This document shows positions 1-64,000 of a stretch of DNA of 64,000 nucleotides, in pieces. Source of the DNA: Synechococcus sp. WH 5701 (GTDB lineage: Bacteria > Cyanobacteriota > Cyanobacteriia > PCC-6307 > Cyanobiaceae); NCBI RefSeq assembly GCF_000153045.1, contig NZ_CH724159.1:1537513-1601512 (forward strand). Reading direction: 5' to 3'. The first letter of the stretch is position 1; each line of letters begins with the position of its first letter. Under the pieces are notes generated by a model. It was not told the origin of the DNA. It ran no database searches and worked only from the letters and a program-made list of their open reading frames with translations. Made by a program: the position numbers and the translations under genes.

Positions 1-215
1 AGGGGGTGAAGCCAGAGCAGCCAGCGGTGACTGACCAGCACCGCTGCGGCCCCCCAGAGGCCAGCGCCAGCGGGGGAAGAGCCCCAGAGGGGAACCAGAG
101 CCAGCCAGAGCAACGGGGGCAGACCCAGGGGTGCCAGGGAGAGCCCGGCAAGGGCGCCGGCAAGGGCGGTGATCACCCTCAGGCGCCGGTCATCTCCCAT
201 GGCCTGCGCCGGCAT
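1..215 (-). CDS. lnt: Apolipoprotein N-acyltransferase (N-terminal fragment)
   Basis: The minus-strand frame opens at ATG 215 (alternative ATG at 200) and runs off the left edge of the window, so only about 70 N-terminal residues are visible. They begin with a short basic stretch followed by two hydrophobic segments rich in Leu, Ala, Gly and Trp, with the motif LPPLLWLALVPLW. That pattern is typical of the N-terminal membrane helices of Lnt, which adds the third acyl chain to lipoproteins at the inner membrane. The nitrilase catalytic domain lies outside the window, so the call rests on the helices alone. The gene is divergent from the phasin-like gene, with about 35 bases between starts. Confidence 0.6.
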   Translation of the reverse strand, partial: MPAQAMGDDRRLRVITALAGALAGLSLAPLGLPPLLWLALVPLWGSSPAGAGLWGAAAVLVSHRWLLWLHP

Positions 216-250
216 GCAACGACATCATCAGATGGTCAGCGCTTGCCGCC

Positions 251-592
251 ATGGACCGGGACAATCTGCTCCAGCAACTGATCCTGCGTGGACTGGGCAC
301 CAGTTCCCTGGTGGCCGACCGTCTGCGCAACGTCACCCAGGCCTGGGTGACAAGCGGCCGCCTGGATCCCGGCGAAGCTTCGGTGCTCGTTGACGACGTG
401 ATGCGCTCCCTGCGGGGCGAGAACCCCGAGCTTGAAAAGCAGGCCGAGCGCACCATGGAGCGCAACATCGATCATTTCCTTCAAGACCTCGGGCTGGCCC
501 GCCAGCGAGAGGTGGACGAGCTGCGAGGCCGCATCGACCGGCTGGAGCAACTGCTGCGCAGCCGGCGGGAAGCGGCCGAAGTGCCCGACTGA
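251..592 (+). CDS. Phasin-like coiled-coil protein
   Basis: This 113-residue protein is charged and almost wholly helical. The middle contains a conserved-looking SLRGENPELEKQAERTM segment, and the C-terminal third (about residues 88-108) is a heptad-like coiled coil (VDELRGRIDRLEQLL). This matches the phasin/polyhydroxyalkanoate-granule-associated family in length and layout; members coat storage granules or act as general amphipathic scaffolds. No PHA synthase gene is in the window, so a granule role is unproven. The ATG at 251 leaves about 35 bases to the divergent lnt start, so the two share a very short control region. Confidence 0.6.
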   Translation: MDRDNLLQQLILRGLGTSSLVADRLRNVTQAWVTSGRLDPGEASVLVDDVMRSLRGENPELEKQAERTMERNIDHFLQDLGLARQREVDELRGRIDRLEQLLRSRREAAEVPD

Positions 593-670
593 CGGGTCCC
601 AGGGGCATCATCCCCGGCGCTGGCAGAATCCCAATCAGCTCCATCGAGCCCCGCCGCCATCCCCCGACCC

Positions 671-1342
671 ATGCGTGACATCCTGATCAGCACCGGCGTC
701 TGCGTCGCCTGCCTGCTGCTGGCCGTGGCCAGTCAGCTGATCTCCCCGAGCACGGTGGAGGCCAGCGGCGACGGGGCAGTCAACTCCGCCTCCCTAGGCT
801 CCGTTGCCGTGGCTGCGACCGGCACGGCCACCAAGCAGGCCCCTGCCGCCCGCAGCGGCCGGATCGAGCTGGACCCCGACGATCCGAATCCTTCGCTGTT
901 CACCATGGCTTCCGACAGTCCTAACGATCCCGGCGCCCTTGCCGACGCTTCTGTTGCCCAGAGCGGCGCTGCCGGGCTGGGTGGCGAATTGGTCGCTGCC
1001 AAGGAAGTGGTGACCCCCAGTGGCCTGCGCATCACCGACCTGGTGGTGGGCGAGGGAGCCGAAGCCGTGAGCGGCCAGCCGGTTCAGGTCAACTACCGCG
1101 GCACCCTCGCCAGCGGCAAAGAATTCGACAGCAGCTATGGCCGTGGCCCCTTCTCCTTCCCCCTCGGCGCCGGTCGGGTGATCAAGGGCTGGGATGAAGG
1201 CGTGGCCGGCATGAAGGTGGGTGGAAAGCGCAAGCTGGTGATTCCCCCTGATCTGGCCTATGGCGAGCGGGGTGCCGGCGGCGTCATTCCCCCCAACGCC
1301 ACCCTCACCTTCGAGGTAGAACTGCTTGGGGTCGGGGGCTGA
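671..1342 (+). CDS. FKBP-type peptidyl-prolyl cis-trans isomerase, exported
   Basis: The 223-residue product begins with a hydrophobic signal or signal-anchor (about residues 4-22), then a low-complexity Ser/Ala/Gly region to about residue 110. A complete FKBP domain fills the C-terminus. Visible FKBP hallmarks are [19 protein letters not shown], the [23 protein letters not shown] core, and the closing [15 protein letters not shown]. Such proteins isomerise X-Pro bonds during protein folding. The leader places it in the periplasm, lumen or at the membrane. It stands between the phasin-like gene (78 bases upstream) and sodB (208 bases downstream) on the same strand. Confidence 0.92.
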
Positions 1343-1550
1343 CCTGCTTCCTGCGGCTGGGCCTGGGCGCACCTCGTTAGGATGACCTTACCGGTGGATT
1401 GCCGGTCAAGCAGCTCATGGTCACATTGGTGACAGACCTGGCTCGCCTTTTCTCGACGTGCCGCCGGGATGCAGCCTGTGCCCCGTTCCATGACCTTGAC
1501 CGGCGGTCCCCCATGGGCTCCGCCCGTTACCACCCTTCGTTGCACTGTTC

Positions 1551-2150
1551 ATGGCTCACACGCTGCCCGCTCTCCCTTACGACATCAACGCGCTCGAGCC
1601 CCATATCTCTCAGACCACCCTCGAGTTTCACCACGGCAAGCACCACGCCGCCTACGTCGCCAACCTCAACAAACTTCTGGACGGCACCGATCTCGACGGC
1701 AAGAGCCTTGAGGACGTGATCACCAGCGTGGCGGGTGATGCCTCCAAGGCCGGAGTGTTCAACAACGCTGCCCAGGTGTGGAACCACAGCTTCTACTGGC
1801 AGTGCATGAAGCCCGGGGGCGGCGGCCAGCCCAGCGGTGCCCTTGCCGAGAAGATCAACGCCGATTTCGGTAGCTTCGAAGCCTTCGTGGAGCAGTTCAA
1901 GACTGCCGGCGCCACCCAGTTCGGTAGTGGCTGGGCCTGGCTGATCCTCGATGGCGGGACGCTCAAGATCACCAAGACCGCCAACGCGGATCTGCCCCTG
2001 GCCCACGGTCAGAAGGCTCTCCTCACGATGGATGTTTGGGAGCACGCCTACTACCTCGATTACCAGAACAAGCGCCCGGATTACATGACCACCTTCCTGG
2101 AGAAGCTGGTGAACTGGGACTTCGTGGCCGCCAACCTGGCCGCCGCCTGA
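1551..2150 (+). CDS. sodB: Iron superoxide dismutase
   Basis: The 199-residue cytoplasmic enzyme converts superoxide to hydrogen peroxide and oxygen. Metal ligands are visible in the N-terminal helix ([13 protein letters not shown]), the VWNHSFYW segment, and the C-terminal [18 protein letters not shown] motif. The [15 protein letters not shown] context, with Ala-Gln before the His ligand rather than Gly-Gly, is typical of the iron type. No signal peptide precedes [11 protein letters not shown], unlike the second SOD at 14263-14958. The gene ends 51 bases before the convergent queA stop. A GC-rich inverted repeat (GGCCC/GGGCC around 2159-2170) lies in that gap but lacks a clear T tract. Confidence 0.96.
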
Positions 2151-2201
2151 TCGTCTCCGGCCCTTTTGGGGCCATCCCTCCCAAGCCAGGCGGCCGCCCT
2201 C

Positions 2202-3362
2202 TCAGGGGCGCGCCGCCTCCAGCACCGCCTCCGGCGCGATCCACATGGCATCGCCATAGGAGAAGAAGCGATAGCCCTGGCTCTTGGCCTCCTCATAGAG
2301 ATCCAGCAGACGCGGCCGACCGATCAGGGCACTCACCAGCAGCAGCAGCGAACTGCGCGGCAGGTGGAAATTGGTGAGCAGTCCCTGCACCAGCTGAAAG
2401 CGGAATCCCGGCTGGATCACCAGATTCACGGGTCCGCGAAATGGCACCAGGCTGCCGCCATGGAGCGCCGCCACCCCCTCCAGGCTGCGGACGCTGGTGG
2501 TGCCGATCGCGATCACCCGCCCACCCCGCCGCCGGCAGGCGGCCACCGAATCCACCAGCTCCTGACTGATCTCCACCCACTCGCTGTGCAGATCCAGGCT
2601 GGAGAGATCCTCCTCCTCCAGGGGGCGAAAGGTGCCGATGCCCACGTGCAGCGTGGCGGTGGCGATGGCCACGCCCCTGGCGCGGATCGCCTCCAGCAGT
2701 TCATCGCTCAGATGCAGGCCCGCCGTCGGGGCAGCCACCGCTCCGGGCCTGGCGGCATAGCGGGTCTGGTAGCGGCTCTCCTGCTCAGGATCCGGATGCT
2801 GGATGTAGGGGGGCAGCGGCATCGCCCCGTAACGCTGCAACAGGGCCTCGATCGAGGAGGCATCGATGCAGCCGGGGGGGAAACGGATCACCCGCCCGCC
2901 GCTGGCCTCATCGAGGGCCACCACCTCCAAGGGCAGGGGCGGCTGACCGGCGGCCTCGAGCTGAAGCACCTCGCCAGGCCGCACCCGCTTGCCGGGACGC
3001 ACCAGGCAGATCCAGCAGCTGTCGCTGGAAGCCACAGCCGCCTCCCTGGGGGCGGCACTGTCATAAGGCTGCAGCACCAGCAACTCCACGGCACCACCGC
3101 TGGCGCGGCGGGCCTGCAGCCGGGCCTTGAGCACCCGAGTGTCGTTGACCACCAGCAGATCACCCGGGCGCAGTTCCCCCTGCAGATCCCAGACCCTGAG
3201 GTGCCTGACCTGCTCTGGGTCTGAGCCGGCAGCCGCGCCGGCTGGGCCCAGAGCCAGCAGGCGGGCACTGTGGCGGGGCTCGGCGGGCGTCTGGGCGATG
3301 AACGACGGCGGCAGGTCGTAGTCGTAGCTGGAGAGCCGCAGATCGGTGGACGGGTAGCTCAG
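2202..3362 (-). CDS. queA: S-adenosylmethionine:tRNA ribosyltransferase-isomerase
   Basis: QueA transfers and isomerises the ribosyl group of SAM onto preQ1 at position 34 of GUN tRNAs, giving epoxyqueuosine. The frame carries the family's opening block (LSSYDYDLPPSFIAQTPAEP, then RHSARLL), VNDTRVLKARL, the TAGLHLSDELL segment and the C-terminal LPRSSLLLLVSALIG. Homology clearly reaches back to about 3335. Yet no ATG, GTG or TTG occurs in frame upstream of the GTG at 3152, which would remove about 60 conserved residues. I place the start at CTG 3362 by family length (386 residues); this is a guess. It follows the E2 gene by about 50 bases on the same strand. Confidence 0.9.
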   Translation of the reverse strand: MSYPSTDLRLSSYDYDLPPSFIAQTPAEPRHSARLLALGPAGAAAGSDPEQVRHLRVWDLQGELRPGDLLVVNDTRVLKARLQARRASGGAVELLVLQPYDSAAPREAAVASSDSCWICLVRPGKRVRPGEVLQLEAAGQPPLPLEVVALDEASGGRVIRFPPGCIDASSIEALLQRYGAMPLPPYIQHPDPEQESRYQTRYAARPGAVAAPTAGLHLSDELLEAIRARGVAIATATLHVGIGTFRPLEEEDLSSLDLHSEWVEISQELVDSVAACRRRGGRVIAIGTTSVRSLEGVAALHGGSLVPFRGPVNLVIQPGFRFQLVQGLLTNFHLPRSSLLLLVSALIGRPRLLDLYEEAKSQGYRFFSYGDAMWIAPEAVLEAARP

Positions 3363-3409
3363 GGCTGCAGGGCCCGCTCGGGCCGAGGAAACAACAGAAA
3401 CAACAGAAC

Positions 3410-4759
3410 TCAGAGGGCCAGGCTTTCCGGGGCCGTCTCGATCAGCTGGGCCAGGTCCTTGAGGAAAGCAGCGGCATGGGTGCCGTAGATGACCCGGTGA
3501 TCGGCCGTGAGGTTCACCTGCATCTGGCGTTTGACGGCGATCGAGCCGTCCTTGCCGGCCACCACGGCGGGACGGGAGGCCGCCACCGCCAGGATCGCTC
3601 CGGTACCCGGCGGCAGGATCGCGTCGAAGCGGTCGACGCCGAACATGCCCAGGTTGGAGAGGGTGAAGGTGCCGGTGCTGTACTCCTCGGGCTTCAGCTG
3701 TTTGGAGCGGGAGCGGGCCACCAGATCGGCCCAGGAGCGCGAGAGGCTGTACAGATCAGTGCGATCGGCCGCGGCCAGCACCGGCGTGATCAGACCACCG
3801 TCGTCCATGGCCACTGCCACGGCCACATTGATGGCGGGGGGATAAACCATGCCGCCTTCGCTGAAGGACGCATTGACCTGGGGGTGGCGGGCGAGCACCA
3901 CACCCACCGCCTTGGCGATCAGAGCCGTCATGGTGACGCCCTTGCTCTTCACCGACTTGGCGAACGCATCGAGCCGGTCGGTGGTGATCGTGTAGCCCAC
4001 GTGGAAGCAGGGCACCGCCAGGCTGGCCACCATGTTGCGGTTGACCGCCGCCTGCAGGGTGTTGAAGGCCACCGTGTCGCCGGGGTTGCCGAAGGCCTGG
4101 CCGACGGGGGCCGGTGCCGCTGAGCCGTTGGCCGATGCGGCGGCGGCAGGCGCTGACGTGACCGCAGGGGCTGTGCCCTCCGCCACGCGGGGCAGGCTGG
4201 CGGCCTGGCCGGCTGCCCGCTCGACGTCTTCGGCCTGGATGCGGCCATGGGGGCCACTGCCTCGCAGGCTTTCAAGAGCAACACCGAGCTGACCGGCGAG
4301 CTTGCGGGCTCGTGGAGTGGCCACCAGCCGCCCGCCGGTGGCCATGGCCACGGGCGCTGATGAAGGAACTGCCACAGGAGCAGGCACGGGAGCCGCCGGT
4401 GCTGCCGGCGGCGGGACAGCGGCCGCCACAGACGCTGGAGCCTCAGCTGGTGCTGGTGCAACCGGGGCCGCCGCCGGTGCTGCCGGCGCCGAAGCCTGGA
4501 CCGCCGCGATCTCCGCCTCGGTTTCAACGATCAGGCCGATCGTTTCACCCACCGGGGCCGTGCCGCCGGAGGGCAGCAACACCGAGGCGAGAAAGCCCTC
4601 CTGGAAGGCCTCCACGTCCATATCGGCCTTGTCGGACTCCACCACCAGCACCGACTCGCCCCTCTCGACGCGATCGCCGGGCTTCTTCAGCCACTCCACG
4701 ATCTTGCCCTCCGTCATCGTGGAGCTCAGGGCGGGCATGAAGATTTCGTGGGTCGCCAA
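3410..4759 (-). CDS. pdhC: Pyruvate dehydrogenase E2, dihydrolipoamide acetyltransferase
   Basis: The 449-residue protein transfers acetyl groups from the lipoyl arm to CoA in the pyruvate dehydrogenase complex. One lipoyl domain occupies about residues 1-78, with the lipoylated lysine in VVESDKADMDVEAF (Lys44). An Ala/Pro-rich swinging linker runs to about residue 145. A peripheral-subunit-binding domain (ATPRARKLAGQLGV, GRIQAEDV) spans about 151-184. The catalytic domain ends with the active-site DHRVIYG (His421). One lipoyl domain is usual for cyanobacterial E2. Genes for YlqD, an acyl-activating enzyme and the lipoylation enzyme LipB follow upstream on the same strand. Confidence 0.95.
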   Translation of the reverse strand: MATHEIFMPALSSTMTEGKIVEWLKKPGDRVERGESVLVVESDKADMDVEAFQEGFLASVLLPSGGTAPVGETIGLIVETEAEIAAVQASAPAAPAAAPVAPAPAEAPASVAAAVPPPAAPAAPVPAPVAVPSSAPVAMATGGRLVATPRARKLAGQLGVALESLRGSGPHGRIQAEDVERAAGQAASLPRVAEGTAPAVTSAPAAAASANGSAAPAPVGQAFGNPGDTVAFNTLQAAVNRNMVASLAVPCFHVGYTITTDRLDAFAKSVKSKGVTMTALIAKAVGVVLARHPQVNASFSEGGMVYPPAINVAVAVAMDDGGLITPVLAAADRTDLYSLSRSWADLVARSRSKQLKPEEYSTGTFTLSNLGMFGVDRFDAILPPGTGAILAVAASRPAVVAGKDGSIAVKRQMQVNLTADHRVIYGTHAAAFLKDLAQLIETAPESLAL

Positions 4760-4827
4760 AGTCCTGATCCCAATGCAGGCTGCGTCAGGATTTTACGTGC
4801 GACCCCTCCAAGCGCCGAGCCGGAAGC

Positions 4828-5271
4828 TCAGCCCCCCTCGATCGCCTCCACCACGCCGTCGCGCACCAGTACGGCCACCTGCAGTTTCTCCACCAGGTTG
4901 TCGCCCACCTTGATCTTGCAGGTGCCCTCGATCTGGCCCTGGTCGACGATCTGATCGAACTCGAGATCGCGTACCTGACGCTGCTGCTCGATCAGGGTGC
5001 GCTTCTGCTCCTCGAACTCGGCCCGCTTGGCCGCCACCTGCTGCTGGACCGAGGCCACCTGCTCCTGCACGCGGGGATCGAGCGGGTTGAGGCTCTGACG
5101 GCGGATCTCATCCACCAGCTGCTGCCCCTCCTGCTCCAGCTGGGACAGCTGCTGGTCACTGTTGCTGACCGCGGCACTCAGCTCCCGCTCGGCGTCCTCC
5201 TTCCAGCGGGGGGTGACCACGGCCCGCACCGTGATCGTGCGCTTGATCGTGAGGGTATGGCCTTCAGTCAT
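4828..5271 (-). CDS. YlqD family coiled-coil protein
   Basis: The 147-residue protein starts with a short beta-rich block (LTIKRTITVRAVVTPRWKEDAERELSAA, two parts shown as one region at residues 6-33). It then forms a long Gln/Glu/Arg-rich coiled coil (about 35-110) and closes with a small beta domain (IEGTCKIKVGDNLVEKLQV). This domain order matches the YlqD family, whose biochemical role is not established. There is no signal peptide or membrane segment. It lies 68 bases upstream of the E2 start and 69 bases after the acyl-activating enzyme stop. Confidence 0.8.
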   Translation of the reverse strand: MTEGHTLTIKRTITVRAVVTPRWKEDAERELSAAVSNSDQQLSQLEQEGQQLVDEIRRQSLNPLDPRVQEQVASVQQQVAAKRAEFEEQKRTLIEQQRQVRDLEFDQIVDQGQIEGTCKIKVGDNLVEKLQVAVLVRDGVVEAIEGG

Positions 5272-5340
5272 GGGAGAGGGATCGCAATGACCAGGCTCTC
5301 AGCCCGGCGTCCAGCGGTCAACCGAGGGCACCGAGAGAGC

Positions 5341-7302
5341 TCAGGCCTGGTAGATCCCCTCGATCGCCGCCTCGTCACGCACGGTGATGCGATCACGGCG
5401 CTGCTTGAGGGTCTGGGTGAGCAGTCCATTTTCGATCGAAAAGGGCTCCACCAGGGCCACCCCGGCCAGGCGTTCGTCGGGCCGCGACCCCGGCCTGGCC
5501 GCCAGCAGCCGGTTGAATTCGCCACTGAGAGCCTTGAGCAGGGCCCGGTCGGCCGGATCAGCGGTGGTCCCGGGGACGGGCAGCTCCCGGGCCCTGGCGA
5601 AGGCGGCCAGGGGTTCCGGGCGGGGCACCACCAGGGCGGCGAGCTGGCGGCGGTCCTGACCAACCAGCATCACCTGCTCCACCAGCGGATGGGCCACCAG
5701 GGCCTCCTCCAGGGGTCCCGGTTCGATGTTCTCGCCACTGCTGAGCACGATCGTGTCCTTGGCCCGGCCGGTGAGCACCAGGGTTCCATCGGCCAGAAGA
5801 TGGCCGAGATCGCCCGTGTCAAACCAGCCGGCGGCATCCAGCACCGCAGCGGTGGCCTCGGGCTTGCCGAAGTAGCCGGCCATCACCTGGGGACCGCGGG
5901 CCAGCACCCGGCCCCGCTGGCGCCAGCCCAGCGCTGCACCGCTGTCGGGATCGACGATGCGAAGTTCCGTTTCCGGCAGGGGCTGACCCGCACTGCCGCG
6001 CCGGTTTCGCCAGGGGCGGCGGCAGGCCAGCACCGGGCTGGTTTCGGTGAGGCCGTAGCCCACCAGCAGCTCGATGCCGATCGCTTCGAAGAAGCCATCC
6101 ACATGCAGGGCCAGGGCGCCTCCGCCGCTGATGGCCGTGCGCAGGGCCCCACCCGAGAGCTGCTGGCGCACCTTGGGCCAGAGCAGGACGGAGGCCAGGC
6201 CGTGGCCCGGCCAGCTCAGCAGCCAGCCCAGGCCTGCGGCCAGCCGACCCGGCAGCGATTCGGACTCCAGGGTGAGATCAAGGGCACGACGGCGCGACTG
6301 GCCATGCCAGCGGCTCAGCCGCAGGGCCTGTCGGATCAGTCCCTGACGGGAGGGGGGCATGGCCTCGAGGGCATCCTCGAAGCCGGCCAGCAGGGCCTCC
6401 CACAGCCTCGGCACACTGATCATGTACTGGGGCCTCACCCGCTGCAGATCAGGGCGCAGATGTTTCAGGGTGGTGTAGCTCTGGCGGCAGCCGCAGGAGA
6501 GCAGGAAGTATTCGGCGGTGCGCTCGTAGGCATGCCAGATCGGCAGCACGCTCAGCACCCGATCGGCCGGCCGGGGAGCCACGGCCACCCCCAGGGTGCG
6601 CAACTGGTGCAGCAGATTCGCCTGACTGAGGGGGACGCCTTTGGGACGGCCCGTGGTGCCTGAGGTGTAGAGCAAGGTGGCCAGGCGTTCTGGCCCGCCG
6701 CTCGGCAGAGGCGGCGCGGCGGCGTCCTGGCTGCAGCCAAGGGCCTCGAAGGCCTCCCAGCTCAGCTGTCTCGGCACAGGGGACGGGGGGGTGCCGTTGC
6801 CGGAAGGGGCTCGATCCTCAAGCACCACCACGAAGCGCAGCCCCCCCAGGGCGCCCGGCTCCTGGGCCAGGCGCTCCAGCAGGGCCGCGGACTCCACCAC
6901 CAACCCCACGGCCCCGGAGTCGTCGAGGATGTAGCGGAGCTCCTCCAGGGGAGCGCCGCTGCCGCGCACGGCATCCGCTGCGCCGCAGCGCATGATCCCC
7001 TGATCCGCCACGAGCCAGCGGGGGCTGTTTTCGGCGAACAGGGCCACCACCTCCCCCTCCCCCAGGCCAAGGCTCGCGAAGGCCGCTGACGCCCGCTGGA
7101 TGCGGTCGTCGAGCTCGCGGTAGGAGAGCTGCTCCGGCGGATGGGCGTGGGGAGCATCGAGGGCGATCGCCTCCCCATGGCGCTGGGCGAGGATCGGCCA
7201 GAGACCCTCCAGCCCCTGGAGCCCACGCCAGTCGTCGCGCTGGGCCAGGGCCTGCTCATCAAGCCGGTCCCCCGACCAGAGGATCGAGGCTTTGCCGTCC
7301 AT
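5341..7302 (-). CDS. aas: AMP-forming acyl-activating enzyme (acyl-ACP/acyl-CoA synthetase)
   Basis: The 653-residue enzyme has the adenylate-forming fold: the phosphate loop LLYTSGTTGRPKG, the GYGLTETSPV substrate/adenylate motif, FDTGDLG, and the hinge LTGRAKDTIVLSSGENI. Length and spacing match cyanobacterial long-chain acyl-ACP synthetases, which recycle free fatty acids, but substrate choice cannot be read directly. I start at ATG 7302 (MDGKASILW), 29 bases after the lipB stop. An upstream in-frame start at 7443 would only add sequence antisense-like in composition and buried in lipB. The short gap suggests lipB and this gene are co-transcribed. Confidence 0.88.
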   Translation of the reverse strand: MDGKASILWSGDRLDEQALAQRDDWRGLQGLEGLWPILAQRHGEAIALDAPHAHPPEQLSYRELDDRIQRASAAFASLGLGEGEVVALFAENSPRWLVADQGIMRCGAADAVRGSGAPLEELRYILDDSGAVGLVVESAALLERLAQEPGALGGLRFVVVLEDRAPSGNGTPPSPVPRQLSWEAFEALGCSQDAAAPPLPSGGPERLATLLYTSGTTGRPKGVPLSQANLLHQLRTLGVAVAPRPADRVLSVLPIWHAYERTAEYFLLSCGCRQSYTTLKHLRPDLQRVRPQYMISVPRLWEALLAGFEDALEAMPPSRQGLIRQALRLSRWHGQSRRRALDLTLESESLPGRLAAGLGWLLSWPGHGLASVLLWPKVRQQLSGGALRTAISGGGALALHVDGFFEAIGIELLVGYGLTETSPVLACRRPWRNRRGSAGQPLPETELRIVDPDSGAALGWRQRGRVLARGPQVMAGYFGKPEATAAVLDAAGWFDTGDLGHLLADGTLVLTGRAKDTIVLSSGENIEPGPLEEALVAHPLVEQVMLVGQDRRQLAALVVPRPEPLAAFARARELPVPGTTADPADRALLKALSGEFNRLLAARPGSRPDERLAGVALVEPFSIENGLLTQTLKQRRDRITVRDEAAIEGIYQA

Positions 7303-7331
7303 GGTCCCGTCCTGAGCGTGGCCCAGGCTTA

Positions 7332-8009
7332 TCACCGCCAGGGCAGTTCCGTGGGCTTCGGTGGCCGGAGCCCCAACCCGAACCGCCGTGCCAGGGCCTG
7401 GCGCAGCAGGGTCTGAACCGTGGCGGTGGTCAGCCCTGGGCACCAGTCGCTGAGGCGCGTCACCCCATGACCCTTCAATCCGCAGGGGACGATGGCGCTG
7501 AAGCCCTCCAGCGGGCAGGACACGTTGAGGGCCAGGCCGTGCTGGCTGATCCAGCGGCGGGCACCCACGCCGATCGCCGCCACCTTGCGCCCCTCCAGCC
7601 AGACACCGGTCAGGCCCTCCAGCTGCTCTCCCCTGAGCCCGAGGACCGCCAGCACCTCCAGCACTGCCGCCTCCAGATCGCGCAGATAGAGATGGAGATC
7701 GCCGCCGTGGCGCTGCAGAGCCAGCACCGGGTAGGCCACCAGCTGGCCGGGGAGGTGGTGGGTCACCTCCCCGCCGCGGTCGATGCGGAAGAGGGGGGCT
7801 GGGGGGTCGGCGGGATCGAAGCGCAGGAACCGCTCGCTGGCGCCGCGGCCCAGGGTGTAGCAGGGGGTGTGCTGCAGCAGCAGCAGGGCTTCGGGGCCAT
7901 CGGGGTCGCGCAGCAGCCGCCCCTGCAGTTCCCGCTGCCAGGCCCAGGCCTGGTCAAAGGGCACGGGCAGAGGTGGTTCAACAAGGATTGCGTCGAGGGC
8001 CGGAGTCAT
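7332..8009 (-). CDS. lipB: Octanoyl-[ACP]:protein octanoyltransferase
   Basis: LipB moves octanoate from acyl carrier protein to lipoyl-domain lysines, the first step of lipoate attachment. The 225-residue sequence shows the family motif [20 protein letters not shown], the active-site lysine region [16 protein letters not shown], and the catalytic cysteine in [16 protein letters not shown]2 of pyruvate dehydrogenase, a likely acceptor, is encoded two genes downstream on the same strand. The ATG at 8009 is divergent from the hpf gene, with only 53 bases between the starts. Confidence 0.94.
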
Positions 8010-8062
8010 GCGCGAACGGCTTCCTACAGTTGGATCGGAACGACAAGCGAAGGGACTGCTCG

Positions 8063-8650
8063 ATGAAGCTGTTGATTCACGGCCGCAATCTCGATGTCAC
8101 ACCGGCGATCCGCGATTACACGGAAGCGAAGCTCGGCCGGGCCATCAATCACTACGAAGGGTTGGTCAAAGAAGCCGATGTTCATCTCTCCGTGGCGCGC
8201 AACCCCAGGGTGGCTCAACAGACCGCTGAGGTCACGGTCTTTGCCAATGGAGTGGTGATTCGTGCCCAGGAACGCAGTGAGAACCTTTACGCCAGCATCG
8301 ACATGGTGGCGGGCAAGCTGAGCCGTCAGCTGCGCCGCTACAAGGATCGCCTCAGCAATCATCACGGAGCCGGATCCCCAGCAAACGTAGGCGACGATAC
8401 CGAACAGCCCAGCCTGGAAGGAGTTCTTCCCAATGATCTGATCGGCGACCGGGAGCCGGCCCTGCCGGTCCCGGCCGTGCGCCGCAAGTACTTCTCGATG
8501 CCTGCGATGAGCCTGGATCAGGCCCTGCACCAGCTGGAGCTGATCGACCACGATTTCTATGTGTTCCGTGAGGAATCCAGTGGTGGTCTCCAGGTGGTGT
8601 ATCGCCGCAACCATGGTGGATTCGGTGTGATCCAGCCGAAGGAATCCTGA
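8063..8650 (+). CDS. hpf: Ribosome hibernation promoting factor, long form (LrtA type)
   Basis: The 195-residue protein has the N-terminal HPF/RaiA domain ([19 protein letters not shown], then the basic VMAGKL-like helix [11 protein letters not shown]), a polar linker, and the long-form C-terminal dimerisation domain ([39 protein letters not shown]). Long HPF dimerises 70S ribosomes in stationary phase or darkness; the cyanobacterial homologue is known as light-repressed LrtA. I start at ATG 8063 because homology begins there, although the frame stays open for 30 codons upstream. Purine-rich GAAGGGA precedes the start. Confidence 0.93.
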
Positions 8651-8678
8651 CCCGTCCTGAATCCTCCCAGCCCCGGTG

Positions 8679-9359
8679 ATGCGTGATTCAAGGCTCAGGG
8701 CGCCCCTGCCCGATCTGGCCCCACTGATTGAACATGCCCTCCTTGATCCCCACCGGGGCCTCGAGAGCGTGCATCAGGCCTGTGATCAGGCGCGGCACTA
8801 CGGCTTTGCAGCAGTGTGCATCTCCTCCCGCTGGGTGGCTGCCGCCCGCGAACGTCTCGGGGCTCCTGGTGCCGTCAAGCTGGTGGCTGTGGTGGCCTTC
8901 CCCTTCGGCGCGGTGCCGGCCTCGATCAAACTGGCGGAAGCGGAGGCCGCCGCCAGCGCGGGCGCCGACGAACTCGATGTGGTGCCCGATTTCGGCGCCC
9001 TCGCCGATGGCGATGGCAGCTCGATCTACCAGGAGCTGGGGTCGATCGTGGAACTCGGCCTGCCGGTGAAGGTGATCCAGGAGGTGGGCCGGCTGGATCC
9101 CGCCGCCCTGGAGCTGCTGGTGGAGGCCTCGATCGATGCGGGAGCCGCTTATCTCAAGACCGGCAGTGGCTTCGGACCACCCGTGACGCCGGAGCAGGTG
9201 GCCCACCTGCGCGAGCTGGCCCGGGGGCGGGCGGGGATCAAGGCTTCCGGTGGCATTGCCGAGCTGGAGCAGGCCCTGGATCTGGTGGCCGCCGGTGCCA
9301 CACGCCTTGGGACCAGCCGCGGCGTGGCCCTGATTGAGGCCCTGCGCGCCCCGGCCTGA
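8679..9359 (+). CDS. deoC: Deoxyribose-phosphate aldolase
   Basis: DeoC cleaves 2-deoxyribose-5-phosphate to glyceraldehyde-3-phosphate and acetaldehyde in deoxynucleoside salvage. The 226-residue sequence shows the barrel strands VAVVAFPFGAVPASIKLAEA, GADELDVVPDFG, LPVKVIQEVG and the Schiff-base lysine strand AYLKTGSGFGP, followed by GIKASGGI and TRLGTS. ATG 8679 directly follows an in-frame GTG at 8676, so either could be used. The stop codon overlaps the recO ATG (TGATG), which suggests coupled translation. Confidence 0.93.
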   Translation: MRDSRLRAPLPDLAPLIEHALLDPHRGLESVHQACDQARHYGFAAVCISSRWVAAARERLGAPGAVKLVAVVAFPFGAVPASIKLAEAEAAASAGADELDVVPDFGALADGDGSSIYQELGSIVELGLPVKVIQEVGRLDPAALELLVEASIDAGAAYLKTGSGFGPPVTPEQVAHLRELARGRAGIKASGGIAELEQALDLVAAGATRLGTSRGVALIEALRAPA

Positions 9360-10186
9360 TGCCCGAGGAATCGCTGGAGGGTCTCTCGCTGAAATGCGGC
9401 CCCCTCGGGGAGCACGACCGGCTGCTCACCCTGCTCAGCGAAGACGGTGGCCTCAGCCGCCTGGCGGTGCCGGGGGCCCGGCGCCCCCGCAGCAGCCTGG
9501 CGGCGGCGGTGCCCCTGTCCCAGTTGCGGCTCCAGGTCGGCGGTGGCCGCGGCCTGCGTCGGGTGCGCCAGCTTCGGGTCATCCACAGCTTCGGGCAGCT
9601 GGGGCAGCGCCTGGAAACCCTCGCCGCCGCCCAGTCGCTGGCGGAGCTCTGCCTGCGCCTGGTGCCCGACGGGGATGGGGTGGCCGGAGCCCTCGGCGAC
9701 CTCACCCTGCAGCTGCGCCGCCTGGAGTTGGTGGTGTCCGAGCGCCAGGACAACCTCGAAGCGCTGGCCATCGCCGTGCAGGGGCACGTGCACCTTCTGG
9801 CGCTGGGGGGCTACGGGCTGCCGCTCCAGCGCTGTGCCCGCAGCGGCGAGCCCCTGGCCCCTCCCCTGGGCAACCGCGACTGGCGTTGCAGCCTGTTGCC
9901 CAGTGAGGGGCTGGTGATCGGCGCGCTGGCCGGGGCGATGCTGGTGCTGAACGCTTCCGAGCTGGCCCTGCTGCAACGGCTGCCACGGCCCGGTCTCCCC
10001 CGCTGCCACGACGGCACCCTGATGGGACCGGCCTGGGTCTGGCTGCGGCTGCTGGAGCTGGTGCAGGTGTGGTGCCAGGAGCACCTCGGCCGCCGGGGGA
10101 AAGCCCTGCGCCTGCTGAAGGGCTGCTTCGGCGCCGAGGCTCAGGGACACCATGGCGCTGCGCCATCATTGCCGCCGAACGACTGA
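9359..10186 (+). CDS. recO: DNA repair protein RecO
   Basis: RecO loads RecA onto SSB-coated single strands in the RecFOR gap-repair pathway. The 275-residue product opens with an OB-fold block (LEGLSLKCGPLGEHDRLLTLLSEDGG, residues 6-31) and the VPGARRPRSSLAAA strand. A helical C-terminal domain follows, ending with WLRLLELVQVWCQEHLGRRGKALRLL in two adjacent helices. The zinc-binding cysteines of some RecO proteins are only partly visible here (LPLQRCARSGEPL). Its ATG overlaps the deoC stop by one base. Confidence 0.85.
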   Translation: MPEESLEGLSLKCGPLGEHDRLLTLLSEDGGLSRLAVPGARRPRSSLAAAVPLSQLRLQVGGGRGLRRVRQLRVIHSFGQLGQRLETLAAAQSLAELCLRLVPDGDGVAGALGDLTLQLRRLELVVSERQDNLEALAIAVQGHVHLLALGGYGLPLQRCARSGEPLAPPLGNRDWRCSLLPSEGLVIGALAGAMLVLNASELALLQRLPRPGLPRCHDGTLMGPAWVWLRLLELVQVWCQEHLGRRGKALRLLKGCFGAEAQGHHGAAPSLPPND

Positions 10187-11600
10187 CACCTGGAGCGGAT
10201 TGTCCCGGCCGACCGCCACGCCCCCTCCGGACCCTTCCGAGGAGACCCGCCCGGCCGTTGCGGAGGGCAGCGGCTCACGCACCGACGGGCTGCAGGCCGT
10301 ACTGGCCCTCCCTGATTTCCGCAGGCTCTGGCTGGGGCAGATCTTCTCCCAGCTGGCCGACAAGTTCTACATCGTGCTGATGGTGTTCCTGATCGCCCAG
10401 TACTGGGTCACGGACACCCCCCAGAACAACATGGTGCTGGCCGAGGCGGCGGCCAGCCTGCGGCTTGATCTGGAAACCCGCGCCCAGATGATCACCCTGC
10501 TGGCCACGGGGATCTATGTGGCCAACACCGTGCCGGCGATGGTGCTGGGCACCGTGGCCGGTGTCTGGGCCGACCGCTGGCCCAAGCGCCAGGTGATGGT
10601 GGCCTCCAACGGCCTGCGGGCCGGACTCGCCCTGCTGGCCCCTCTGGCGCTGCTGCCCGGGCCCCAGTTGCTGGGGCTGAGCTGGGGCTACTGGGGCCTG
10701 GTGGCCATGACCTTCCTGGAGTCGGTGCTCACCCAGTTCTTCGCGCCCGCCGAGCAGGCGGCAATCCCTCTGCTGGTCCCGAGACCACGCATGCTCGCGG
10801 CCATGTCGCTCTATCAGGCCACCAGCATGGGGGCCACGATCGTTGGTTTCGCCCTCGGTGACCCGGTGCTGCGGCTGCTGCGCTCGAGCCTCAGGGGGAT
10901 CGGCATCAGTGGCGGGGAATTCGTGCTGCTGCCGCTCTGCTATGGGCTGGCGGCCCTGTGCATCAGCACGATCCGGATGGAGGAGCCGGAACGGGTGGAG
11001 CGGGGCACCAGCGTCTGGAATGAGATCGCCGAGGGCATCGAGGTGCTGCGCGAACGGGTCAGCGTGCGGCGGGCCCTGTTGCAGCTTGTGCTGCTGTACA
11101 GCATCCTGGCGGCCCTCTATGTGCTGGCCATCAGCCTGGCTTCGGCCATCGAAGGGCTGGGCCCCACCCGCTTCGGCACCCTGCTGGCCATGAGTGGCGT
11201 GGGCATGGCCTGCGGCGCCCTCGGCGTGGCCCAGTTGGGCCAGGGCCTCAACCGCCGACGCATGGCCTCCACCGGCCTGGCGCTGATTGCCTTCAGTCTG
11301 GTGCTGCTCGGCCAGGGACGGGGAAGCCTTTGGCTCACCCTCGGCCTCTGCGGCCTGCTCGGCATCGGCGCGGCGCTGGTCGCGATCCCATCGCAGACCA
11401 CCATCCAGGACGACACTCCCGAAGCGATGCGCGGCAAGGTCTTCGGCCTGCAGAACAACCTGATCAACGTGGCGCTCAGCCTGCCCCTGGTGCTGGCTGG
11501 AGCGGTGGTGAGCCGCTATGGACTGATGCCGGTGCTGTGGGGACTGGCCGCGATCACCATGATCGCGATACTGATCGAGAAGCCCTGGCAGCGCTGCTAG
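10152..11600 (+). CDS. Major facilitator superfamily transporter
   Basis: The 482-residue integral membrane protein has about a dozen hydrophobic spans. The cytoplasmic loop between spans two and three carries the MFS signature GVWADRWPKRQVMVASN, and a related GQGLNRRRMAS loop occurs in the second half. The substrate cannot be told from sequence. ATG 10152 lies inside recO (35-base overlap). A TTG at 10200, 13 bases past the recO stop, would remove 16 polar residues and is a fair alternative, because clear MFS similarity begins near LPDFRRLWLGQIFSQLADKFY. It sits between recO and a glycosyltransferase gene, all on the plus strand. Confidence 0.82.
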   Translation: MALRHHCRRTTDTWSGLSRPTATPPPDPSEETRPAVAEGSGSRTDGLQAVLALPDFRRLWLGQIFSQLADKFYIVLMVFLIAQYWVTDTPQNNMVLAEAAASLRLDLETRAQMITLLATGIYVANTVPAMVLGTVAGVWADRWPKRQVMVASNGLRAGLALLAPLALLPGPQLLGLSWGYWGLVAMTFLESVLTQFFAPAEQAAIPLLVPRPRMLAAMSLYQATSMGATIVGFALGDPVLRLLRSSLRGIGISGGEFVLLPLCYGLAALCISTIRMEEPERVERGTSVWNEIAEGIEVLRERVSVRRALLQLVLLYSILAALYVLAISLASAIEGLGPTRFGTLLAMSGVGMACGALGVAQLGQGLNRRRMASTGLALIAFSLVLLGQGRGSLWLTLGLCGLLGIGAALVAIPSQTTIQDDTPEAMRGKVFGLQNNLINVALSLPLVLAGAVVSRYGLMPVLWGLAAITMIAILIEKPWQRC

Positions 11601-11627
11601 CGTTCCCCAAGGACGAGGCCTGAAGCG

Positions 11628-12851
11628 TTGGCCCACATCGCCTGGCTGGGCAAGAAGTCACCCTTCTGCGGCAACGTCACCTACAGCCTCTCCACCACCG
11701 AGCGGCTCCGGCAACACGGCCATCAGGTCAGTTTCATCCACTTCGACACCCCCGCCGCCGGCCTGGGGCGCTCCTGGGATACGGGCCAACAGGTGGAGGG
11801 CAGCCAACCCAGCAGCCCTGTCCCAACGGATCCCGCCAGGACTGGGGCGGATGATGTGACGCTGCCCTACCTGGTGAAGTCCCAGGTGTACACGATTCCC
11901 TCGCCGGGAGCCCAGCGGGAGCTGCGCGAATCATTGGAGCGCCTGCGCCCCGACCTGGTTCACGCCAGCCTCACCCTCTCCCCCCTGGACTTCCGCCTGC
12001 CGGATCTCTGCCAGCACCTGGGAGTGCCGCTGGTGGCGACGTTCCATCCCGCCTTTGATGCCGGCCTGCGCAACATCACCGCCGGAACTCAGCAGCTCAC
12101 CTACCAGCTCTACGCCCCGACCCTGGCTCGTTTCGATCGGGTGATCGTCTTCTCCGAGCTGCAGGCCGAGGTGCTGGCGCGGCTGGGGGTGCGCGAGGAG
12201 CGGCTGGCGGTGATCCCCAACGGGGTCGATCCCGGCCTGTGGTGCCCCCCCGACCCGGCAGCACCCTCACGGGAACTGGCCAGCCTTCGAGCCCGCCTGG
12301 GCCAGCGCCGCCTCTTCCTCTACATGGGACGGCTGGCCACCGAGAAGAACGTGGAAGCACTGCTGCGCGCCTGGCGGCTGGTGCGGCCGGCTGGCTGCCT
12401 GCTGGTGATCGTCGGAGATGGCCCTCTGCGTCAGGCCCTGCAGGGCAACACCGACGAGCACGACGTGCTCTGGTGGGGCTACGAAGCGAACCTGCAGCAA
12501 CGGGTAGCCCTGCTGCAGGCGGCGGATGTCTTCCTGCTGCCCTCGTTGGTGGAGGGGCTCTCCCTGGCCCTGCTGGAGGCGATGGCCAGCGGCACCGCCT
12601 GCGTGGCCACCGATGCCGGCGCCGACGGCGAAGTTCTGGAGGGAGGGGCCGGCATCGTGATCAGCACCCAGGGCGTGACCACCCAGCTGCGTACGCTGCT
12701 TCCGGTTCTGCGCGACCAGCCGGTGCTGACCACCGAGCTGGGCCGCCGCGCCCGGGAGCGGGTCCTGGAGCGCTACACCCTGGCCAGGAACATCGAGCAG
12801 CTTGAGCAGCTCTACGCCGAGCTCGTGCCCCAGGGCAGCCTCGCCGCCTGA
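11628..12851 (+). CDS. Family 4 (GT-B) glycosyltransferase
   Basis: The 407-residue enzyme begins at TTG 11628 with HIAWLGKKSPFCGNVTYSL, an acceptor-side block. The donor domain shows VIPNGVDPGLW, FLYMGRLATEKNVEALLRAW, LVIVGDGPLRQAL and the EX7E-type VFLLPSLVEGLSLALLEAMA. These are the marks of retaining GT4 glycosyltransferases. The N-terminus resembles conserved cyanobacterial proteins that include candidates for glycolipid (digalactosyl-diacylglycerol) synthesis, but I recall this only loosely, so no symbol is given. The spacer after the MFS gene is 27 bases. A glycerolipid-type acyltransferase gene is convergent just downstream. Confidence 0.85.
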   Translation: MAHIAWLGKKSPFCGNVTYSLSTTERLRQHGHQVSFIHFDTPAAGLGRSWDTGQQVEGSQPSSPVPTDPARTGADDVTLPYLVKSQVYTIPSPGAQRELRESLERLRPDLVHASLTLSPLDFRLPDLCQHLGVPLVATFHPAFDAGLRNITAGTQQLTYQLYAPTLARFDRVIVFSELQAEVLARLGVREERLAVIPNGVDPGLWCPPDPAAPSRELASLRARLGQRRLFLYMGRLATEKNVEALLRAWRLVRPAGCLLVIVGDGPLRQALQGNTDEHDVLWWGYEANLQQRVALLQAADVFLLPSLVEGLSLALLEAMASGTACVATDAGADGEVLEGGAGIVISTQGVTTQLRTLLPVLRDQPVLTTELGRRARERVLERYTLARNIEQLEQLYAELVPQGSLAA

Positions 12852-12865
12852 GCCTCAGCCTTGCC

Positions 12866-14230
12866 TTAGCCGATCGCCGCCTCCAGCCGCTCGCGCAGCT
12901 CAGTGGTGAGCCGCTCCACGGCCCCGCGGCGGTCGCGGCGGTAGGCACCACTGCGCTCGAGCACATCAATGGGCTCCGCCACCGCCATGCGCACCCGCCA
13001 GGGGCCGAGAGCGGGCGGACGCTCCTCCTCACGGCCACGGATCCAGGCGACCGCCCGCCACAGGATCATCAACACCTCTCCGTAGCGGTCGATGCTGGGC
13101 TTCTCGGCCACGTAGGAGCCGCTCAATGTGGCGAAGTGCTCCGCCAGGCGCATGTGGCCCATCCGGATGTCGGCTTCCTGCGCCGACCAGTCGGCCAGGC
13201 TGCGCTCCACTTCAGAGAGTTCGTCCAGGTCGTCGCGGTAGATGCAGGCCCAGGCCGCCTGCTCGATGCGGCGGCAGCGCTCAATGACGCTGCCCCTGGG
13301 GGAGAGCTGGAAGTGGTCCTCAGCCACGGCCAGGGCGTGGTCCCGCAGGCGGCTCAGCCGCTCGAAGAAATCAGCCGCTGGACCATCGTCACGGAGTTGA
13401 TAGAACCCCTCCAGCAGGGTGAGCAGCTGCTCGGAGAGGGCAATCAGCCGTTGGTAGCGGTGCTCTGGGGCCTGATCGGGGTCGGCGGGCAGCTCGGAGA
13501 CGGCGCTTGAGCTTGCTGCCACTGTGGCGGTGGAGGGGCCGAGCAGGTCCTCCAGGCGCCCCAGCAGGCGATCGATCGCTCCCCAGTCGTCGCTGGTCGA
13601 GAAGTATTGAAGGCCGATCGGCACGATCAGCACCCGCTCGTGGCGCCCAGCCGCCGCCAGATCCTCACAACACCAGAAGGCCATCTGGGCCAGACCGGGC
13701 TCAAGGGGACTGAGCAGCTCGCCGTGGTTGTTGGTGGCCCCCTCCGGGGCGATCGCCAGGGGGAAGGAGCCGTGGGCAAAGAGGTCGCGGGCCGTCTTGA
13801 GGGCGAGGCGGTCGAGCTTGCCCCGCTGGATCGGGATGCCGCCCAGCTTGGAGAGGATCCAGCCAGCGGCATCCCCCGCCCAGAGGGGAATACCGCGGTC
13901 GTAGAGAAACTGGCTGTGAACCGGGGCCTTCAGGCTCAGCCCATGGCGTCTGGCCGCCCGGGGAACCTCCCGCCAGAGCAGCTGGGCCATCACCAGCGGG
14001 TCGGTGGTGCTGGGATGGCGGAAGGCAATCAGCAAGCGACTGCGGCCGCTCTGGGCCTCGGCGAACAGGGTGGCGAGGCTCTCGCTGCCGCTGGTCTCGA
14101 AGTGCACCAGACCCCGGGAGCGCAACAGCCATGGCAAAGCTGCCCGGCAGAGCCAGTGCACCCAGCGGTTGTAGTCCGGCGGGATGAAGCGAAGAGCCGG
14201 TTGGGCGGCCTGGATCCCTGCGCGGGGCAT
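12866..14230 (-). CDS. PlsC-like 1-acylglycerol-3-phosphate acyltransferase family protein
   Basis: The 454-residue protein has the acyltransferase block HX4D as FRHPSTTDPLVMAQLL near residue 90, a GGIPIQRGK motif, and APEGATNNHGELLSP in place of the FPEGT block. The N-terminal half is therefore a PlsC-type acyltransferase that esterifies a lysophospholipid or related acceptor. The C-terminal 200 residues are helical and charged with no domain I can name, making it much longer than a 200-250-residue PlsC. It lies just 14 bases from the convergent glycosyltransferase gene and 32 bases after the sodA stop on its own strand. Confidence 0.78.
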   Translation of the reverse strand: MPRAGIQAAQPALRFIPPDYNRWVHWLCRAALPWLLRSRGLVHFETSGSESLATLFAEAQSGRSRLLIAFRHPSTTDPLVMAQLLWREVPRAARRHGLSLKAPVHSQFLYDRGIPLWAGDAAGWILSKLGGIPIQRGKLDRLALKTARDLFAHGSFPLAIAPEGATNNHGELLSPLEPGLAQMAFWCCEDLAAAGRHERVLIVPIGLQYFSTSDDWGAIDRLLGRLEDLLGPSTATVAASSSAVSELPADPDQAPEHRYQRLIALSEQLLTLLEGFYQLRDDGPAADFFERLSRLRDHALAVAEDHFQLSPRGSVIERCRRIEQAAWACIYRDDLDELSEVERSLADWSAQEADIRMGHMRLAEHFATLSGSYVAEKPSIDRYGEVLMILWRAVAWIRGREEERPPALGPWRVRMAVAEPIDVLERSGAYRRDRRGAVERLTTELRERLEAAIG

Positions 14231-14262
14231 CGGTGGTCAGTGGGCGGCGATAAGGGGAGGCG

Positions 14263-14958
14263 CTAGCGGGTGGCATAGCGATCGGACACCACCGACCAAT
14301 CGACCACGGACCACCAGGCGTCGAGGTAGTCGGCGCGGCGGTTCTGGTACTTGAGGTAGTAGGCGTGCTCCCAGACGTCGTTGGCCAGCAGGGGCGTGCC
14401 GCCCACCGGAGCCAGGTCCATCAGGGGATTGTCCTGGTTTGGGGTGGAGACCACCTGAAGCTTGCCCTCCGAATCAGTGATCAGCCACACCCAGCCCGAG
14501 CCGAAGCGAGCCAGACCCGCAGCCCGGAAGGCAGCACGGAACTGCTCGATCGAGCCGAAGTCGCGGACCAGGGCCTCTTGCAAGGCTGAGCTGGGCTCAC
14601 CTCCCTGTCCGGGCCGGGTGAGCGAGGCCCAGAAAAACGAATGGTTCCAGTGGCCGCCGGCGTTGTTGCGCACAGCCTCCGGGGCTCCAGAAGCCCGCGC
14701 CAGCAGCTCTTCGAGATCAAGGCCCCTCAGGGCCGGATCCCTGGCCAAGGCAGCGTTGAGGTTGTCCACGTAGGCCTGGTGATGACGGTCGTGGTGGATC
14801 GTCATCGTGGTGGCATCGATCGCCGGCTCCAGGGCATTGGCGGCATAGGGAAGCGCCGGGAGCGTGAAGGCTGGCGCCGCCGCCCAGGCCCCATGGCCGG
14901 GCCAGAGCAGCAGCACCAGCAGCGGCAGGGCCACCAGAGCGGCAAGGATCCGTCGCAT
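14263..14958 (-). CDS. sodA: Manganese-type superoxide dismutase with signal peptide
   Basis: The 231-residue protein begins MRRILAALVALPLLVLLLWP, a classical signal sequence ending near GHGAWAAAP, so the enzyme should act outside the cytoplasm or in the thylakoid lumen. Ligands sit in MTIHHDRHHQAYV, GGHWNHSFFW and [19 protein letters not shown]. The Gly-Gly-His context favours manganese (or cambialistic) use. I prefer ATG 14958; a GTG at 14979 overlaps the pyrF stop (GTGA) and would add seven residues before the basic n-region. Together with sodB it gives the genome one SOD on each side of the membrane. Confidence 0.93.
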   Translation of the reverse strand: MRRILAALVALPLLVLLLWPGHGAWAAAPAFTLPALPYAANALEPAIDATTMTIHHDRHHQAYVDNLNAALARDPALRGLDLEELLARASGAPEAVRNNAGGHWNHSFFWASLTRPGQGGEPSSALQEALVRDFGSIEQFRAAFRAAGLARFGSGWVWLITDSEGKLQVVSTPNQDNPLMDLAPVGGTPLLANDVWEHAYYLKYQNRRADYLDAWWSVVDWSVVSDRYATR

Positions 14959-14975
14959 CGGTTCGGCCCGTGTGA

Positions 14976-15734
14976 TCACAGGCCAAGTATGGACAGCTCG
15001 GCGCAGCAGGCCGCAAAGGCGGCAGCTGGATCGGCGGCGGCGCTGATCGGCCGGCCGATCACCAGCCGGCTGGCTCCGGCGCTGATGGCGTCCGCAGGGG
15101 TCATCACCCGCCGCTGATCGCCTGCCGGCGCTCCGGCAGGACGGATGCCGGGGGTGACCAGGGCGAAGGGCTCGGGGTGGGCCCGGCGCAGGACCGCCAC
15201 CTCCTGGGGAGAGCAGACAGCGCCGCCGATGCCGGCGGCCACCGCCAGTGCCGCCAGGCGGGGCACGTAGTCCTCGGGGGATTCCGCCATCGCCAGCTCG
15301 GCCCTGAAGCGCGCCGCATCCCAGCTGGTGAGCACGGTGACCGCCAGCAGGGTGGGGGCTTCCAGTCCCTCCTGGGCCGCCCCCTCGCAGGCACCGGCCT
15401 GGGCCGCCGCCAGGGCTTCGCGCCCTGAGCAGGCATGGACCGTGATCAGCTCCGCCCCGAGCCGAGCGGCACTGCGGCAGGCCCCGGCCATGGTGGCCGG
15501 GATGTCGTGGAATTTGAGATCAAGGAACACCCGCAGGCCCTCGCCGCGGAGCTGCCTGACCACGTCGGGGCCGGCTGAGCAGAACAGCTCCAGCCCCACC
15601 TTCACCCAGAGCAGATCGGGAATCGAGGCCACCAGCGCCAGGGCCGAGGCGGCATCAGGGCGATCGAGGGCCACGATGATCCTGTCCGCAGCAGGACCGC
15701 TGGTCCCTGGGATGATCGTGGTGCTGCTGCTCAT
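14976..15734 (-). CDS. pyrF: Orotidine 5'-phosphate decarboxylase
   Basis: PyrF makes UMP from OMP, the last step of de novo pyrimidine synthesis. The 252-residue barrel shows [27 protein letters not shown], the catalytic [11 protein letters not shown] (Asp-x-Lys-x-x-Asp) and the phosphate-binding LVTPGIRP...VIGRPISAA. Its ATG at 15734 overlaps the tyrS stop by four bases (ATGA), so translation is probably coupled. A PyrR homologue is encoded at 56867-57430, but I see no attenuator upstream of this gene. Confidence 0.95.
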
Positions 15735-16981
15735 GCCACCAGCCGCAGAAAGGTCTTCTTGCCCAGTTGCAGCACCCGGCCCTCCAGCTCGGAGGCGGCG
15801 CTGAAGCTGCGGTTCACATCCGTGAGCTTCTCGCCATCGAGGCGCACCCCACCGCCCTGGATCTGACGCCGCGCCTCGCTGCTGCTGGCGCAGAGGCCAA
15901 GGGCACTGAGCAGATGGAAGGCCTTGGCCGGGAAGGTGACGGGGGCGAGGGAGGTCTCCGGGACCGTTTGGGCCGCCATCTCCCCAGCCACCAGGTTGGC
16001 GGCATCGGCCTGGGCGGCGCTGGCGGCCTCCAGGCCATGACGCGCCGCCGTGATCGCCAGGGCCAGGGCCTTCTGGCGCTCCCGCGGGCTGGTTGGCCAG
16101 TGGTCCGGATCCAGGTCGGTGAGCAGGGTCAGGTACTGCTCAGCCACCGCATCGGGCACTTTCTCCAACTTGGAATACATCGCCAGCGGCCCTTCCTTCA
16201 GGCCCACGGTGTTGCCCAGGCTCTTGCTCATCTTCTGCACCCCGTCGAGACCCGGCAGGATCGGCAACAGCAGACCGAACTGGGGCCGCTGGCCGAAATG
16301 GCGCTGGAGGTCGCGGCCCATGGCCACGTTAAATTTCTGGTCGGTCCCCCCCAGCTCCAGGTCGGAGGCCACGGCCACCGAGTCGTAGCCCTGGAGTAAC
16401 GGATAGAGGAACTCGTGCAGGGAGATGGGGGTACCTGAGCCGTAACGGTTGGCGAACTCCTCCTTGGCCAGCATCTGACCCACCGTGGAGGTGCCCAGCA
16501 GCTCGATCACCTGGGGCAGATCCAGACCCGCCAGCCACTCGCTGTTGCGGCGTACCTCCAGGCGGCCCGGAGTGGTGAAATCAAGCAAAGACTGCTCCGG
16601 GGGTTGCCCCAGACCCAGCTGCACCAGGTAGGTGTCGGCATTGGCCTCCACCTCGGCCGCGCTCAGCTGAACTCGGGTGGCGCTCCTGCCGCTGGGATCG
16701 CCGATGCGGGCAGTGAAGTCGCCGATGATCAGCACGGCGGTGTGGCCGGCATCCTGGAAAGCCCGCAACTTGCGGAACAGGATCGAGTGACCGAGATGGA
16801 TGTCGCTGCCGGTGGGATCGATGCCGAGCTTGATGCGCAGGGGCCGCTGGGCTCCGGCGGCCTGCTTCAGCCGGGCGGCAAGGGATTGATCCGGATCACC
16901 CGACTCTCCGGCGGGGAAGAGGTCGGCCAGTCCCCGCTTCAGCCAAGGCGGCAATGCCTCCCCCATCTGTGCACCTTGCAT
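15731..16981 (-). CDS. tyrS: Tyrosyl-tRNA synthetase
   Basis: The 416-residue class I synthetase charges tRNA-Tyr. The HIGH-type motif is [18 protein letters not shown] (HLGH at residues 62-65) and the KMSKS loop is [14 protein letters not shown] near residue 250. The C-terminal 70 residues form an S4-like RNA-binding domain ([22 protein letters not shown]). This is the TyrRS variant whose HIGH motif lies after an N-terminal extension. ATG 16981 is followed by a second in-frame ATG at 16966; either fits. It ends within the pyrF start codon. Confidence 0.95.
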
Positions 16982-17013
16982 CGGGGCGGATCGTAGGCAG
17001 CCGCCCGCCAGGC

Positions 17014-17337
17014 TCAGGAGCTGGCCTCAAGTTCGCGCTTCATCCGCTCCAGGGTCTGGTGCATCTGAGTGAACATCTGCTCGGGCGTCATGCCGAACTG
17101 CCCCAGCTGGGTGCGCAGCTGCTCGACGGTGAGCTTCGCCTGGAAATCCTCGGAGAGTTCGAAGCGCTTCATGAACACCTGATAGCGGCCCATCAGGTCC
17201 TCCATCTGGTCGATGAACAGCTTTTTCCCTTCCCGGTCGAACTTGCCGTAATCGCCCCCCAGCTGGGTCATCTGCTGGTAATCGGTGAACAGCCGTTTGG
17301 CCTCGTCCTGAACGATCTCGGATTCGAAGAAGGCCAT
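17014..17337 (-). CDS. DUF1825 family protein
   Basis: This 107-residue soluble helical protein begins [20 protein letters not shown] and contains [22 protein letters not shown], matching the cyanobacteria-specific DUF1825 family of unknown function. I start at ATG 17337; the frame remains open to 17385 but those 16 residues are not family-like. There is no signal sequence, cysteine or membrane segment. It lies 32 bases upstream of tyrS on the same strand and 131 bases from the divergent HhH gene. Confidence 0.82.
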
Positions 17338-17468
17338 GGGGCGTGCCAGGCATGAAGCATTGACGTCGATTCTGGGGGGCTCCACCGCCGGGGGCGAGTA
17401 CGGATTGGCGTAACAGCCACCCCGCAGCCGCTAACTTCGCCCCAGTTGAACGGAGCTGGGCTACCGCC

Positions 17469-18155
17469 ATGGCCAAAGGGCACTGGTTGGATCCCCTCGC
17501 CCGCAGCCTGCTCGAGGCCACGGGCCAGATCCGCCGTGCGCCCGCCCCCCCGAAGGCCGACGCCCCGGAGACCGCGAGCACAGGCGACGACAGCATCGAG
17601 CGCGACCTGCTGGCCCTCAAACTCGCTCAGAATCCAGGCCTGCGGCTGAAGAATGCCCAGGAGGTCCGCCAGGCCGCGTCCCTGGGCTGGCGCCTGGATG
17701 TGAACCGGGCCACCCCCGCCGACTGGCTGCGCCTGCCGGGCTGCACTCCCACCCAAGTGGACCTGCTGCTGCGTTTGCAGAGCGGTGGCGTGCAGCTGAG
17801 CGGGCCGGAGGATCTCCAGAACCTGCTCGGCCTCGACGGGGAGCTGATCCGCAGCTGGACGCCGTTGCTGGAGTTCCGTTGGTATGGCGACGCGCCGGCG
17901 GCACGACCGGCAGCACTCGATCTGAACCGCTGCAGGGCCGAGCAGCTCGGGGCCCAGCTCGCTCTGGAGGAGGCCCGCTGCCGGCGCCTGTTGCAGGAGC
18001 GCAGCCGCGCCCCCTTCCGCGACCTGGCTGATCTCCAGCAGCGATTGCAACTGCCGGCCGAGCTGGTGGAGGGCCTGATCGGGCGGGTGAGCTTCGGCCA
18101 GGGCCCCATCGGCCCGGAGTTGCCGAGGCCGCCCCGGCCACCGGCCCCCCTTTGA
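17469..18155 (+). CDS. Helix-hairpin-helix DNA-binding protein (ComEA-like)
   Basis: The 228-residue protein has an N-terminal helical part and two tandem helix-hairpin-helix modules. The first, about residues 77-125, contains DVNRATPADWLRLPGCTPTQVDLLL. The second, about 148-200, contains LDLNRCRAEQLGAQLALEEARCRRLL. The pattern LD(V/L)N-A--L--LPG is the ComEA/UvrC type, which binds the DNA backbone non-specifically. There is no signal peptide, so it is unlike exported ComEA. Its stop overlaps the start of the next gene, a GIY-YIG nuclease. Confidence 0.78.
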   Translation: MAKGHWLDPLARSLLEATGQIRRAPAPPKADAPETASTGDDSIERDLLALKLAQNPGLRLKNAQEVRQAASLGWRLDVNRATPADWLRLPGCTPTQVDLLLRLQSGGVQLSGPEDLQNLLGLDGELIRSWTPLLEFRWYGDAPAARPAALDLNRCRAEQLGAQLALEEARCRRLLQERSRAPFRDLADLQQRLQLPAELVEGLIGRVSFGQGPIGPELPRPPRPPAPL

Positions 18156-18808
18156 GCGTGGCCAGAGGACGCCAGCAGGAGCTGTTCCAGGGCGGCGCCC
18201 CGCCGGGTGGCGACAGCGTGGGGCCAACGGCGCCGCCGCTGCTGCGAGAGCAGCTGCTGGAGTGGCAGCGGCGGCTGGCTGAGTTTCAGGGGCCCCTGTT
18301 CGAGGGCAGCGCCAGCGAGCATCAGCAGGGCAGCCTCTTTGGCAGCGGAACCAGCGGCGACAGCAGTGACGACGGCAACGGCAACCGCAACGGCGTGGAG
18401 GATCCCCAGGAGCGGGCCGCCCGTTTCGATCCACTGGCCTTCGAGGCCCAGAACCTGCAGTTCTGGCGCTGGCCCGAGCCGCCCCAGCTGGGCCCTGCCC
18501 TCTACCTGGTGATGGACCGGCCGGCGCGGCTGGCCGCGCCGCTGCTGCTCTACGTGGGCGAGACCGGCCAGGCCGACCGGCGCTGGAAAGGGGAGCACGA
18601 CTGCAAGGGCTACCTGGCGGCCTATGCCGAGGCCATGGGCCATGTGGGCCTGGAGTGCCGCTGCAGCATTCGCTTCTGCTGCGACGTGCCAGCCGGGGTG
18701 CGCGCCAGACGAGCCCTGGAGCAGGCCCTGATCCGCCGCTGGCAACCGCCCTTCAACAAAGAGACCCGCCAGCGCTGGAGCACCCCGTTCACCAATGATC
18801 CCGTCTGA
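18152..18808 (+). CDS. GIY-YIG nuclease family protein
   Basis: The 218-residue product has a poorly conserved first half ending in an acidic, Gly/Ser/Asn-rich linker (about residues 60-82). The C-terminal half is a GIY-YIG-type nuclease fold. GPALYLVMD and LLLYVGETGQADRRW replace the two signature strands, ARRALEQALIRRWQPPFNK carries the Glu and Asn expected at the active site, and four cysteines cluster at CRCSIRFCC. TTG 18152 overlaps the upstream TGA (TTGA); a GTG at 18158 is the alternative. The substrate is unknown; the coupling with an HhH protein points to DNA. Confidence 0.75.
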   Translation: MSVARGRQQELFQGGAPPGGDSVGPTAPPLLREQLLEWQRRLAEFQGPLFEGSASEHQQGSLFGSGTSGDSSDDGNGNRNGVEDPQERAARFDPLAFEAQNLQFWRWPEPPQLGPALYLVMDRPARLAAPLLLYVGETGQADRRWKGEHDCKGYLAAYAEAMGHVGLECRCSIRFCCDVPAGVRARRALEQALIRRWQPPFNKETRQRWSTPFTNDPV

Positions 18809-18846
18809 TCGCCGTCGCTACGATCGCGGCCCGATGTTCCGCCCCC

Positions 18847-20322
18847 ATGCAGTTCAGCTGTCCCTCCACCCCGCTGGCCGAGTGGAGCGGTGACACCCTC
18901 GGTGTCGGCCTGTTCCAGGGGGAGACGGGCGAACGCCTCGAGGCCCTCGAAGCACGCTTCGGACCCGGACTGCGGGAGCTGCTGGAGCGCCAGAGCTTCA
19001 AGGGCAAGCCGGGCGAGTGCGTCAGCCTCACCCAGCTCCAGCCCACTCCCCTGCGGCTGCTGCTGGTGGGCCTGGGAGAACCGGGCCGCTTCGATCTCGA
19101 CGCCCTGCGCAGCGGAGCAGCCGCCATCGCCAAGGCGGCGGGCCCTGGCCGCGAGCTGGGCCTGGCCCTGCCCACCGAGGGCCTGGAGCCCTTAGCAGCG
19201 GCGCGGGCGATGGCCGAAGCCGTGCGCCTGAGCCTCTACGACGATCAGCGCTTCCGCAGTGAGGCCGAGCCCAAGCCGATCCCAGAGGCCGTGAGCCTGC
19301 TGGGCCTGGCCGCCGGGGCCGCCGCCGGCCTAGAGGGAGTGTCAGCCACCTGCGCGGGCGTGGAGCTGGCGCGGCAGCTGGTGGCGGCGCCACCGAACGT
19401 GGTCACCCCCCAAGCCCTCGCGGACACCGCCGCGGCCATCGCCGGGGAGTTCGGACTGGAACTGAAGGTGCTGGAGCGCTCCGACTGCGAAGCCCTCGGC
19501 ATGGGTGCCTATCTCGGGGTAGCCCAGGGCTCCAGCCTCCCTCCCAAATTCATTCATCTCACCTACCGCCCTGAGGGTGGCTCCAGCCGGCGGCTGGTGC
19601 TGATCGGCAAGGGACTCACCTTCGATTCGGGCGGCTACAACCTCAAGACCGGCGGATCCCAGATCGAGATGATGAAGTACGACATGGGCGGCAGTGCCGC
19701 GGTGCTGGGGGCAGCCCGGGCGATCGCCGAACTGCGGCCGGCGGACGTGGAGGTGCACGTGATCGTGGCCGCCTGCGAAAACATGATCAGCGGCGAGGCG
19801 ATCCACCCCGGCGACATCCTCACCGCCTCCAACGGCAAGACGATCGAGGTGAACAACACCGACGCCGAGGGGCGTCTCACCCTCGCCGATGCCCTGGTGT
19901 ACGCAGCCAAGCTGGAACCCGATGCCGTGGTTGATCTGGCCACGCTCACCGGAGCCTGTGTGATCGCTCTGGGCGAGGAAATCGCCGGCCTCTGGTCCCC
20001 CAGCGACAACCTGGCCGAAGCCCTGCTGGAGGCGGGCCGCAGCGGTGGGGAGGCCTTCTGGCGGATGCCGTTGCAGGCCTCCTACAAAAAGGGGCTCAAG
20101 AGCCCGGTGGCCGACATGAAGAACACCGGACCCCGCCCAGGCGGGGCCATCACTGCCGCGCTCTTCCTTCAGGATTTCGTGCCTGCCGACCTGGCCTGGG
20201 CCCACCTGGACATCGCCGGCACGGTCTGGAGTGACAAGGGACGGGGCCTGGACCCCGCTGGCGCCACAGGCTTCGGCGTCCGTACCCTCGTGGAATGGGT
20301 GAGCCGAGGGGGTGCGGCGTAA
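18847..20322 (+). CDS. pepA: Leucyl (cytosol) aminopeptidase
   Basis: PepA removes N-terminal residues from peptides and, in some bacteria, also binds DNA. The 491-residue M17 enzyme has the two-metal catalytic domain in its C-terminal half: LIGKGLTFDSGGYNLKTG, KYDMGGSAAVLGA, and the signature NTDAEGRLTLADALVYA. Catalytic Lys, Asp and Glu residues are all present. It lies 38 bases after the GIY-YIG gene, and a small membrane protein gene follows by 32 bases. Confidence 0.95.
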   Translation: MQFSCPSTPLAEWSGDTLGVGLFQGETGERLEALEARFGPGLRELLERQSFKGKPGECVSLTQLQPTPLRLLLVGLGEPGRFDLDALRSGAAAIAKAAGPGRELGLALPTEGLEPLAAARAMAEAVRLSLYDDQRFRSEAEPKPIPEAVSLLGLAAGAAAGLEGVSATCAGVELARQLVAAPPNVVTPQALADTAAAIAGEFGLELKVLERSDCEALGMGAYLGVAQGSSLPPKFIHLTYRPEGGSSRRLVLIGKGLTFDSGGYNLKTGGSQIEMMKYDMGGSAAVLGAARAIAELRPADVEVHVIVAACENMISGEAIHPGDILTASNGKTIEVNNTDAEGRLTLADALVYAAKLEPDAVVDLATLTGACVIALGEEIAGLWSPSDNLAEALLEAGRSGGEAFWRMPLQASYKKGLKSPVADMKNTGPRPGGAITAALFLQDFVPADLAWAHLDIAGTVWSDKGRGLDPAGATGFGVRTLVEWVSRGGAA

Positions 20323-20354
20323 GGTTGGCAACGCTGACGCCGGACCCCGACGCC

Positions 20355-20624
20355 ATGGCTGCCCAGAAGATCCGCTGGTACATCCGCGCTCAGCTGGGGG
20401 TCCTGCTCCTGCCGCTGGGTCTCTGCCTGGTGGGAGAGGCCATCACCCGCCGCACTCTGCAGCTGGCAGCACTCAACCAGAAACTGGCGGCACCTGGCCC
20501 CTGGTTCTGGTACGGAACCCTCGGCCTGATCTGCGTGACCGCAGGCGTCGGCCTGATGGTGGAAAGCGGACTGCTGCGCGGCTACCCCCGCGCCCCCCGC
20601 ACTGGGGCAGGCAACCCCAACTGA
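20355..20624 (+). CDS. Small two-span membrane protein
   Basis: The 89-residue protein begins MAAQKIRWYIRAQLGVLLLP and has two hydrophobic spans, about residues 11-30 and 50-72, separated by a short polar loop. The tail is basic. I do not recognise a named family; small proteins of this form are common in picocyanobacterial genomes. I start at ATG 20355, 32 bases after pepA, because an upstream in-frame ATG at 20295 lies inside pepA. The gene converges with the next one across six bases. Confidence 0.6.
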   Translation: MAAQKIRWYIRAQLGVLLLPLGLCLVGEAITRRTLQLAALNQKLAAPGPWFWYGTLGLICVTAGVGLMVESGLLRGYPRAPRTGAGNPN

Positions 20625-20630
20625 AGCGGC

Positions 20631-20864
20631 TCAGGCGGCGACCGGGCTCGCCGCAGCACCCATCAACGACTGGGGCTCCCGTCCCTTCGGAGCCTTGGGC
20701 TTGTCCAGCAGGCTGCCCGGTTCCTCCAGCTCATGGATCTGCCAGCGGGCCCGCTCACCGAAGGAGGCCAGCAAGCGATCCAGATCATCGACCGCCTGCT
20801 TGGGACTCGTGTAAGGCCCGATGTGGCGAGTCACCAGACCATCCCGGATCGTCAGCAGATACAT
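20631..20864 (-). CDS. Small conserved hypothetical protein
   Basis: The 77-residue product (MYLLTIRDGLVTRHIGPYTS...) has a beta-alpha start and a helix containing QAVDDLDRLLASFGERARWQIHELE, with a polar Pro/Lys tail. Nothing marks a catalytic site. Its opening resembles short cyanobacterial proteins with an RDG-hairpin, but I cannot name the family. ATG 20864 is preferred to an in-frame ATG three codons upstream because the strand pattern starts there. It converges with the two-span membrane protein gene. Confidence 0.55.
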   Translation of the reverse strand: MYLLTIRDGLVTRHIGPYTSPKQAVDDLDRLLASFGERARWQIHELEEPGSLLDKPKAPKGREPQSLMGAAASPVAA

Positions 20865-20967
20865 ACAACACACTCAGCCTGGACTCCGTGTCGATTTACC
20901 GTAGGCGGATTGGCCGATTCTGGGAAGGGTGCGAGTACCCCCTCTTTCCAGCCAGGCGCCAGTGGTT

Positions 20968-21594
20968 TCAGTTCTTCGGGCGCCACGGCAGCGATCCCCG
21001 GGCCCTTGAGCCCCAGACCTGATCAAGCCGCCGGTCGCGGCCGCAGGACCAGCGGTAGTAGTTGTACTGGACCTTGTTGCGCTCGGCGTAGTTCTGGTGA
21101 TAAGGCTCGGCGGGCCAGAAACGCTCGAGCTCCCGGATCTCCACTTTGATGGCGCTGGGCTTGACCCCAAGCTCACGGGCCGCCGAGGCCAGGCTGGCTC
21201 GGGCCTGATCCCGTTGGACGGTGCCGCGGCTGAAGATCACGGGCCGGTAGCTGGGGCCTCGGTCGCAGAACTGACCGCCGCCATCGAGGGGGTCCACGTT
21301 CCGCCAGTAGGCGCGCAGGAGCGTGGGCAGGCTGATCCGTGCCGTGTCGAAGCGGACGCGCACACTCTCGATGTGGCCGGTGCCGCCGGCCGTCACCTGG
21401 CGATAGCTGGGATTGCTGACGCTGCCACCGCTGAAGCCACTGACCGCCTCCACAACCCCTGGCAGGGTTTCCAGATCGTGCTCGAGGCACCAGAAGCAAC
21501 CACCGGCGAGCACCGCCTCCTCGACGGCAGCCAGAGCCGGTGCGGCGGGGAGCACGAGCAGCAGCAGCGTCAGCAGCACTGGAGCAAGCCCCAT
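20968..21594 (-). CDS. msrA: Peptide-methionine (S)-S-oxide reductase, exported
   Basis: MsrA reduces S-methionine sulfoxide in proteins. The catalytic motif LAGGCFWCLEHDLETLPGV follows directly after a signal peptide (MGLAPVLLTLLLLVLPAAPALA), so the mature enzyme starts almost at the active site and works outside the cytoplasm. YHQNYAERNKVQYNYYRW near the C-terminus is the family's conserved Tyr/His region. I start at ATG 21594 (208 residues); the frame is open to 21684 but the extra 30 residues are polar and overlap the lpxB end. It is the last gene of the long minus-strand envelope cluster. Confidence 0.93.
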   Translation of the reverse strand: MGLAPVLLTLLLLVLPAAPALAAVEEAVLAGGCFWCLEHDLETLPGVVEAVSGFSGGSVSNPSYRQVTAGGTGHIESVRVRFDTARISLPTLLRAYWRNVDPLDGGGQFCDRGPSYRPVIFSRGTVQRDQARASLASAARELGVKPSAIKVEIRELERFWPAEPYHQNYAERNKVQYNYYRWSCGRDRRLDQVWGSRARGSLPWRPKN

Positions 21595-21680
21595 GGACCA
21601 CCTCTGCAGGCGGTGATCCGGCTGAAATCGGCTCCCTTCAGACCCTGGGCCGGGGCCGTCCTGGCGACTGACTGATGGCT

Positions 21681-22868
21681 TCACGTCGGGGATCCCGTCA
21701 GCTGATCGAGGATCTCACAGGCTGCTCGGCGGGTCACGCCCGGCTCACCGAGCAGAGCGCGCAGCCGGCCGTAGCCCTCCAGCATCCCGGTCCGCTCAGG
21801 GCTCGGATCCAGCAAGGGCAGAGCCGCGGCCACGATCGCCTCCGGGGTCAGGTCGTCCTGGAGCAGTTCCGGCACCAGCCGCTCTCCCAAGACCAGGTTC
21901 ACCGGAGAGATGTGGGGGACGTTGAAGCCCAGCAGCCGCTGGGCCACGAAGGCGGTGACCCGGCTGAGCCGGTAGCTCACCACCTGGGGAACGCCGCGCA
22001 GGGCAAGCTCCAGGTTGGCTGTTCCCGATTTGGTCAGGGCCAGATCGGCGGCGGCACAGAGGACCGGCTTGAGGGCATCGGCGCGATCGGCAGGAATCAC
22101 CGTGGCCTCCACCCCGGCCCGCTCCAGTTGCTCGGACAGGGGAGCCTCGAAGCTGGCCAGCCCGGCCGGCACCATCACCCGCAGCCCTGGCCTAAGCCGC
22201 TGCAACTTGGCCGCGGCAACGGCCAGGGACGGCATCAGATAGCGCATCTCCTGAGGGCGGGAGGCGGGCAGCAGCAACAGCAACTGCTGGCCAGGGCTCA
22301 GTCCGAGGTCTGCGCGGGCCTGCTCAGGGGTGGGCGGGGAGCCGAGGGTATCGAGCAGAGGATGGCCAACCCAGGTGACCCGTGCACCGCGGGAGGCATA
22401 GAAGCTGGCTTCCTCGGGAAAAATCGCCAGGATTCGATCGGTGAAGCCGATCAGACGAGTGGTCCCACCCTCCCCCAGGCGGAAGGCCCATTCCTGGGGA
22501 GCGATGTAGTAAGTGATCGGAACCGCGGGGAAGCGGTGGCGAATGCGGCGGCCGAGGCTCACATTCGCCCCCATGTAGTCGATCAGCACAACCCCGTCGG
22601 GAGGACAGCTGGAGAGCCAGCGCCCCACCCGCCGCTGCAGCCGCAGGGTGGGCAGCACCAGAGGCAGAGCCTCCCAGAGGCCGATGGCCCCCATCGGAGC
22701 GGTGTTGGCCAGGAGATGGGAGCCGGCCTGGCGCATGCGCTCGCCGCCGAGGGCATCGATCTCGAGGGGCAGATCCCGTCGCTGGGCCTCGGCGTGGAGG
22801 GCCTTGATCAGCAGGCCGCCCTGAAGATCCCCCGACACCTCCCCGGTGCTGATCAGCAGCCGCACCAT
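21681..22868 (-). CDS. lpxB: Lipid-A-disaccharide synthase
   Basis: LpxB (GT19) joins lipid X and UDP-diacylglucosamine to form the lipid A disaccharide at the inner membrane surface. The 395-residue protein opens with [19 protein letters not shown], the family's Gly-rich start, and carries [38 protein letters not shown] and a C-terminal [22 protein letters not shown] donor-binding block. Its ATG shares a base with the lpxA stop (TGATG). It is followed after 86 bases by msrA. Confidence 0.95.
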
Positions 22869-23689
22869 CAGCGCTGGTGGGGCAGGGGGCCACGGCGTCC
22901 TGGGGCGATCGAGGCCTCGAGGAAGCTGCAGAGTTCTTCGGAGGCCGGCAGGAGGGTTTCGGCGCGGATGTGCTCCAGAGCCTCCGCCAGCACCTCATGG
23001 CTGCGGTAGAGCCGGTTCCACACCGCCAGAAGTTGCTTGAGCTCGGCTCCGCCCTCCCGGTCCACCAGGCCATTGCGCTTGAGACCGATCCGGTTGAGGC
23101 CGCGCAGCCGGCCGGGGTGCCCCTCCACGATCGCGAACGGGGGCACGTCGCGGTCGATGCGGCTCATGCCACCCACCATCGCCAGCTTGCCGATGTGCAC
23201 GAACTGGTGGATGCCGAGCACTCCGCCGATCACCGCCCGGTCGCCGATCACCACATGGCCGGCGATCGCCACGCTGTTGGCCACCACGATCCGGTCGCCC
23301 AGCAGGCAGTTGTGGCCCACATGGCTGTAGGCCATCAGCAGATTGCCGCTGCCCAGGCGGGTCTGCTCACCATCAGCCGTGGCCCGGTTGATCGTGACGC
23401 ACTCGCGGATGGTGTTGTCGTCGCCCATCACCACCTCGGTGGGGGCACCGCCGTACTTGAGATCCTGGGGTTCGAGGCCGATGCAGGCGCCGGGGAAAAT
23501 GCGGTTACCGGAGCCCATCGTCACCCGGCCATCGATCACCACATGGGGACCGATCTGGCAGCCGGCGCCGAGCTGCACGTCGGGACCGATCACGGCGAAG
23601 GGACCGATCTGAACGCCCTGGCCAAGCTGGGCGCGGCTGTCGACCACCGCGGTGGGGTGAATCGTGGTTTCCACGGCTGTGCTGGTCAT
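22868..23689 (-). CDS. lpxA: UDP-N-acetylglucosamine O-acyltransferase
   Basis: LpxA adds the 3-hydroxyacyl chain to UDP-GlcNAc, the first step of lipid A synthesis. The 273-residue sequence is a left-handed beta helix of hexapeptide repeats ([20 protein letters not shown] and onwards) to about residue 190, then a helical C-terminus. The active-site His lies in [17 protein letters not shown] start at ATG 23689, four bases after the fabZ stop; a TTG at 23701 would overlap fabZ. Order and spacing fit the classical fabZ-lpxA-lpxB module. Confidence 0.95.
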
Positions 23690-23693
23690 GGCC

Positions 23694-24149
23694 TCAGTCA
23701 ACCAGGGAGAACATGAGTTCCCCTGAGCAGACCAGGTCTCCGTCGACGGTGACTTCAGCCTTCACTTTGCCGAACCGCTTGCGTTTGAGACTGAGCAGTT
23801 CGCAGCTGATGCGCAACTGATCACCGGGCACCACCGGCCGGCGGAAACGCACCCCGTCGATGCCGGCGAACACGAACAACCCCTTGGGCAACTCCGGCAT
23901 CTGGGTGACGATCAGACCACCCACCTGGGCCATGGCCTCCACGATCAGCACTCCGGGCATCAAGGGGCGGCCAGGGAAATGGCCCTGGAACTGGGGCTCA
24001 TTGAGGGTGACGTTCTTGAGGGCAACGGCCCGTTTGCCCGGTTCGTACTCGATCACCCGATCCACGAGCGCGAAGGGATAACGGTGGGGCAGCAGGTTGA
24101 GGATCTGCTCGGAGGTGAGCAGGGGGGCGCCAGCGGGAGGAACGGACAA
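23694..24149 (-). CDS. fabZ: 3-hydroxyacyl-ACP dehydratase
   Basis: FabZ dehydrates beta-hydroxyacyl-ACP in fatty acid elongation and so competes with LpxA for the same acyl chains. The 151-residue hot-dog fold shows [13 protein letters not shown] and the catalytic block [21 protein letters not shown], with active-site His and Glu. No ATG is available near the family start; TTG 24149 is used here, 11 bases after the lpxC stop. Encoding it inside an lpx cluster is widespread in Gram-negative bacteria. Confidence 0.94.
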
Positions 24150-24160
24150 CGAGCTTCAGG

Positions 24161-25006
24161 TCAGCGGAACGGAGCGGCCAGGGCCGCCGCCAGGGCAGTG
24201 TGCAGCCCGTGGGATCCACGGAAGGCGAAGACCTGGGCCTGGGGCAAGCCCGACAGCGCCAGGTCCCCCAGCAGGTCCAAGAGCTTATGGCGCACCGGTT
24301 CCTGGGGGAAACGCAGGGGCGGGTTGAGCCAGTGATCGCCATCACAGACCAGGGCGTTCTCAAGATCGCCACCCCGGATCAGACCGGCGGACCGGAGCTG
24401 ATCGATCTGCTCCCGGAAGCCGAAGGTGCGGGCCGGCGCGATCTGCTCGACGAAGGCGGTGGGAGTGAGCTCAAGGGAGTAGAGCTGCCTGCCGATGGCC
24501 CCCTGGGGAAACTCGATCGCGGCCCCGATGCGGGGCCTCTCACTTGGTAAGGCGGTGACGAAGCTCTGGCCCTGCTGCAGGGTGATCGGGGCGCTCAAGG
24601 GCTGGAGTGGCACGCGGTGGCCGAGGCACCTCAGACCTGCTTCGGCGATGGCGTCCACCCAGGGCAGGGCGGATCCATCGAGAACGGGAACCTCCTCACC
24701 TTCCACCAGCAGCTCCAGGTGGGAGAGGCCCGTGCCCGCCAGGGCCGCCAGCAGGTGCTCCACCGTGGCCAGACGACGCTGGTCGAGGCGCAGGGCGGTG
24801 CACAGCTGGGTGTCGCTCACCTGCGACGGGTGCAGGGCCACCGGCTCCAGCGCCGGGGCATCCAGCCAGCCCACCCTGTAGCCGGCCGTATCGGTGGGCT
24901 GAAGGCGGACGCGGCAGGGATTACCGCTGTGCAGACCAACGCCTGTGCGCTCGACAGCCGTCGCCAGGGTCCAGGCCTGGCTGTAGTCCTCAGGCCAGAC
25001 GGTCAC
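24161..25006 (-). CDS. lpxC: UDP-3-O-acyl-N-acetylglucosamine deacetylase
   Basis: LpxC is the committed, zinc-dependent step of lipid A synthesis. The 281-residue protein shows TAVERTGVGLHSG, the zinc-ligand helix LATVEHLLAALAGTG, GEEVPVLDGSALPW, RTFGFREQI and the second ligand block EPVRHKLLDLLGDLAL. I choose GTG 25006, whose G is the last base of the bamA stop (TAGTG), since it removes 12 residues lying within bamA and matches the normal family start. This implies coupled translation of the deacetylase with the outer-membrane assembly protein. Confidence 0.94.
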   Translation of the reverse strand: MTVWPEDYSQAWTLATAVERTGVGLHSGNPCRVRLQPTDTAGYRVGWLDAPALEPVALHPSQVSDTQLCTALRLDQRRLATVEHLLAALAGTGLSHLELLVEGEEVPVLDGSALPWVDAIAEAGLRCLGHRVPLQPLSAPITLQQGQSFVTALPSERPRIGAAIEFPQGAIGRQLYSLELTPTAFVEQIAPARTFGFREQIDQLRSAGLIRGGDLENALVCDGDHWLNPPLRFPQEPVRHKLLDLLGDLALSGLPQAQVFAFRGSHGLHTALAAALAAPFR

Positions 25007-27360
25007 TAGAACTTCCAGCCCACACCGAGGTTGAAGCGCCAATCGCCGGTGAAGCCCTCGCTGGCCACCTCCAGACGCAGGGGGCCCACGGGTGTGGTGA
25101 CGATCAGGCCGGTACCCACCGAGAAGCCGCTGCCGGGCTTGTCGAGCAGCGAGCCCGGGTTGCCAGGCACTCCCGACTGGCTGCCAAAGGTCGTGCCACC
25201 ATCCACGAACAGCTCACCGCTGACGATGCTGAACAGGGGAAAGCGGTACTCGATCGTGGCTTCACCGAAGCTGCGTCCCACGCCCATGTCGCAGTCGGCA
25301 TAGCCGCGCACGGAGTTGGAGCCCCCCACACAGAAGGCTTCGTAGGGCGGCAGATCACCGATATTCGTGCCGGCCGAGAACTGGAACGCCAGGGTCTGCT
25401 TGCAGTCGGGGGTTTCACCGGGCTTGGGCCGGCAACCCTTGTAGAACTTCAGCCAGTTGACCGGGATGAAATAGCTGTAACTGGCGCGCAGACGGTTGAA
25501 GGTCGGCGAATCGGGGCCGACAGAGACGTACTGCTCGGTGCCGACGCTGAGGAAGGAACCGGAGGTGGGATTGCGGGGGTCGTTGAGATTGTTGCGGGTG
25601 GCAGCCACCCGCAAGGCCAGCAACTGATTGCTGCGGGCGCAGTTGAAAGCGATGCAGATCACATCGTCGACGGGAGCATCCGAGCCATCGAAATTGTTGG
25701 TGCTCACGCCGAAGCGGCGGTTGGCACCGGTGAAGTTCATCGGCGTGACTTCCTGTGCACTGAGGCCGAGAACCACACTCCAGAGCGCCCGTTTGAATGG
25801 GTTACCGCCGTTGAGAGGGCGCACGAACTGGATGTTGCCGCCAGCACGTTGAATGGCAACTGAATTGCCTTCGTAATCAAACCAGCTGTTGTTGGGAGAT
25901 TGCGATTCGGCTTCGGACACCGAGCGGAAGGTCTTGCTCTCGGGGTTGTTGTTGTTGTTGATGTTATAAGCAACATTGGTGCCCGGTGCCTTGTAGAAGT
26001 CGGAGACCGTGTTGATGTTGCCGTTGTTCTGACTCTGGAAGATCTGTGGAACGTCGCGGCTGAGGAACACCCGGGCGCGGAAGGCCGTGCGGTAGGCATC
26101 TCCTTTGATCCAGGGATCAGTGAAGGAGATGTCGGCCAGGCCACCGAACTGGCCATAGGTGAAGTTGACCCCCAGATCCCAGGCCCGGCCGAGCAGGTTG
26201 CTGTCCTGGAGCTGAATCTGGCCGAACACCCCCTGGCTCTGGCTGTAACCCAGGCCGCCGGAGAGGGAACCCGAGGACTGCTCGACGATGCCCAGCACGA
26301 TCACCACTTCGCCGGGCTTGGCCGGCACGGGCCGCAGGGTCACCTTGATGTCACCGAACAGGCCGGTGCCGTAGAGGCGCTTGATGTCGTCCTCGAGGTT
26401 GCGGCGGTTGAAGGTTTCCCCTGGCTTGATCGAGATCTCGCGGCTGACGACCCAGGGCTTGGTTTTGCCACGGATCGGTTCGTCCTTGTCGTTGGTGGCC
26501 GAGCCTTCCTTGTTGAGGAACTGAACCTCTACCCCCTCGACGGTGCCCTCGCGAACCGTGAGCAGCACCGTGCCATCAGGACTCACCCGGTTGGGACCGG
26601 TGACCCGCGCCAGGGAGTAACCCTGATCGGAGTACCACTTCTGGAGCTCCTGCATGCGGGACTGCAGGGTGTTGAGATTGAGGGTTCTGCCGTAATCCGC
26701 AGCGAAGGTGTCCGCCAGGACCGCGGGCGGCAGCTTGACCTTCGCCGCCTCGAACTCAACCTTCTGCAGCACTGGGTTGGCGGTGGCGATCACCACCACC
26801 TGCACCCCGAGGGGGCCATCCACGGGCTGGATGCGCACATCCGAGAACCAGCCACTGGCGTAGATGGCAGAGAGATCCGTCTGCAACTCGCTGCGCGTCA
26901 CACGGCTGCCGGGCCGCACCACCATGGCGTCGTAGACGGCCAGCTCCAGGCGCTCCCGCTCGGGGTGGCCTTCTAGGCCCTGAACAACCACTTCACTGAC
27001 CAGGACCCTGGGTTCATCCGGTTTGGCCGGGGTGAGGCTTTCGGGGCTGATCGAGGCGGGGGGCTCGCCGGTGGGTGGGGTTGCCGGCGTCTCGGCCGGT
27101 GCAGGAACCGGTGTGCCGTCTGCAGGGACCAGTTCGCCGGCTTCCGGGGCGGCCGTGGTCGGCTCCGGGCCAGAGGCGGGAGCCGGCTCGGCGGCCTGGG
27201 CCACTTCGACGGCCGGTTGGCTCTGGGCAGCCGCTCTCAGGGGAGTCAGGAGCGCCAGCAAAGCCAGCAGGGGCAGCCCCAGCCAGAGGGTGAGCGGCAG
27301 GGACCGAGGCCCGGCATCGGAGAAGGCAGTGCTGGTGCGGGCGTTGGTGATGACACCCAT
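25006..27360 (-). CDS. bamA: Outer-membrane protein assembly factor, Omp85/BamA family
   Basis: The 784-residue protein inserts beta-barrel proteins into the outer membrane. A signal peptide (about residues 20-48) leads to a Pro/Ala/Glu-rich spacer, then three POTRA-type repeats (starting near VSEVVVQGLEGH, KVEFEAAKVKL and EGVEVQFLN), as usual for cyanobacterial Omp85. The barrel carries the L6 motif SVRGYADCDMGVGRSFG and ends in GVGWKF with the terminal aromatic. A loop in the barrel contains five consecutive Asn codons (AAC, 25945-25959) and is locally AT-rich. ATG 27360 is preferred to TTG 27375. Confidence 0.95.
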   Translation of the reverse strand: MGVITNARTSTAFSDAGPRSLPLTLWLGLPLLALLALLTPLRAAAQSQPAVEVAQAAEPAPASGPEPTTAAPEAGELVPADGTPVPAPAETPATPPTGEPPASISPESLTPAKPDEPRVLVSEVVVQGLEGHPERERLELAVYDAMVVRPGSRVTRSELQTDLSAIYASGWFSDVRIQPVDGPLGVQVVVIATANPVLQKVEFEAAKVKLPPAVLADTFAADYGRTLNLNTLQSRMQELQKWYSDQGYSLARVTGPNRVSPDGTVLLTVREGTVEGVEVQFLNKEGSATNDKDEPIRGKTKPWVVSREISIKPGETFNRRNLEDDIKRLYGTGLFGDIKVTLRPVPAKPGEVVIVLGIVEQSSGSLSGGLGYSQSQGVFGQIQLQDSNLLGRAWDLGVNFTYGQFGGLADISFTDPWIKGDAYRTAFRARVFLSRDVPQIFQSQNNGNINTVSDFYKAPGTNVAYNINNNNNPESKTFRSVSEAESQSPNNSWFDYEGNSVAIQRAGGNIQFVRPLNGGNPFKRALWSVVLGLSAQEVTPMNFTGANRRFGVSTNNFDGSDAPVDDVICIAFNCARSNQLLALRVAATRNNLNDPRNPTSGSFLSVGTEQYVSVGPDSPTFNRLRASYSYFIPVNWLKFYKGCRPKPGETPDCKQTLAFQFSAGTNIGDLPPYEAFCVGGSNSVRGYADCDMGVGRSFGEATIEYRFPLFSIVSGELFVDGGTTFGSQSGVPGNPGSLLDKPGSGFSVGTGLIVTTPVGPLRLEVASEGFTGDWRFNLGVGWKF

Positions 27361-27403
27361 GGTTCTCCGAGTCAAAGCGGCATTGCCGCAAATTGACGTG
27401 ACC

Positions 27404-28159
27404 TTACCCGTACATGCTTGGTCCTTGGATCACCCCTTGGACCCGTTTGAGGACCTCCCCATAGGCCTCGATCACACCGCCAAGGTCCTGGCGGAACCGG
27501 TCCTTGTCCAGAATCCGATCCTTGTCATCGTCCACGTCGAGGTCCCAGAGGCGGCAGGTGTCTGGGCTGATCTCATCAGCCACCACCAGCTGGCCGTCGG
27601 CCGTGAAACCCAGCTCGAGCTTGAAATCCACCAGCTGCAGTCCGATGCGGGCGAACAGCTCAAGCAGCACCGTATTCACCTGGCGGGCCAGGGCTTCCAG
27701 CTCCAGTCGCTGTTCACTGTTCACCAGGGCCAGCCGCTCCAGCCGGGCCTCGCTCAGGAAGGGATCCGCGTAGGCGTCATCCTTGTAATAGAGGTCGAGG
27801 AGCGGCGGGTCCAACGGCGTTCCCGGCTCGATCGGCATCTGCTTGCACAGCGATCCGGCCGCCACGTTGCGGATCACCACCTCCAGCGGGATCACCCGCA
27901 CCGGCCGCACCAGCATCCAGTGCCGGCCTTGAACACCCAGGTAGTGGGTCGGCACCCCCGAGTGCTGGAGGTGCTCGAACAGCAGGGCAGAGATGCGGCA
28001 GTTCAGGGCGCCCTTCTCAGCCAGCTCGGCCTTCTTGAGAGCGTTGAAGGCGGTGGCCTCGTCTTTGAACTCAACGGCCAGCAGGTCTGGCTGATCGGTC
28101 TGGAAGACCCGCTTGGCCTTGCCTTCGTAGAGGAGCGGGCCCAGCTGGTAGGCGGTCAT
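27404..28159 (-). CDS. purC: Phosphoribosylaminoimidazole-succinocarboxamide synthase
   Basis: PurC condenses CAIR with aspartate in purine synthesis. The 251-residue enzyme opens with [19 protein letters not shown] and contains [29 protein letters not shown] (two adjacent strands), [10 protein letters not shown] and [14 protein letters not shown], all family markers. Its ATG at 28159 overlaps the stop of the upstream secreted helical protein gene by four bases (ATGA). purD, another gene of the pathway, is nearby but on the opposite strand. Confidence 0.95.
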
Positions 28160-29289
28160 GGGGTGATGGGTTCGGCGGACTCGGGGACGGATGGGACAGC
28201 TGATTCCTGGGGCCCCAGGGTGGCCGGTTGAGCCGCAGAGGGCGCATGGCCTCCAGGCTCGCGCGGGGAGCGCAGGCGCTGCTCCAACACCTTGTTGCGC
28301 TTCGCCTCGGAGGGATCATCGCGCCGCAGCAGCCATTCGGCGTAGGTGTCGTCGATGCGGCGGCTGAGGCGCAACCGCCGCTGCCGCGCCGGTTCCGGAT
28401 CCCCCCCCTCGAGCCGCTGCAGGGCCTGCTGTTCGTCGAGCAACTGGGCCGCCAGCCCCCAGGCCCCGCCGGCGGCGGCCTGATCAAGGGCCATCTCCAT
28501 GAGGGCGTTGCGCTGGGCCAGGGGAAGATCGTTCAGCAGCGCCACCGCCTGCTTCAACCGCTCAGCCGCCACCACACCAGGCAGGCGCCCGGCCAGCAGC
28601 ACCTCAGCGGCTTCCTGCCGGCGGCCCATCGCCGCCAGATGGGAGGCGAGCACGTCGAGCGCTGAGCGGGTATCGAGGGTGCCATCGTCGCGCAGCCGCA
28701 CCGGCAGCGCCGTGGTCTCCAGGCGGCTGCGCTCCCCGTCGGCCAGCCGACGCAGAGCTTCGGCCGCCCGGCGGTGGTTAAGTCCGGCATTGGCCGCCCG
28801 CCACTGCAAGGTCAGCCACTGCTGGCGCTCGAGCCCCGGCCCCGGCCCGTAGCGGTCCAGCACAGACAGGGCCGCCTCCGGCGCCAGGCAACTGATCAGG
28901 GCGTTGGCGTTGGCAAGCACCACCGGCAGGGGCTGGGGAGCGGGGTACAGGGCCACCAGCCGGTCCTTGAGTTGGCGGAGCCGCACAGGCAGATCAAATC
29001 GGGCGGAGTCCTGGCAAGCCTGTTCCAGCACCGTCAGCTGATCGGACGTCAGGGCGGCGGCGAACACCTGCTCATCCATGGGCAGAGCCGGCATGGGCAG
29101 AACCGACACCGGGGGACCGGGGGGCGCCACCTGTGGGATCGGGACAGGCGACGGAACCGGCTGCGGCTGCGCGCGGCTGCCCGCGGGGGCGCTGACGCCC
29201 AGCAGCAGCAGCGTCAGCAGACCTGCCGCTCGTCCAGCCCAGCGGGCCAGGCCACGGCAAGCAAGCGGCGCAGCGGGAACCACCGGCAT
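28156..29289 (-). CDS. Secreted helical-repeat protein of unknown function
   Basis: The 377-residue product has a signal peptide (basic [20 protein letters not shown], then [15 protein letters not shown]) followed by a Pro-rich segment. The rest is strongly helical with TPR- or Sel1-like spacing of Ala and Leu (e.g. [44 protein letters not shown]). Two cysteines lie at ACQDSARF and ISCLAPEA. I start at ATG 29289; the open frame extends to 29778 only as an antisense shadow of purD. It overlaps the purC start and heads the purC-bamA-lpx run, which suggests an envelope role, though nothing catalytic is seen. Confidence 0.62.
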
Positions 29290-29371
29290 GTAGAGAAGGA
29301 ATGACACGGCTGGCGGTCCACCGGGGGTCAACCTAAGGGAACCGATTGGCCACTTCCGCCGCTCCGGCCCC

Positions 29372-30697
29372 ATGACAGCTTCGGCCCGCACCACAGCCCC
29401 CGACTCCTCCGAGGCCAGCGTGCGCCGGTTGCTGGTGGTTGGCTCAGGAGGCCGCGAAAATGCCCTGGCCTGGGCCCTGGCCCGCTGCCCTGGGGTGGAG
29501 CGTGTCTGGGTGGCACCCGGCAATGGCGGCACGGCCCAGCTGGAAGGCTGTGAGACCCTGGCCATCAGCGAGTCCGACCAGGAGGGCCTGCTGCATGCGG
29601 CCCTGGAGCGGGGGGTGACGCTGGTGGTGGTGGGCCCGGAGGGTCCGCTCGCCGACGGCCTGGCCGACCGCCTGCGGGCCGGGGGCCTCGCGGTGTTCGG
29701 ACCGGGGGCCGACGGCGCCCGGCTCGAAGCCAGCAAACGCTGGGCCAAGGCCCTGATGCTGGAGGCGGGCGTGCCCACCGCCGGCTACTGGGCCGCCTCC
29801 AGTCGCAGCGAGGCCCTGGCGGTGCTGGACCGGGAGGGGCGGCCCCTGGTGGTCAAGGCCGATGGTCTGGCGGCCGGCAAGGGGGTCACGGTGGCTGAGA
29901 GCCTGGAGGACACCCGCGCCGCCATCGAGGAGATCTTTGCGGGACGGTTCGGCGACGCAGGCCAAAGCCTGGTGCTGGAGGAGCGGCTGAGCGGCCCTGA
30001 GGTGTCGGTGTTCGCCCTCACCGACGGCCGCTCGATGGTGCTGCTGCCGCCGGCCCAGGATCACAAGCGCATCGGGGAGGGAGACACCGGGCCCAACACC
30101 GGCGGCATGGGGGCCTACGCCCCTGCCCCTCTGCTCGATGCCGGCGCCCTCGAGCAGGTGCGCCGGGAGGTGCTGGAGCCCACCCTGGAAGCCCTGCGCC
30201 AGCGGGGCATCGACTACCGGGGGGTGATCTACGCGGGGCTGATGCTCAGCGACGACGGGGCCAAGGTGATCGAGTTCAACTGCCGCTTCGGCGATCCCGA
30301 ATGCCAGACCCTGATGCCCCTGCTGGGCGCTGAACTGGCGGCGGTGCTGCTGGCCTGCGCCCAGGGGAGCCTGGATCAGGCGCCGCCCCTGACCATTGCC
30401 GGTGGCTGCAGTGCCTGTGTGGTGGCTGCCGCCGAGGGCTACCCCGGTGAGGTGCGCCGGGGGGATGTGATCAACACCGAACCGCTGACCACGCCCCAGC
30501 GGCAGCTCTTCCATGCCGGCAGCCGCCTGGAGGAGTCGGGCGCCTGCGTGACCGCCGGGGGCCGGGTGCTGGCGGTGGTGGCCCAGGCGGGGGATTTCGA
30601 TGCGGCCTTCGCCAGTGCTTACGACGGCCTTGATCAGGTGCATTACGAAGGCATCACCTTTCGCCGCGACATCGGCCACCAGGTCAGGCGCCCCTAG
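29372..30697 (+). CDS. purD: Phosphoribosylamine-glycine ligase
   Basis: PurD ligates glycine to phosphoribosylamine in purine synthesis. The 441-residue ATP-grasp enzyme shows [37 protein letters not shown], the [20 protein letters not shown] loop and [12 protein letters not shown]. The region around the start overlaps nothing and the ATG is 82 bases from the divergent secreted protein gene. nblS follows on the same strand after 27 bases. Confidence 0.96.
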
Positions 30698-30724
30698 GGT
30701 GCCAGGGCAGCTTCGCCTCCAGGC

Positions 30725-32785
30725 GTGAACGACGCCTCACCTTCCCCGACCCCAGGCGCCGACAGTGCCGGCGGCACGACGTTGCCCCAGGGTTGGTGGG
30801 AGCAACTCAACCTCTGGTGGGCGGAGTTCAGCCTTCAGACCAAGCTGCTGGCGGTGGCCACCCTGGTGGTGAGCCTGATGATGACGGGCATCACCTTTTT
30901 CGCGCTCAATGGCATCCAGATGGATGCGCGCATGAGCGACACACGCTTCGCCCGGGACCTGGGCCTGCTGCTCTCGGCGAATGTGACACCGCTGGTGGCG
31001 GAGGGCAACGACCGGGAACTGGCGGCGGTCGCGGAGCGCTTCTGGCGCTCGAGCCGCAGCCTGCGTTACATCTTCTTCGCCGATCCCGAAGGGGTGATCT
31101 ACCTCGGGATTCCAATCAGCGCCACCAACGGCGGCAGTGAACTGCTGCTCAGCCGCAAACTTGAACTGCCAGCCGAGCTGCAGCGCCGCCCCCAGAACCC
31201 CCTGATCCGACAACACCTCAGCCCTGATGGCCAGGTGACGGATGTGTTCGTACCGATGGTGAGCGAGGGGCGCTATCTGGGGGTGCTCGCCCTCGGCATC
31301 AATCCCAACGAAGCGGTGCTCGCCAGCGCGGCCCTCACCCGCGAAGTGACGGTGGCGGTGTTCATCTCGATCTGGGTGCTGGTGATCCTGGGGGCAGTCT
31401 TCAATGCCCTCACGATCACCCGTCCAGTGAAGGAATTGCTGAGAGGTGTGCGCGCCATCGCCGGTGGCGATTTCGAGGCACGCATCTCCCTGCCCGTGGG
31501 TGGCGAGCTGGGGGAACTACTCAATGGCTTCAATGACATGGCCTCCCAGCTGGAGGACTACGACGCCGCCAACATCGAGGAGCTCACCGCTGCCCAGGTG
31601 AAACAGCAGAGCCTGATCGCCACCATGGCTGATGGCGCAGCTTTGCTCGATGGCGAGGGACGGATCGTGCTGGTCAATCCCACCGCCAGGAGGCTGTTCC
31701 GCTGGGAAGGCCGCAACCTCGAAGGCAACGAGCTGGGCAGTGAACTGCCCGATGTGCTGACGATGGAGCTGCAGGGGCCGCTTGATTCCCTGGTGAGCGG
31801 GGAGAAGGACAGTGCTGATGTCCGCTGCAGTTTCGGCGAACCGCCGCGCACCCTGCGCATCGTTCTGCAGACGGTCAAGGACGCCGCGGGGGAAAGCCTG
31901 AAGGGCATCGCCATGACCGTGCAGGACCTGACGCGGGAGGTGGAACTCAACGCCGCCCAGAGCCGCTTCATCAGCAACGTGTCCCATGAGCTGCGCACGC
32001 CGCTGTTCAACATCAAGAGCTACGTGGAGACGCTGCACGATCTGCGCGATCAGCTCAGCGAGGAAGAAACCCAGGAATTCCTCGCGATCGCCAACGCCGA
32101 GACCGACCGCCTCACCCGACTGGTGAACGACGTGCTTGATCTCTCGCGGCTCGAATCCGACCGCACCTGGACGCTTGAGCCGATGGAAGTGCGCCCGGCC
32201 ATGGAGCAGACCCTGCGCAACTACCGCCTCAACGCCGAGGAGAAGGGGGTGCAGCTGGAGCTGGAAGTGGATGCTCACCTACCCGGAGTGCGGGGCAACT
32301 GGGATCTGCTGCTGCAGGTGTTCGACAACCTCGTGGGCAACGGGCTCAAGTTCACCCCGGCCGGGGGCCGCGTGATGCTGCGGGCCTACCCGTGGCCCGA
32401 TTCCTGCCATCTCGATCCAGCCAACCTGCCGGCGCTGGACGCCCCGAGCTGTGAGCTCAGCTCACCCCTGCCAAGGCTGCGGGTGGAGATCGCCGACTCG
32501 GGCACAGGCATTTCGCGGGAAGATCAGCTGCGCATCTTCGAGCGCTTCTACCGGGTGGAGAACGCTGTTCACACCGAAGTGGGCACGGGGCTTGGTCTCT
32601 CGATCGTGCGTGGCATCCTTGAGAAGCACGGCACCGCGATCAAGATGGCGAGCGAGCCCGGGGTGGGAACCACGTTCTGGTTCGACCTGCCCCTAGAGCA
32701 GGCCGACAGCGATGAGCTGATGGTGGAAGGAGAACGCCGCTCCCAGCAGGCCCGTCTGGCGGAGCCGAATCTGGCAGGGGTCTAA
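30725..32785 (+). CDS. nblS: Sensor histidine kinase NblS (DspA/Hik33 type)
   Basis: The 686-residue kinase has a transmembrane span at about 41-60, an extracytoplasmic sensor region, a second span at about 209-229, a HAMP linker (ITRPVKELLRGVRAI), a PAS domain (about 293-400) and a HisKA domain with the phospho-acceptor His421 in SNVSHELRTPLFNIKSY. The ATPase domain shows DSGTGISREDQLRIFERFYR and GTGLGLSIVRGI. This order is that of NblS, the essential cyanobacterial sensor for high light and nutrient stress that controls hli and phycobilisome-degradation genes. GTG 30725 follows purD by 27 bases. Its stop overlaps the kaiC stop on the other strand. Confidence 0.92.
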   Translation: MNDASPSPTPGADSAGGTTLPQGWWEQLNLWWAEFSLQTKLLAVATLVVSLMMTGITFFALNGIQMDARMSDTRFARDLGLLLSANVTPLVAEGNDRELAAVAERFWRSSRSLRYIFFADPEGVIYLGIPISATNGGSELLLSRKLELPAELQRRPQNPLIRQHLSPDGQVTDVFVPMVSEGRYLGVLALGINPNEAVLASAALTREVTVAVFISIWVLVILGAVFNALTITRPVKELLRGVRAIAGGDFEARISLPVGGELGELLNGFNDMASQLEDYDAANIEELTAAQVKQQSLIATMADGAALLDGEGRIVLVNPTARRLFRWEGRNLEGNELGSELPDVLTMELQGPLDSLVSGEKDSADVRCSFGEPPRTLRIVLQTVKDAAGESLKGIAMTVQDLTREVELNAAQSRFISNVSHELRTPLFNIKSYVETLHDLRDQLSEEETQEFLAIANAETDRLTRLVNDVLDLSRLESDRTWTLEPMEVRPAMEQTLRNYRLNAEEKGVQLELEVDAHLPGVRGNWDLLLQVFDNLVGNGLKFTPAGGRVMLRAYPWPDSCHLDPANLPALDAPSCELSSPLPRLRVEIADSGTGISREDQLRIFERFYRVENAVHTEVGTGLGLSIVRGILEKHGTAIKMASEPGVGTTFWFDLPLEQADSDELMVEGERRSQQARLAEPNLAGV

Positions 32786-34326
32786 AACGACTCCTCACCT
32801 TCGAAGCTGCGCGCGATGCGTGAGAGCTCGGTGCGCTCATCGGTGGTGACCCGATGGGGAACACCACTGATGATGCGCTCGAAATTGGAGAAGGAATCCC
32901 TGATTTCAGGGCCATTACCGGTGATCACAAACTCGCGGATGCCCTTGTCATGCCAGGAACCCCGCATTTTGAACACGTTGATGGCACGCGCCATTTCGCC
33001 ACGGATTTCCACGTACTGAAGCAAGAGGATGGTGTCTGTGATCGTGGAGATGTGGGAGTCGGTGATGGAGTGACTGCCCATGAACTCCTCCGATGTATTC
33101 GTGAAGAAACCGGCGATCTCCTCCTGCTTGGCATAGCCGGTAACCCCGATCACGAATTGGCGGAAAGCGTTGTGGCTGACGCCCCTGGAGAGCGCCGAGA
33201 GGGAATCGATGGCCATCCGTGCCGGCTTGAACTGAGCGATCTCCGTTTTGATGATCTGCAGGTGGTCTTCCAGGCCGGTGGATTCCGGGTAGGCGCAGAT
33301 GATCTTGAGCAGTCCATCCTGCTCCATCTGCTCAAAATCGATACCCCAGCTGGTGGCATTGCGCAGCAGCTGTGCCCTTGACTCTTCATAGGCAAAGAGG
33401 ATGGCACGTTCCTTGTTGTTGTAGGCATCTTCAACGAACTTGCTAACCAGCAAGGTTTTACCCGTGCCGGTTGCACCGGTTGCAAGGATGATCGAATCCT
33501 TGAAGAATCCGCCACCACACATCTCATCGAGCCGCAGCACACCTGAACTGATGCGCACATTTGAGGAGCGCTGAGTGAGCTGCATCGCCCCGAGTGGAAA
33601 AATCGCAACTCCATGGGCTCCCATGGTGAACGGAAACTCACCCTTCATATGGGTGGTACCTCGTAGCTTGAGAATTTCCACGGTGCGCCGCCGGCGTTCA
33701 CCTTCAAGCACATTGCGCAAGATGATCACATTATCCGAAACGAATTCTTCGACGCCGTAGCGGGCTATCGGGCCATATTCGTCGATGCGCTCAGTGGTCA
33801 TCACGGTGGTGACACCGATTTCCTTCAGCCTGGCGATCAGGCGAAAGATCTCACGCCGCACCACAGATACGGCGTCGTACTGCTGAAAGACGGCGGTGAT
33901 GGAATCAATGGCTACGCGCTTGGCTTTATACTTACGAATGGCGTAGTTGATCCTCTCGATCAATCCGGACAGATCGAAATTACCGGCCACATCCTGGCCG
34001 TCTGGGTCGGGAGAGGCGTCCAGGATGAAGAGCTTGCCTTGGGCCACCAGTTCCTGCAGATTCCAGCCGAAACTGGCGGCATTGCGGATGATATCGAGAG
34101 GAGACTCCTCAAAGGTCACGAAGATCCCGGGCTCGTCGAAATGACGGATGCCGTTGTGGAGAAAATGAAGGGAAAAAACTGTCTTCCCCGTGCCCGAAGT
34201 ACCGCTAATCAGTGTGGAGCGCCCGATCGGCAAGCCCCCCTGACAGATGTCATCGAGGCCTTCCACGCCTGTGGGCAGCTTCTGCAGCTTCATGCTGGGC
34301 TGGCTGACGGCATTGAAATCCTGCAT
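32782..34326 (-). CDS. kaiC: Circadian clock ATPase/kinase KaiC
   Basis: The 514-residue double RecA-like ATPase is the core oscillator. Domain CI has the P-loop GTSGTGKT (42-49) and catalytic Glu73/Glu74; CII has GATGTGKT (284-291) and Glu314/Glu315. Autophosphorylation residues are Ser427 and Thr428, with Thr422, in SITDSHISTITDT; these equal Ser431, Thr432 and Thr426 of the S. elongatus protein. All functional residues I can check are kept, so the clock should run. An ATG at 34293 is a possible later start. Hand counts of single 60-base lines in the gene give about 47-57% GC against about 67% or more nearby. Confidence 0.98.
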   Translation of the reverse strand: MQDFNAVSQPSMKLQKLPTGVEGLDDICQGGLPIGRSTLISGTSGTGKTVFSLHFLHNGIRHFDEPGIFVTFEESPLDIIRNAASFGWNLQELVAQGKLFILDASPDPDGQDVAGNFDLSGLIERINYAIRKYKAKRVAIDSITAVFQQYDAVSVVRREIFRLIARLKEIGVTTVMTTERIDEYGPIARYGVEEFVSDNVIILRNVLEGERRRRTVEILKLRGTTHMKGEFPFTMGAHGVAIFPLGAMQLTQRSSNVRISSGVLRLDEMCGGGFFKDSIILATGATGTGKTLLVSKFVEDAYNNKERAILFAYEESRAQLLRNATSWGIDFEQMEQDGLLKIICAYPESTGLEDHLQIIKTEIAQFKPARMAIDSLSALSRGVSHNAFRQFVIGVTGYAKQEEIAGFFTNTSEEFMGSHSITDSHISTITDTILLLQYVEIRGEMARAINVFKMRGSWHDKGIREFVITGNGPEIRDSFSNFERIISGVPHRVTTDERTELSRIARSFEGEESF

Positions 34327-34402
34327 GGGGCCTTGAACTTAGGCCCAGAATCTAGGGCCCGGACTGGCTCAGGACGAAAAAGACAGCAGTGATCTAAAGA
34401 AT

Positions 34403-34741
34403 TCAGATTTCATCAGACTCGTCCATCATCTCGTCAGCGATCTGGCGGTCGGTGAGCTCGTCGTAGAGAAGGTCGAGACCGATCAGCACCCGCTCGCGAT
34501 CGGAGAGATCGCCGATGATCCGGCGCACCGGTGGCGGCAGGATCTTGGCCAGTGTGGGGGTCGCCAGGATCTTGTCTTCTTCGGCCAGTTGCGGATTCTT
34601 GAGTACGTCAATCACCTTGAGAGCGTACACACCCTTGAACTCCTGCTCAAGAATCAGACGCAGCGTCTTGAGAGCCCGCATCGAATTGGGGGTATTGCCA
34701 GCAACGTAGAGCTTAAGGATGTAGGTCTTCTGTGGACTCAT
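34403..34741 (-). CDS. kaiB: Circadian clock protein KaiB
   Basis: KaiB binds KaiC at night and sequesters KaiA, driving dephosphorylation. The 112-residue protein keeps the thioredoxin-like, fold-switching core ([54 protein letters not shown]) and an acidic C-terminal tail. Its ATG overlaps the kaiA stop by four bases (ATGA). The 76-base gap to kaiC holds a short inverted repeat (GGCCC at 34342-34346, GGGCC at 34355-34359), with no evident T tract, so kaiB and kaiC are probably in one transcript. Confidence 0.97.
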
Positions 34742-35625
34742 GATTGCACCTGGGATGCGGTGATGATCTTGGCGACCATTCCTTCGCTGGGCTTGTCCGT
34801 GACCTCCGGAGGGAGTGAGCGTCGATACATTTCGCAGAGGTGGGCCATGACATCAAGCAAGGCCAAACGATAGTCCTTGAGGAAATCCTGCTTGTGACCT
34901 TCAAGTTGTAGTTTTTTCCAGAATTCGTCGATCATGTCCACGTGGATTTCCACTGTTTTAGTGATGGGAAGATCGCTGAAGAATGCCGTATTCACGAAAC
35001 TTTCCAGGGCCTGATTGGCAGCTGCTGGATCTCGAAAATAGCTGATCAGCAGGTCTCGGTATGTTCGCTGCAGGGAGCGCAGCAGCACCTTTCGCTCAGC
35101 CGCAGAGAGATTGCGCAGAAAGCGGGAGGAATCACGCTTGTAGAAAATTCCAAGGTAGCCAAGCCTCTCGCGCAGGCGGTGGGGCAACCTCCAGTTCGAC
35201 TGATCACTCTCCCCAGCATGGGAATCACTGGCCTCGAGGCCCCCCCCCGATCCGCTTGAACTTCTGCGGCGAAGACAGCGGGAAATGGCTGCATCAAGAC
35301 TGTAGCTGAGCTGCTCCATCTGATCAGGAGGGAGATGCACTTCGTCCTGGAAAAACTCCATCGGCCCGCTGAGCTGGCCCAGCACCACCGCCGGCAGGAT
35401 CCGGCCCTGGGCCCGCAGGCGCTGGAAAGCCTCGATCGAGAGCACTCCGGGCTCCAGCAGAACCGCATCAAACTGTTCCCAGCAGCGCTCCAGCTCGGCG
35501 GCGGGATCCTGCTGCAGACCCAGCTCCATCAACTCATAGCGTCCCTGGGGCAACCAGGTGCTGCAGGCCTGGCGCAGCTGCTCATCGCGGATCAGCGAGG
35601 CCACGGTGAGCGCCGGCTGGGTCAT
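34738..35625 (-). CDS. kaiA: Circadian clock protein KaiA
   Basis: KaiA stimulates KaiC autophosphorylation. The 295-residue protein has the N-terminal pseudo-receiver domain (about 1-120), a Gly/Ser-rich linker (about 121-140) and the C-terminal four-helix dimer domain with [20 protein letters not shown] and [16 protein letters not shown]. Presence of full-length KaiA separates this genome from Prochlorococcus, which lacks it. The start is 176 bases from the divergent rplU start. The end overlaps kaiB, so the three clock genes may form one kaiABC transcript rather than separate kaiA and kaiBC units. Confidence 0.96.
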
Positions 35626-35801
35626 GGGGAGAGGAGCAGCGGCAGCGGTTGACAGACCTTAGTGTTGACGAGCCGGCAGGCAAAGAGAGATGATCGTCGC
35701 TTGTCGATTGAATGGTTGTGCGACAGGCCTGAACAGTGGGGAGTTGATGGCGGCGCAGGCCAGCCTCCACCTCCACTGGCCTGTCCACGCCCCCTGAGCC
35801 C
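35626..35801. promoter_or_regulatory. Divergent control region between kaiA and rplU
   Basis: This gap must hold the promoters for kaiA (leftward) and rplU (rightward). A TTGACA hexamer lies at 35649-35654 and a TTGACG at 35664-35669 on the plus strand, but neither has a convincing -10 element at normal spacing, so I do not assign a promoter. It is less GC-rich than its surroundings. Confidence 0.35.
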
Positions 35802-36215
35802 ATGAGTCAAGCCACAGAGAGCCCCGCTCCCGAGAGTCCAGCCACCACAACGGAGAGCAGCGCTCCTGTTGCCGCCAGCACCGACCTGTACGCCATTGCC
35901 GAGGCCTCCGGCCAGCAATTCTGGTTCCAGCCGAACCGCTACTACGACCTCGACCGCATCGCCGCCGAGGTGGATGAGACGGTGACTCTGGAGAACGTCC
36001 TGCTGGTGCGCGACGGTCAGGGCACAAACCTCGGCCACCCCTACGTGAGCGGCGCCACCATCGAGCTCAAGGTGCTGGCCCATCGCCGCGGTCCGAAGAT
36101 CCTGGTGTACAAGATGCGTCCGAAAAAGAAAACCCGCCGCAAGAACGGTCACCGTCAGGAACTCACCCGGGTGATTGTCCAGTCGATCAGCGTCAACGGC
36201 AAGGCGATCGCCTGA
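35802..36215 (+). CDS. rplU: 50S ribosomal protein L21
   Basis: The 137-residue protein carries the L21 core (YAIAEASGQQFWFQPNRYYDLDRI at residues 30-53, then VLLVRDGQGTNLGHPYVSGA and the basic KKKTRRKNGHRQELTRV). It binds 23S rRNA in the large subunit. An N-terminal Ser/Thr/Glu/Pro-rich extension of about 28 residues precedes the usual start and is longer than in most bacteria. It lies 50 bases upstream of rpmA, the common rplU-rpmA pair. Confidence 0.96.
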   Translation: MSQATESPAPESPATTTESSAPVAASTDLYAIAEASGQQFWFQPNRYYDLDRIAAEVDETVTLENVLLVRDGQGTNLGHPYVSGATIELKVLAHRRGPKILVYKMRPKKKTRRKNGHRQELTRVIVQSISVNGKAIA

Positions 36216-36265
36216 GCTCCAGCGCTTCAGTCCACTTCTGAATCCTTCCACCAACTCCCCACCCC

Positions 36266-36532
36266 ATGGCCCACAAGAAAGGCACAGGCTCCACACGCAA
36301 CGGACGCGACTCCAATTCCAAGCGTCTCGGCGTCAAGCGCTACGGCGGTGAAACCGTCACCGCCGGCTCCATCCTCGTGCGCCAGCGCGGTACCTCGGTG
36401 ATGCCTGGCGTGAACGTCGGTCGTGGCTCGGACGACACCCTCTTCGCCCTCGTGCCCGGTGTGGTGAGCTTCGAGTCGATCAAACGCGGTCTGCGCGCCC
36501 GCAAGCGTATTCACGTGGCTGCAGCCGTCTGA
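36266..36532 (+). CDS. rpmA: 50S ribosomal protein L27
   Basis: The 88-residue protein begins [22 protein letters not shown], the invariant L27 N-terminus that reaches toward the peptidyl-transferase centre, followed by [20 protein letters not shown]. No cleavable N-terminal extension is present. A probable terminator follows at 36550-36578. Confidence 0.97.
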
Positions 36533-36549
36533 GGAGGCAGGCCCCAGCC

Positions 36550-36578
36550 GGGGGCAGAGAGCCCCCCCCTTTCCTTTT
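36550..36578 (+). terminator. Rho-independent terminator of rplU-rpmA
   Basis: GGGGGC at 36550-36555 pairs with GCCCCC at 36561-36566 across an AGAGA loop, followed by C-rich and then T-rich sequence (TTTCCTTTT). It lies 18 bases after the rpmA stop. Confidence 0.6.
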
Positions 36579-37390
36579 CATCCCATCAGCCGATAGGCCC
36601 GGGTGGTGATCAGGTAGGGGTGGAAGACCTCCAGAAACCGGCTCTGCAGGGTGCGGAAAAACCGCTCCACCAGAGCCGGATCATCGAAGTGGAACGGATA
36701 TTCCCCGTTGAAGCCCTGGAAGAAATACCAGTTGAGCAGGGCTATGGCCCCGGGATTCATGCGGGTGGAGAACAGCTTCAACTGCCCAGCTGGATCACTC
36801 AGATGCTCCAGCACATCCAGGCAAACCACCGTGTCGAACTGCTGGGGCAGGCCTCGATCGCCAAGATCGCGGCATACCTTCAGCCGATCGCTGAGCCCGA
36901 AGCGTGCGGCACGCTCCGCCACAAATGCGCGGTTGTGGGGGTTGAGGTCCACGAACCAGACCCGCTCCACCTCCGCCAGAGCCGCGGCCGCCAGGGCATG
37001 GGTGCCAATGCCACCACCGAAATCCAGCACCGTTCCGCGGGCGTAGCGGGCCTGCAGACGCAGGGTGTCGCCGATGTAGTCCGCACTGCCCAGGTGCCAG
37101 GCAGCCAACTCCAGCAGGTGTCCGGTGCCCACGGTCTGCTCATAGAACGCCTCCACCCGCTGAGGGTCGAAGCCCACCGCACCGGGATGCAGGGAGGCCA
37201 ACTCCGCGCAACTTTGCGGCAGGCGCTCCTCGAGTTGCTCGGCGGTAAGGCCCAGATAGGAGGCCAGCTGCTGACGCAAGGCAAAGCCATCGCCAAGAAA
37301 GGCCTCCAGATCAAGACCATCACAGACCGCACCCCTCTCTCCCTCCAGAGTCGCCACTGGGCAGGGCAGGGGGCTTACAGCTTCAGGCAA
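36578..37390 (-). CDS. Class I SAM-dependent methyltransferase
   Basis: The 270-residue enzyme has motif I VLDFGGGIGTHALAAAALA, an acidic strand-2 end VWFVDLNPHNRAF and the post-I block VVCLDVLEHLSDPAGQLKLF, which is the SAM-binding Rossmann fold. About 100 N-terminal residues are helical and may hold the acceptor site. The C-terminus is aromatic-rich (WYFFQGFNGEYPFHFDD). The target is unknown. The listed start is TTG 37390; a GTG at 37357 is possible. It lies 30 bases from the YhhQ-type gene on the same strand. Confidence 0.72.
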   Translation of the reverse strand: MPEAVSPLPCPVATLEGERGAVCDGLDLEAFLGDGFALRQQLASYLGLTAEQLEERLPQSCAELASLHPGAVGFDPQRVEAFYEQTVGTGHLLELAAWHLGSADYIGDTLRLQARYARGTVLDFGGGIGTHALAAAALAEVERVWFVDLNPHNRAFVAERAARFGLSDRLKVCRDLGDRGLPQQFDTVVCLDVLEHLSDPAGQLKLFSTRMNPGAIALLNWYFFQGFNGEYPFHFDDPALVERFFRTLQSRFLEVFHPYLITTRAYRLMG

Positions 37391-37419
37391 ATCGGCTCGT
37401 TGCTGGAACTGAAGCCAGG

Positions 37420-38175
37420 CTACGGGGAGCCCAGATCCTCAAGCTCCGCGCCGGCACCGGGCACCGCCAGCCAACGGCGCAGCCAGGCCACCAGCAGATA
37501 GAACGGCAGGGTGTCCAGCAGGGCTGCCACCAGCTTGAACAGGTAGCCGCTGGCGATGAAGCTCCCCAGCTGGGGCAACACCGCCTCCTCGGCCCTGAGG
37601 GGCAGCACATGGGCGGCATAGTGGCTGATCAGCACCACCGCCGTGGTGTCCACCAGCTGGCTGATCAGGGTGGAGCCGTTGTTGCGCAACCACAGTGCCC
37701 GGCCGGCGGTGAGTCGCTTCCAGAAATGGAACAGCCGCACGTCGGTGAACTGGGCGGCCAGATAGGCCACCATCGAGGCCCCCACCGCCCCGAAAGCCAG
37801 GGTTCGCATCTCGTAGAACAGCGGTAGCCGCTCCCCCGCCGCCGCCAGCGGCAGCCCGGCGCTGCCCCCATGTCCATCCAGCCCCGGCAGAATTCCCCCC
37901 AGCCAGAGAATCAGCACGATCCAGCCGTTGAGCAGCAACCCCACCCACACCAGCTGGCTGGCCTGCCGTTCCCCCCAGATCTCGCTGATCAGGTCGGTGC
38001 AGAGGAAGGTGATCGGGTAGGGCAGGGCCCCCACCGCCACCACGATCGGCCAGCCGCCGATCGAGCCCAGGGTGAGAAAGCGGGTGAGGCCGAGGATGTT
38101 GAGCATGCCCATCGTGCCCAGGAAGAGGCCGGCCAGCACGAGAAAAGCCAGATCACGGCGCTGCTGCAGGGTCAC
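37420..38175 (-). CDS. yhhQ: YhhQ-type queuosine-precursor transporter (VUT family)
   Basis: The 251-residue membrane protein has six or so spans, with the family signature GALPYPITFLCTDLISEIWGER near the N-terminus and LRNNGSTLISQLVDTTAVVLIS in the middle. VUT/YhhQ proteins import preQ0 or preQ1, substrates of the queuosine pathway in which QueA (this window) acts. I choose GTG 38175 (VTLQQRRDLAF), as an earlier ATG at 38292 lies across the divergent truB start. The gap to truB is then 68 bases. Confidence 0.78.
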   Translation of the reverse strand: MTLQQRRDLAFLVLAGLFLGTMGMLNILGLTRFLTLGSIGGWPIVVAVGALPYPITFLCTDLISEIWGERQASQLVWVGLLLNGWIVLILWLGGILPGLDGHGGSAGLPLAAAGERLPLFYEMRTLAFGAVGASMVAYLAAQFTDVRLFHFWKRLTAGRALWLRNNGSTLISQLVDTTAVVLISHYAAHVLPLRAEEAVLPQLGSFIASGYLFKLVAALLDTLPFYLLVAWLRRWLAVPGAGAELEDLGSP

Positions 38176-38243
38176 GGGCGAAAGAGGGAACGGGCGCTCC
38201 TCCCAGCCTGCAGGCCCGGGCCCCGGATGCAACAGTGCCTGCC

Positions 38244-39167
38244 ATGACCACATCCGGCTGCCGCCCCAGCACCCAACAACAGCCCCAGGCACCCTGCGGG
38301 TTCCTGATTCTGGACAAACCGGCCGGCCTCACCTCCCATGGCTGTGTGGCGCGGGTGCGCCGCCGTTATGGCCTCAAGCGCGTCGGCCATGGCGGCACCC
38401 TCGATCCGGCCGTAACCGGTGTGCTGCCCCTGGCGCTGGGGCCTGCCACCCGCCTTCTGCCCTACCTCGATGGGGCCAAGGCCTACCGGGGGGTGATCCA
38501 GCTGGGCCTGTCAACCGACAGCGACGACCTCAGCGGCACTGTTCTGGAGAACCGGCCGCTGCCGTCACTCAGCCGGCAGGACCTGGAGGCGGCCCTGGCC
38601 CCCTTCCGCGGGCCGATTCTGCAACGGCCTCCCCAGGTGTCTGCGGTGCACGTTCAGGGGGAGCGGGCCTACGCCAGAGCCCGCCGCGGAGAGCACTCGG
38701 ACCTGCAGGAGCGAGCCGTCACGGTCGAGCGGCTGAAACTGCTGGGCTGGGAGCCCAGCTCGGGGCGACTGGAGCTGGAAGTGCGCTGCAGCGCCGGCAC
38801 CTACATCCGCTCCCTGGCCAGGGATCTGGGTGAGGCCCTCGGCTGCGGTGGGGCCCTCGCCGAGCTGCGCCGCACCGAAGCCCTGGGCTTCACGCTCAGC
38901 GCTGCCGTGGGCCTCGAGGAGCTTGAGGCAGAGCCGCCGCCGCCGCCCCTTGCTCCCCTCCGTGCTCTGGGCCACTACCCCGCCTTCACCCTGGAGCCTG
39001 GCGATCTGGTGAGCTGGCGCTGCGGCCGGCGCCTGGCCGGCCCCGCCCACCTGAGCGAACACCAGGTGGTGGTGGTGCTGGATCCGGATGGCAACCTGGC
39101 AGGGATGGCCAGGGCCGGCCCAGACGGCTGGCTCCAGCCCAAGCTGGTGCTGGAGGCCATGGGCTGA
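38244..39167 (+). CDS. truB: tRNA pseudouridine-55 synthase
   Basis: TruB isomerises U55 in the T loop of tRNAs. The 307-residue protein shows [17 protein letters not shown], the catalytic Asp motif [20 protein letters not shown], and [20 protein letters not shown]-like C-terminal domain follows. ATG 38244 is preferred to GTG 38235, three codons upstream. The gene is divergent from the YhhQ-type gene and followed by yebC after 70 bases. Confidence 0.95.
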
Positions 39168-39237
39168 TCCCCTCAGGGCTGCCCCTGCTGCAACGTGGCT
39201 CCCGGCCACGTCCCCACTCTTCATCGATCGATCCGCC

Positions 39238-40011
39238 ATGGCCGGCCACAGCAAGTGGGCCCAGATCAAACGCCAGAAGGCCGTGGTCGACGCCCGGCGC
39301 GGAGTGGTCTTCACCCGACTGGGGCGGGAGATCACGGTGGCGGCCCGCCATGGGGCTGATCCCGCCGGGAACTTCCAGCTACGCACCGCCATCGACAAGG
39401 CCAAGGCCGCCGGCATGCCCAGCGCCAACATCGAGCGGGCCGTCGCCAAGGGCTCAGGCCAGGGCGGCGGCGAGGCCGATCAGTTCGAGGCGGTCCGCTA
39501 CGAGGGCTATGGCCCCGGCGGGGTCGCAGTGCTGGTGGAGTGCTTCACCGACAACCGCAACCGCACCGCCGCCGACCTGCGCCTGGCCTTCAGCAAGCAG
39601 GGGGGGAACCTGGGGGAGAGTGGCTGCGTGGGGTACCTGTTCGAGCAGCAGGGGGTCGTGCGGCTGGAGTCGCCGGTGCCCAGCGAAGAGGACCTGCTCG
39701 AGAGCCTGCTGAGCCTGGAGGATCAGGGCGGTCCGCCGGTGCTGGGCTACAGCCTGGAGGGGGAGAACGCCGAGGTGTTCTGCGGCTACACCGACCTGGA
39801 GACCCTCCAGCACCACTTGCGGCAGCTGGGCTGGCCCGTGCTCGACTGGGAGTTGCGCTGGGTGTCCTCCGCCCCCTGCCGGCTGGAATGCGACGACCAG
39901 CTGCGTCGCTGCCTGCGCATGCTCGACGCTCTGGAGGATCTCGATGACGTGCGCAGCCTCACCTCCAACCTGGAGGCCGACGCCGACCTGCTTGATGCCG
40001 TGATGGGCTGA
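39238..40011 (+). CDS. yebC: YebC/PmpR family DNA-binding regulator or translation factor
   Basis: The 257-residue protein begins [20 protein letters not shown], the almost invariant YebC start, and continues with [21 protein letters not shown] and [19 protein letters not shown]. Family members bind DNA in some bacteria and aid translation of proline-rich stretches in others; sequence alone does not choose. I start at ATG 39238, though the frame is open 50 codons upstream into truB. It converges with nagB across five bases. Confidence 0.93.
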
Positions 40012-40016
40012 GCCCC

Positions 40017-40790
40017 TCAGCCCTCCAGGGCGGCGCGATCGACGATCAGGCGCAGTCCCGGATGGCCCTGCAGCCAGCTGGCCGGCAACGACGGCCCGGG
40101 GGGCTCCCTCAGCAGCCGCGCCAGGATGCCCGCCTTGGCCGCGCCGCTCACCACCAGAAGGATGCGCTCGGCCCCCAGGATCTGCTCCAGGCCAAGGGTG
40201 ATCGCCCCGGCTGGCACCCGGGCCGGATCCCCCCCGAAGGCCGCCGCGTTCTGACGGCGGGTGGCGGCGCTGAGGCTGAGGCTGCGGCTGGGAGCGTGGG
40301 GACCGCAGGGAGGCTCATTGAAGCCCACGTGGCCGTTGCTGCCCAGCCCCAGCAGCTGCAGCCCGATACCTCCCGCTGCCCCAACGGCTTCGGCATAGCG
40401 GCGGGCCTCGGCGACGGGATCCGCGGCCAGGCCATCGGGGAGCTGCACCCGTGCCGGCTCCAGCCCGAGCGGTCCCACCAGCTGGCGATCCATCTCCGCC
40501 GCGAAGGAGCCGCAATCCGTCGGCCCCAGTCCCACATATTCATCAAGGTTGAAGCTGCACCAGCGCTGACGCACCGCATGGAGCTGATCAGGCGGCAGGG
40601 CCAGCAGCCTCGCCACCAGGGCGGCGTAGACGGGCTCCATGGTGCGGCCGGTGGCCAGACCCAGGGGTCGCATCAATCCACCGCTGAGCTCCTGGTGCAG
40701 GAGTTCAGCAACGCGCCCGGCCAGGGCAGACGGCTGCTCGAAACACTCGAAGCGGCCGGCCAACCAGTAGGGAGAAGCAGGCGTTGGCAC
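40017..40790 (-). CDS. nagB: Glucosamine-6-phosphate deaminase
   Basis: NagB converts glucosamine-6-phosphate to fructose-6-phosphate and ammonia. The 257-residue sequence has GLATGRTMEPVYAAL, the catalytic FNLDEYVGLG loop and the LLGLGSNGHVGFNEPP active-site segment, which separate NagB from the related 6-phosphogluconolactonases. It starts at ATG 40790, 54 bases after the SpoIID gene stop on the same strand, so the two may be co-expressed. Confidence 0.88.
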   Translation of the reverse strand: MPTPASPYWLAGRFECFEQPSALAGRVAELLHQELSGGLMRPLGLATGRTMEPVYAALVARLLALPPDQLHAVRQRWCSFNLDEYVGLGPTDCGSFAAEMDRQLVGPLGLEPARVQLPDGLAADPVAEARRYAEAVGAAGGIGLQLLGLGSNGHVGFNEPPCGPHAPSRSLSLSAATRRQNAAAFGGDPARVPAGAITLGLEQILGAERILLVVSGAAKAGILARLLREPPGPSLPASWLQGHPGLRLIVDRAALEG

Positions 40791-40844
40791 CGGAGGCAGG
40801 CGTGGTGATCAGCCGCTCCGCCGCTGCAGCCGCAGGACCGGTGC

Positions 40845-42233
40845 TCAGGAGCCTCGCCCAGCGACGGCTCCCGACGCCAGGGGGCCAGATCCGGCCCGTA
40901 GCGGTTGCACCTCAACTCCGCGGTAGTAGTGCTGCAGGATCTGCTCGAATCGGCGGCCCTGCTGGGCAAGCGCATAGGCGCCCCACTGGCTCATGCCCAC
41001 CCCGTGGCCGAAGCCGCGGCCCACGGCGATGATCACCGGCGAAGGCGGAGCCAGGGGCCGAGGAGGGGGCGGGGCCAGCAGCGAACCCATTCCCACTGGC
41101 AGCGGGGTGCCGCCGGCCAGGGCCCGCGGGGTGAAGGTGAAGGGGGCCGCCTCAAAGCGCACCAGGGTGCTGCGCAACCCCAGGCGGCTGCGCAGCTGGG
41201 CACCCGTGAGCACCAGGGCTCCGGACGGTCCGATCACCCGCGCCTGGCGCACCCGGCCGCTGCCCGTGGTGGAGAGGATGTCGATGCGGCTGGCGCCGCC
41301 GATCTCGGCAAAGGCGCCGGCCAGCAGCTGGGGGGAGAGGGTTTTCTCCCAGCGGGCCACGGGGCTGGAGTCGTCGTAGTCAGGGACGCTCACCAGGTAG
41401 GGCAGCTGGCGCGACCAGAGATCACCGCTGTTCTCGGTGCTGCCGCCGCTGCTGCTGTGGAAGACGGCATTGATCAGGCTGTTGCCATGCATCAGCACCA
41501 GACCCTGGGTGCTGCGCACCGCCTCGCGGGTGGAGGCGGTCTCCGCCTCCAGGCCCTTGTAGGCCTGACTGGTGACCGTGGCGTGCAGATCGAAGGGGGC
41601 CGACGAGGGCTTGCGCTGGCGCAGGGCATAGGTGCGGGCCGCCACGGCCTGGGCTCGCAGAGCCTCCAGAGGCCAGCTGGCGGGCATCTCACTGCCCACC
41701 ACGCTGGGCAGATAGGTTTCCAGAGCAATGACGTTGATGGCCCTCAGCTTCGAAGCTTCAACCCTCACCTGCAGCCGGCCCCTGTAGCGGCGGTTCTCGA
41801 TCTGCAGGCTGGCAAGGCCGCCCGAAACAGGCAGGGGCTCCAGCCAGAGCTCGCTGAGGCTGAGGGCACCAGGACTGCCCTGGGTCACGGCCGAAGGCTG
41901 GGCCTGGATCCGGCCACCGGCCTGGCGCAGGGCGAGGGTGGCTCCGGCAGGCATCCGCAGCAGCTCCCCACCCCTGGCGTCGCGCAGGCGCAGACCACTG
42001 CTGCCCGCCACCCGGATCGCCGGCAGGTCCAGCAGCAGAACCCGCATCTGAGGATTGGTGGCCCGGCTGGCCATCAGGGGCTCGAGCCCGTCGAGGGCCG
42101 CCACGGCCTGGGCCACATCCCCGGCTGCGGCCGGGGCTCCTGCCAGCCCGCCTGCCCCCGCCAGCAGCGCCTGCGGCAGCAGGGCCGAGGCCAGGAGCAT
42201 GGAGCGGAACCGACCGGTCTTGGGAACAGCCAT
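40845..42233 (-). CDS. SpoIID/LytB domain protein, exported
   Basis: The 462-residue protein has a signal peptide ([29 protein letters not shown] region) and a C-terminal SpoIID domain. The domain shows [35 protein letters not shown] and the [10 protein letters not shown] block, ending with [20 protein letters not shown]. In sporulating Firmicutes SpoIID cleaves peptidoglycan glycan strands; cyanobacterial homologues are presumed cell-wall hydrolases or their enhancers (amidase-enhancer LytB type). I start at ATG 42233; an upstream in-frame start at 42341 lies near the divergent rnz start. Confidence 0.85.
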
Positions 42234-42346
42234 CAACGGCAGCAGCCATGAAACGTGCGCGCCATTGTGACCAGCACATCCCGGCAACGCCAGAGCCGAC
42301 CTGGACAGAGCCTGACGTGGCAGCATGCGCCAAAGGGTCATCCGGA

Positions 42347-43309
42347 GTGCAAGTCACCTTCCTGGGCACCAGTTCGGGTGTACCCACCCGTTCCCGCAAT
42401 GTCTCAGCGGTGGCTCTGCGCCTTCCCCAGCGGGCCGAGCTCTGGCTGTTCGACTGCGGCGAGGGAACCCAGCACCAGTTCCTGCGCAGTGAGCTGAGGG
42501 TGTCGCAGCTGCGGCGCATCTTCATCACCCACATGCACGGCGACCACGTCTTCGGGTTGCCGGGACTGCTGGCCAGTCTCGGACTGGCCGGAGCCTGCAG
42601 CGGCGTCGATCTCTACGGCCCTGATCCCCTGCGCGACTACCTCGAGGGCGTGCTGCGCACCTCCTCGACCCGGATCGGCTACCCGCTGCGCACCCACAGG
42701 GTGCACAAGGCCGCCCACAGCGGGGCGGTGCTGCTCGACGACGACGACCTGGTGGTGCGCTGCACCCCGCTCACCCACCGCATCCCGGCCTACGCCTACC
42801 GGGTGGAGCAGAAACCCCGGGCCGGCCGCTTCGACATCGAGAAAGCCCGCGAGCTGGGCATCCCGCCGGGGCCGGTCTATGCCGAACTCAAAGCCGGTCG
42901 GGACGTGTGCCTCGACGACGGTCGCATCATCCGGGGAGAGACCCTTTGCGGTCCTGACCGACCAGGTGCGAGCGTGGTGTATTGCACCGACACGGTGTTC
43001 AGTGAAGCGGCGGTGGAGCTGGCCCGCGGCGCCGATCTGCTCATCCACGAATCCACCTTCGCCCACAGCGAGGCGGAGATGGCCTTCCAACGCCAGCACT
43101 CCACCAGCACCATGGCCGCGCAGACGGCAGCGCTGGCGGGGGTGAAGCAACTGGTGCTCACCCACCTCAGTCCGCGCTACGTGGCCGGCAACACCGTCAC
43201 CCCTGACGACCTGGTGAACGAGGCCAGGGCGATCTTCCCGAACACCCTCGTAGCCAAGGACTTTCTCAGCCTCGAAGTGAGCGCCGAAGGCGACGGCAAG
43301 ACCCCATAA
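42347..43309 (+). CDS. rnz: Ribonuclease Z
   Basis: RNase Z cuts tRNA precursors at the 3' end. The 320-residue metallo-beta-lactamase shows [18 protein letters not shown], the zinc motif [18 protein letters not shown], the [12 protein letters not shown] flexible-arm-flanking block, [24 protein letters not shown] and LTHLSPRY. I use GTG 42347, where the family similarity begins; the open frame extends 33 codons further but overlaps the divergent SpoIID region. The tRNA-Val here lacks an encoded CCA end, which suits RNase Z processing. Confidence 0.95.
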
Positions 43310-43426
43310 GGGGCCGCATGGCAACGGTGATCGCTGCAACAGTTCTTGATCCCCGGCCGGCGGGCCCTTCCCCCGTGATACAAGGTCTCAGGTGCGGTGC
43401 CAACCGCCTTTTCGCCGGCTCCCTAC

Positions 43427-43948
43427 ATGGCCTCTTTCGTTCCCACTGCCCTTCGGGCGGTTGCCCGGACCCTGCTGGTTCTGCCCCTGGCGCTTCTGCT
43501 CAGTCTTGGCTTCTGCGTGACTGCTGCCCAGGCCGCCCAATGGGACACCGCCACCCTCACGGTGCCCGGTGACCCGGACGGCAACCTGGTCACCTTCAGC
43601 GAAGCAGAGATCAAAGGCGGTCGCAAGCTCTTCAACGACAGCTGCGGCACCTGCCACGCCGGCGGCGTCACCAAGACCAACTACAACGTGGGCCTGGACC
43701 CCGAGACCCTCTCGCTGGCCACCCCGTCGCGCGACTCAGTCGAGGCCCTGGTGGACTTCATCAAGGACCCCACCTCCTACGACGGGGAGTACAGCATCGC
43801 CGACGTTCACCCCAGCATGCGCAGCAGCGATGTATTCGTGAAGATGCGCGACCTCGACGATGACGACCTGCGCCTGATCGCCGGCTACATCCTGGTGGCC
43901 CCGAAAGTGAGCGGCACCCAGTGGGGCGGTGGCAAGGTCTACTTCTGA
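43427..43948 (+). CDS. psbV: Photosystem II cytochrome c-550
   Basis: PsbV is a lumenal extrinsic subunit that stabilises the oxygen-evolving cluster. The 173-residue precursor has a two-part leader ending in AQA near residue 37, the heme-binding CGTCH (73-77), the second axial ligand region IADVHPSM (His128) and the family's VAPKVSGTQWGGGKVYF C-terminus. ATG 43427 is preferred to GTG 43397. A strong terminator follows at 43975, so it is probably a one-gene transcript; petJ and psbV2 are not adjacent. Confidence 0.95.
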   Translation: MASFVPTALRAVARTLLVLPLALLLSLGFCVTAAQAAQWDTATLTVPGDPDGNLVTFSEAEIKGGRKLFNDSCGTCHAGGVTKTNYNVGLDPETLSLATPSRDSVEALVDFIKDPTSYDGEYSIADVHPSMRSSDVFVKMRDLDDDDLRLIAGYILVAPKVSGTQWGGGKVYF

Positions 43949-43974
43949 TCCAACTGGCTGAATCCAGCTCCATG

Positions 43975-44002
43975 CCGTGGTCCTCTGGGCCACGGTTTTT
44001 TT
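43975..44002 (+). terminator. Rho-independent terminator of psbV
   Basis: CCGTGGTCC pairs with GGGCCACGG (43975-43995) around a three-base loop; the stem of nine pairs includes one G-T wobble and is followed by seven T residues. It begins 26 bases after the psbV stop and is the clearest terminator in the window. Confidence 0.88.
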
Positions 44003-44038
44003 GGCGTTCCGAGCCCCACAGGCTGCCGCAGGCCGTGC

Positions 44039-44425
44039 TCAGGCCACCTCGGCCAGATGATCGGGGGGGCTCACGTTGGCGGCATTCATGGTTCCCGGCT
44101 GCTTGCTGTACCACCACTCCTGCAGGGCCGGGGACAGGCGCTGGGGGAAGAGGGTGAGCACGGTGCAAGTGGGCCTGGCGCCGGGCTGGAGCAGCTCCAC
44201 GGCGTAGGACGGACAGCGCCTGGAGGCCAGATCAGCCACGAAGCGCCGACCGATACGGCGCCAGCTGGGTTCCTTGCTGCGCCAGGCCAGACGGCAGCAG
44301 GGCCAGGGCAGCTCGTCGCGGTCGAAGAGACGACAGCAGGGACCCAGCACCCGGAAGCTGTACTGGCCGCCCGGGCTGCAGTGCTCGCTGCCGGGCTCCA
44401 TCAGGGTATCCACCAACGCGGGCAT
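44039..44425 (-). CDS. Cysteine-rich small protein, unknown
   Basis: I do not recognise this 128-residue protein. It has seven cysteines (EHC, GPCC, PWPCC, RRC, PTC) in its first 95 residues, two of them CC pairs, in a basic, Trp- and Arg-rich background with no signal peptide or membrane span. The pattern hints at metal binding or redox chemistry but matches no cluster motif I know. I start at ATG 44425 (MPALVDTLMEPGS), 64 bases downstream of petF on the same strand; the longer open frame to 44551 overlaps petF. Confidence 0.55.
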   Translation of the reverse strand: MPALVDTLMEPGSEHCSPGGQYSFRVLGPCCRLFDRDELPWPCCRLAWRSKEPSWRRIGRRFVADLASRRCPSYAVELLQPGARPTCTVLTLFPQRLSPALQEWWYSKQPGTMNAANVSPPDHLAEVA

Positions 44426-44489
44426 GAAAAAGCCACCCCGAAGGGTGGCAGAGATGGGATCTGGATTCAAGCCAAGCCTGGCCTGAGGC

Positions 44490-44789
44490 TCAATAGAGCT
44501 CTTCTTCGGCGTGGGTCTTGATGGTGCAGTCAGAGGTGGGGTAAGCCACACAGGTCAGCACGAAACCGGCTTCGATCTGGTCGTCGTCGAGGAAGCTCTG
44601 GTCCGACTGGTCGACGGTGCCGGTGGTGAGCTTGCCGGCGCAGGTGGAGCAGGCTCCAGCACGGCAGGAGTAAGGCAGATCGATTCCCTGCTCCTCAGCG
44701 GCATCGAGGATGTACTGATCGTCGGGAACCTCGATGGTCTTGTTGAGTCCCTCGCTCTCGTTGATGAGGGTGACCTTGTAGGAAGCCAT
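44490..44789 (-). CDS. petF: Plant-type [2Fe-2S] ferredoxin
   Basis: The 99-residue electron carrier takes electrons from photosystem I to FNR, thioredoxin reductase and other enzymes. The four cluster cysteines are Cys42, Cys47, Cys50 ([16 protein letters not shown]) and Cys80 ([13 protein letters not shown]). The acidic C-terminus EEELY is characteristic. A perfect 8-base inverted repeat lies 42 bases upstream of the start (44831-44852) and may be regulatory. Confidence 0.96.
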
Positions 44790-44830
44790 GGAATGGATTG
44801 GGGCTCACAGACTCCTGAGTGTTCAGGGCC

Positions 44831-44852
44831 TGTAGGACCGCACCGTCCTACA
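44831..44852. promoter_or_regulatory. Perfect inverted repeat in the petF upstream region
   Basis: TGTAGGAC (44831-44838) and GTCCTACA (44845-44852) form a perfect dyad with a CGCACC spacer. It is 42-63 bases ahead of the petF ATG, where a promoter or leader should lie. No T tract follows on either strand, so an operator or leader hairpin is likelier than a terminator for prmA. Confidence 0.45.
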
Positions 44853-44931
44853 TCGGACCGGGGCGCTGACGGCGATCCTGACGGCGCAGCCCCAGAAGCC
44901 CAATCAAAGGGTGAGCACGCATAAGCGTGAT

Positions 44932-45873
44932 TTATGCGACATCTCCAGGGATCACAGCCCGGCACCACTGGATCTCGAGCAGTCCCCAGACGCCCTGGGA
45001 GGCCACCAGATCAGCGCTCCAGCCCTCAATGGCCAGCAGCCGGCAGAGCTCCTCGGCCTGATCCACCAGCAGGCCGCTGAGCAGGCCAAGGCCGCCTGGT
45101 GCCAGCAAGGTGTGGAACTGCCCGGCCAGCTCGGCGATCACGGGCGCCAGGATGTTGCAGAGCAGAAGATCGGCAGGGCCGTCCTCCCCCAACAGGTCCG
45201 CCAGCTCCTGAGCCGATCCCTGAACCACCTGCAAAGGCCCGCCGGGAACCACGGGATAGCCGTTGAGCTCGCCGTTGCTGCCCGTGGCGCGCACCGCCAG
45301 GGGGTCGGTGTCGGCCGCAGCCACGCAGCGTGCCCCCAGGCGCAGGGCGCCGAGGCCGAGGATGCCGCTGCCGCAGCCCAGATCGGCCACCCGCTGATCG
45401 ATCGGCGCCAGCCGCTCCATCGCCTCGAGGCACAGACGCGTGGTGGGGTGGCTACCGGTGCCGAAGGCGCTGCCAGGGTCGATCCGGATCTGCTCACGGC
45501 CGGCGTGCTCCTCTGGCGGCTCCAGCCAGGCGGGCAGGATCAGCAACCGCTCGCCCACCGGGTCAGGCTGCCAGTGGCGCTTCCAGCTCAGACTCCAGTC
45601 CTCCTCGTCCTGCAGCTGCCAACTCAGGGGCGGCAGGGGGATGGCGAAGGGCTCGGTGAGGCGCTCGAGCTCCCCGGCTAGGCGCTGCCGCTCCGGCTCG
45701 GGCCAGTCGGCTTCCGGCAGCCAGGCCACCAGTTGGTGGGCACTGGGCTGATCGGGACTGAACTGGATGGCCACCCGGCGGATGCCGAGGGAGGGCAGCT
45801 TCCAGAGGAGCGATTCCTCCAGCTCGGGAGGAGCCTCCATCTCCAGACGCCACCAGCGGGGAGCCGGGGACAT
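44932..45873 (-). CDS. prmA: Ribosomal protein L11 methyltransferase
   Basis: PrmA trimethylates ribosomal protein L11. The 313-residue enzyme has an N-terminal substrate-recognition domain and a C-terminal SAM-binding domain with IDPGSAFGTGSHPTTRLCLEAM, VADLGCGSGILGLGALRLG and LLLCNILAPVI (the NPPF-like motif as NILA). It lies 11 bases after the serA stop on the same strand, so the two are probably co-transcribed. Confidence 0.93.
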   Translation of the reverse strand: MSPAPRWWRLEMEAPPELEESLLWKLPSLGIRRVAIQFSPDQPSAHQLVAWLPEADWPEPERQRLAGELERLTEPFAIPLPPLSWQLQDEEDWSLSWKRHWQPDPVGERLLILPAWLEPPEEHAGREQIRIDPGSAFGTGSHPTTRLCLEAMERLAPIDQRVADLGCGSGILGLGALRLGARCVAAADTDPLAVRATGSNGELNGYPVVPGGPLQVVQGSAQELADLLGEDGPADLLLCNILAPVIAELAGQFHTLLAPGGLGLLSGLLVDQAEELCRLLAIEGWSADLVASQGVWGLLEIQWCRAVIPGDVA

Positions 45874-45884
45874 GGCAGCGGCGC

Positions 45885-47471
45885 TCAGAGCGTGACCGGA
45901 TGGGCTTCCTGAATCCCGTTGATCCCGTGAATCGAGATCAGCAGGCTGGGGGGGATCGGATCGTCGAGGCTGAGCACCATCACCGCGTCGCCGCGGACGA
46001 TGCGGCGGCCCACCTGCATCGAGGCGATGTTGACGTTGTGCTCGCCCAGCAGCGAGCCGATGTTGCCGATGATCCCGGGCATGTCGCGGTGGCGCGTGAT
46101 CAGCATGTGCCGCGTGGGCATCACGTTGACCGGAAACTCATCGATGGTGGTGATGCGCAGGTCGCCGTCGGCGAACACCGCCCCGGTGACGCTGTGGCTG
46201 CCGTTGCCGCCGCGGCAGGTGAGCTGAAGGGAGCCGCCGGCGAAGTCGCGGCTGGCATCGTCTTTGACCTCGAGCACGTGGATGCCACGACTGCGGGCTT
46301 CGATGCCGGCATTCACATAGTTGATGCGATCGCCGAGAGCGCTCGAGAGCAGGCCCTTGAGGGCGGCCACCACCAGCGGCTGCGAGGGATGGTGGGCGAA
46401 TTCACCCTGGAGCCGCACTTCGAGGTCCTGGATCGAGCCTCCAGCCAGCTGGCTGAGCAGCAGCCCGAGCGTTTCGGCCAGCTGCAGGTGGGGCTTGAGC
46501 CGCTCCATCACCTCCGGGGTCAGGCCGGGGATGTTCACGGCACTGCGGGCGGGAAGCCCCAGCAGCACGTCGCGGATCTGCTCGGCCACATCGACCGACA
46601 CATTCTCCTGGGCTTCTTCGGTGGAGGCGCCCAGGTGGGGCGTGAGGATCAGACGGTCGCCCACCTTGCGCAGCGGTGAGTCGACCTCCAGGGGTTCGTT
46701 GCCGTAGACATCGAGGGCGGCGCCGGCGATGGTGCCGGAGCTGACGGCCTCGGCCAGGGCCTTCTCATCGACGATGCCGCCCCGGGCACAGTTCACCAGC
46801 CGTGCCGTCGGCTTCATCGTGGCCAGCAGCTCCGCGTTCACCAGGTTCTCGGTGTCGGGGGTGCGAGGCAGGTGCAGGCTGATGAAATCCGCTTCGGCGA
46901 ACAGGGGACCGATCGCCATCAGGCGCACCTGCAGCACCTGGGCGCGCTCGGCGGAGATGTAAGGGTCGTAGGCCAGCACCTCCATGCCCATGGCCTTGGC
47001 GACGCGAGCCACGTGGGAGCCGATCTTGCCCAGCCCCACCACGCCGAGCTTCTTCTTGTAGAGCTCGTTGCCGACGTACTTCTTGCGCTCCCAGCCTCCG
47101 GCCATGGTGCTGACGTGGGCCTGGGGCACATGCCTGGAGAGGGCCAGCATCATCGCCAGCGCATGTTCAGCGGCCGCGATCGTGTTGCCCTCCGGGGAGT
47201 TCACCACCAGCACACCCCGCTGGGTGGCGGCCTCCACATCGACGTTGTCGACGCCGACACCCGCGCGGCCGATGATCTTCAAACGGGTGGCGGCCTCGAT
47301 GATGGCAGCGGTGACCTGGGTGCCGGAGCGGATCATCAGGGCGTCGTAGTCACCGATGATCTGCTGCAACTGCTCCGGGGGCAACCCGGTTCGCACATCC
47401 ACCTGCGCCACCTGGGAGAGGATGTCGATTCCCGTCTGGTCGATGGGATCAGAAACCAGAACCTTTGTCAT
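45885..47471 (-). CDS. serA: D-3-phosphoglycerate dehydrogenase
   Basis: SerA oxidises 3-phosphoglycerate in serine synthesis. The 528-residue long-type enzyme begins MTKVLVSDPIDQTGIDIL and shows IGRAGVGVDNVDVEAATQRG, the NAD-binding LGVVGLGKIGSHVARVAKAMG and the catalytic block LVNCARGGIVDEKAL. An intervening domain and a C-terminal ACT domain (HMLITRHRDMPGIIGNIG) follow, the usual serine-sensing arrangement. ATG 47471 is clear; the frame open above it is only an antisense shadow of the next gene. Confidence 0.96.
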   Translation of the reverse strand: MTKVLVSDPIDQTGIDILSQVAQVDVRTGLPPEQLQQIIGDYDALMIRSGTQVTAAIIEAATRLKIIGRAGVGVDNVDVEAATQRGVLVVNSPEGNTIAAAEHALAMMLALSRHVPQAHVSTMAGGWERKKYVGNELYKKKLGVVGLGKIGSHVARVAKAMGMEVLAYDPYISAERAQVLQVRLMAIGPLFAEADFISLHLPRTPDTENLVNAELLATMKPTARLVNCARGGIVDEKALAEAVSSGTIAGAALDVYGNEPLEVDSPLRKVGDRLILTPHLGASTEEAQENVSVDVAEQIRDVLLGLPARSAVNIPGLTPEVMERLKPHLQLAETLGLLLSQLAGGSIQDLEVRLQGEFAHHPSQPLVVAALKGLLSSALGDRINYVNAGIEARSRGIHVLEVKDDASRDFAGGSLQLTCRGGNGSHSVTGAVFADGDLRITTIDEFPVNVMPTRHMLITRHRDMPGIIGNIGSLLGEHNVNIASMQVGRRIVRGDAVMVLSLDDPIPPSLLISIHGINGIQEAHPVTL

Positions 47472-47618
47472 GACCCGGGACGGAGAGAGAGGGGGTCTGG
47501 AGAATTCCAGACACTGCCGGGGGTGAAGTGTAGTGAGCGGTGGCCACGGCGCCCCCCGCCAACGCCGAGAATCGGGCCTTTGTGGCGCTCGGTCTTGGGA
47601 CTGTCGGTGGTGGTGGTG

Positions 47619-48098
47619 ATGAAGGACCGGCGCAAGCTGCAGCGGTTGCGCGATCAGCTCACTGAACTCAAGCCCGCCCCAAGGGTCTTGGTGGCCCTGG
47701 GGGAAGGAGAAAGCAGCATCGATTCCGTCGAGCTGCTCAACCCGGCCCTGGCCCGGCAGCGGCGACAGCGCAGCATGGTGCGCTGGCTGATGCCGTTCGG
47801 TTTCTTCGCCGGTCTGATGTTCACCTTCATCACCGACCTTCACACCTTTTCCTTCGCCGGGACCTACGGCGAACCCGTGATCGGCGGGATCCTCGGCATG
47901 GGCTCGGGCTGGATGGGCAGCTACGCCGCCGCCGCCAGCGTCCGCTCCGAGGCCGACGACCGCATCCGCAGCCTGCGCAACAGGCTTGAGGAAGGCAGCT
48001 GGCTGCTGCTGGTGGAGAGCAGCCCAGGGGAGGAGATTCCCTGGCTGCTGATTCAGCAGGCCGGCCCCCAGGCGGTGGTGCGCCTGGGCGAAGGATGA
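47619..48098 (+). CDS. Two-span membrane protein, unknown
   Basis: The 159-residue protein starts MKDRRKLQRLRDQLTELKPAP, has a cytoplasmic basic head, two membrane spans (around VRWLMPFGFFAGLMFTFITDL and EPVIGGILGMGSGWMGSYAAA) and a soluble tail ending QAVVRLGEG. It is not a family I can name. GTG codons just upstream (47616, 47613) are alternative starts. Its TGA overlaps the ATG of the PSII S4-domain gene by four bases, hinting at a shared role. Confidence 0.62.
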   Translation: MKDRRKLQRLRDQLTELKPAPRVLVALGEGESSIDSVELLNPALARQRRQRSMVRWLMPFGFFAGLMFTFITDLHTFSFAGTYGEPVIGGILGMGSGWMGSYAAAASVRSEADDRIRSLRNRLEEGSWLLLVESSPGEEIPWLLIQQAGPQAVVRLGEG

Positions 48099-48889
48099 GC
48101 CGCACGCCCCCCGGCGGCGACCTGCTGCGCGGCAGCCGCGATCCAGCCGCCCTCGAGCCCTTGATCGTCCTGGCCGACCACGCCCTGCGCGACTGGCAGC
48201 CCCACTGGTCGGGGTTCCTCTCTGCCCTGGCCTGGGAGGAGGCGATGGAGCGACTGGGCAGCCTCAGCGAGCTGCACCTGGAGGCCGAGGGCGGCAGGCC
48301 CCAGGCCGAACGCTGCCGGCTGCTGCTGCAGCGCCGCGATCTGGCTGCGGGATCAACCCCGCCGACGGCGCCCCTGGCCGGCCTGGAGGTCAGCGGCAAC
48401 TTCCTCTTCGATCCAGCCGAGCCGGGCGATGTCCGCGCCGGCCTACTGGCGGCTGGCGCCCTCGACGGGGAGCTGGGTGATCTCTGGCTGCGGGGCGACC
48501 GGGGCGCCCAGGTGATCGTGGACCCCCAGCTGGCCGCCCGACTGGGGGGCACCACGGCCCGGGTGCGCAGCGTGGAGGTGAAGCTGGAGGCCAGGGGTCT
48601 CGATCAGCTGCAACCTCCCACCAGGCCCCAACCACGCCAGCTGGCCACCGTGGAAGCCTCCCTGCGCCTGGACGCGGTGGCCTCGGCCGGGTTCGGGCTC
48701 TCCCGCAGCCGCATGGCCGACCTGGTTCGCCGGGGGGCTGCCCGCGTGAACTGGCAGCCCGTGACCACCCCCAGCCGCGACCTCAAAACCGGGGATCGCA
48801 TCCAGCTCGAGAACCGCGGCGAGCTGACGGTGCTTTCGATCCAACCCACCAAGCGTCAGCGCTGGCGCCTGGAACTTCAACGCCACTGA
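48095..48889 (+). CDS. Photosystem II S4-domain protein
   Basis: The 264-residue protein ends in an S4 RNA-binding domain (LDAVASAGFGLSRSRMADLVRRGAARVNW, residues about 214-242; then KTGDRIQLENRGELTVLSI). The N-terminal part is mixed helix and strand. This matches the cyanobacterial and chloroplast protein family named for its link to photosystem II (TIGR 'PS_II_S4'), whose exact function is not settled. It has no signal peptide. Its ATG overlaps the preceding membrane protein stop. Confidence 0.82.
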   Translation: MSRTPPGGDLLRGSRDPAALEPLIVLADHALRDWQPHWSGFLSALAWEEAMERLGSLSELHLEAEGGRPQAERCRLLLQRRDLAAGSTPPTAPLAGLEVSGNFLFDPAEPGDVRAGLLAAGALDGELGDLWLRGDRGAQVIVDPQLAARLGGTTARVRSVEVKLEARGLDQLQPPTRPQPRQLATVEASLRLDAVASAGFGLSRSRMADLVRRGAARVNWQPVTTPSRDLKTGDRIQLENRGELTVLSIQPTKRQRWRLELQRH

Positions 48890-48970
48890 GTGGCGGCAGG
48901 CCGACTGCTAGGTTGCCTGCTTCGATCTTGATGGCGCCGCTGAGGCTGCGTTGATCCAGGGTCGCACCGA

Positions 48971-48988
48971 CGGGAATCTTTATTCCCG
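48971..48988. repeat. Perfect inverted repeat just upstream of tRNA-Val
   Basis: CGGGAAT (48971-48977) and ATTCCCG (48982-48988) are perfect complements across a CTTT loop, five bases before the tRNA starts. It could be a leader hairpin or a terminator remnant, with no T tract after it. Confidence 0.5.
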
Positions 48989-48993
48989 AACCC

Positions 48994-49065
48994 GGGCGAT
49001 TAGCTCAGAGGTAGAGCACTACCTTGACACGGTAGGAGTCACTGGTTCGATTCCAGTATCGCCCA
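48994..49065 (+). tRNA. tRNA-Val (anticodon GAC)
   Basis: The 72-base cloverleaf has a perfect acceptor stem (GGGCGAT with ATCGCCC, discriminator A), D arm GCTC...GAGC, anticodon stem CTACC/GGTAG with loop TTGACAC giving GAC, a five-base variable region, and T arm ACTGG-TTCGATT-CCAGT. No 3' CCA is encoded. It is transcribed toward murD, 27 bases away. Confidence 0.95.
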
Positions 49066-49092
49066 CTGAATCCTCTGCCTTAGGAGTTCAGG

Positions 49093-50484
49093 ATGCCCAG
49101 CTCGTCACACCCCCTGGCGGTGGTGATTGGTCTGGGACGTTCCGGCAGCGGTGCTGCCCGTCTGCTCAAGGCCAGCGGCCAGCGCGTGCTGGTGCTGGAG
49201 AGCCGCCGCAACCCCGAGCTGGAGCAGCAGGCCGAGGACCTGCGCGCGGGGGGAGTGGAGGTGGAGCTGGGGCAATCCCTGGCGTCCGAATCCTTCGCCC
49301 AGCTCCAGCCGGGGACCGACCGGGTGGTGGTGAGCCCAGGCATCCGCTGGGATCATCCGGTGCTGAAGGCCCTGAGGGAACGGGGCGTCCGGGTCTGCGG
49401 CGAGATGTCGGTGGCCTGGGAGGCCAGCAACGAGATCCCCTGGATCGGCATCACCGGCACCAACGGCAAGACCACCGTCACCCATCTGCTCAGTCACATC
49501 CTCAACCACGCCGGGCTCGACGCGCCGATGGTGGGCAATGTCGGGATTTCGGCCGCCGAGTTGCTGATCGAGCGCCGCGAGGCAGGAGCCACTCCGCCCG
49601 ACTGGCTGGTGGTGGAGCTGAGCAGCTATCAGATCGAGTCGTCAGCGGAGCTGGCACCACGCCTGGGCCTCTGGACCACGCTCACACCCGACCATCTCGA
49701 GCGGCACGGAACGCTGGAGGCGTACCGGGCGATCAAGCGCAGCCTGCTGCAGAACTGCGGGGAGCAACTCCTCAACGCCGACGATGCCGATCTGCGCGCC
49801 CATGCCGGCAGCTGGGACCGAGCCACCTGGGTCACCGCCGGCACCCGCCGGCTGCTGGGCGCCGGCCTGCAGCCCTTTCTCTGGATCGACGGCGGGATGG
49901 TGATGGCAGCCTCAGGACCCCTCTTCTCTGCCGCCGCCCTGGCCCTGCCCGGGGCCCACAACCGTCAGAACATGGTGCTGGCTGCCGCCACCGCGCTCAA
50001 GCTGGGGCTGGAGCCCGCCGTGATCGAGGCCGCCCTGCGCAGCTTTCCCGGAGTGCCCCATCGGCTTGAGCAGATCCGCCTGCTGGATGGTGTTCGCTGG
50101 TTCAACGACAGCAAGGCCACCAACTACGACGCCGCCGAAGTGGGGATCACGGCTGTGGACGGACCGATGGTGGTCCTGGCTGGAGGTGAGATCAAACAGG
50201 GCGACCCGGAGGCATGGCTCGAAGCCCTCGGACGCCAGGCGGCGGCTGTGGTCCTGTTCGGCGCGGCAAGGGAAGCCTTCGCCGCCCTGCTGAGCGGCAG
50301 CGGCTATGCGGGCACGGTGGAGCTGGTGGAAGGCCAGGCTGAGGCGGTTCCCCTGGCCCGGGAGCTGGCCCGCCGCCTCGGCTGTCCCACGGTTCTGCTC
50401 TCGCCGGCCTGCGCCAGCTTTGATCAGTACAAGGATTTCGAGGCCCGGGGGGAGCATTTCCGCACCCTAGTGGCCGCCCTCTGA
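49093..50484 (+). CDS. murD: UDP-N-acetylmuramoylalanine-D-glutamate ligase
   Basis: MurD adds D-glutamate to UDP-MurNAc-L-Ala in peptidoglycan synthesis. The 463-residue enzyme has an N-terminal Rossmann domain (VVIGLGRSGSGAARLLKASG), the ATP-binding WIGITGTNGKTTVTHLLSHIL, VVELSSYQIESS and the GVRWFNDSKATNYDAAEVGI lid. It begins at ATG 49093, soon after tRNA-Val, on the same strand. Confidence 0.96.
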   Translation: MPSSSHPLAVVIGLGRSGSGAARLLKASGQRVLVLESRRNPELEQQAEDLRAGGVEVELGQSLASESFAQLQPGTDRVVVSPGIRWDHPVLKALRERGVRVCGEMSVAWEASNEIPWIGITGTNGKTTVTHLLSHILNHAGLDAPMVGNVGISAAELLIERREAGATPPDWLVVELSSYQIESSAELAPRLGLWTTLTPDHLERHGTLEAYRAIKRSLLQNCGEQLLNADDADLRAHAGSWDRATWVTAGTRRLLGAGLQPFLWIDGGMVMAASGPLFSAAALALPGAHNRQNMVLAAATALKLGLEPAVIEAALRSFPGVPHRLEQIRLLDGVRWFNDSKATNYDAAEVGITAVDGPMVVLAGGEIKQGDPEAWLEALGRQAAAVVLFGAAREAFAALLSGSGYAGTVELVEGQAEAVPLARELARRLGCPTVLLSPACASFDQYKDFEARGEHFRTLVAAL

Positions 50485-50509
50485 ACGGCCTTGCTGATCC
50501 CCGCCTCGT

Positions 50510-51238
50510 TCACAGGAGCGCAGTGGAGGCCTCATCCGTCGGCGACGGCGGCCCTCCGATCTCCCAGGCGGCCAGGTACTGCTGAATGAAGATCGCCGCC
50601 AGGGGAACGGTCACCAGCAGGGGCAGCAGGCAGAACAGAGCAGAGATAGCGATCAGCAAAGCCGAAAGCAGCTCATAGCCCACCAGTCCCCAGCTGTGGG
50701 GGCTGGAGAAGAGATCGTTGAAGCAGGTCCGGAAGGCAGGCCAGATCGGTTCTTCGCTGGTGAACACCCGCCGCACGTAGATGGGGGTGAGCGCCATCAC
50801 GATCAGGCCAGGAATCACGCAGAGCAGAATGCCGAGCCCGGCAGCGACGGAGACCAGCAGCCCCGCGAGGACGTAGCGGCGGGGGTTGGCGCGCAGCAGG
50901 GCCAGACCTTCCCGATAGCTCGGATGGTGGCCCGTGGCGAACCAGAGGGCCGGCAGAGCGGACAGGAGCACCCCGATCAGTCCCGCCACCACCTGATACA
51001 GGATCGAGAAGGGCAGGTTCAGCAGCGACGACACCAGCTGGGTCACGCTCTCGCGCAGATCAGCCGAGACACCGGCGGTCACCGCCACCGCGATCACGGT
51101 GATGAGCAGACTGACCGCCACCGAGACCAGCGCCAGGGCCAGCACCGTGAGCTGCAGGGCCAGGTAGGTGCGCCAGTGGACCACGAACAGGTTCCAGGCC
51201 GACTGAAGGGTGGGCTTGGGTGCAGAGGACAGGCCCAT
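50510..51238 (-). CDS. Multi-spanning membrane protein, unknown
   Basis: The 242-residue protein has about six hydrophobic spans (for example YLALQLTVLALALVSVAVSL, YVLAGLLVSVAAGLGILLCV, LLSALLIAISALFCLLPLLV), a short polar N-terminus MGLSSAPKPTLQSAWNLF and Pro/Glu tail. No transport or catalytic motif is visible. The layout resembles DUF975/YciC-like membrane proteins. I start at ATG 51238; upstream frame to 51328 is polar and lies opposite the EVE gene. The gene converges with murD across 25 bases. Confidence 0.6.
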   Translation of the reverse strand: MGLSSAPKPTLQSAWNLFVVHWRTYLALQLTVLALALVSVAVSLLITVIAVAVTAGVSADLRESVTQLVSSLLNLPFSILYQVVAGLIGVLLSALPALWFATGHHPSYREGLALLRANPRRYVLAGLLVSVAAGLGILLCVIPGLIVMALTPIYVRRVFTSEEPIWPAFRTCFNDLFSSPHSWGLVGYELLSALLIAISALFCLLPLLVTVPLAAIFIQQYLAAWEIGGPPSPTDEASTALL

Positions 51239-51374
51239 CACAATCGTCTCGCCAGGTTGTTCCTGGTGCTGTCTAGGGCAGGGGGAGCGCTCCGGCCAAC
51301 CCAACCGACACAAACCCGCTCGATACAATCAAGATTCCCTGACCCACCAGCCCAGCAGGGCTCCCCAAGGCGAG

Positions 51375-51836
51375 ATGGCTTACTGGTTGATGAAAAGTGA
51401 GCCGGATGTGTATGGCATCAGCCATCTCGAGCGCGAGGGCAACACCCTCTGGGATGGCATCCGCAATTACCAGGCGCGCAATTTCATGCGCAGCATGGCG
51501 ATCGGTGATCAAGCCTTTTTCTACCACTCCAACACCAAGCCCCCTGGCATCATCGGCCTGATGGAGGTGATCGAAACGGGACTGATCGATCCCAGCCAGT
51601 TCGATCCAGCCTCGAAGTACTTCGATGCGGCATCAACCCCAGAAGCGCCCCGCTGGGACTGCGTCCGACTGGCCTACCGGCGCACCTATCCCCAGCTGCT
51701 CAGCCTGGAGGAGCTGCGCAGCGCCTTCGATGAGCAGGAGCTGCCTGTGGTGCGCCGGGGCAATCGCCTCTCGATCCTGCCGGTCCCCGAGGCCACGGCC
51801 CTGCGGCTGCTGAAGCTGCTGGATCCCAGCCGATGA
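51375..51836 (+). CDS. EVE domain-containing protein
   Basis: The 153-residue protein is a single EVE (PUA-like) domain: AYWLMKSEPDVYGISHLE, TLWDGIRNYQARNFMRSM, GDQAFFYHSNTKPPGIIGLMEV. EVE domains bind modified bases in RNA or DNA. Its stop overlaps the start of a polytopic membrane protein gene by four bases (ATGA). ATG 51375 is chosen where similarity begins. Confidence 0.88.
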   Translation: MAYWLMKSEPDVYGISHLEREGNTLWDGIRNYQARNFMRSMAIGDQAFFYHSNTKPPGIIGLMEVIETGLIDPSQFDPASKYFDAASTPEAPRWDCVRLAYRRTYPQLLSLEELRSAFDEQELPVVRRGNRLSILPVPEATALRLLKLLDPSR

Positions 51837-52654
51837 ACCCTGAGCCCCGAGGACGCGGGGCCCGGCTGGCGGATGGCATCCGGGAGGGCCTCGCTGCGAT
51901 CCAGGCGGTGCGGGGCTGGCTGAGGCAGGGACGCAGGGCCTACCTGCGCGCCCCCTGGCTGTTCAGCGGTTTCACGCTGATGGGCGGCAGCGCCCAACTG
52001 CTGGGCCAGGCGGTGCAGAACCGGGCCAGTGATGCCCTGGCCGTTGGGGAGGAACCCGTGACGGTTTCGATCGGCCTGGTGCTGGCAGGGTTGGTGCTGA
52101 GCGTGGGGAGCCTTCTCTGGCTGAACGTTGGGCTGCTGCGTGGTGCCTGGATTGCTCTGGACGGGCGAACGCCCCAGCTGGCCGAGCTGGTCCGCTGGCA
52201 GACCGCCGCCATGGGCCGCCTGCTGGGGGCGCTGCTGCTGCTGCTGCTGCTGAACCTGCTGATCCTGGCCACGGCCGGGCTGGCGGCCGGGCTGGTGAGC
52301 CTGATCCACCCGCTGCTGGCTCTGGTGCCGCTGCTGATCGGCGGCACCCTGCTGGTGGCCCTGTTCGTGACGCAGATCTTTCACCTGCCGCTGGCCGTGG
52401 CCGGTGGCCTCTCCCCGGTGGCCACCTTCCGCCATGGGCGGATCCTGGTGCCATCCCATGGCTGGGAGCTGCTGGCCCTGAGCCTCAGCCTGGTCCTGAT
52501 TGTGCTGCTCCCCCTGGGACTGGCCCTGCTGATCGCCTGGCCCCTGGCTGCGGGGCTGCTGGTGACCTGGCCCCTGGCCCTGTGCAGCCTGACCGCCGGC
52601 TACCAGGGGATCGTTGACGCCGAAGACCGGGGAAGCCTGGCCGGCGCCGTCTGA
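51833..52654 (+). CDS. Multi-spanning membrane protein, unknown
   Basis: The 273-residue protein has six or so very Leu-rich spans (LLGALLLLLLLNLLILATAG; LLALSLSLVLIVLLPLGLALL), a polar N-terminal 40 residues, and amphipathic loops such as LVRWQTAAMGR. It resembles the protein at 50510-51238 in span number and in the ALVPLLIGG-type turns, and the two may be distant relatives. I see no catalytic motif. It is translationally coupled to the EVE gene and overlaps the DUF2811 gene 3' end by 55 bases. Confidence 0.6.
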   Translation: MNPEPRGRGARLADGIREGLAAIQAVRGWLRQGRRAYLRAPWLFSGFTLMGGSAQLLGQAVQNRASDALAVGEEPVTVSIGLVLAGLVLSVGSLLWLNVGLLRGAWIALDGRTPQLAELVRWQTAAMGRLLGALLLLLLLNLLILATAGLAAGLVSLIHPLLALVPLLIGGTLLVALFVTQIFHLPLAVAGGLSPVATFRHGRILVPSHGWELLALSLSLVLIVLLPLGLALLIAWPLAAGLLVTWPLALCSLTAGYQGIVDAEDRGSLAGAV

Positions 52655-52914
52655 TCGGGTCTCCCTTCTGCCGCCCGCTGGAACATGTTGGCCACGTAGC
52701 AACGGGTGACGGCCCGGCTTTGGACACCGTTCTGCACAAGAAAGCCAGCCAGAGCCGCCTGGATCAGGCGGTACTGGTCCCAGTTGGGGTGGGCATCGAT
52801 GAACTGAGCCATCGAGGTGAGCAGGGCCTCGGGGACATCAGCCCGGAAGCTCACCACACCGGTGTCGGGCTCAGCCTGGGAGACCTGGGCAGCCGCAGTG
52901 GTGGAAGCGGTCAT
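52600..52914 (-). CDS. DUF2811 family protein
   Basis: The 104-residue protein carries the DUF2811 core VVSFRADVPEALLTSMAQFI, then HPNWDQYRLIQAALAGFLVQNG and AVTRCYVANMF, in a small helical fold of unknown function common in cyanobacteria. The Thr/Ala-rich N-terminus and Pro/Ser-rich C-terminus are poorly conserved. ATG 52914 is preferred to ATG 52932. Its last 55 bases lie opposite the end of the convergent membrane protein gene. Confidence 0.8.
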   Translation of the reverse strand: MTASTTAAAQVSQAEPDTGVVSFRADVPEALLTSMAQFIDAHPNWDQYRLIQAALAGFLVQNGVQSRAVTRCYVANMFQRAAEGRPDQTAPARLPRSSASTIPW

Positions 52915-53275
52915 GACCGGGGCGATGTCCATAGACGGATTGAGCTGGTGATGTCATCCACTTCTCCACAACGCCGGGGCCGCGTCAAATCGGTGACCCA
53001 GCCGGGCGGACGCTCCTTCCAACCCTGAGACTGGCTGCGGCGCAGGAGCACGGCCCGACTGCAGCTCCGGCGGGGGATGGCCTTGAAGCCGAACAAGGGG
53101 CCTGTCAAGGGGAGAGCTCACCAACGCCGAGTTCTCCCCAGATGTGTGCCGCCAGCGGGATCGCCGAGCCTGAACCTGTGGAAAAGCTGTGCAAAAGACT
53201 GGCGTGACGGAGCCGTGACTGGGGAGGAGCCTGTCAATCAGCAGTGCTGATCGCTCCGCAATCCCGCGGCCTGTC
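52915..53275. other. Gene-free region with hairpin, DnaA-box-like sites and palindrome
   Basis: This 361-base gap is the longest without a convincing gene. It holds a hairpin at 53109-53139 (11 pairs, one G-T wobble, 9-base loop). It also has sites close to TTATCCACA: TTCTCCACA (52962-52970), TTCTCCCCA (53132-53140), and on the minus strand TTTTCCACA (53177-53185) and TTTTGCACA (53188-53196). A perfect 7-1-7 palindrome (ATCAGCA-G-TGCTGAT) spans 53237-53251. A 25-codon basic frame (ATG 52951 to stop 53028, plus strand) is also present but unproven. A small RNA, leader or protein-binding region is possible. Confidence 0.5.
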
Positions 53276-53653
53276 TCACAGGGGCAAGGGCTCCAGAGCC
53301 CGCGCCAGCTCAAGACCAGCTCCCGGCGCCCAGGCGCCCTCCCATCCCCTCAGCCCCGGAGCAGGGATCAGGATGCAACGCAGGTGCCAGTGGCCCGGTT
53401 CGCCATCAAGGCCCAGCCACCAGCCGCCGCTCTCCAGCTCGAGGCTGATCATTTCCTCGTTCATCAGCTGATCGGCGATGGCGCCGAGTTGCTCCAGCAG
53501 CCTGAGGAGGCCGGAACGCAGGCTGCTGCCTTCGGCCGCAGTGAGCTCAACCGCCCAGTCGGCTCCGCCGATGAGCAACGGAAAGGAGGCCTTGGACGGA
53601 TCCCAGACCAGCCTCCAACCCTCTGCTTCGGCGCTGTACCCGCTGGGGGTCAA
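53276..53653 (-). CDS. DUF1818 family protein
   Basis: The 125-residue protein has the DUF1818 features: GWRLVWDPSKASFPLLIGGADWAVELT, ELESGGWWLGLDGEPGHWHLRCIL and a Gly/Pro turn-rich C-terminus. The family is cyanobacterial, with a mixed beta fold and unknown role. The ATG at 53653 is three bases after the rpoZ stop, so it is likely co-transcribed with rpoZ. Two short inverted repeats flank its 3' end. Confidence 0.82.
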   Translation of the reverse strand: MTPSGYSAEAEGWRLVWDPSKASFPLLIGGADWAVELTAAEGSSLRSGLLRLLEQLGAIADQLMNEEMISLELESGGWWLGLDGEPGHWHLRCILIPAPGLRGWEGAWAPGAGLELARALEPLPL

Positions 53654-53656
53654 GGA

Positions 53657-53887
53657 TCAGCCGGGCAGCAGATCGGGCTGGTCCTGCTCGTCGCTGAGCT
53701 CGACGATCGCCCGCTGCACGGGCTTCACCATCGAGTCTTCGAGCAGGCCATCAAAATCATCGAAGCGGCGCTGCTTGGCGCGAAAGGCGATACGAACCGT
53801 GGTGAGGTAACGATTGGTCGACTGACCGATCAGACTTTCAGCCCGCTGGGCCAGTTCCTTGGGATGAACAGTCGGACCGGTATACAT
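53657..53887 (-). CDS. rpoZ: DNA-directed RNA polymerase omega subunit
   Basis: The omega subunit binds the beta-prime C-terminus and helps fix sigma to core polymerase. The 76-residue cyanobacterial form is seen as [24 protein letters not shown] and [18 protein letters not shown]. It is shorter than the enterobacterial protein but of normal length for cyanobacteria. It is divergent from the Hsp70-like gene, 104 bases away. Confidence 0.9.
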
Positions 53888-53991
53888 CGAAACGAACCCA
53901 TTTCCACCACCTTAGTTCAGCCCCCGCCTGGGCCCCGGCCCCTTCGGACAAGCTGCGCCTCATCAGGTCCCTTCGCCGCTGCCCCCCATCC

Positions 53992-55578
53992 ATGGCCGTG
54001 ACCGGCACCCTGGCGATCGACCTGGGCAGCAGCACCACGGTGCTGGCCTTTCAACCCAGCGCGGGCGGACCGCCGGAGCTGATCGCCATTCCGCCCTTCA
54101 GCAGCGACGATCCCTGTGTGGTCCCCAGCCTGATCTGGCTCGCCAGCCCCCAGAGCGATCAGCCCCTGATCGGCCGCCAGGTGCTCGATGCGGGCCTGGC
54201 CGCTGCCGGCGGCGAAGGCCTCTGCCACGACTTCAAACGCAGGATCGGAGCCCTCGCAGGCCAACCCGACCCGGCTGCGGCGACTGCCACAGGCTCCAGC
54301 GGCGAACCGCTCACGCCAGAGCAGGCCGGCAGCCTGCTGATCACCCGGTTGTGGCAGGCCTTGCCCACGGGAGTGCTGCCCACCCGCCTGGTGCTCACCG
54401 CCCCGATCGAGGGGTATCGGGGTTACCGCCAGTGGCTGCAGCAGCTCAGCAGCCAGATTCCCGTGGAGGAGGTGGCCCTGGTGGATGAACCCACCGCGGC
54501 CGCCATCGGGGCGGGCTTGCCGGCGGGCAGCCGGGTGCTGGTGGTGGATCTGGGCGGCGGCACGATCGACCTCTCGCTCGTGGCCCTCCAGGGGGGTGAG
54601 GGACGGGCGGCACCGATTGCCCAGTTGCTGCGCTTCGGCGGCCGGGAGCTCGATGGGGGACGCCAGGCCCTGCGCTGCGCGGAGGTGATCGGCAAGGCAG
54701 GTGCCGCCCTCGGGGGCCGCGACATCGACCGCTGGATCGCCGCGAGCCTCGCCCCGGACCTGGGGGCTGACCCAGGCCTGCTGGAGATCAGCGAGCGGCT
54801 CAAGTGCGGCCTGAGCGAGGCCGAGGAGGTGACAGGCATCTGGAGCTCGGCGGGAGCTGGCAGCCGCGCCCTGCGTCTCGATCGAACTCAGCTTGATCGG
54901 CTGCTGCGCGAACGGGGGCTGCTGCAGTTGCTCGACGACCTGCTGGAACGGGTGCTGGCGGCGGCGCGGGCGAAAGGACTGGACCGCGAGCAGATCGATG
55001 CGGTGCTGCCGGTGGGGGGCACCAGCCGTCTGCCCAGCATCCGCCACTGGCTGGCTGAGCGCTGCGGCTCCATCCCCCTGCGCGACCAGCGGCCGGTGGA
55101 AGCGGTGGCCCTCGGGGCCCTTGCCCTCACGCCGGGGGTGCGGCTCAAGGACGTGCTGGCCCGGGGGGTGTCACTGCGCTGCTGGGATCAGCGCGGCGGG
55201 GAACACCGCTGGTATCCCCTCTTTCTCGCTGGCCAGAGCTGGCCCACCGACCAGCCCCTGGAAATGGTGCTCAGCTGCAGCCGCGATGGGCAGAGCAGCC
55301 TGGAACTGGTGCTCGGTGAGCCGATCGAGGAGGAACGCAGCGAGGTGGTCTTCATCGACGGCCTTCCCCAGGTGCGGCAGCGGCCCGCTGGCGAAGCCCG
55401 AACTGAGCCCTGGAGCGTTCAGCCGCCCCCTGTGATCCTCGACCCTCCCGGCAGCTGCGGGATCGACCGGCTGCGGCTCCGCTTCAGCATCAACGCCGAG
55501 GGGCAATTGCTGCTCGAAAGTGAAGATCTGCTCGTCGGCACCCTGCGAGCCCCCAGGGTGCTTGGTCCAGTGCGCTGA
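53992..55578 (+). CDS. Hsp70-family (DnaK-like) protein with shortened C-terminus
   Basis: The 528-residue protein has a complete actin-type nucleotide-binding domain: LAIDLGSSTTVLAFQPS (phosphate 1), ALVDEPTAAAIGAGL, VVDLGGGTIDLSLVAL and VLPVGGTSRLPSIRHWL. DnaK normally has about 630 residues; here only about 140 remain after the ATPase domain and the helical lid is missing. The rest is beta-rich (GDDQS-type strands such as EMVLSCSRDGQSSLELVLGE). It is probably an ATP-dependent chaperone-like protein with an altered substrate domain. An anchored helical protein is encoded downstream. Confidence 0.82.
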   Translation: MAVTGTLAIDLGSSTTVLAFQPSAGGPPELIAIPPFSSDDPCVVPSLIWLASPQSDQPLIGRQVLDAGLAAAGGEGLCHDFKRRIGALAGQPDPAAATATGSSGEPLTPEQAGSLLITRLWQALPTGVLPTRLVLTAPIEGYRGYRQWLQQLSSQIPVEEVALVDEPTAAAIGAGLPAGSRVLVVDLGGGTIDLSLVALQGGEGRAAPIAQLLRFGGRELDGGRQALRCAEVIGKAGAALGGRDIDRWIAASLAPDLGADPGLLEISERLKCGLSEAEEVTGIWSSAGAGSRALRLDRTQLDRLLRERGLLQLLDDLLERVLAAARAKGLDREQIDAVLPVGGTSRLPSIRHWLAERCGSIPLRDQRPVEAVALGALALTPGVRLKDVLARGVSLRCWDQRGGEHRWYPLFLAGQSWPTDQPLEMVLSCSRDGQSSLELVLGEPIEEERSEVVFIDGLPQVRQRPAGEARTEPWSVQPPPVILDPPGSCGIDRLRLRFSINAEGQLLLESEDLLVGTLRAPRVLGPVR

Positions 55579-55603
55579 TGGTTCAGCCGGTGCAACGGGA
55601 CAA

Positions 55604-55622
55604 TGCTGCTGGTCCAGCAGCA
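55604..55622. repeat. Perfect palindrome downstream of the Hsp70-like gene
   Basis: TGCTGCTGG and CCAGCAGCA flank a single T: nine perfect pairs. It starts 25 bases after the Hsp70-like stop. As RNA it would form a GC-rich hairpin with no T tract; as DNA it is a near-perfect operator-type dyad. Confidence 0.5.
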
Positions 55623-55666
55623 GTGGACGACGCGGCGGCTGCCCCCTCTCCGTGCTTCCGGGCCCC

Positions 55667-55685
55667 CTCTGTTCATAGAACAGAG
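55667..55685. promoter_or_regulatory. Perfect palindrome ahead of the anchored helical protein gene
   Basis: CTCTGTTC and GAACAGAG flank ATA: eight perfect pairs, 22 bases before the TTG start at 55707. It is locally AT-rich (followed by AAACAGAACTGA), unlike the surrounding sequence, and could be an operator or a hairpin at the translation start. Confidence 0.5.
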
Positions 55686-55706
55686 AAACAGAACTGACTG
55701 TCCCCC

Positions 55707-56537
55707 TTGGCCATCCGCCGCCACAGGCTTCCGCGCTTCTGGCTGGCTCTCACCCTCGGCCTGGTGGCTGCCGCGGTTGGAGGTGCCTGGTGGTGGGAAT
55801 CCCAGTTGCCGCGCCGGCTGGAGCGGGCCGCGAACGAGGGGCGCTTCGATGACTGCATCCGCTACAGCGACCAGCTGGCCTCCCTGCGCTGGTTGAGCGG
55901 GCGAGCACCGGCGGAGCAGGGCCGCTGCCGCAGGTCCAAGGCTGAACAGCTCTGGCGGCAGCAGAAGCCGGAGGAGGCCCTCAAGCTGCAACTGCTGCTG
56001 GCCAATTCAGTCGCGGGCACCGAGGCCGACCGGCAGCAGCTGCTGGCCTGGCAGCAGGACCTCAAGAACCGGGCCCTCTCCCGTTTCCAGCAGGGAGACC
56101 TGGAAGGGGCCCTCGCGCTGCTCAAGCCGATGGGAGAGCATCACCGGCCCGACGGCTCCGCCCTCGGCGACAACCTTCGTGAGTTCTGGTCGCGCAACCA
56201 GCTGCAACAGCAGCGGGCCGTGAAACTCGTGGCTGAGAAGCGCTGGTGGGAAGCCCTCGATGCTCTCAACCGGATCGACCACCCCTGGTGGACCACGGCC
56301 ACGGCGCCCCTGCGCGAGCAGGTGGATCAGGCCATCGTCGGGCTCAAGAGCAAGGAACAGGAGCACCACAGCCACGGTGATCAGCCGATCGACAGCGTCC
56401 CCATCGCCAGCCTCGATGCCGCCGTCCAACGCCAGCTGGCCACGGGCGTCGACGAGTGGACCGCCTTCACCAAGGCCTGCGCTGAACTGGGCGGACGGGT
56501 GGTGGAGTCGGGTCCGGAGACCACCTGCCGACGCTGA
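55707..56537 (+). CDS. Membrane-anchored helical (TPR-like) protein
   Basis: The 276-residue protein starts at TTG 55707 with a basic head (MAIRRHRLPRFW) and one hydrophobic span (LALTLGLVAAAVGGAWWW). The remainder is a series of helix pairs rich in Leu, Ala, Gln and Trp (RLERAANEGRFDDCIRYSDQL, KPEEALKLQLLLANS, RFQQGDLEGALALLKPM, EKRWWEALDALNRIDHPWW), which resembles TPR spacing. The C-terminus holds two cysteines (KACAEL, ETTCRR). No catalytic motif appears. Its place after the Hsp70-like gene suggests it could be a membrane partner, but this is inference. Confidence 0.65.
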   Translation: MAIRRHRLPRFWLALTLGLVAAAVGGAWWWESQLPRRLERAANEGRFDDCIRYSDQLASLRWLSGRAPAEQGRCRRSKAEQLWRQQKPEEALKLQLLLANSVAGTEADRQQLLAWQQDLKNRALSRFQQGDLEGALALLKPMGEHHRPDGSALGDNLREFWSRNQLQQQRAVKLVAEKRWWEALDALNRIDHPWWTTATAPLREQVDQAIVGLKSKEQEHHSHGDQPIDSVPIASLDAAVQRQLATGVDEWTAFTKACAELGGRVVESGPETTCRR

Positions 56538-56606
56538 AGGCCCCCAGCGCCACCCTCAGCCCTGAGGCCCATGACAGGATTGGTCCTTCCACAGGGTCCC
56601 CTGCGC

Positions 56607-56828
56607 ATGAAGCCCGGAGAACAGGTCAAGGTCAGCCAGAGCGTGGTCGTCTACACCCACCCGGAGCACCGCGGTAAGGCCTTTGATCTTCTGGGACAGC
56701 AGGGTGAAGTGCTGCAGGTCCTCGACGACTGGAAGGGCAAGCCGATCAGCCCAACCCTGCCGGTGATCGTGGCGTTCGGTCGCTTCCGTGCCCACTTCCG
56801 CCCCGATGAGCTTGAAGCCGTGGGCTGA
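56607..56828 (+). CDS. ftrV: Ferredoxin-thioredoxin reductase variable chain
   Basis: The 73-residue SH3-like protein is seen as MKPGEQVKVSQSVVVYTHPEH, RGKAFDLLGQQGEVLQVLDDW and GRFRAHFRPDELE. FtrV forms the heterodimeric disc of ferredoxin-thioredoxin reductase, which passes light-driven electrons to thioredoxins; the iron-sulfur catalytic chain is elsewhere. I start at ATG 56607, dropping 12 residues that are not conserved. PetF, its electron donor, is encoded at 44490-44789. Confidence 0.85.
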   Translation: MKPGEQVKVSQSVVVYTHPEHRGKAFDLLGQQGEVLQVLDDWKGKPISPTLPVIVAFGRFRAHFRPDELEAVG

Positions 56829-56866
56829 GAGGCCAGGCCCGGAACGCTGGTGCTGGGGAACCCAGC

Positions 56867-57430
56867 TCAATCGGCGCGGATCAGGAACACACCGTCTTCC
56901 CCGTCGGTCTGACGGAGGCAGAGCTCGATCGATTCGTGGCGGCTGGTAGGCACCAGGCGGCCACAGAAATCGGGCTGAATCGGCAGTTCCCGGTGGCCAC
57001 GGTCGACCATCACCAGCAGCCGCACCAGATCGGGACGCCCCCAGGTGTGCAGGGCATCCAGCGCCGCCCGCACCGTGCGTCCGGTGAAGATCACGTCATC
57101 TACCAGCACAAGCTGGCGCCCTTCGATGTCGGAGGGCAGGTGGGTGGCTTCCACCAGGCGGGTGCCGACCCGCTCCAGGTCATCACGGTGGAAGGTTGGA
57201 TCAAGACTGCCCTGGTCGATCGGGTGACCACAGAGCTCCTCAAGTTGCTGGGCCAGCACCCGGGCCAGGGCGACCCCACGGGTCGGGATGCCCAGCAGGA
57301 GCAACTGGCGGCTGTCGACAACTCCCTCGAGCACCTGGGAGGCAAGGCGGCGCACCGTACGGGCGAGATCGTCGGCCGAGAGGATCTCGACCCGCCGTTG
57401 ATCGGGTGACGGCGCCGTGGAAGTGTTCAC
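56867..57430 (-). CDS. pyrR: PyrR: pyrimidine regulator / uracil phosphoribosyltransferase
   Basis: The 187-residue protein has the PRPP-binding loop LVLVDDVIFTGRTVRAALDAL, a LLGIPTRGVALARVLAQQLEEL segment and the RPDLVRLLVMVDRGHRELP end. In Firmicutes PyrR attenuates the pyr operon; in cyanobacteria the regulatory target is not known and it may act only as an enzyme. I choose GTG 57430, which gives the normal family length; the open frame continues to 57589 across the gap to gpmI. Confidence 0.88.
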   Translation of the reverse strand: MNTSTAPSPDQRRVEILSADDLARTVRRLASQVLEGVVDSRQLLLLGIPTRGVALARVLAQQLEELCGHPIDQGSLDPTFHRDDLERVGTRLVEATHLPSDIEGRQLVLVDDVIFTGRTVRAALDALHTWGRPDLVRLLVMVDRGHRELPIQPDFCGRLVPTSRHESIELCLRQTDGEDGVFLIRAD

Positions 57431-57572
57431 GAGGAACGGAAGTTGGTGATTCCATCGTATGGAGGAGGGAATGTCCCCAAAAGCTGACGGCCCCAGACTG
57501 CGGCCTGGTTCAACGACCTTCAGGAGTAAGTTGATCAGGGAAGACGCTTGAACGACCATTCGGGAAGTCAGG

Positions 57573-59237
57573 GTGAGCGCAATTTCCACCTCCGGATCTC
57601 CAACCCTTTCTTCCGGCCGGGAGTCAGCTTCGGGTCTTGGTCATGATGGCCCAATCGCTCCCGTGGTCCTGGCCATTCTTGATGGCTGGGGATTTCGGGA
57701 GGAAGCCCGCCACAACGCGGTCCAGGGGGCCAGCACCCCGGTGATGGATGCCCTCTGGGAGGTGTATCCCCACACCCTGATCCAGGCGAGCGGCGGAGAT
57801 GTGGGGCTTCCTGACGGGCAGATGGGCAACTCCGAAGTGGGCCATCTCACGATCGGCTCCGGCCGGATCATCCGCCAGGAGCTGGTGCGGATCGGCAAGG
57901 CCGTGCGCGACGGCAGCCTGGCAGCCAATCCAGCTCTCAACGAGCTGGCCGACCGGCTGCTCCGCGACGGAGGCACCCTGCATCTGCTCGGGCTCGGCTC
58001 CGATGGCGGCGTGCACAGCCACATCGATCATCTCGGTGGCCTGCTGCAATGGGCCGCCTCCCGCGGCCTCAGCGACGTCTGCATCCATGTGATCACCGAC
58101 GGCCGTGACACGCCACCCCAGAGCGCCATCCCCTACCTGGAGTGCATCGAAGCCCAGGTGGAAGCGGCCGGGGTTGGGCGGATCAGCACCATCTGCGGCC
58201 GTTACTGGGCCATGGACCGGGACAACCGCTGGGAGCGCACCGAGAAGGCCTACCGCCTGCTGAGCGAGGACGGCGAGATCACCTCTCTCTCCTTCCAGGA
58301 GGCGATCCATGCGGCCTACGCCGAAGGCATCAACGACGAATTCCTCGAACCCCTGCGCCTCGCCCCGGGCTCGCTCAAGCCCGGCGACGGGTTGATCTGC
58401 TTCAACTTCAGGCCCGATCGGGTTCGCCAGCTGATCCGCTCCCTGGTGCTCGACGACTTCGATCAGTTCGAGCGCAAGCGCATCAGCCCCCTGCATGTGG
58501 TCACCTTCACCCAGTACGAGCTGGGGCTGCCCGTGGCGGTGGCGTTCCCACCCGAATCCCTTGATGGGCTGCTTGGCCAGGTGGTCTCCGCCCACGGCCT
58601 GCGCCAGCTGCGCACCGCCGAAACCGAGAAGTATCCCCACGTCACTTACTTCCTCAACGGCGGCATCGAGCAGCCCTTTCCCGGCGAGGATCGCCATCTC
58701 GTTCCATCCCCGCGCGTCGCCACCTACGACCAGGCACCAGCCATGGCGGCCGACCAACTCACCGACAACTGCATCGCCTTTCTCAACAAGGGGGTGTATT
58801 CCCTGGTGGTGATCAATTACGCCAACCCCGACATGGTGGGCCACACCGGCCGGATGGACGCCACCCAGCAGGCGATCACCACCGTGGACCACTGCGTCGG
58901 CCGCCTGGTGGAAGCCACCAACCGTCTGGGCGGCACAGTGCTGATCACCGCAGACCATGGCAATGCCGAGCTGATGGAAGGGGAGGATGGTCGCCCCTGG
59001 ACCGCTCACACCACCAACCCGGTGCCGGTGATCCTGGTGGAAGGTGAAAAGCGCAAGATCGGGGGCCACGGGGCCGCTCCCCAGCTGCGCCAGGGCGGCG
59101 GTCTGGCCGATATCGCCCCCACCCTGCTGCAGATCCTGGGACTGCCCCAGCCGTCGAGCATGACGGGCAGCTCCCTGGTGGAGCCACTGGATCTGGTGAG
59201 CCCCAAAGCCGCCTTTGCCGAAGCCCTTCAGGTCTGA
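57573..59237 (+). CDS. gpmI: 2,3-bisphosphoglycerate-independent phosphoglycerate mutase
   Basis: GpmI interconverts 3- and 2-phosphoglycerate using two Mn ions. The 554-residue enzyme has [15 protein letters not shown], the active-site Ser loop [14 protein letters not shown], the [13 protein letters not shown] segment and metal-binding [12 protein letters not shown] and ITADHGNAE. It begins at GTG 57573 after a Ser-rich head, 143 bases from the divergent pyrR start. secG follows after 21 bases. Confidence 0.95.
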
Positions 59238-59258
59238 GCGGTTCGTTAGGTTGTCAGG

Positions 59259-59489
59259 ATGCTTACCACTGTTCTCTCCTGGATCTGGTCTGCCGTCGGC
59301 TTGCTGCTGATCGGCAGCGTGCTCCTGCACAGCCCCAAGGGGGATGGCATGGGCGGGCTGGCCAGCAGCGGCGGTTCAATGTTCAGCAGCGCCAGGAGCG
59401 CTGAAGACACCCTCAACCGCATCAGCTGGACCCTGCTGGGGCTGTTTCTCGGCCTGGCGGTCGTGCTCAGCGCCGGCTGGTTGCGCTGA
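59259..59489 (+). CDS. secG: Preprotein translocase subunit SecG
   Basis: The 76-residue protein has two spans (LSWIWSAVGLLLIGSVLLHS and ISWTLLGLFLGLAVVLSAGW) with the SecG loop GDGMGGLASSGGSMFSSARSAE between them. It aids SecYEG-dependent export. It is 21 bases after gpmI and 57 bases ahead of the msrB start I use. Confidence 0.93.
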   Translation: MLTTVLSWIWSAVGLLLIGSVLLHSPKGDGMGGLASSGGSMFSSARSAEDTLNRISWTLLGLFLGLAVVLSAGWLR

Positions 59490-59546
59490 GCTTGCCGCTT
59501 CAGGCCAGGCTTCCAGTTGGCGTCCCCTTCGTCTCCGTTCCTTCCT

Positions 59547-60035
59547 GTGGATCCGATCAAACGCCGCGGACTGCTCGCCTCCTTCGCCGTTCTGCTTGGC
59601 TCGCTCTGGGGTGGTGCCAAGGCCGAGGCGGCCTCGAAGGCCGCTGATCCCAGCTGGCAGCTGAGTGACAGTGAATGGCGCAAGCGTCTGAGCCCGGCCG
59701 CCTACGACGTGCTGCGGCGCGAAGGAACCGAACGACCGTTCACCAGCCCCCTCAACAACGAGAAGCGCAAGGGCACATTCCTGTGCGCTGGCTGCCGCCT
59801 GCCCCTGTTCAGCTCCTCGGCGAAATTCGACAGCGGCACCGGCTGGCCCAGTTTCTTTCAGCCCCTCCCCGAAGCCGTCACCACCAAAACCGACTTCAAA
59901 CTGCTGGTGCCCCGCACCGAGTACCACTGCAGCCGTTGCGGTGGTCACCAGGGCCACGTCTTCAATGACGGCCCCAGGCCCACAGGCAAGCGCTACTGCA
60001 ACAACGGCGTGGCCCTGGAGTTCAAGGCCGGCTGA
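59547..60035 (+). CDS. msrB: Peptide-methionine (R)-S-oxide reductase, exported
   Basis: MsrB repairs R-methionine sulfoxide. The 162-residue precursor starts VDPIKRRGLLASFAVLLGS, a twin-arginine-like leader (KRRGLLA) with a hydrophobic core. It then shows the zinc CxxC pairs FLCAGCRLPLFSS and HCSRCGGHQGHVFND and the catalytic KRYCNNGVALEF with Cys near the end. GTG 59547 is preferred to TTG 59517. With MsrA at 20968-21594 it provides a stereochemically complete repair pair outside the cytoplasm. Confidence 0.92.
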   Translation: MDPIKRRGLLASFAVLLGSLWGGAKAEAASKAADPSWQLSDSEWRKRLSPAAYDVLRREGTERPFTSPLNNEKRKGTFLCAGCRLPLFSSSAKFDSGTGWPSFFQPLPEAVTTKTDFKLLVPRTEYHCSRCGGHQGHVFNDGPRPTGKRYCNNGVALEFKAG

Positions 60036-60081
60036 AGCCCAGGCACCAGGCCTGATCAGCAGAAACACTCGGATCAGCATG

Positions 60082-60110
60082 AAAAAGGAGGGAGGCCATG
60101 CCCCCCTCCC
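60082..60110 (-). terminator. Rho-independent terminator of groESL
   Basis: Read leftward after the groEL stop, GGAGGG pairs with CCCTCC (60104-60109 with 60087-60092) across an inner GC-rich loop and is followed by five T residues (60082-60086). It lies between groEL and the convergent msrB. Confidence 0.7.
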
Positions 60111-60127
60111 GCTCAATGGACCCTGAT

Positions 60128-60152
60128 GGCGGAGCGTTGTGAGCGCTCCGCC
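60128..60152. repeat. Perfect inverted repeat after groEL
   Basis: GGCGGAGCG (60128-60136) and CGCTCCGCC (60144-60152) are exact complements across a seven-base loop, eight bases after the groEL stop. There is no T tract, so it may protect the mRNA 3' end or serve as a stem within the terminator region. Confidence 0.6.
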
Positions 60153-60160
60153 GGCGAGGA

Positions 60161-61813
<1,653 letters not shown>

Positions 61814-61894
61814 CTAAGGGAACGAAAATGAAGCGAAGGGCAAGCAAGCGGCCGAGTTGCGGATGGCCTGACTTCCCCGATCAGCAGCGGTGAT

Positions 61895-62206
61895 TCAGTT
61901 GACGATGGCGAGGATGTCCTTCTCCGAGAGGAGAACGAACTCGTTGCCGCCGAGCTTGATGTCGGTGCCGGCGTACTTGCTGTAGAGGACCTTGTCGCCC
62001 ACGCTCACTTCAGGAGCCTGGCGGGTCCCGTCGTCACTGCGCTTGCCGGGGCCGACCTGCACCACCTCACCCACCTGGGGCTTTTCCTGGGCGGTGTCGG
62101 GCAGGAGGATGCCGCCAGCAGTTTTTTCGTCCGAATCGGACACCTTGATGAACACGCGGTCTCCAAGGGGTTTAACCGTGGAAACGCTCAGAGAAACAGC
62201 AGCCAT
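61895..62206 (-). CDS. groES: 10 kDa co-chaperonin GroES
   Basis: GroES caps GroEL. The 103-residue protein has [23 protein letters not shown], the GroEL-binding mobile loop, and [32 protein letters not shown] in the beta core. I start at ATG 62206 ([10 protein letters not shown]); the upstream open frame to 62266 covers the operator region and is not family-like. A CIRCE-like element is 54-80 bases upstream of the start. Confidence 0.97.
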
Positions 62207-62259
62207 GGATCCATGCAAAAGCGACAAAGTGACGCCTGCGGCGCCACGACAACGGGGAG

Positions 62260-62286
62260 TTGGCACTCGGGCCCGTCGACTGCCAA
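62260..62286. promoter_or_regulatory. CIRCE-like operator (HrcA site) of groESL
   Basis: TTGGCACTC, nine bases, then GACTGCCAA: the CIRCE form TTAGCACTC-N9-GAGTGCTAA with compensating A-to-G/T-to-C changes in both arms and one non-compensated base (C where G would pair). Spacer length is exact. It lies upstream of groES, where HrcA repression of groESL is expected. Confidence 0.75.
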
Positions 62287-62460
62287 CCTAGGCGGAGCCC
62301 TTACGGGGCGACAATCCGATCCATGTGCGGGTCACCGAACAGCCGCCACCGGTTGCCAGCAGCCCTGCGGCGGCGCGGTCCACGGGTAGAGCGGCTGACT
62401 GGAGTGGTAAGGTTGCGCCGCTTAAGGCGGGGGGCACCCGCTGCGCGAACCTTTTCTTGA

Positions 62461-63942
<1,482 letters not shown>

Positions 63943-63980
63943 GTTTCACCATCCCATCCGCTTCCTGAGCACTCGCCCCC

Positions 63981-64000
63981 ATGACTCTCAACCTGCGTGT
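63981..64000 (+). CDS. atpC: ATP synthase subunit epsilon (start only)
   Basis: ATG 63981 opens a frame reading MTLNLRV, which matches the start of cyanobacterial epsilon subunits, and the window ends six codons later. Position after atpD (38 bases) supports the call. Epsilon inhibits ATP hydrolysis in the dark. Confidence 0.75.

Follow-up and report, generated by a model that had tools for sequence, protein, structure and literature searches.

The GIY-YIG superfamily, which includes R.Eco29kI, I-TevI, Cho and the N-terminal domain of UvrC, and the helix-hairpin-helix (HhH) proteins ComEA, PsbU and type II secretion system (T2SS) protein K are the described systems closest to the gene pair analyzed here. 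EndoMS/NucS and MutL, the mismatch endonucleases that are associated with the sliding clamp, have folds that differ from GIY-YIG. One cyanobacterial protein, sll0664 of Synechocystis, was described in a 2006 survey of the superfamily as a GIY-YIG relative of I-TevI with an unassigned extra region (PMC1564403) and, going by this description, resembles the nuclease of our locus in being a cyanobacterial GIY-YIG protein. The excerpts of that survey on sll0664 make no mention of a clamp, and we found no literature mention of the protein beyond it. Our literature search likewise found no paper joining a clamp-binding motif with GIY-YIG; papers on the sliding clamp and GIY-YIG exist, and PMC12292046, in its excerpted text, does not link the two.

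In this study, we analyzed a window of 64,000 nucleotides from the 3.28-Mb genome of Synechococcus sp. WH 5701, whose nearest named relatives are Cyanobium and Synechococcus strains, comparing its proteins with Pfam, NCBIfam, PHROGs and PADLOC. We take the family of these relatives (f1 in our searches) to be the Cyanobiaceae, and its members with genomes of 1.6 to 1.9 Mb to be Prochlorococcus-like. The original prediction was borne out in part: there are indeed two adjacent genes on the plus strand, an HhH gene (17469..18155, 228 amino acids) followed by a GIY-YIG gene (18158..18808), whereas the start codon and the significance it gave to a cysteine cluster were not sustained. By Pfam, the order of genes in the window is a DUF1825 gene (17014..17337, minus strand, divergent), the HhH gene, the GIY-YIG gene and pepA (18847..20322, plus strand), encoding an M17 leucyl aminopeptidase; pepA lies downstream in 7/7 and the DUF1825 gene upstream in 5/7 of the other Cyanobiaceae loci compared. 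Between 17300 and 18950, neither a promoter nor a terminator consensus was detected. Both gene families are conserved among 60 relatives of the window's genome (47/60 and 45/60), so that the observation is more than chance.

The HhH assignment proved sound. HHH_3 was matched in 38 of 39 homologues (E up to 0.1), with the window protein itself matching HHH_3 and T2SSK weakly and below the Pfam cut-off; the AlphaFold2 (AF2) model is helical, with a mean pLDDT of 88, and the solved relatives with the best scores include ComEA and PsbU. HhH modules are thus common to this protein and to ComEA, PsbU and T2SS protein K. Unlike these, the window protein has two different HhH units, the first PsbU/ComEA-like and the second ComEA/T2SSK-like, and among the genomes examined its coupling to a nuclease is a feature of Cyanobiaceae only. 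By eye, no obvious signal peptide or membrane anchor is seen in the window protein. At its start (17469 to 17531 in the window), the peptide HWLDPLAR is strongly conserved in the homologues from Cyanobiaceae.

The second protein is, on the evidence of its sequence, a probable DNA nuclease with intact active-site residues. Its catalytic domain is encoded at 18497..18778 on the plus strand, and the product is up to 218 amino acids long when read from the longer start, TTG 18152, from which residues are numbered here. Its GIY-YIG strands, originally noted as diverging from the consensus, read ALY...LYVG. With the Pfam GIY-YIG model the window copy reaches an E value of 0.27 only, which leaves it outside the 28 of 35 homologues that match the model with an E value of up to 0.1 (5.8e-6 for the best of them). 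Tyr118, Tyr134, Gly136, Arg144, His149, Cys151, Glu190 and Asn202 are invariant in all 35. Tyr118, Tyr134, Arg144, His149, Glu190 and Asn202 we take, from what is known of I-TevI and UvrC, to be the GIY-YIG catalytic set. The likeness to R.Eco29kI, UvrC/Cho and I-TevI lies in this residue set and in the probable fold, and the differences lie in the LYVGET and RWKGEHDCK motifs conserved in the cyanobacterial family and in clamp-type motifs within the disordered N terminus of the window protein. The AF2 model of the nuclease has a mean pLDDT of 81, with most of the domain above 90. Its top structural neighbor is R.Eco29kI (Z 5.4 to 5.6, rmsd 6.3 to 8.6, 131 to 134 residues aligned), and PD-T4-3 follows (Z 4.7, rmsd 3.4, 88 aligned), both weak alone at Z below 8; the N-domain of a plant glutaredoxin (2lwf) is also among the first neighbors (Z 4.2, rmsd 5.0, 101 aligned), and the absence of other families from this list carries no evidential weight. 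The best GIY-YIG chain in Foldseek had an E value of 0.8, and a sequence search of solved structures with the nuclease profile gave no match.

A segment reading CRCSIRFCC (18656..18682, plus strand) had been proposed to alter the chemistry of the enzyme. The segment is there, but it is lineage specific: CRCSIRFCC or its variant TRCSIRFCC occurs in the window's genus only, and most other Cyanobiaceae have a SIRFW-type sequence, such as QLSIRFWTD. We therefore reject the cluster as a source of new chemistry. The sole invariant cysteine of the family is Cys151, in the HDCK motif.

Since the closest folds, R.Eco29kI and PD-T4-3, are restriction enzymes, and 2 of 35 members match a PADLOC candidate model (best 0.0014), a homing, restriction or defense nuclease has to be considered. 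We hold this to be very improbable, given a single match per genome and a conserved locus in Cyanobiaceae. The proteins tried gave no PHROGs match, and viral contigs and phage records held no confirmed relative that would point to a phage or mobile origin.

The two genes were originally described as translationally coupled through a TTGA overlap. Such an overlap requires TTG 18152 as the nuclease start. In seven loci of the closest named relatives (L094 to L100), however, the nuclease begins with an ATG at the position of GTG 18158, which in the window is in frame and two bases after the HhH stop, making GTG 18158 the better start. The coupling itself is genuine: ATGA overlaps are present in other genera of Cyanobiaceae (L101, L104, L108 and others), which identifies close coupling as a real feature of the family.

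To place the pair in an evolutionary context, we surveyed 386 genomes of the phylum that are at least 90% complete. The nuclease was found in 60/60 Cyanobiaceae, including the genomes of 1.6 to 1.9 Mb in which no HhH gene was detected, and no member of the family was among the unmatched genomes, which were ordered nearest kin first. In the smaller set of 60 relatives, all but two of the Cyanobiaceae have it (35/37), and the assemblies of those two (G010 and G021) are 85 and 90% complete. Among the matches listed, 40 of 129 other Cyanobacteriia have an intact nuclease, with 7 to 8 first-look candidates scored in the large genomes, and this frequency argues against a universal need for the enzyme. 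Five others (G102, G111, G211, G390 and G418), all with MutL, carry truncated or broken copies, which suggests that the nuclease decayed repeatedly in other Cyanobacteriia. The HhH gene is present in 35 of 60 Cyanobiaceae, leaving 25 with a nuclease and no detected HhH gene, and an orthologue (E below about 1e-40) is present in 96 of the 129 other Cyanobacteriia.

These distributions decide against a split, UvrC-like enzyme in which the HhH protein binds DNA and the GIY-YIG protein cuts it, as the original prediction had it. Adjacency in Cyanobiaceae does favor such a two-part unit: in all 35 members with both genes the matches lie 2 to 59 bases apart, and the HhH gene adjoins the nuclease by HMM in 79 of 80 named loci (the best 80 of 562), the 80th being a locus in which a contig end cuts the HhH gene and its C terminus is still visible. 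Independent distribution had been named in advance as evidence against the split enzyme, and this is what we found outside Cyanobiaceae, where the nuclease occurs in 32 of 96 genomes with an HhH orthologue and in 8 of 33 without one (Fisher p=0.39). Where both genes occur (32 genomes), they are on different contigs in 19 and on the same contig in 13, of which 12 have them 38 kb to 1.7 Mb apart; in the 13th (G046) they are separated by 1.3 kb, which includes a gene on the opposite strand. Within Cyanobiaceae, reading of the DNA detected no HhH gene upstream of the nuclease in any of eight small-genome loci. Each of the two proteins is thus retained in genomes without the other. In addition, UvrC itself is present in 55/60 relatives (33/37 Cyanobiaceae and 22/23 others; G000 and 54 of the remaining 59), its RNase H-like domain was found in neither open reading frame by Pfam and family searches, and a profile comparison of the HhH and nuclease families showed no relation. 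Outside Cyanobiaceae, moreover, the HhH gene in 8 of 9 loci neighbors a TM2-SHOCT-like gene instead. The split-UvrC idea is therefore largely refuted, and we consider it improbable. What stands of the proposed two-part DNA enzyme is a probable nuclease whose gene, in Cyanobiaceae, is tightly coupled to that of an HhH protein; the pair is not obligate.

Two apparent exceptions did not survive inspection. In the sole apparent fusion of the two genes (L121), the junction contains an ambiguous base and the nuclease N terminus is out of frame; we regard the fusion as an artifact, so that no reliable one was seen. An apparently noncyanobacterial HhH/GIY-YIG locus (L168, contig PBTV01000051.1, from a Rubrivirga MAG) is 67 to 89% identical in DNA sequence to Synechococcus loci and is probably misbinned.

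Our best explanation is instead that the GIY-YIG protein alone is the functional unit, with the HhH protein a dispensable accessory. An unexpected result came from the N terminus of the nuclease. Two QxxLF peptides, QQELF (motif 1, 18173..18187, plus strand) and QGSLF (motif 2, 18326..18340, plus strand), resemble the clamp-binding consensus and are likely clamp docking tags; the original prediction had missed them. Both lie in predicted disorder, as the first 30 residues and the linker after helix 32-56 have low pLDDT in the AF2 model. Across the 35 aligned homologues, motif 1 is conserved at Q8 (35/35), L11 (34/35) and F12 (30/35) and motif 2 at Q59 (34/35), L62 (33/35) and F63 (29/35); apart from Met1, no position in the first 30 residues is conserved as well as these three of motif 1, the best of the rest reaching 21/35.

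In a discovery set of 47 nuclease sequences, motif 1, sought in the first 45 residues, was present as Q..L[FLW] in 44, the misses being two sequences with QG[DE]FF and one whose start was chosen too early; the strict QLxLF form was present in 3. A later set added 40 genomes, of which 4 belong to Cyanobiaceae and 36 do not; two of the 40 have broken copies. The looser pattern, which predates this set, matched the N terminus of 40/40 homologues (mean of 6.6 and at most 14 in 2,000 shuffles). Q..L[FLW] and the strict QL[SDNKEAT]LF were fixed after some homologue sequences had been viewed; they matched motif 1 in 40/40 (shuffle mean 2.9, at most 10) and in 28/40 (shuffle mean 0.05; none of the four Cyanobiaceae), respectively, and motif 2 was found in 35/40 (shuffle mean 3.0). 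Common ancestry is not accounted for in the shuffles, and some genera contribute several genomes to the later set; more telling is the constraint on the motif positions amid otherwise diverged sequence. The named Cyanobiaceae loci (80, the best of 562) share at least ten contigs with the discovery set; motif 1 was found in 75 of these loci and motif 2 in 79, and the five misses of motif 1 were two QPSFF, one HGDLF and two N termini that were out of frame or not found. As a control, we examined the 314 further genes that surround the fetched loci: in their first 45 residues, 12 of them have Q..L[FLW] and none has the strict motif.

The consensus for peptides that bind the sliding clamp is given as QL(S/D)LF, with leucine favored at position 2, in the part of PMC11139829 that deals with it. 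Many of the homologues from outside Cyanobiaceae have QLSLF, QLNLF, QLKLF or QLDLF as motif 1, in keeping with this consensus, whereas in Cyanobiaceae position 2 is mostly glycine or glutamine. The mark of a β-clamp client, a conserved Q..L[FLW] peptide in a disordered segment, is present, with the strict form found mainly outside Cyanobiaceae; its rarity or absence in the window's own family slightly lowered our confidence. Short motifs can mislead, and clamp docking is a proposal drawn from sequence.

With this caveat, we somewhat favor a clamp-tethered GIY-YIG endonuclease acting on newly replicated DNA. The protein would be a small endonuclease acting on DNA through a complete GIY-YIG active site, and its two disordered N-terminal QxxLF peptides would dock it to the DnaN sliding clamp, where a pair of motifs would let one nuclease use both pockets of the dimeric clamp ring. 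Riding on clamps that stay behind after replication, it would nick or cut structures or errors in the freshly replicated DNA. In Cyanobiaceae, the nuclease and the HhH protein, which may help DNA binding, are probably translated from a shared message. Clamp binding, nuclease activity, substrate and the role at the fork are what we infer here from family membership, the intact active-site residues, the conserved motifs in predicted disorder, the distribution and the close coupling in Cyanobiaceae. Clamp recruitment would be a trait that the window nuclease shares with EndoMS/NucS and MutL.

A structure-specific nuclease for branched DNA or stalled forks, similar to Slx1 or MSH1, with the clamp serving only for localization, is the alternative that we rate as possible, if doubtful. 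Slx1 and MSH1 belong to the same superfamily, and the GIY-YIG domain of plant MSH1 was reported to bind branched DNA (cited in the excerpted text of PMC12292046); against this reading, Pfam finds no second domain beyond GIY-YIG in the nuclease homologues.

Under the clamp-tethered reading, the fate of mismatch repair genes in the family raises the question of whether the GIY-YIG enzyme has replaced MutL by making the strand-directed nick in Cyanobiaceae, which have MutS and lack MutL. Among the matches listed, MutL (PF01119) was found in 0/60 Cyanobiaceae versus 128/129 other Cyanobacteriia, and the nuclease in 60/60 versus 40/129. In the set of 60 relatives, MutL_C was found in 0/37 Cyanobiaceae versus 22/23 others, and MutS_I was kept in 33/37 versus 22/23; the four Cyanobiaceae without a MutS_I match are assemblies that are 64 to 85% complete. 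The absence of MutL from 60/60 Cyanobiaceae contradicts a statement in PMC4390886, as excerpted, that MutL is universal, cyanobacteria included. Excerpts of PMC5101192 report several Prochlorococcus strains without mutL and the absence of mutH from all cyanobacteria tested, and the model for other cyanobacteria outlined in PMC4390886 postulates an unidentified MutH-like nicking enzyme. Replacement would also accord with the nuclease being present in a MutL-less genome outside Cyanobiaceae (G056, by two models) and with clamp-enhanced EndoMS/NucS performing noncanonical mismatch repair elsewhere, as described in PMC8228993.

However, the correlation comes down to essentially one evolutionary event, the loss in Cyanobiaceae; another genome without MutL (G100) has no nuclease match either; and outside Cyanobiaceae MutL is present as well in all 40 sampled genomes whose nuclease is intact, so that substitution for MutL is not how the nuclease arose. 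NucS was also considered for the part of the absent mismatch enzyme and set aside: NucS_C gave partial matches, mostly over the cut-off, in 2/37 Cyanobiaceae (G003 and G012) and 6/23 others, and the two in Cyanobiaceae also count against replacement by the GIY-YIG enzyme. MutS provides a further argument here and, for the clamp-type reading of the nuclease motifs, an internal control in its favor. Outside Cyanobiaceae, a C-terminal clamp-type peptide was present in 9 of 10 MutS proteins and the tenth had a longer variant, the tails reading QLDIF, QLDMF, QLGLF, QLNIF, QLTIF, QMTIF or QLSLI, whereas no C-terminal clamp motif was found in 10 of 10 from Cyanobiaceae (MutS loci compared, L214 to L233). 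Lacking this motif, Cyanobiaceae MutS may have left mismatch repair. The missing tail coincides with the loss of MutL.

The pattern fits a back-up or replacement nuclease and, resting on about one event, leaves the replacement of MutL unlikely in our estimation. The more novel proposal of a MutL-free mismatch or postreplicative repair in picocyanobacteria (Synechococcus, Cyanobium and Prochlorococcus), with incision by the clamp-tethered nuclease, seems to us rather unlikely as well. Few photosynthetic organisms are as abundant as picocyanobacteria, and for the correction of replication errors with MutS and without MutL in these bacteria the conserved clamp-motif nuclease is a concrete and testable candidate. 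If the proposal is true, strand-directed repair would have another chemistry in addition to those of MutL/MutH and NucS.

Returning to the HhH gene, a clustered neighbor outside Cyanobiaceae had raised the suspicion that it lies beside psbU. The neighbor is in fact the gene for a TM2-SHOCT-like membrane protein, which adjoins the HhH gene at L079, L081, L083, L085 to L088 and L090, two of these being confirmed by Pfam, and psbU is elsewhere in the genomes compared. TM2 was also matched in 2 of 39 homologues of the HhH protein. All 35 Cyanobiaceae with the HhH gene have psbU, and two genomes (G185 and G302) have psbU and no detected HhH gene (7/15 and 7/18 first-look candidates scored). A few HhH loci outside Cyanobiaceae have DUF1825 (L079, L087 and L092) or pepA (L089) nearby, from which it follows that the HhH neighborhood may be older and that the nuclease may have arrived in it later, in Cyanobiaceae.
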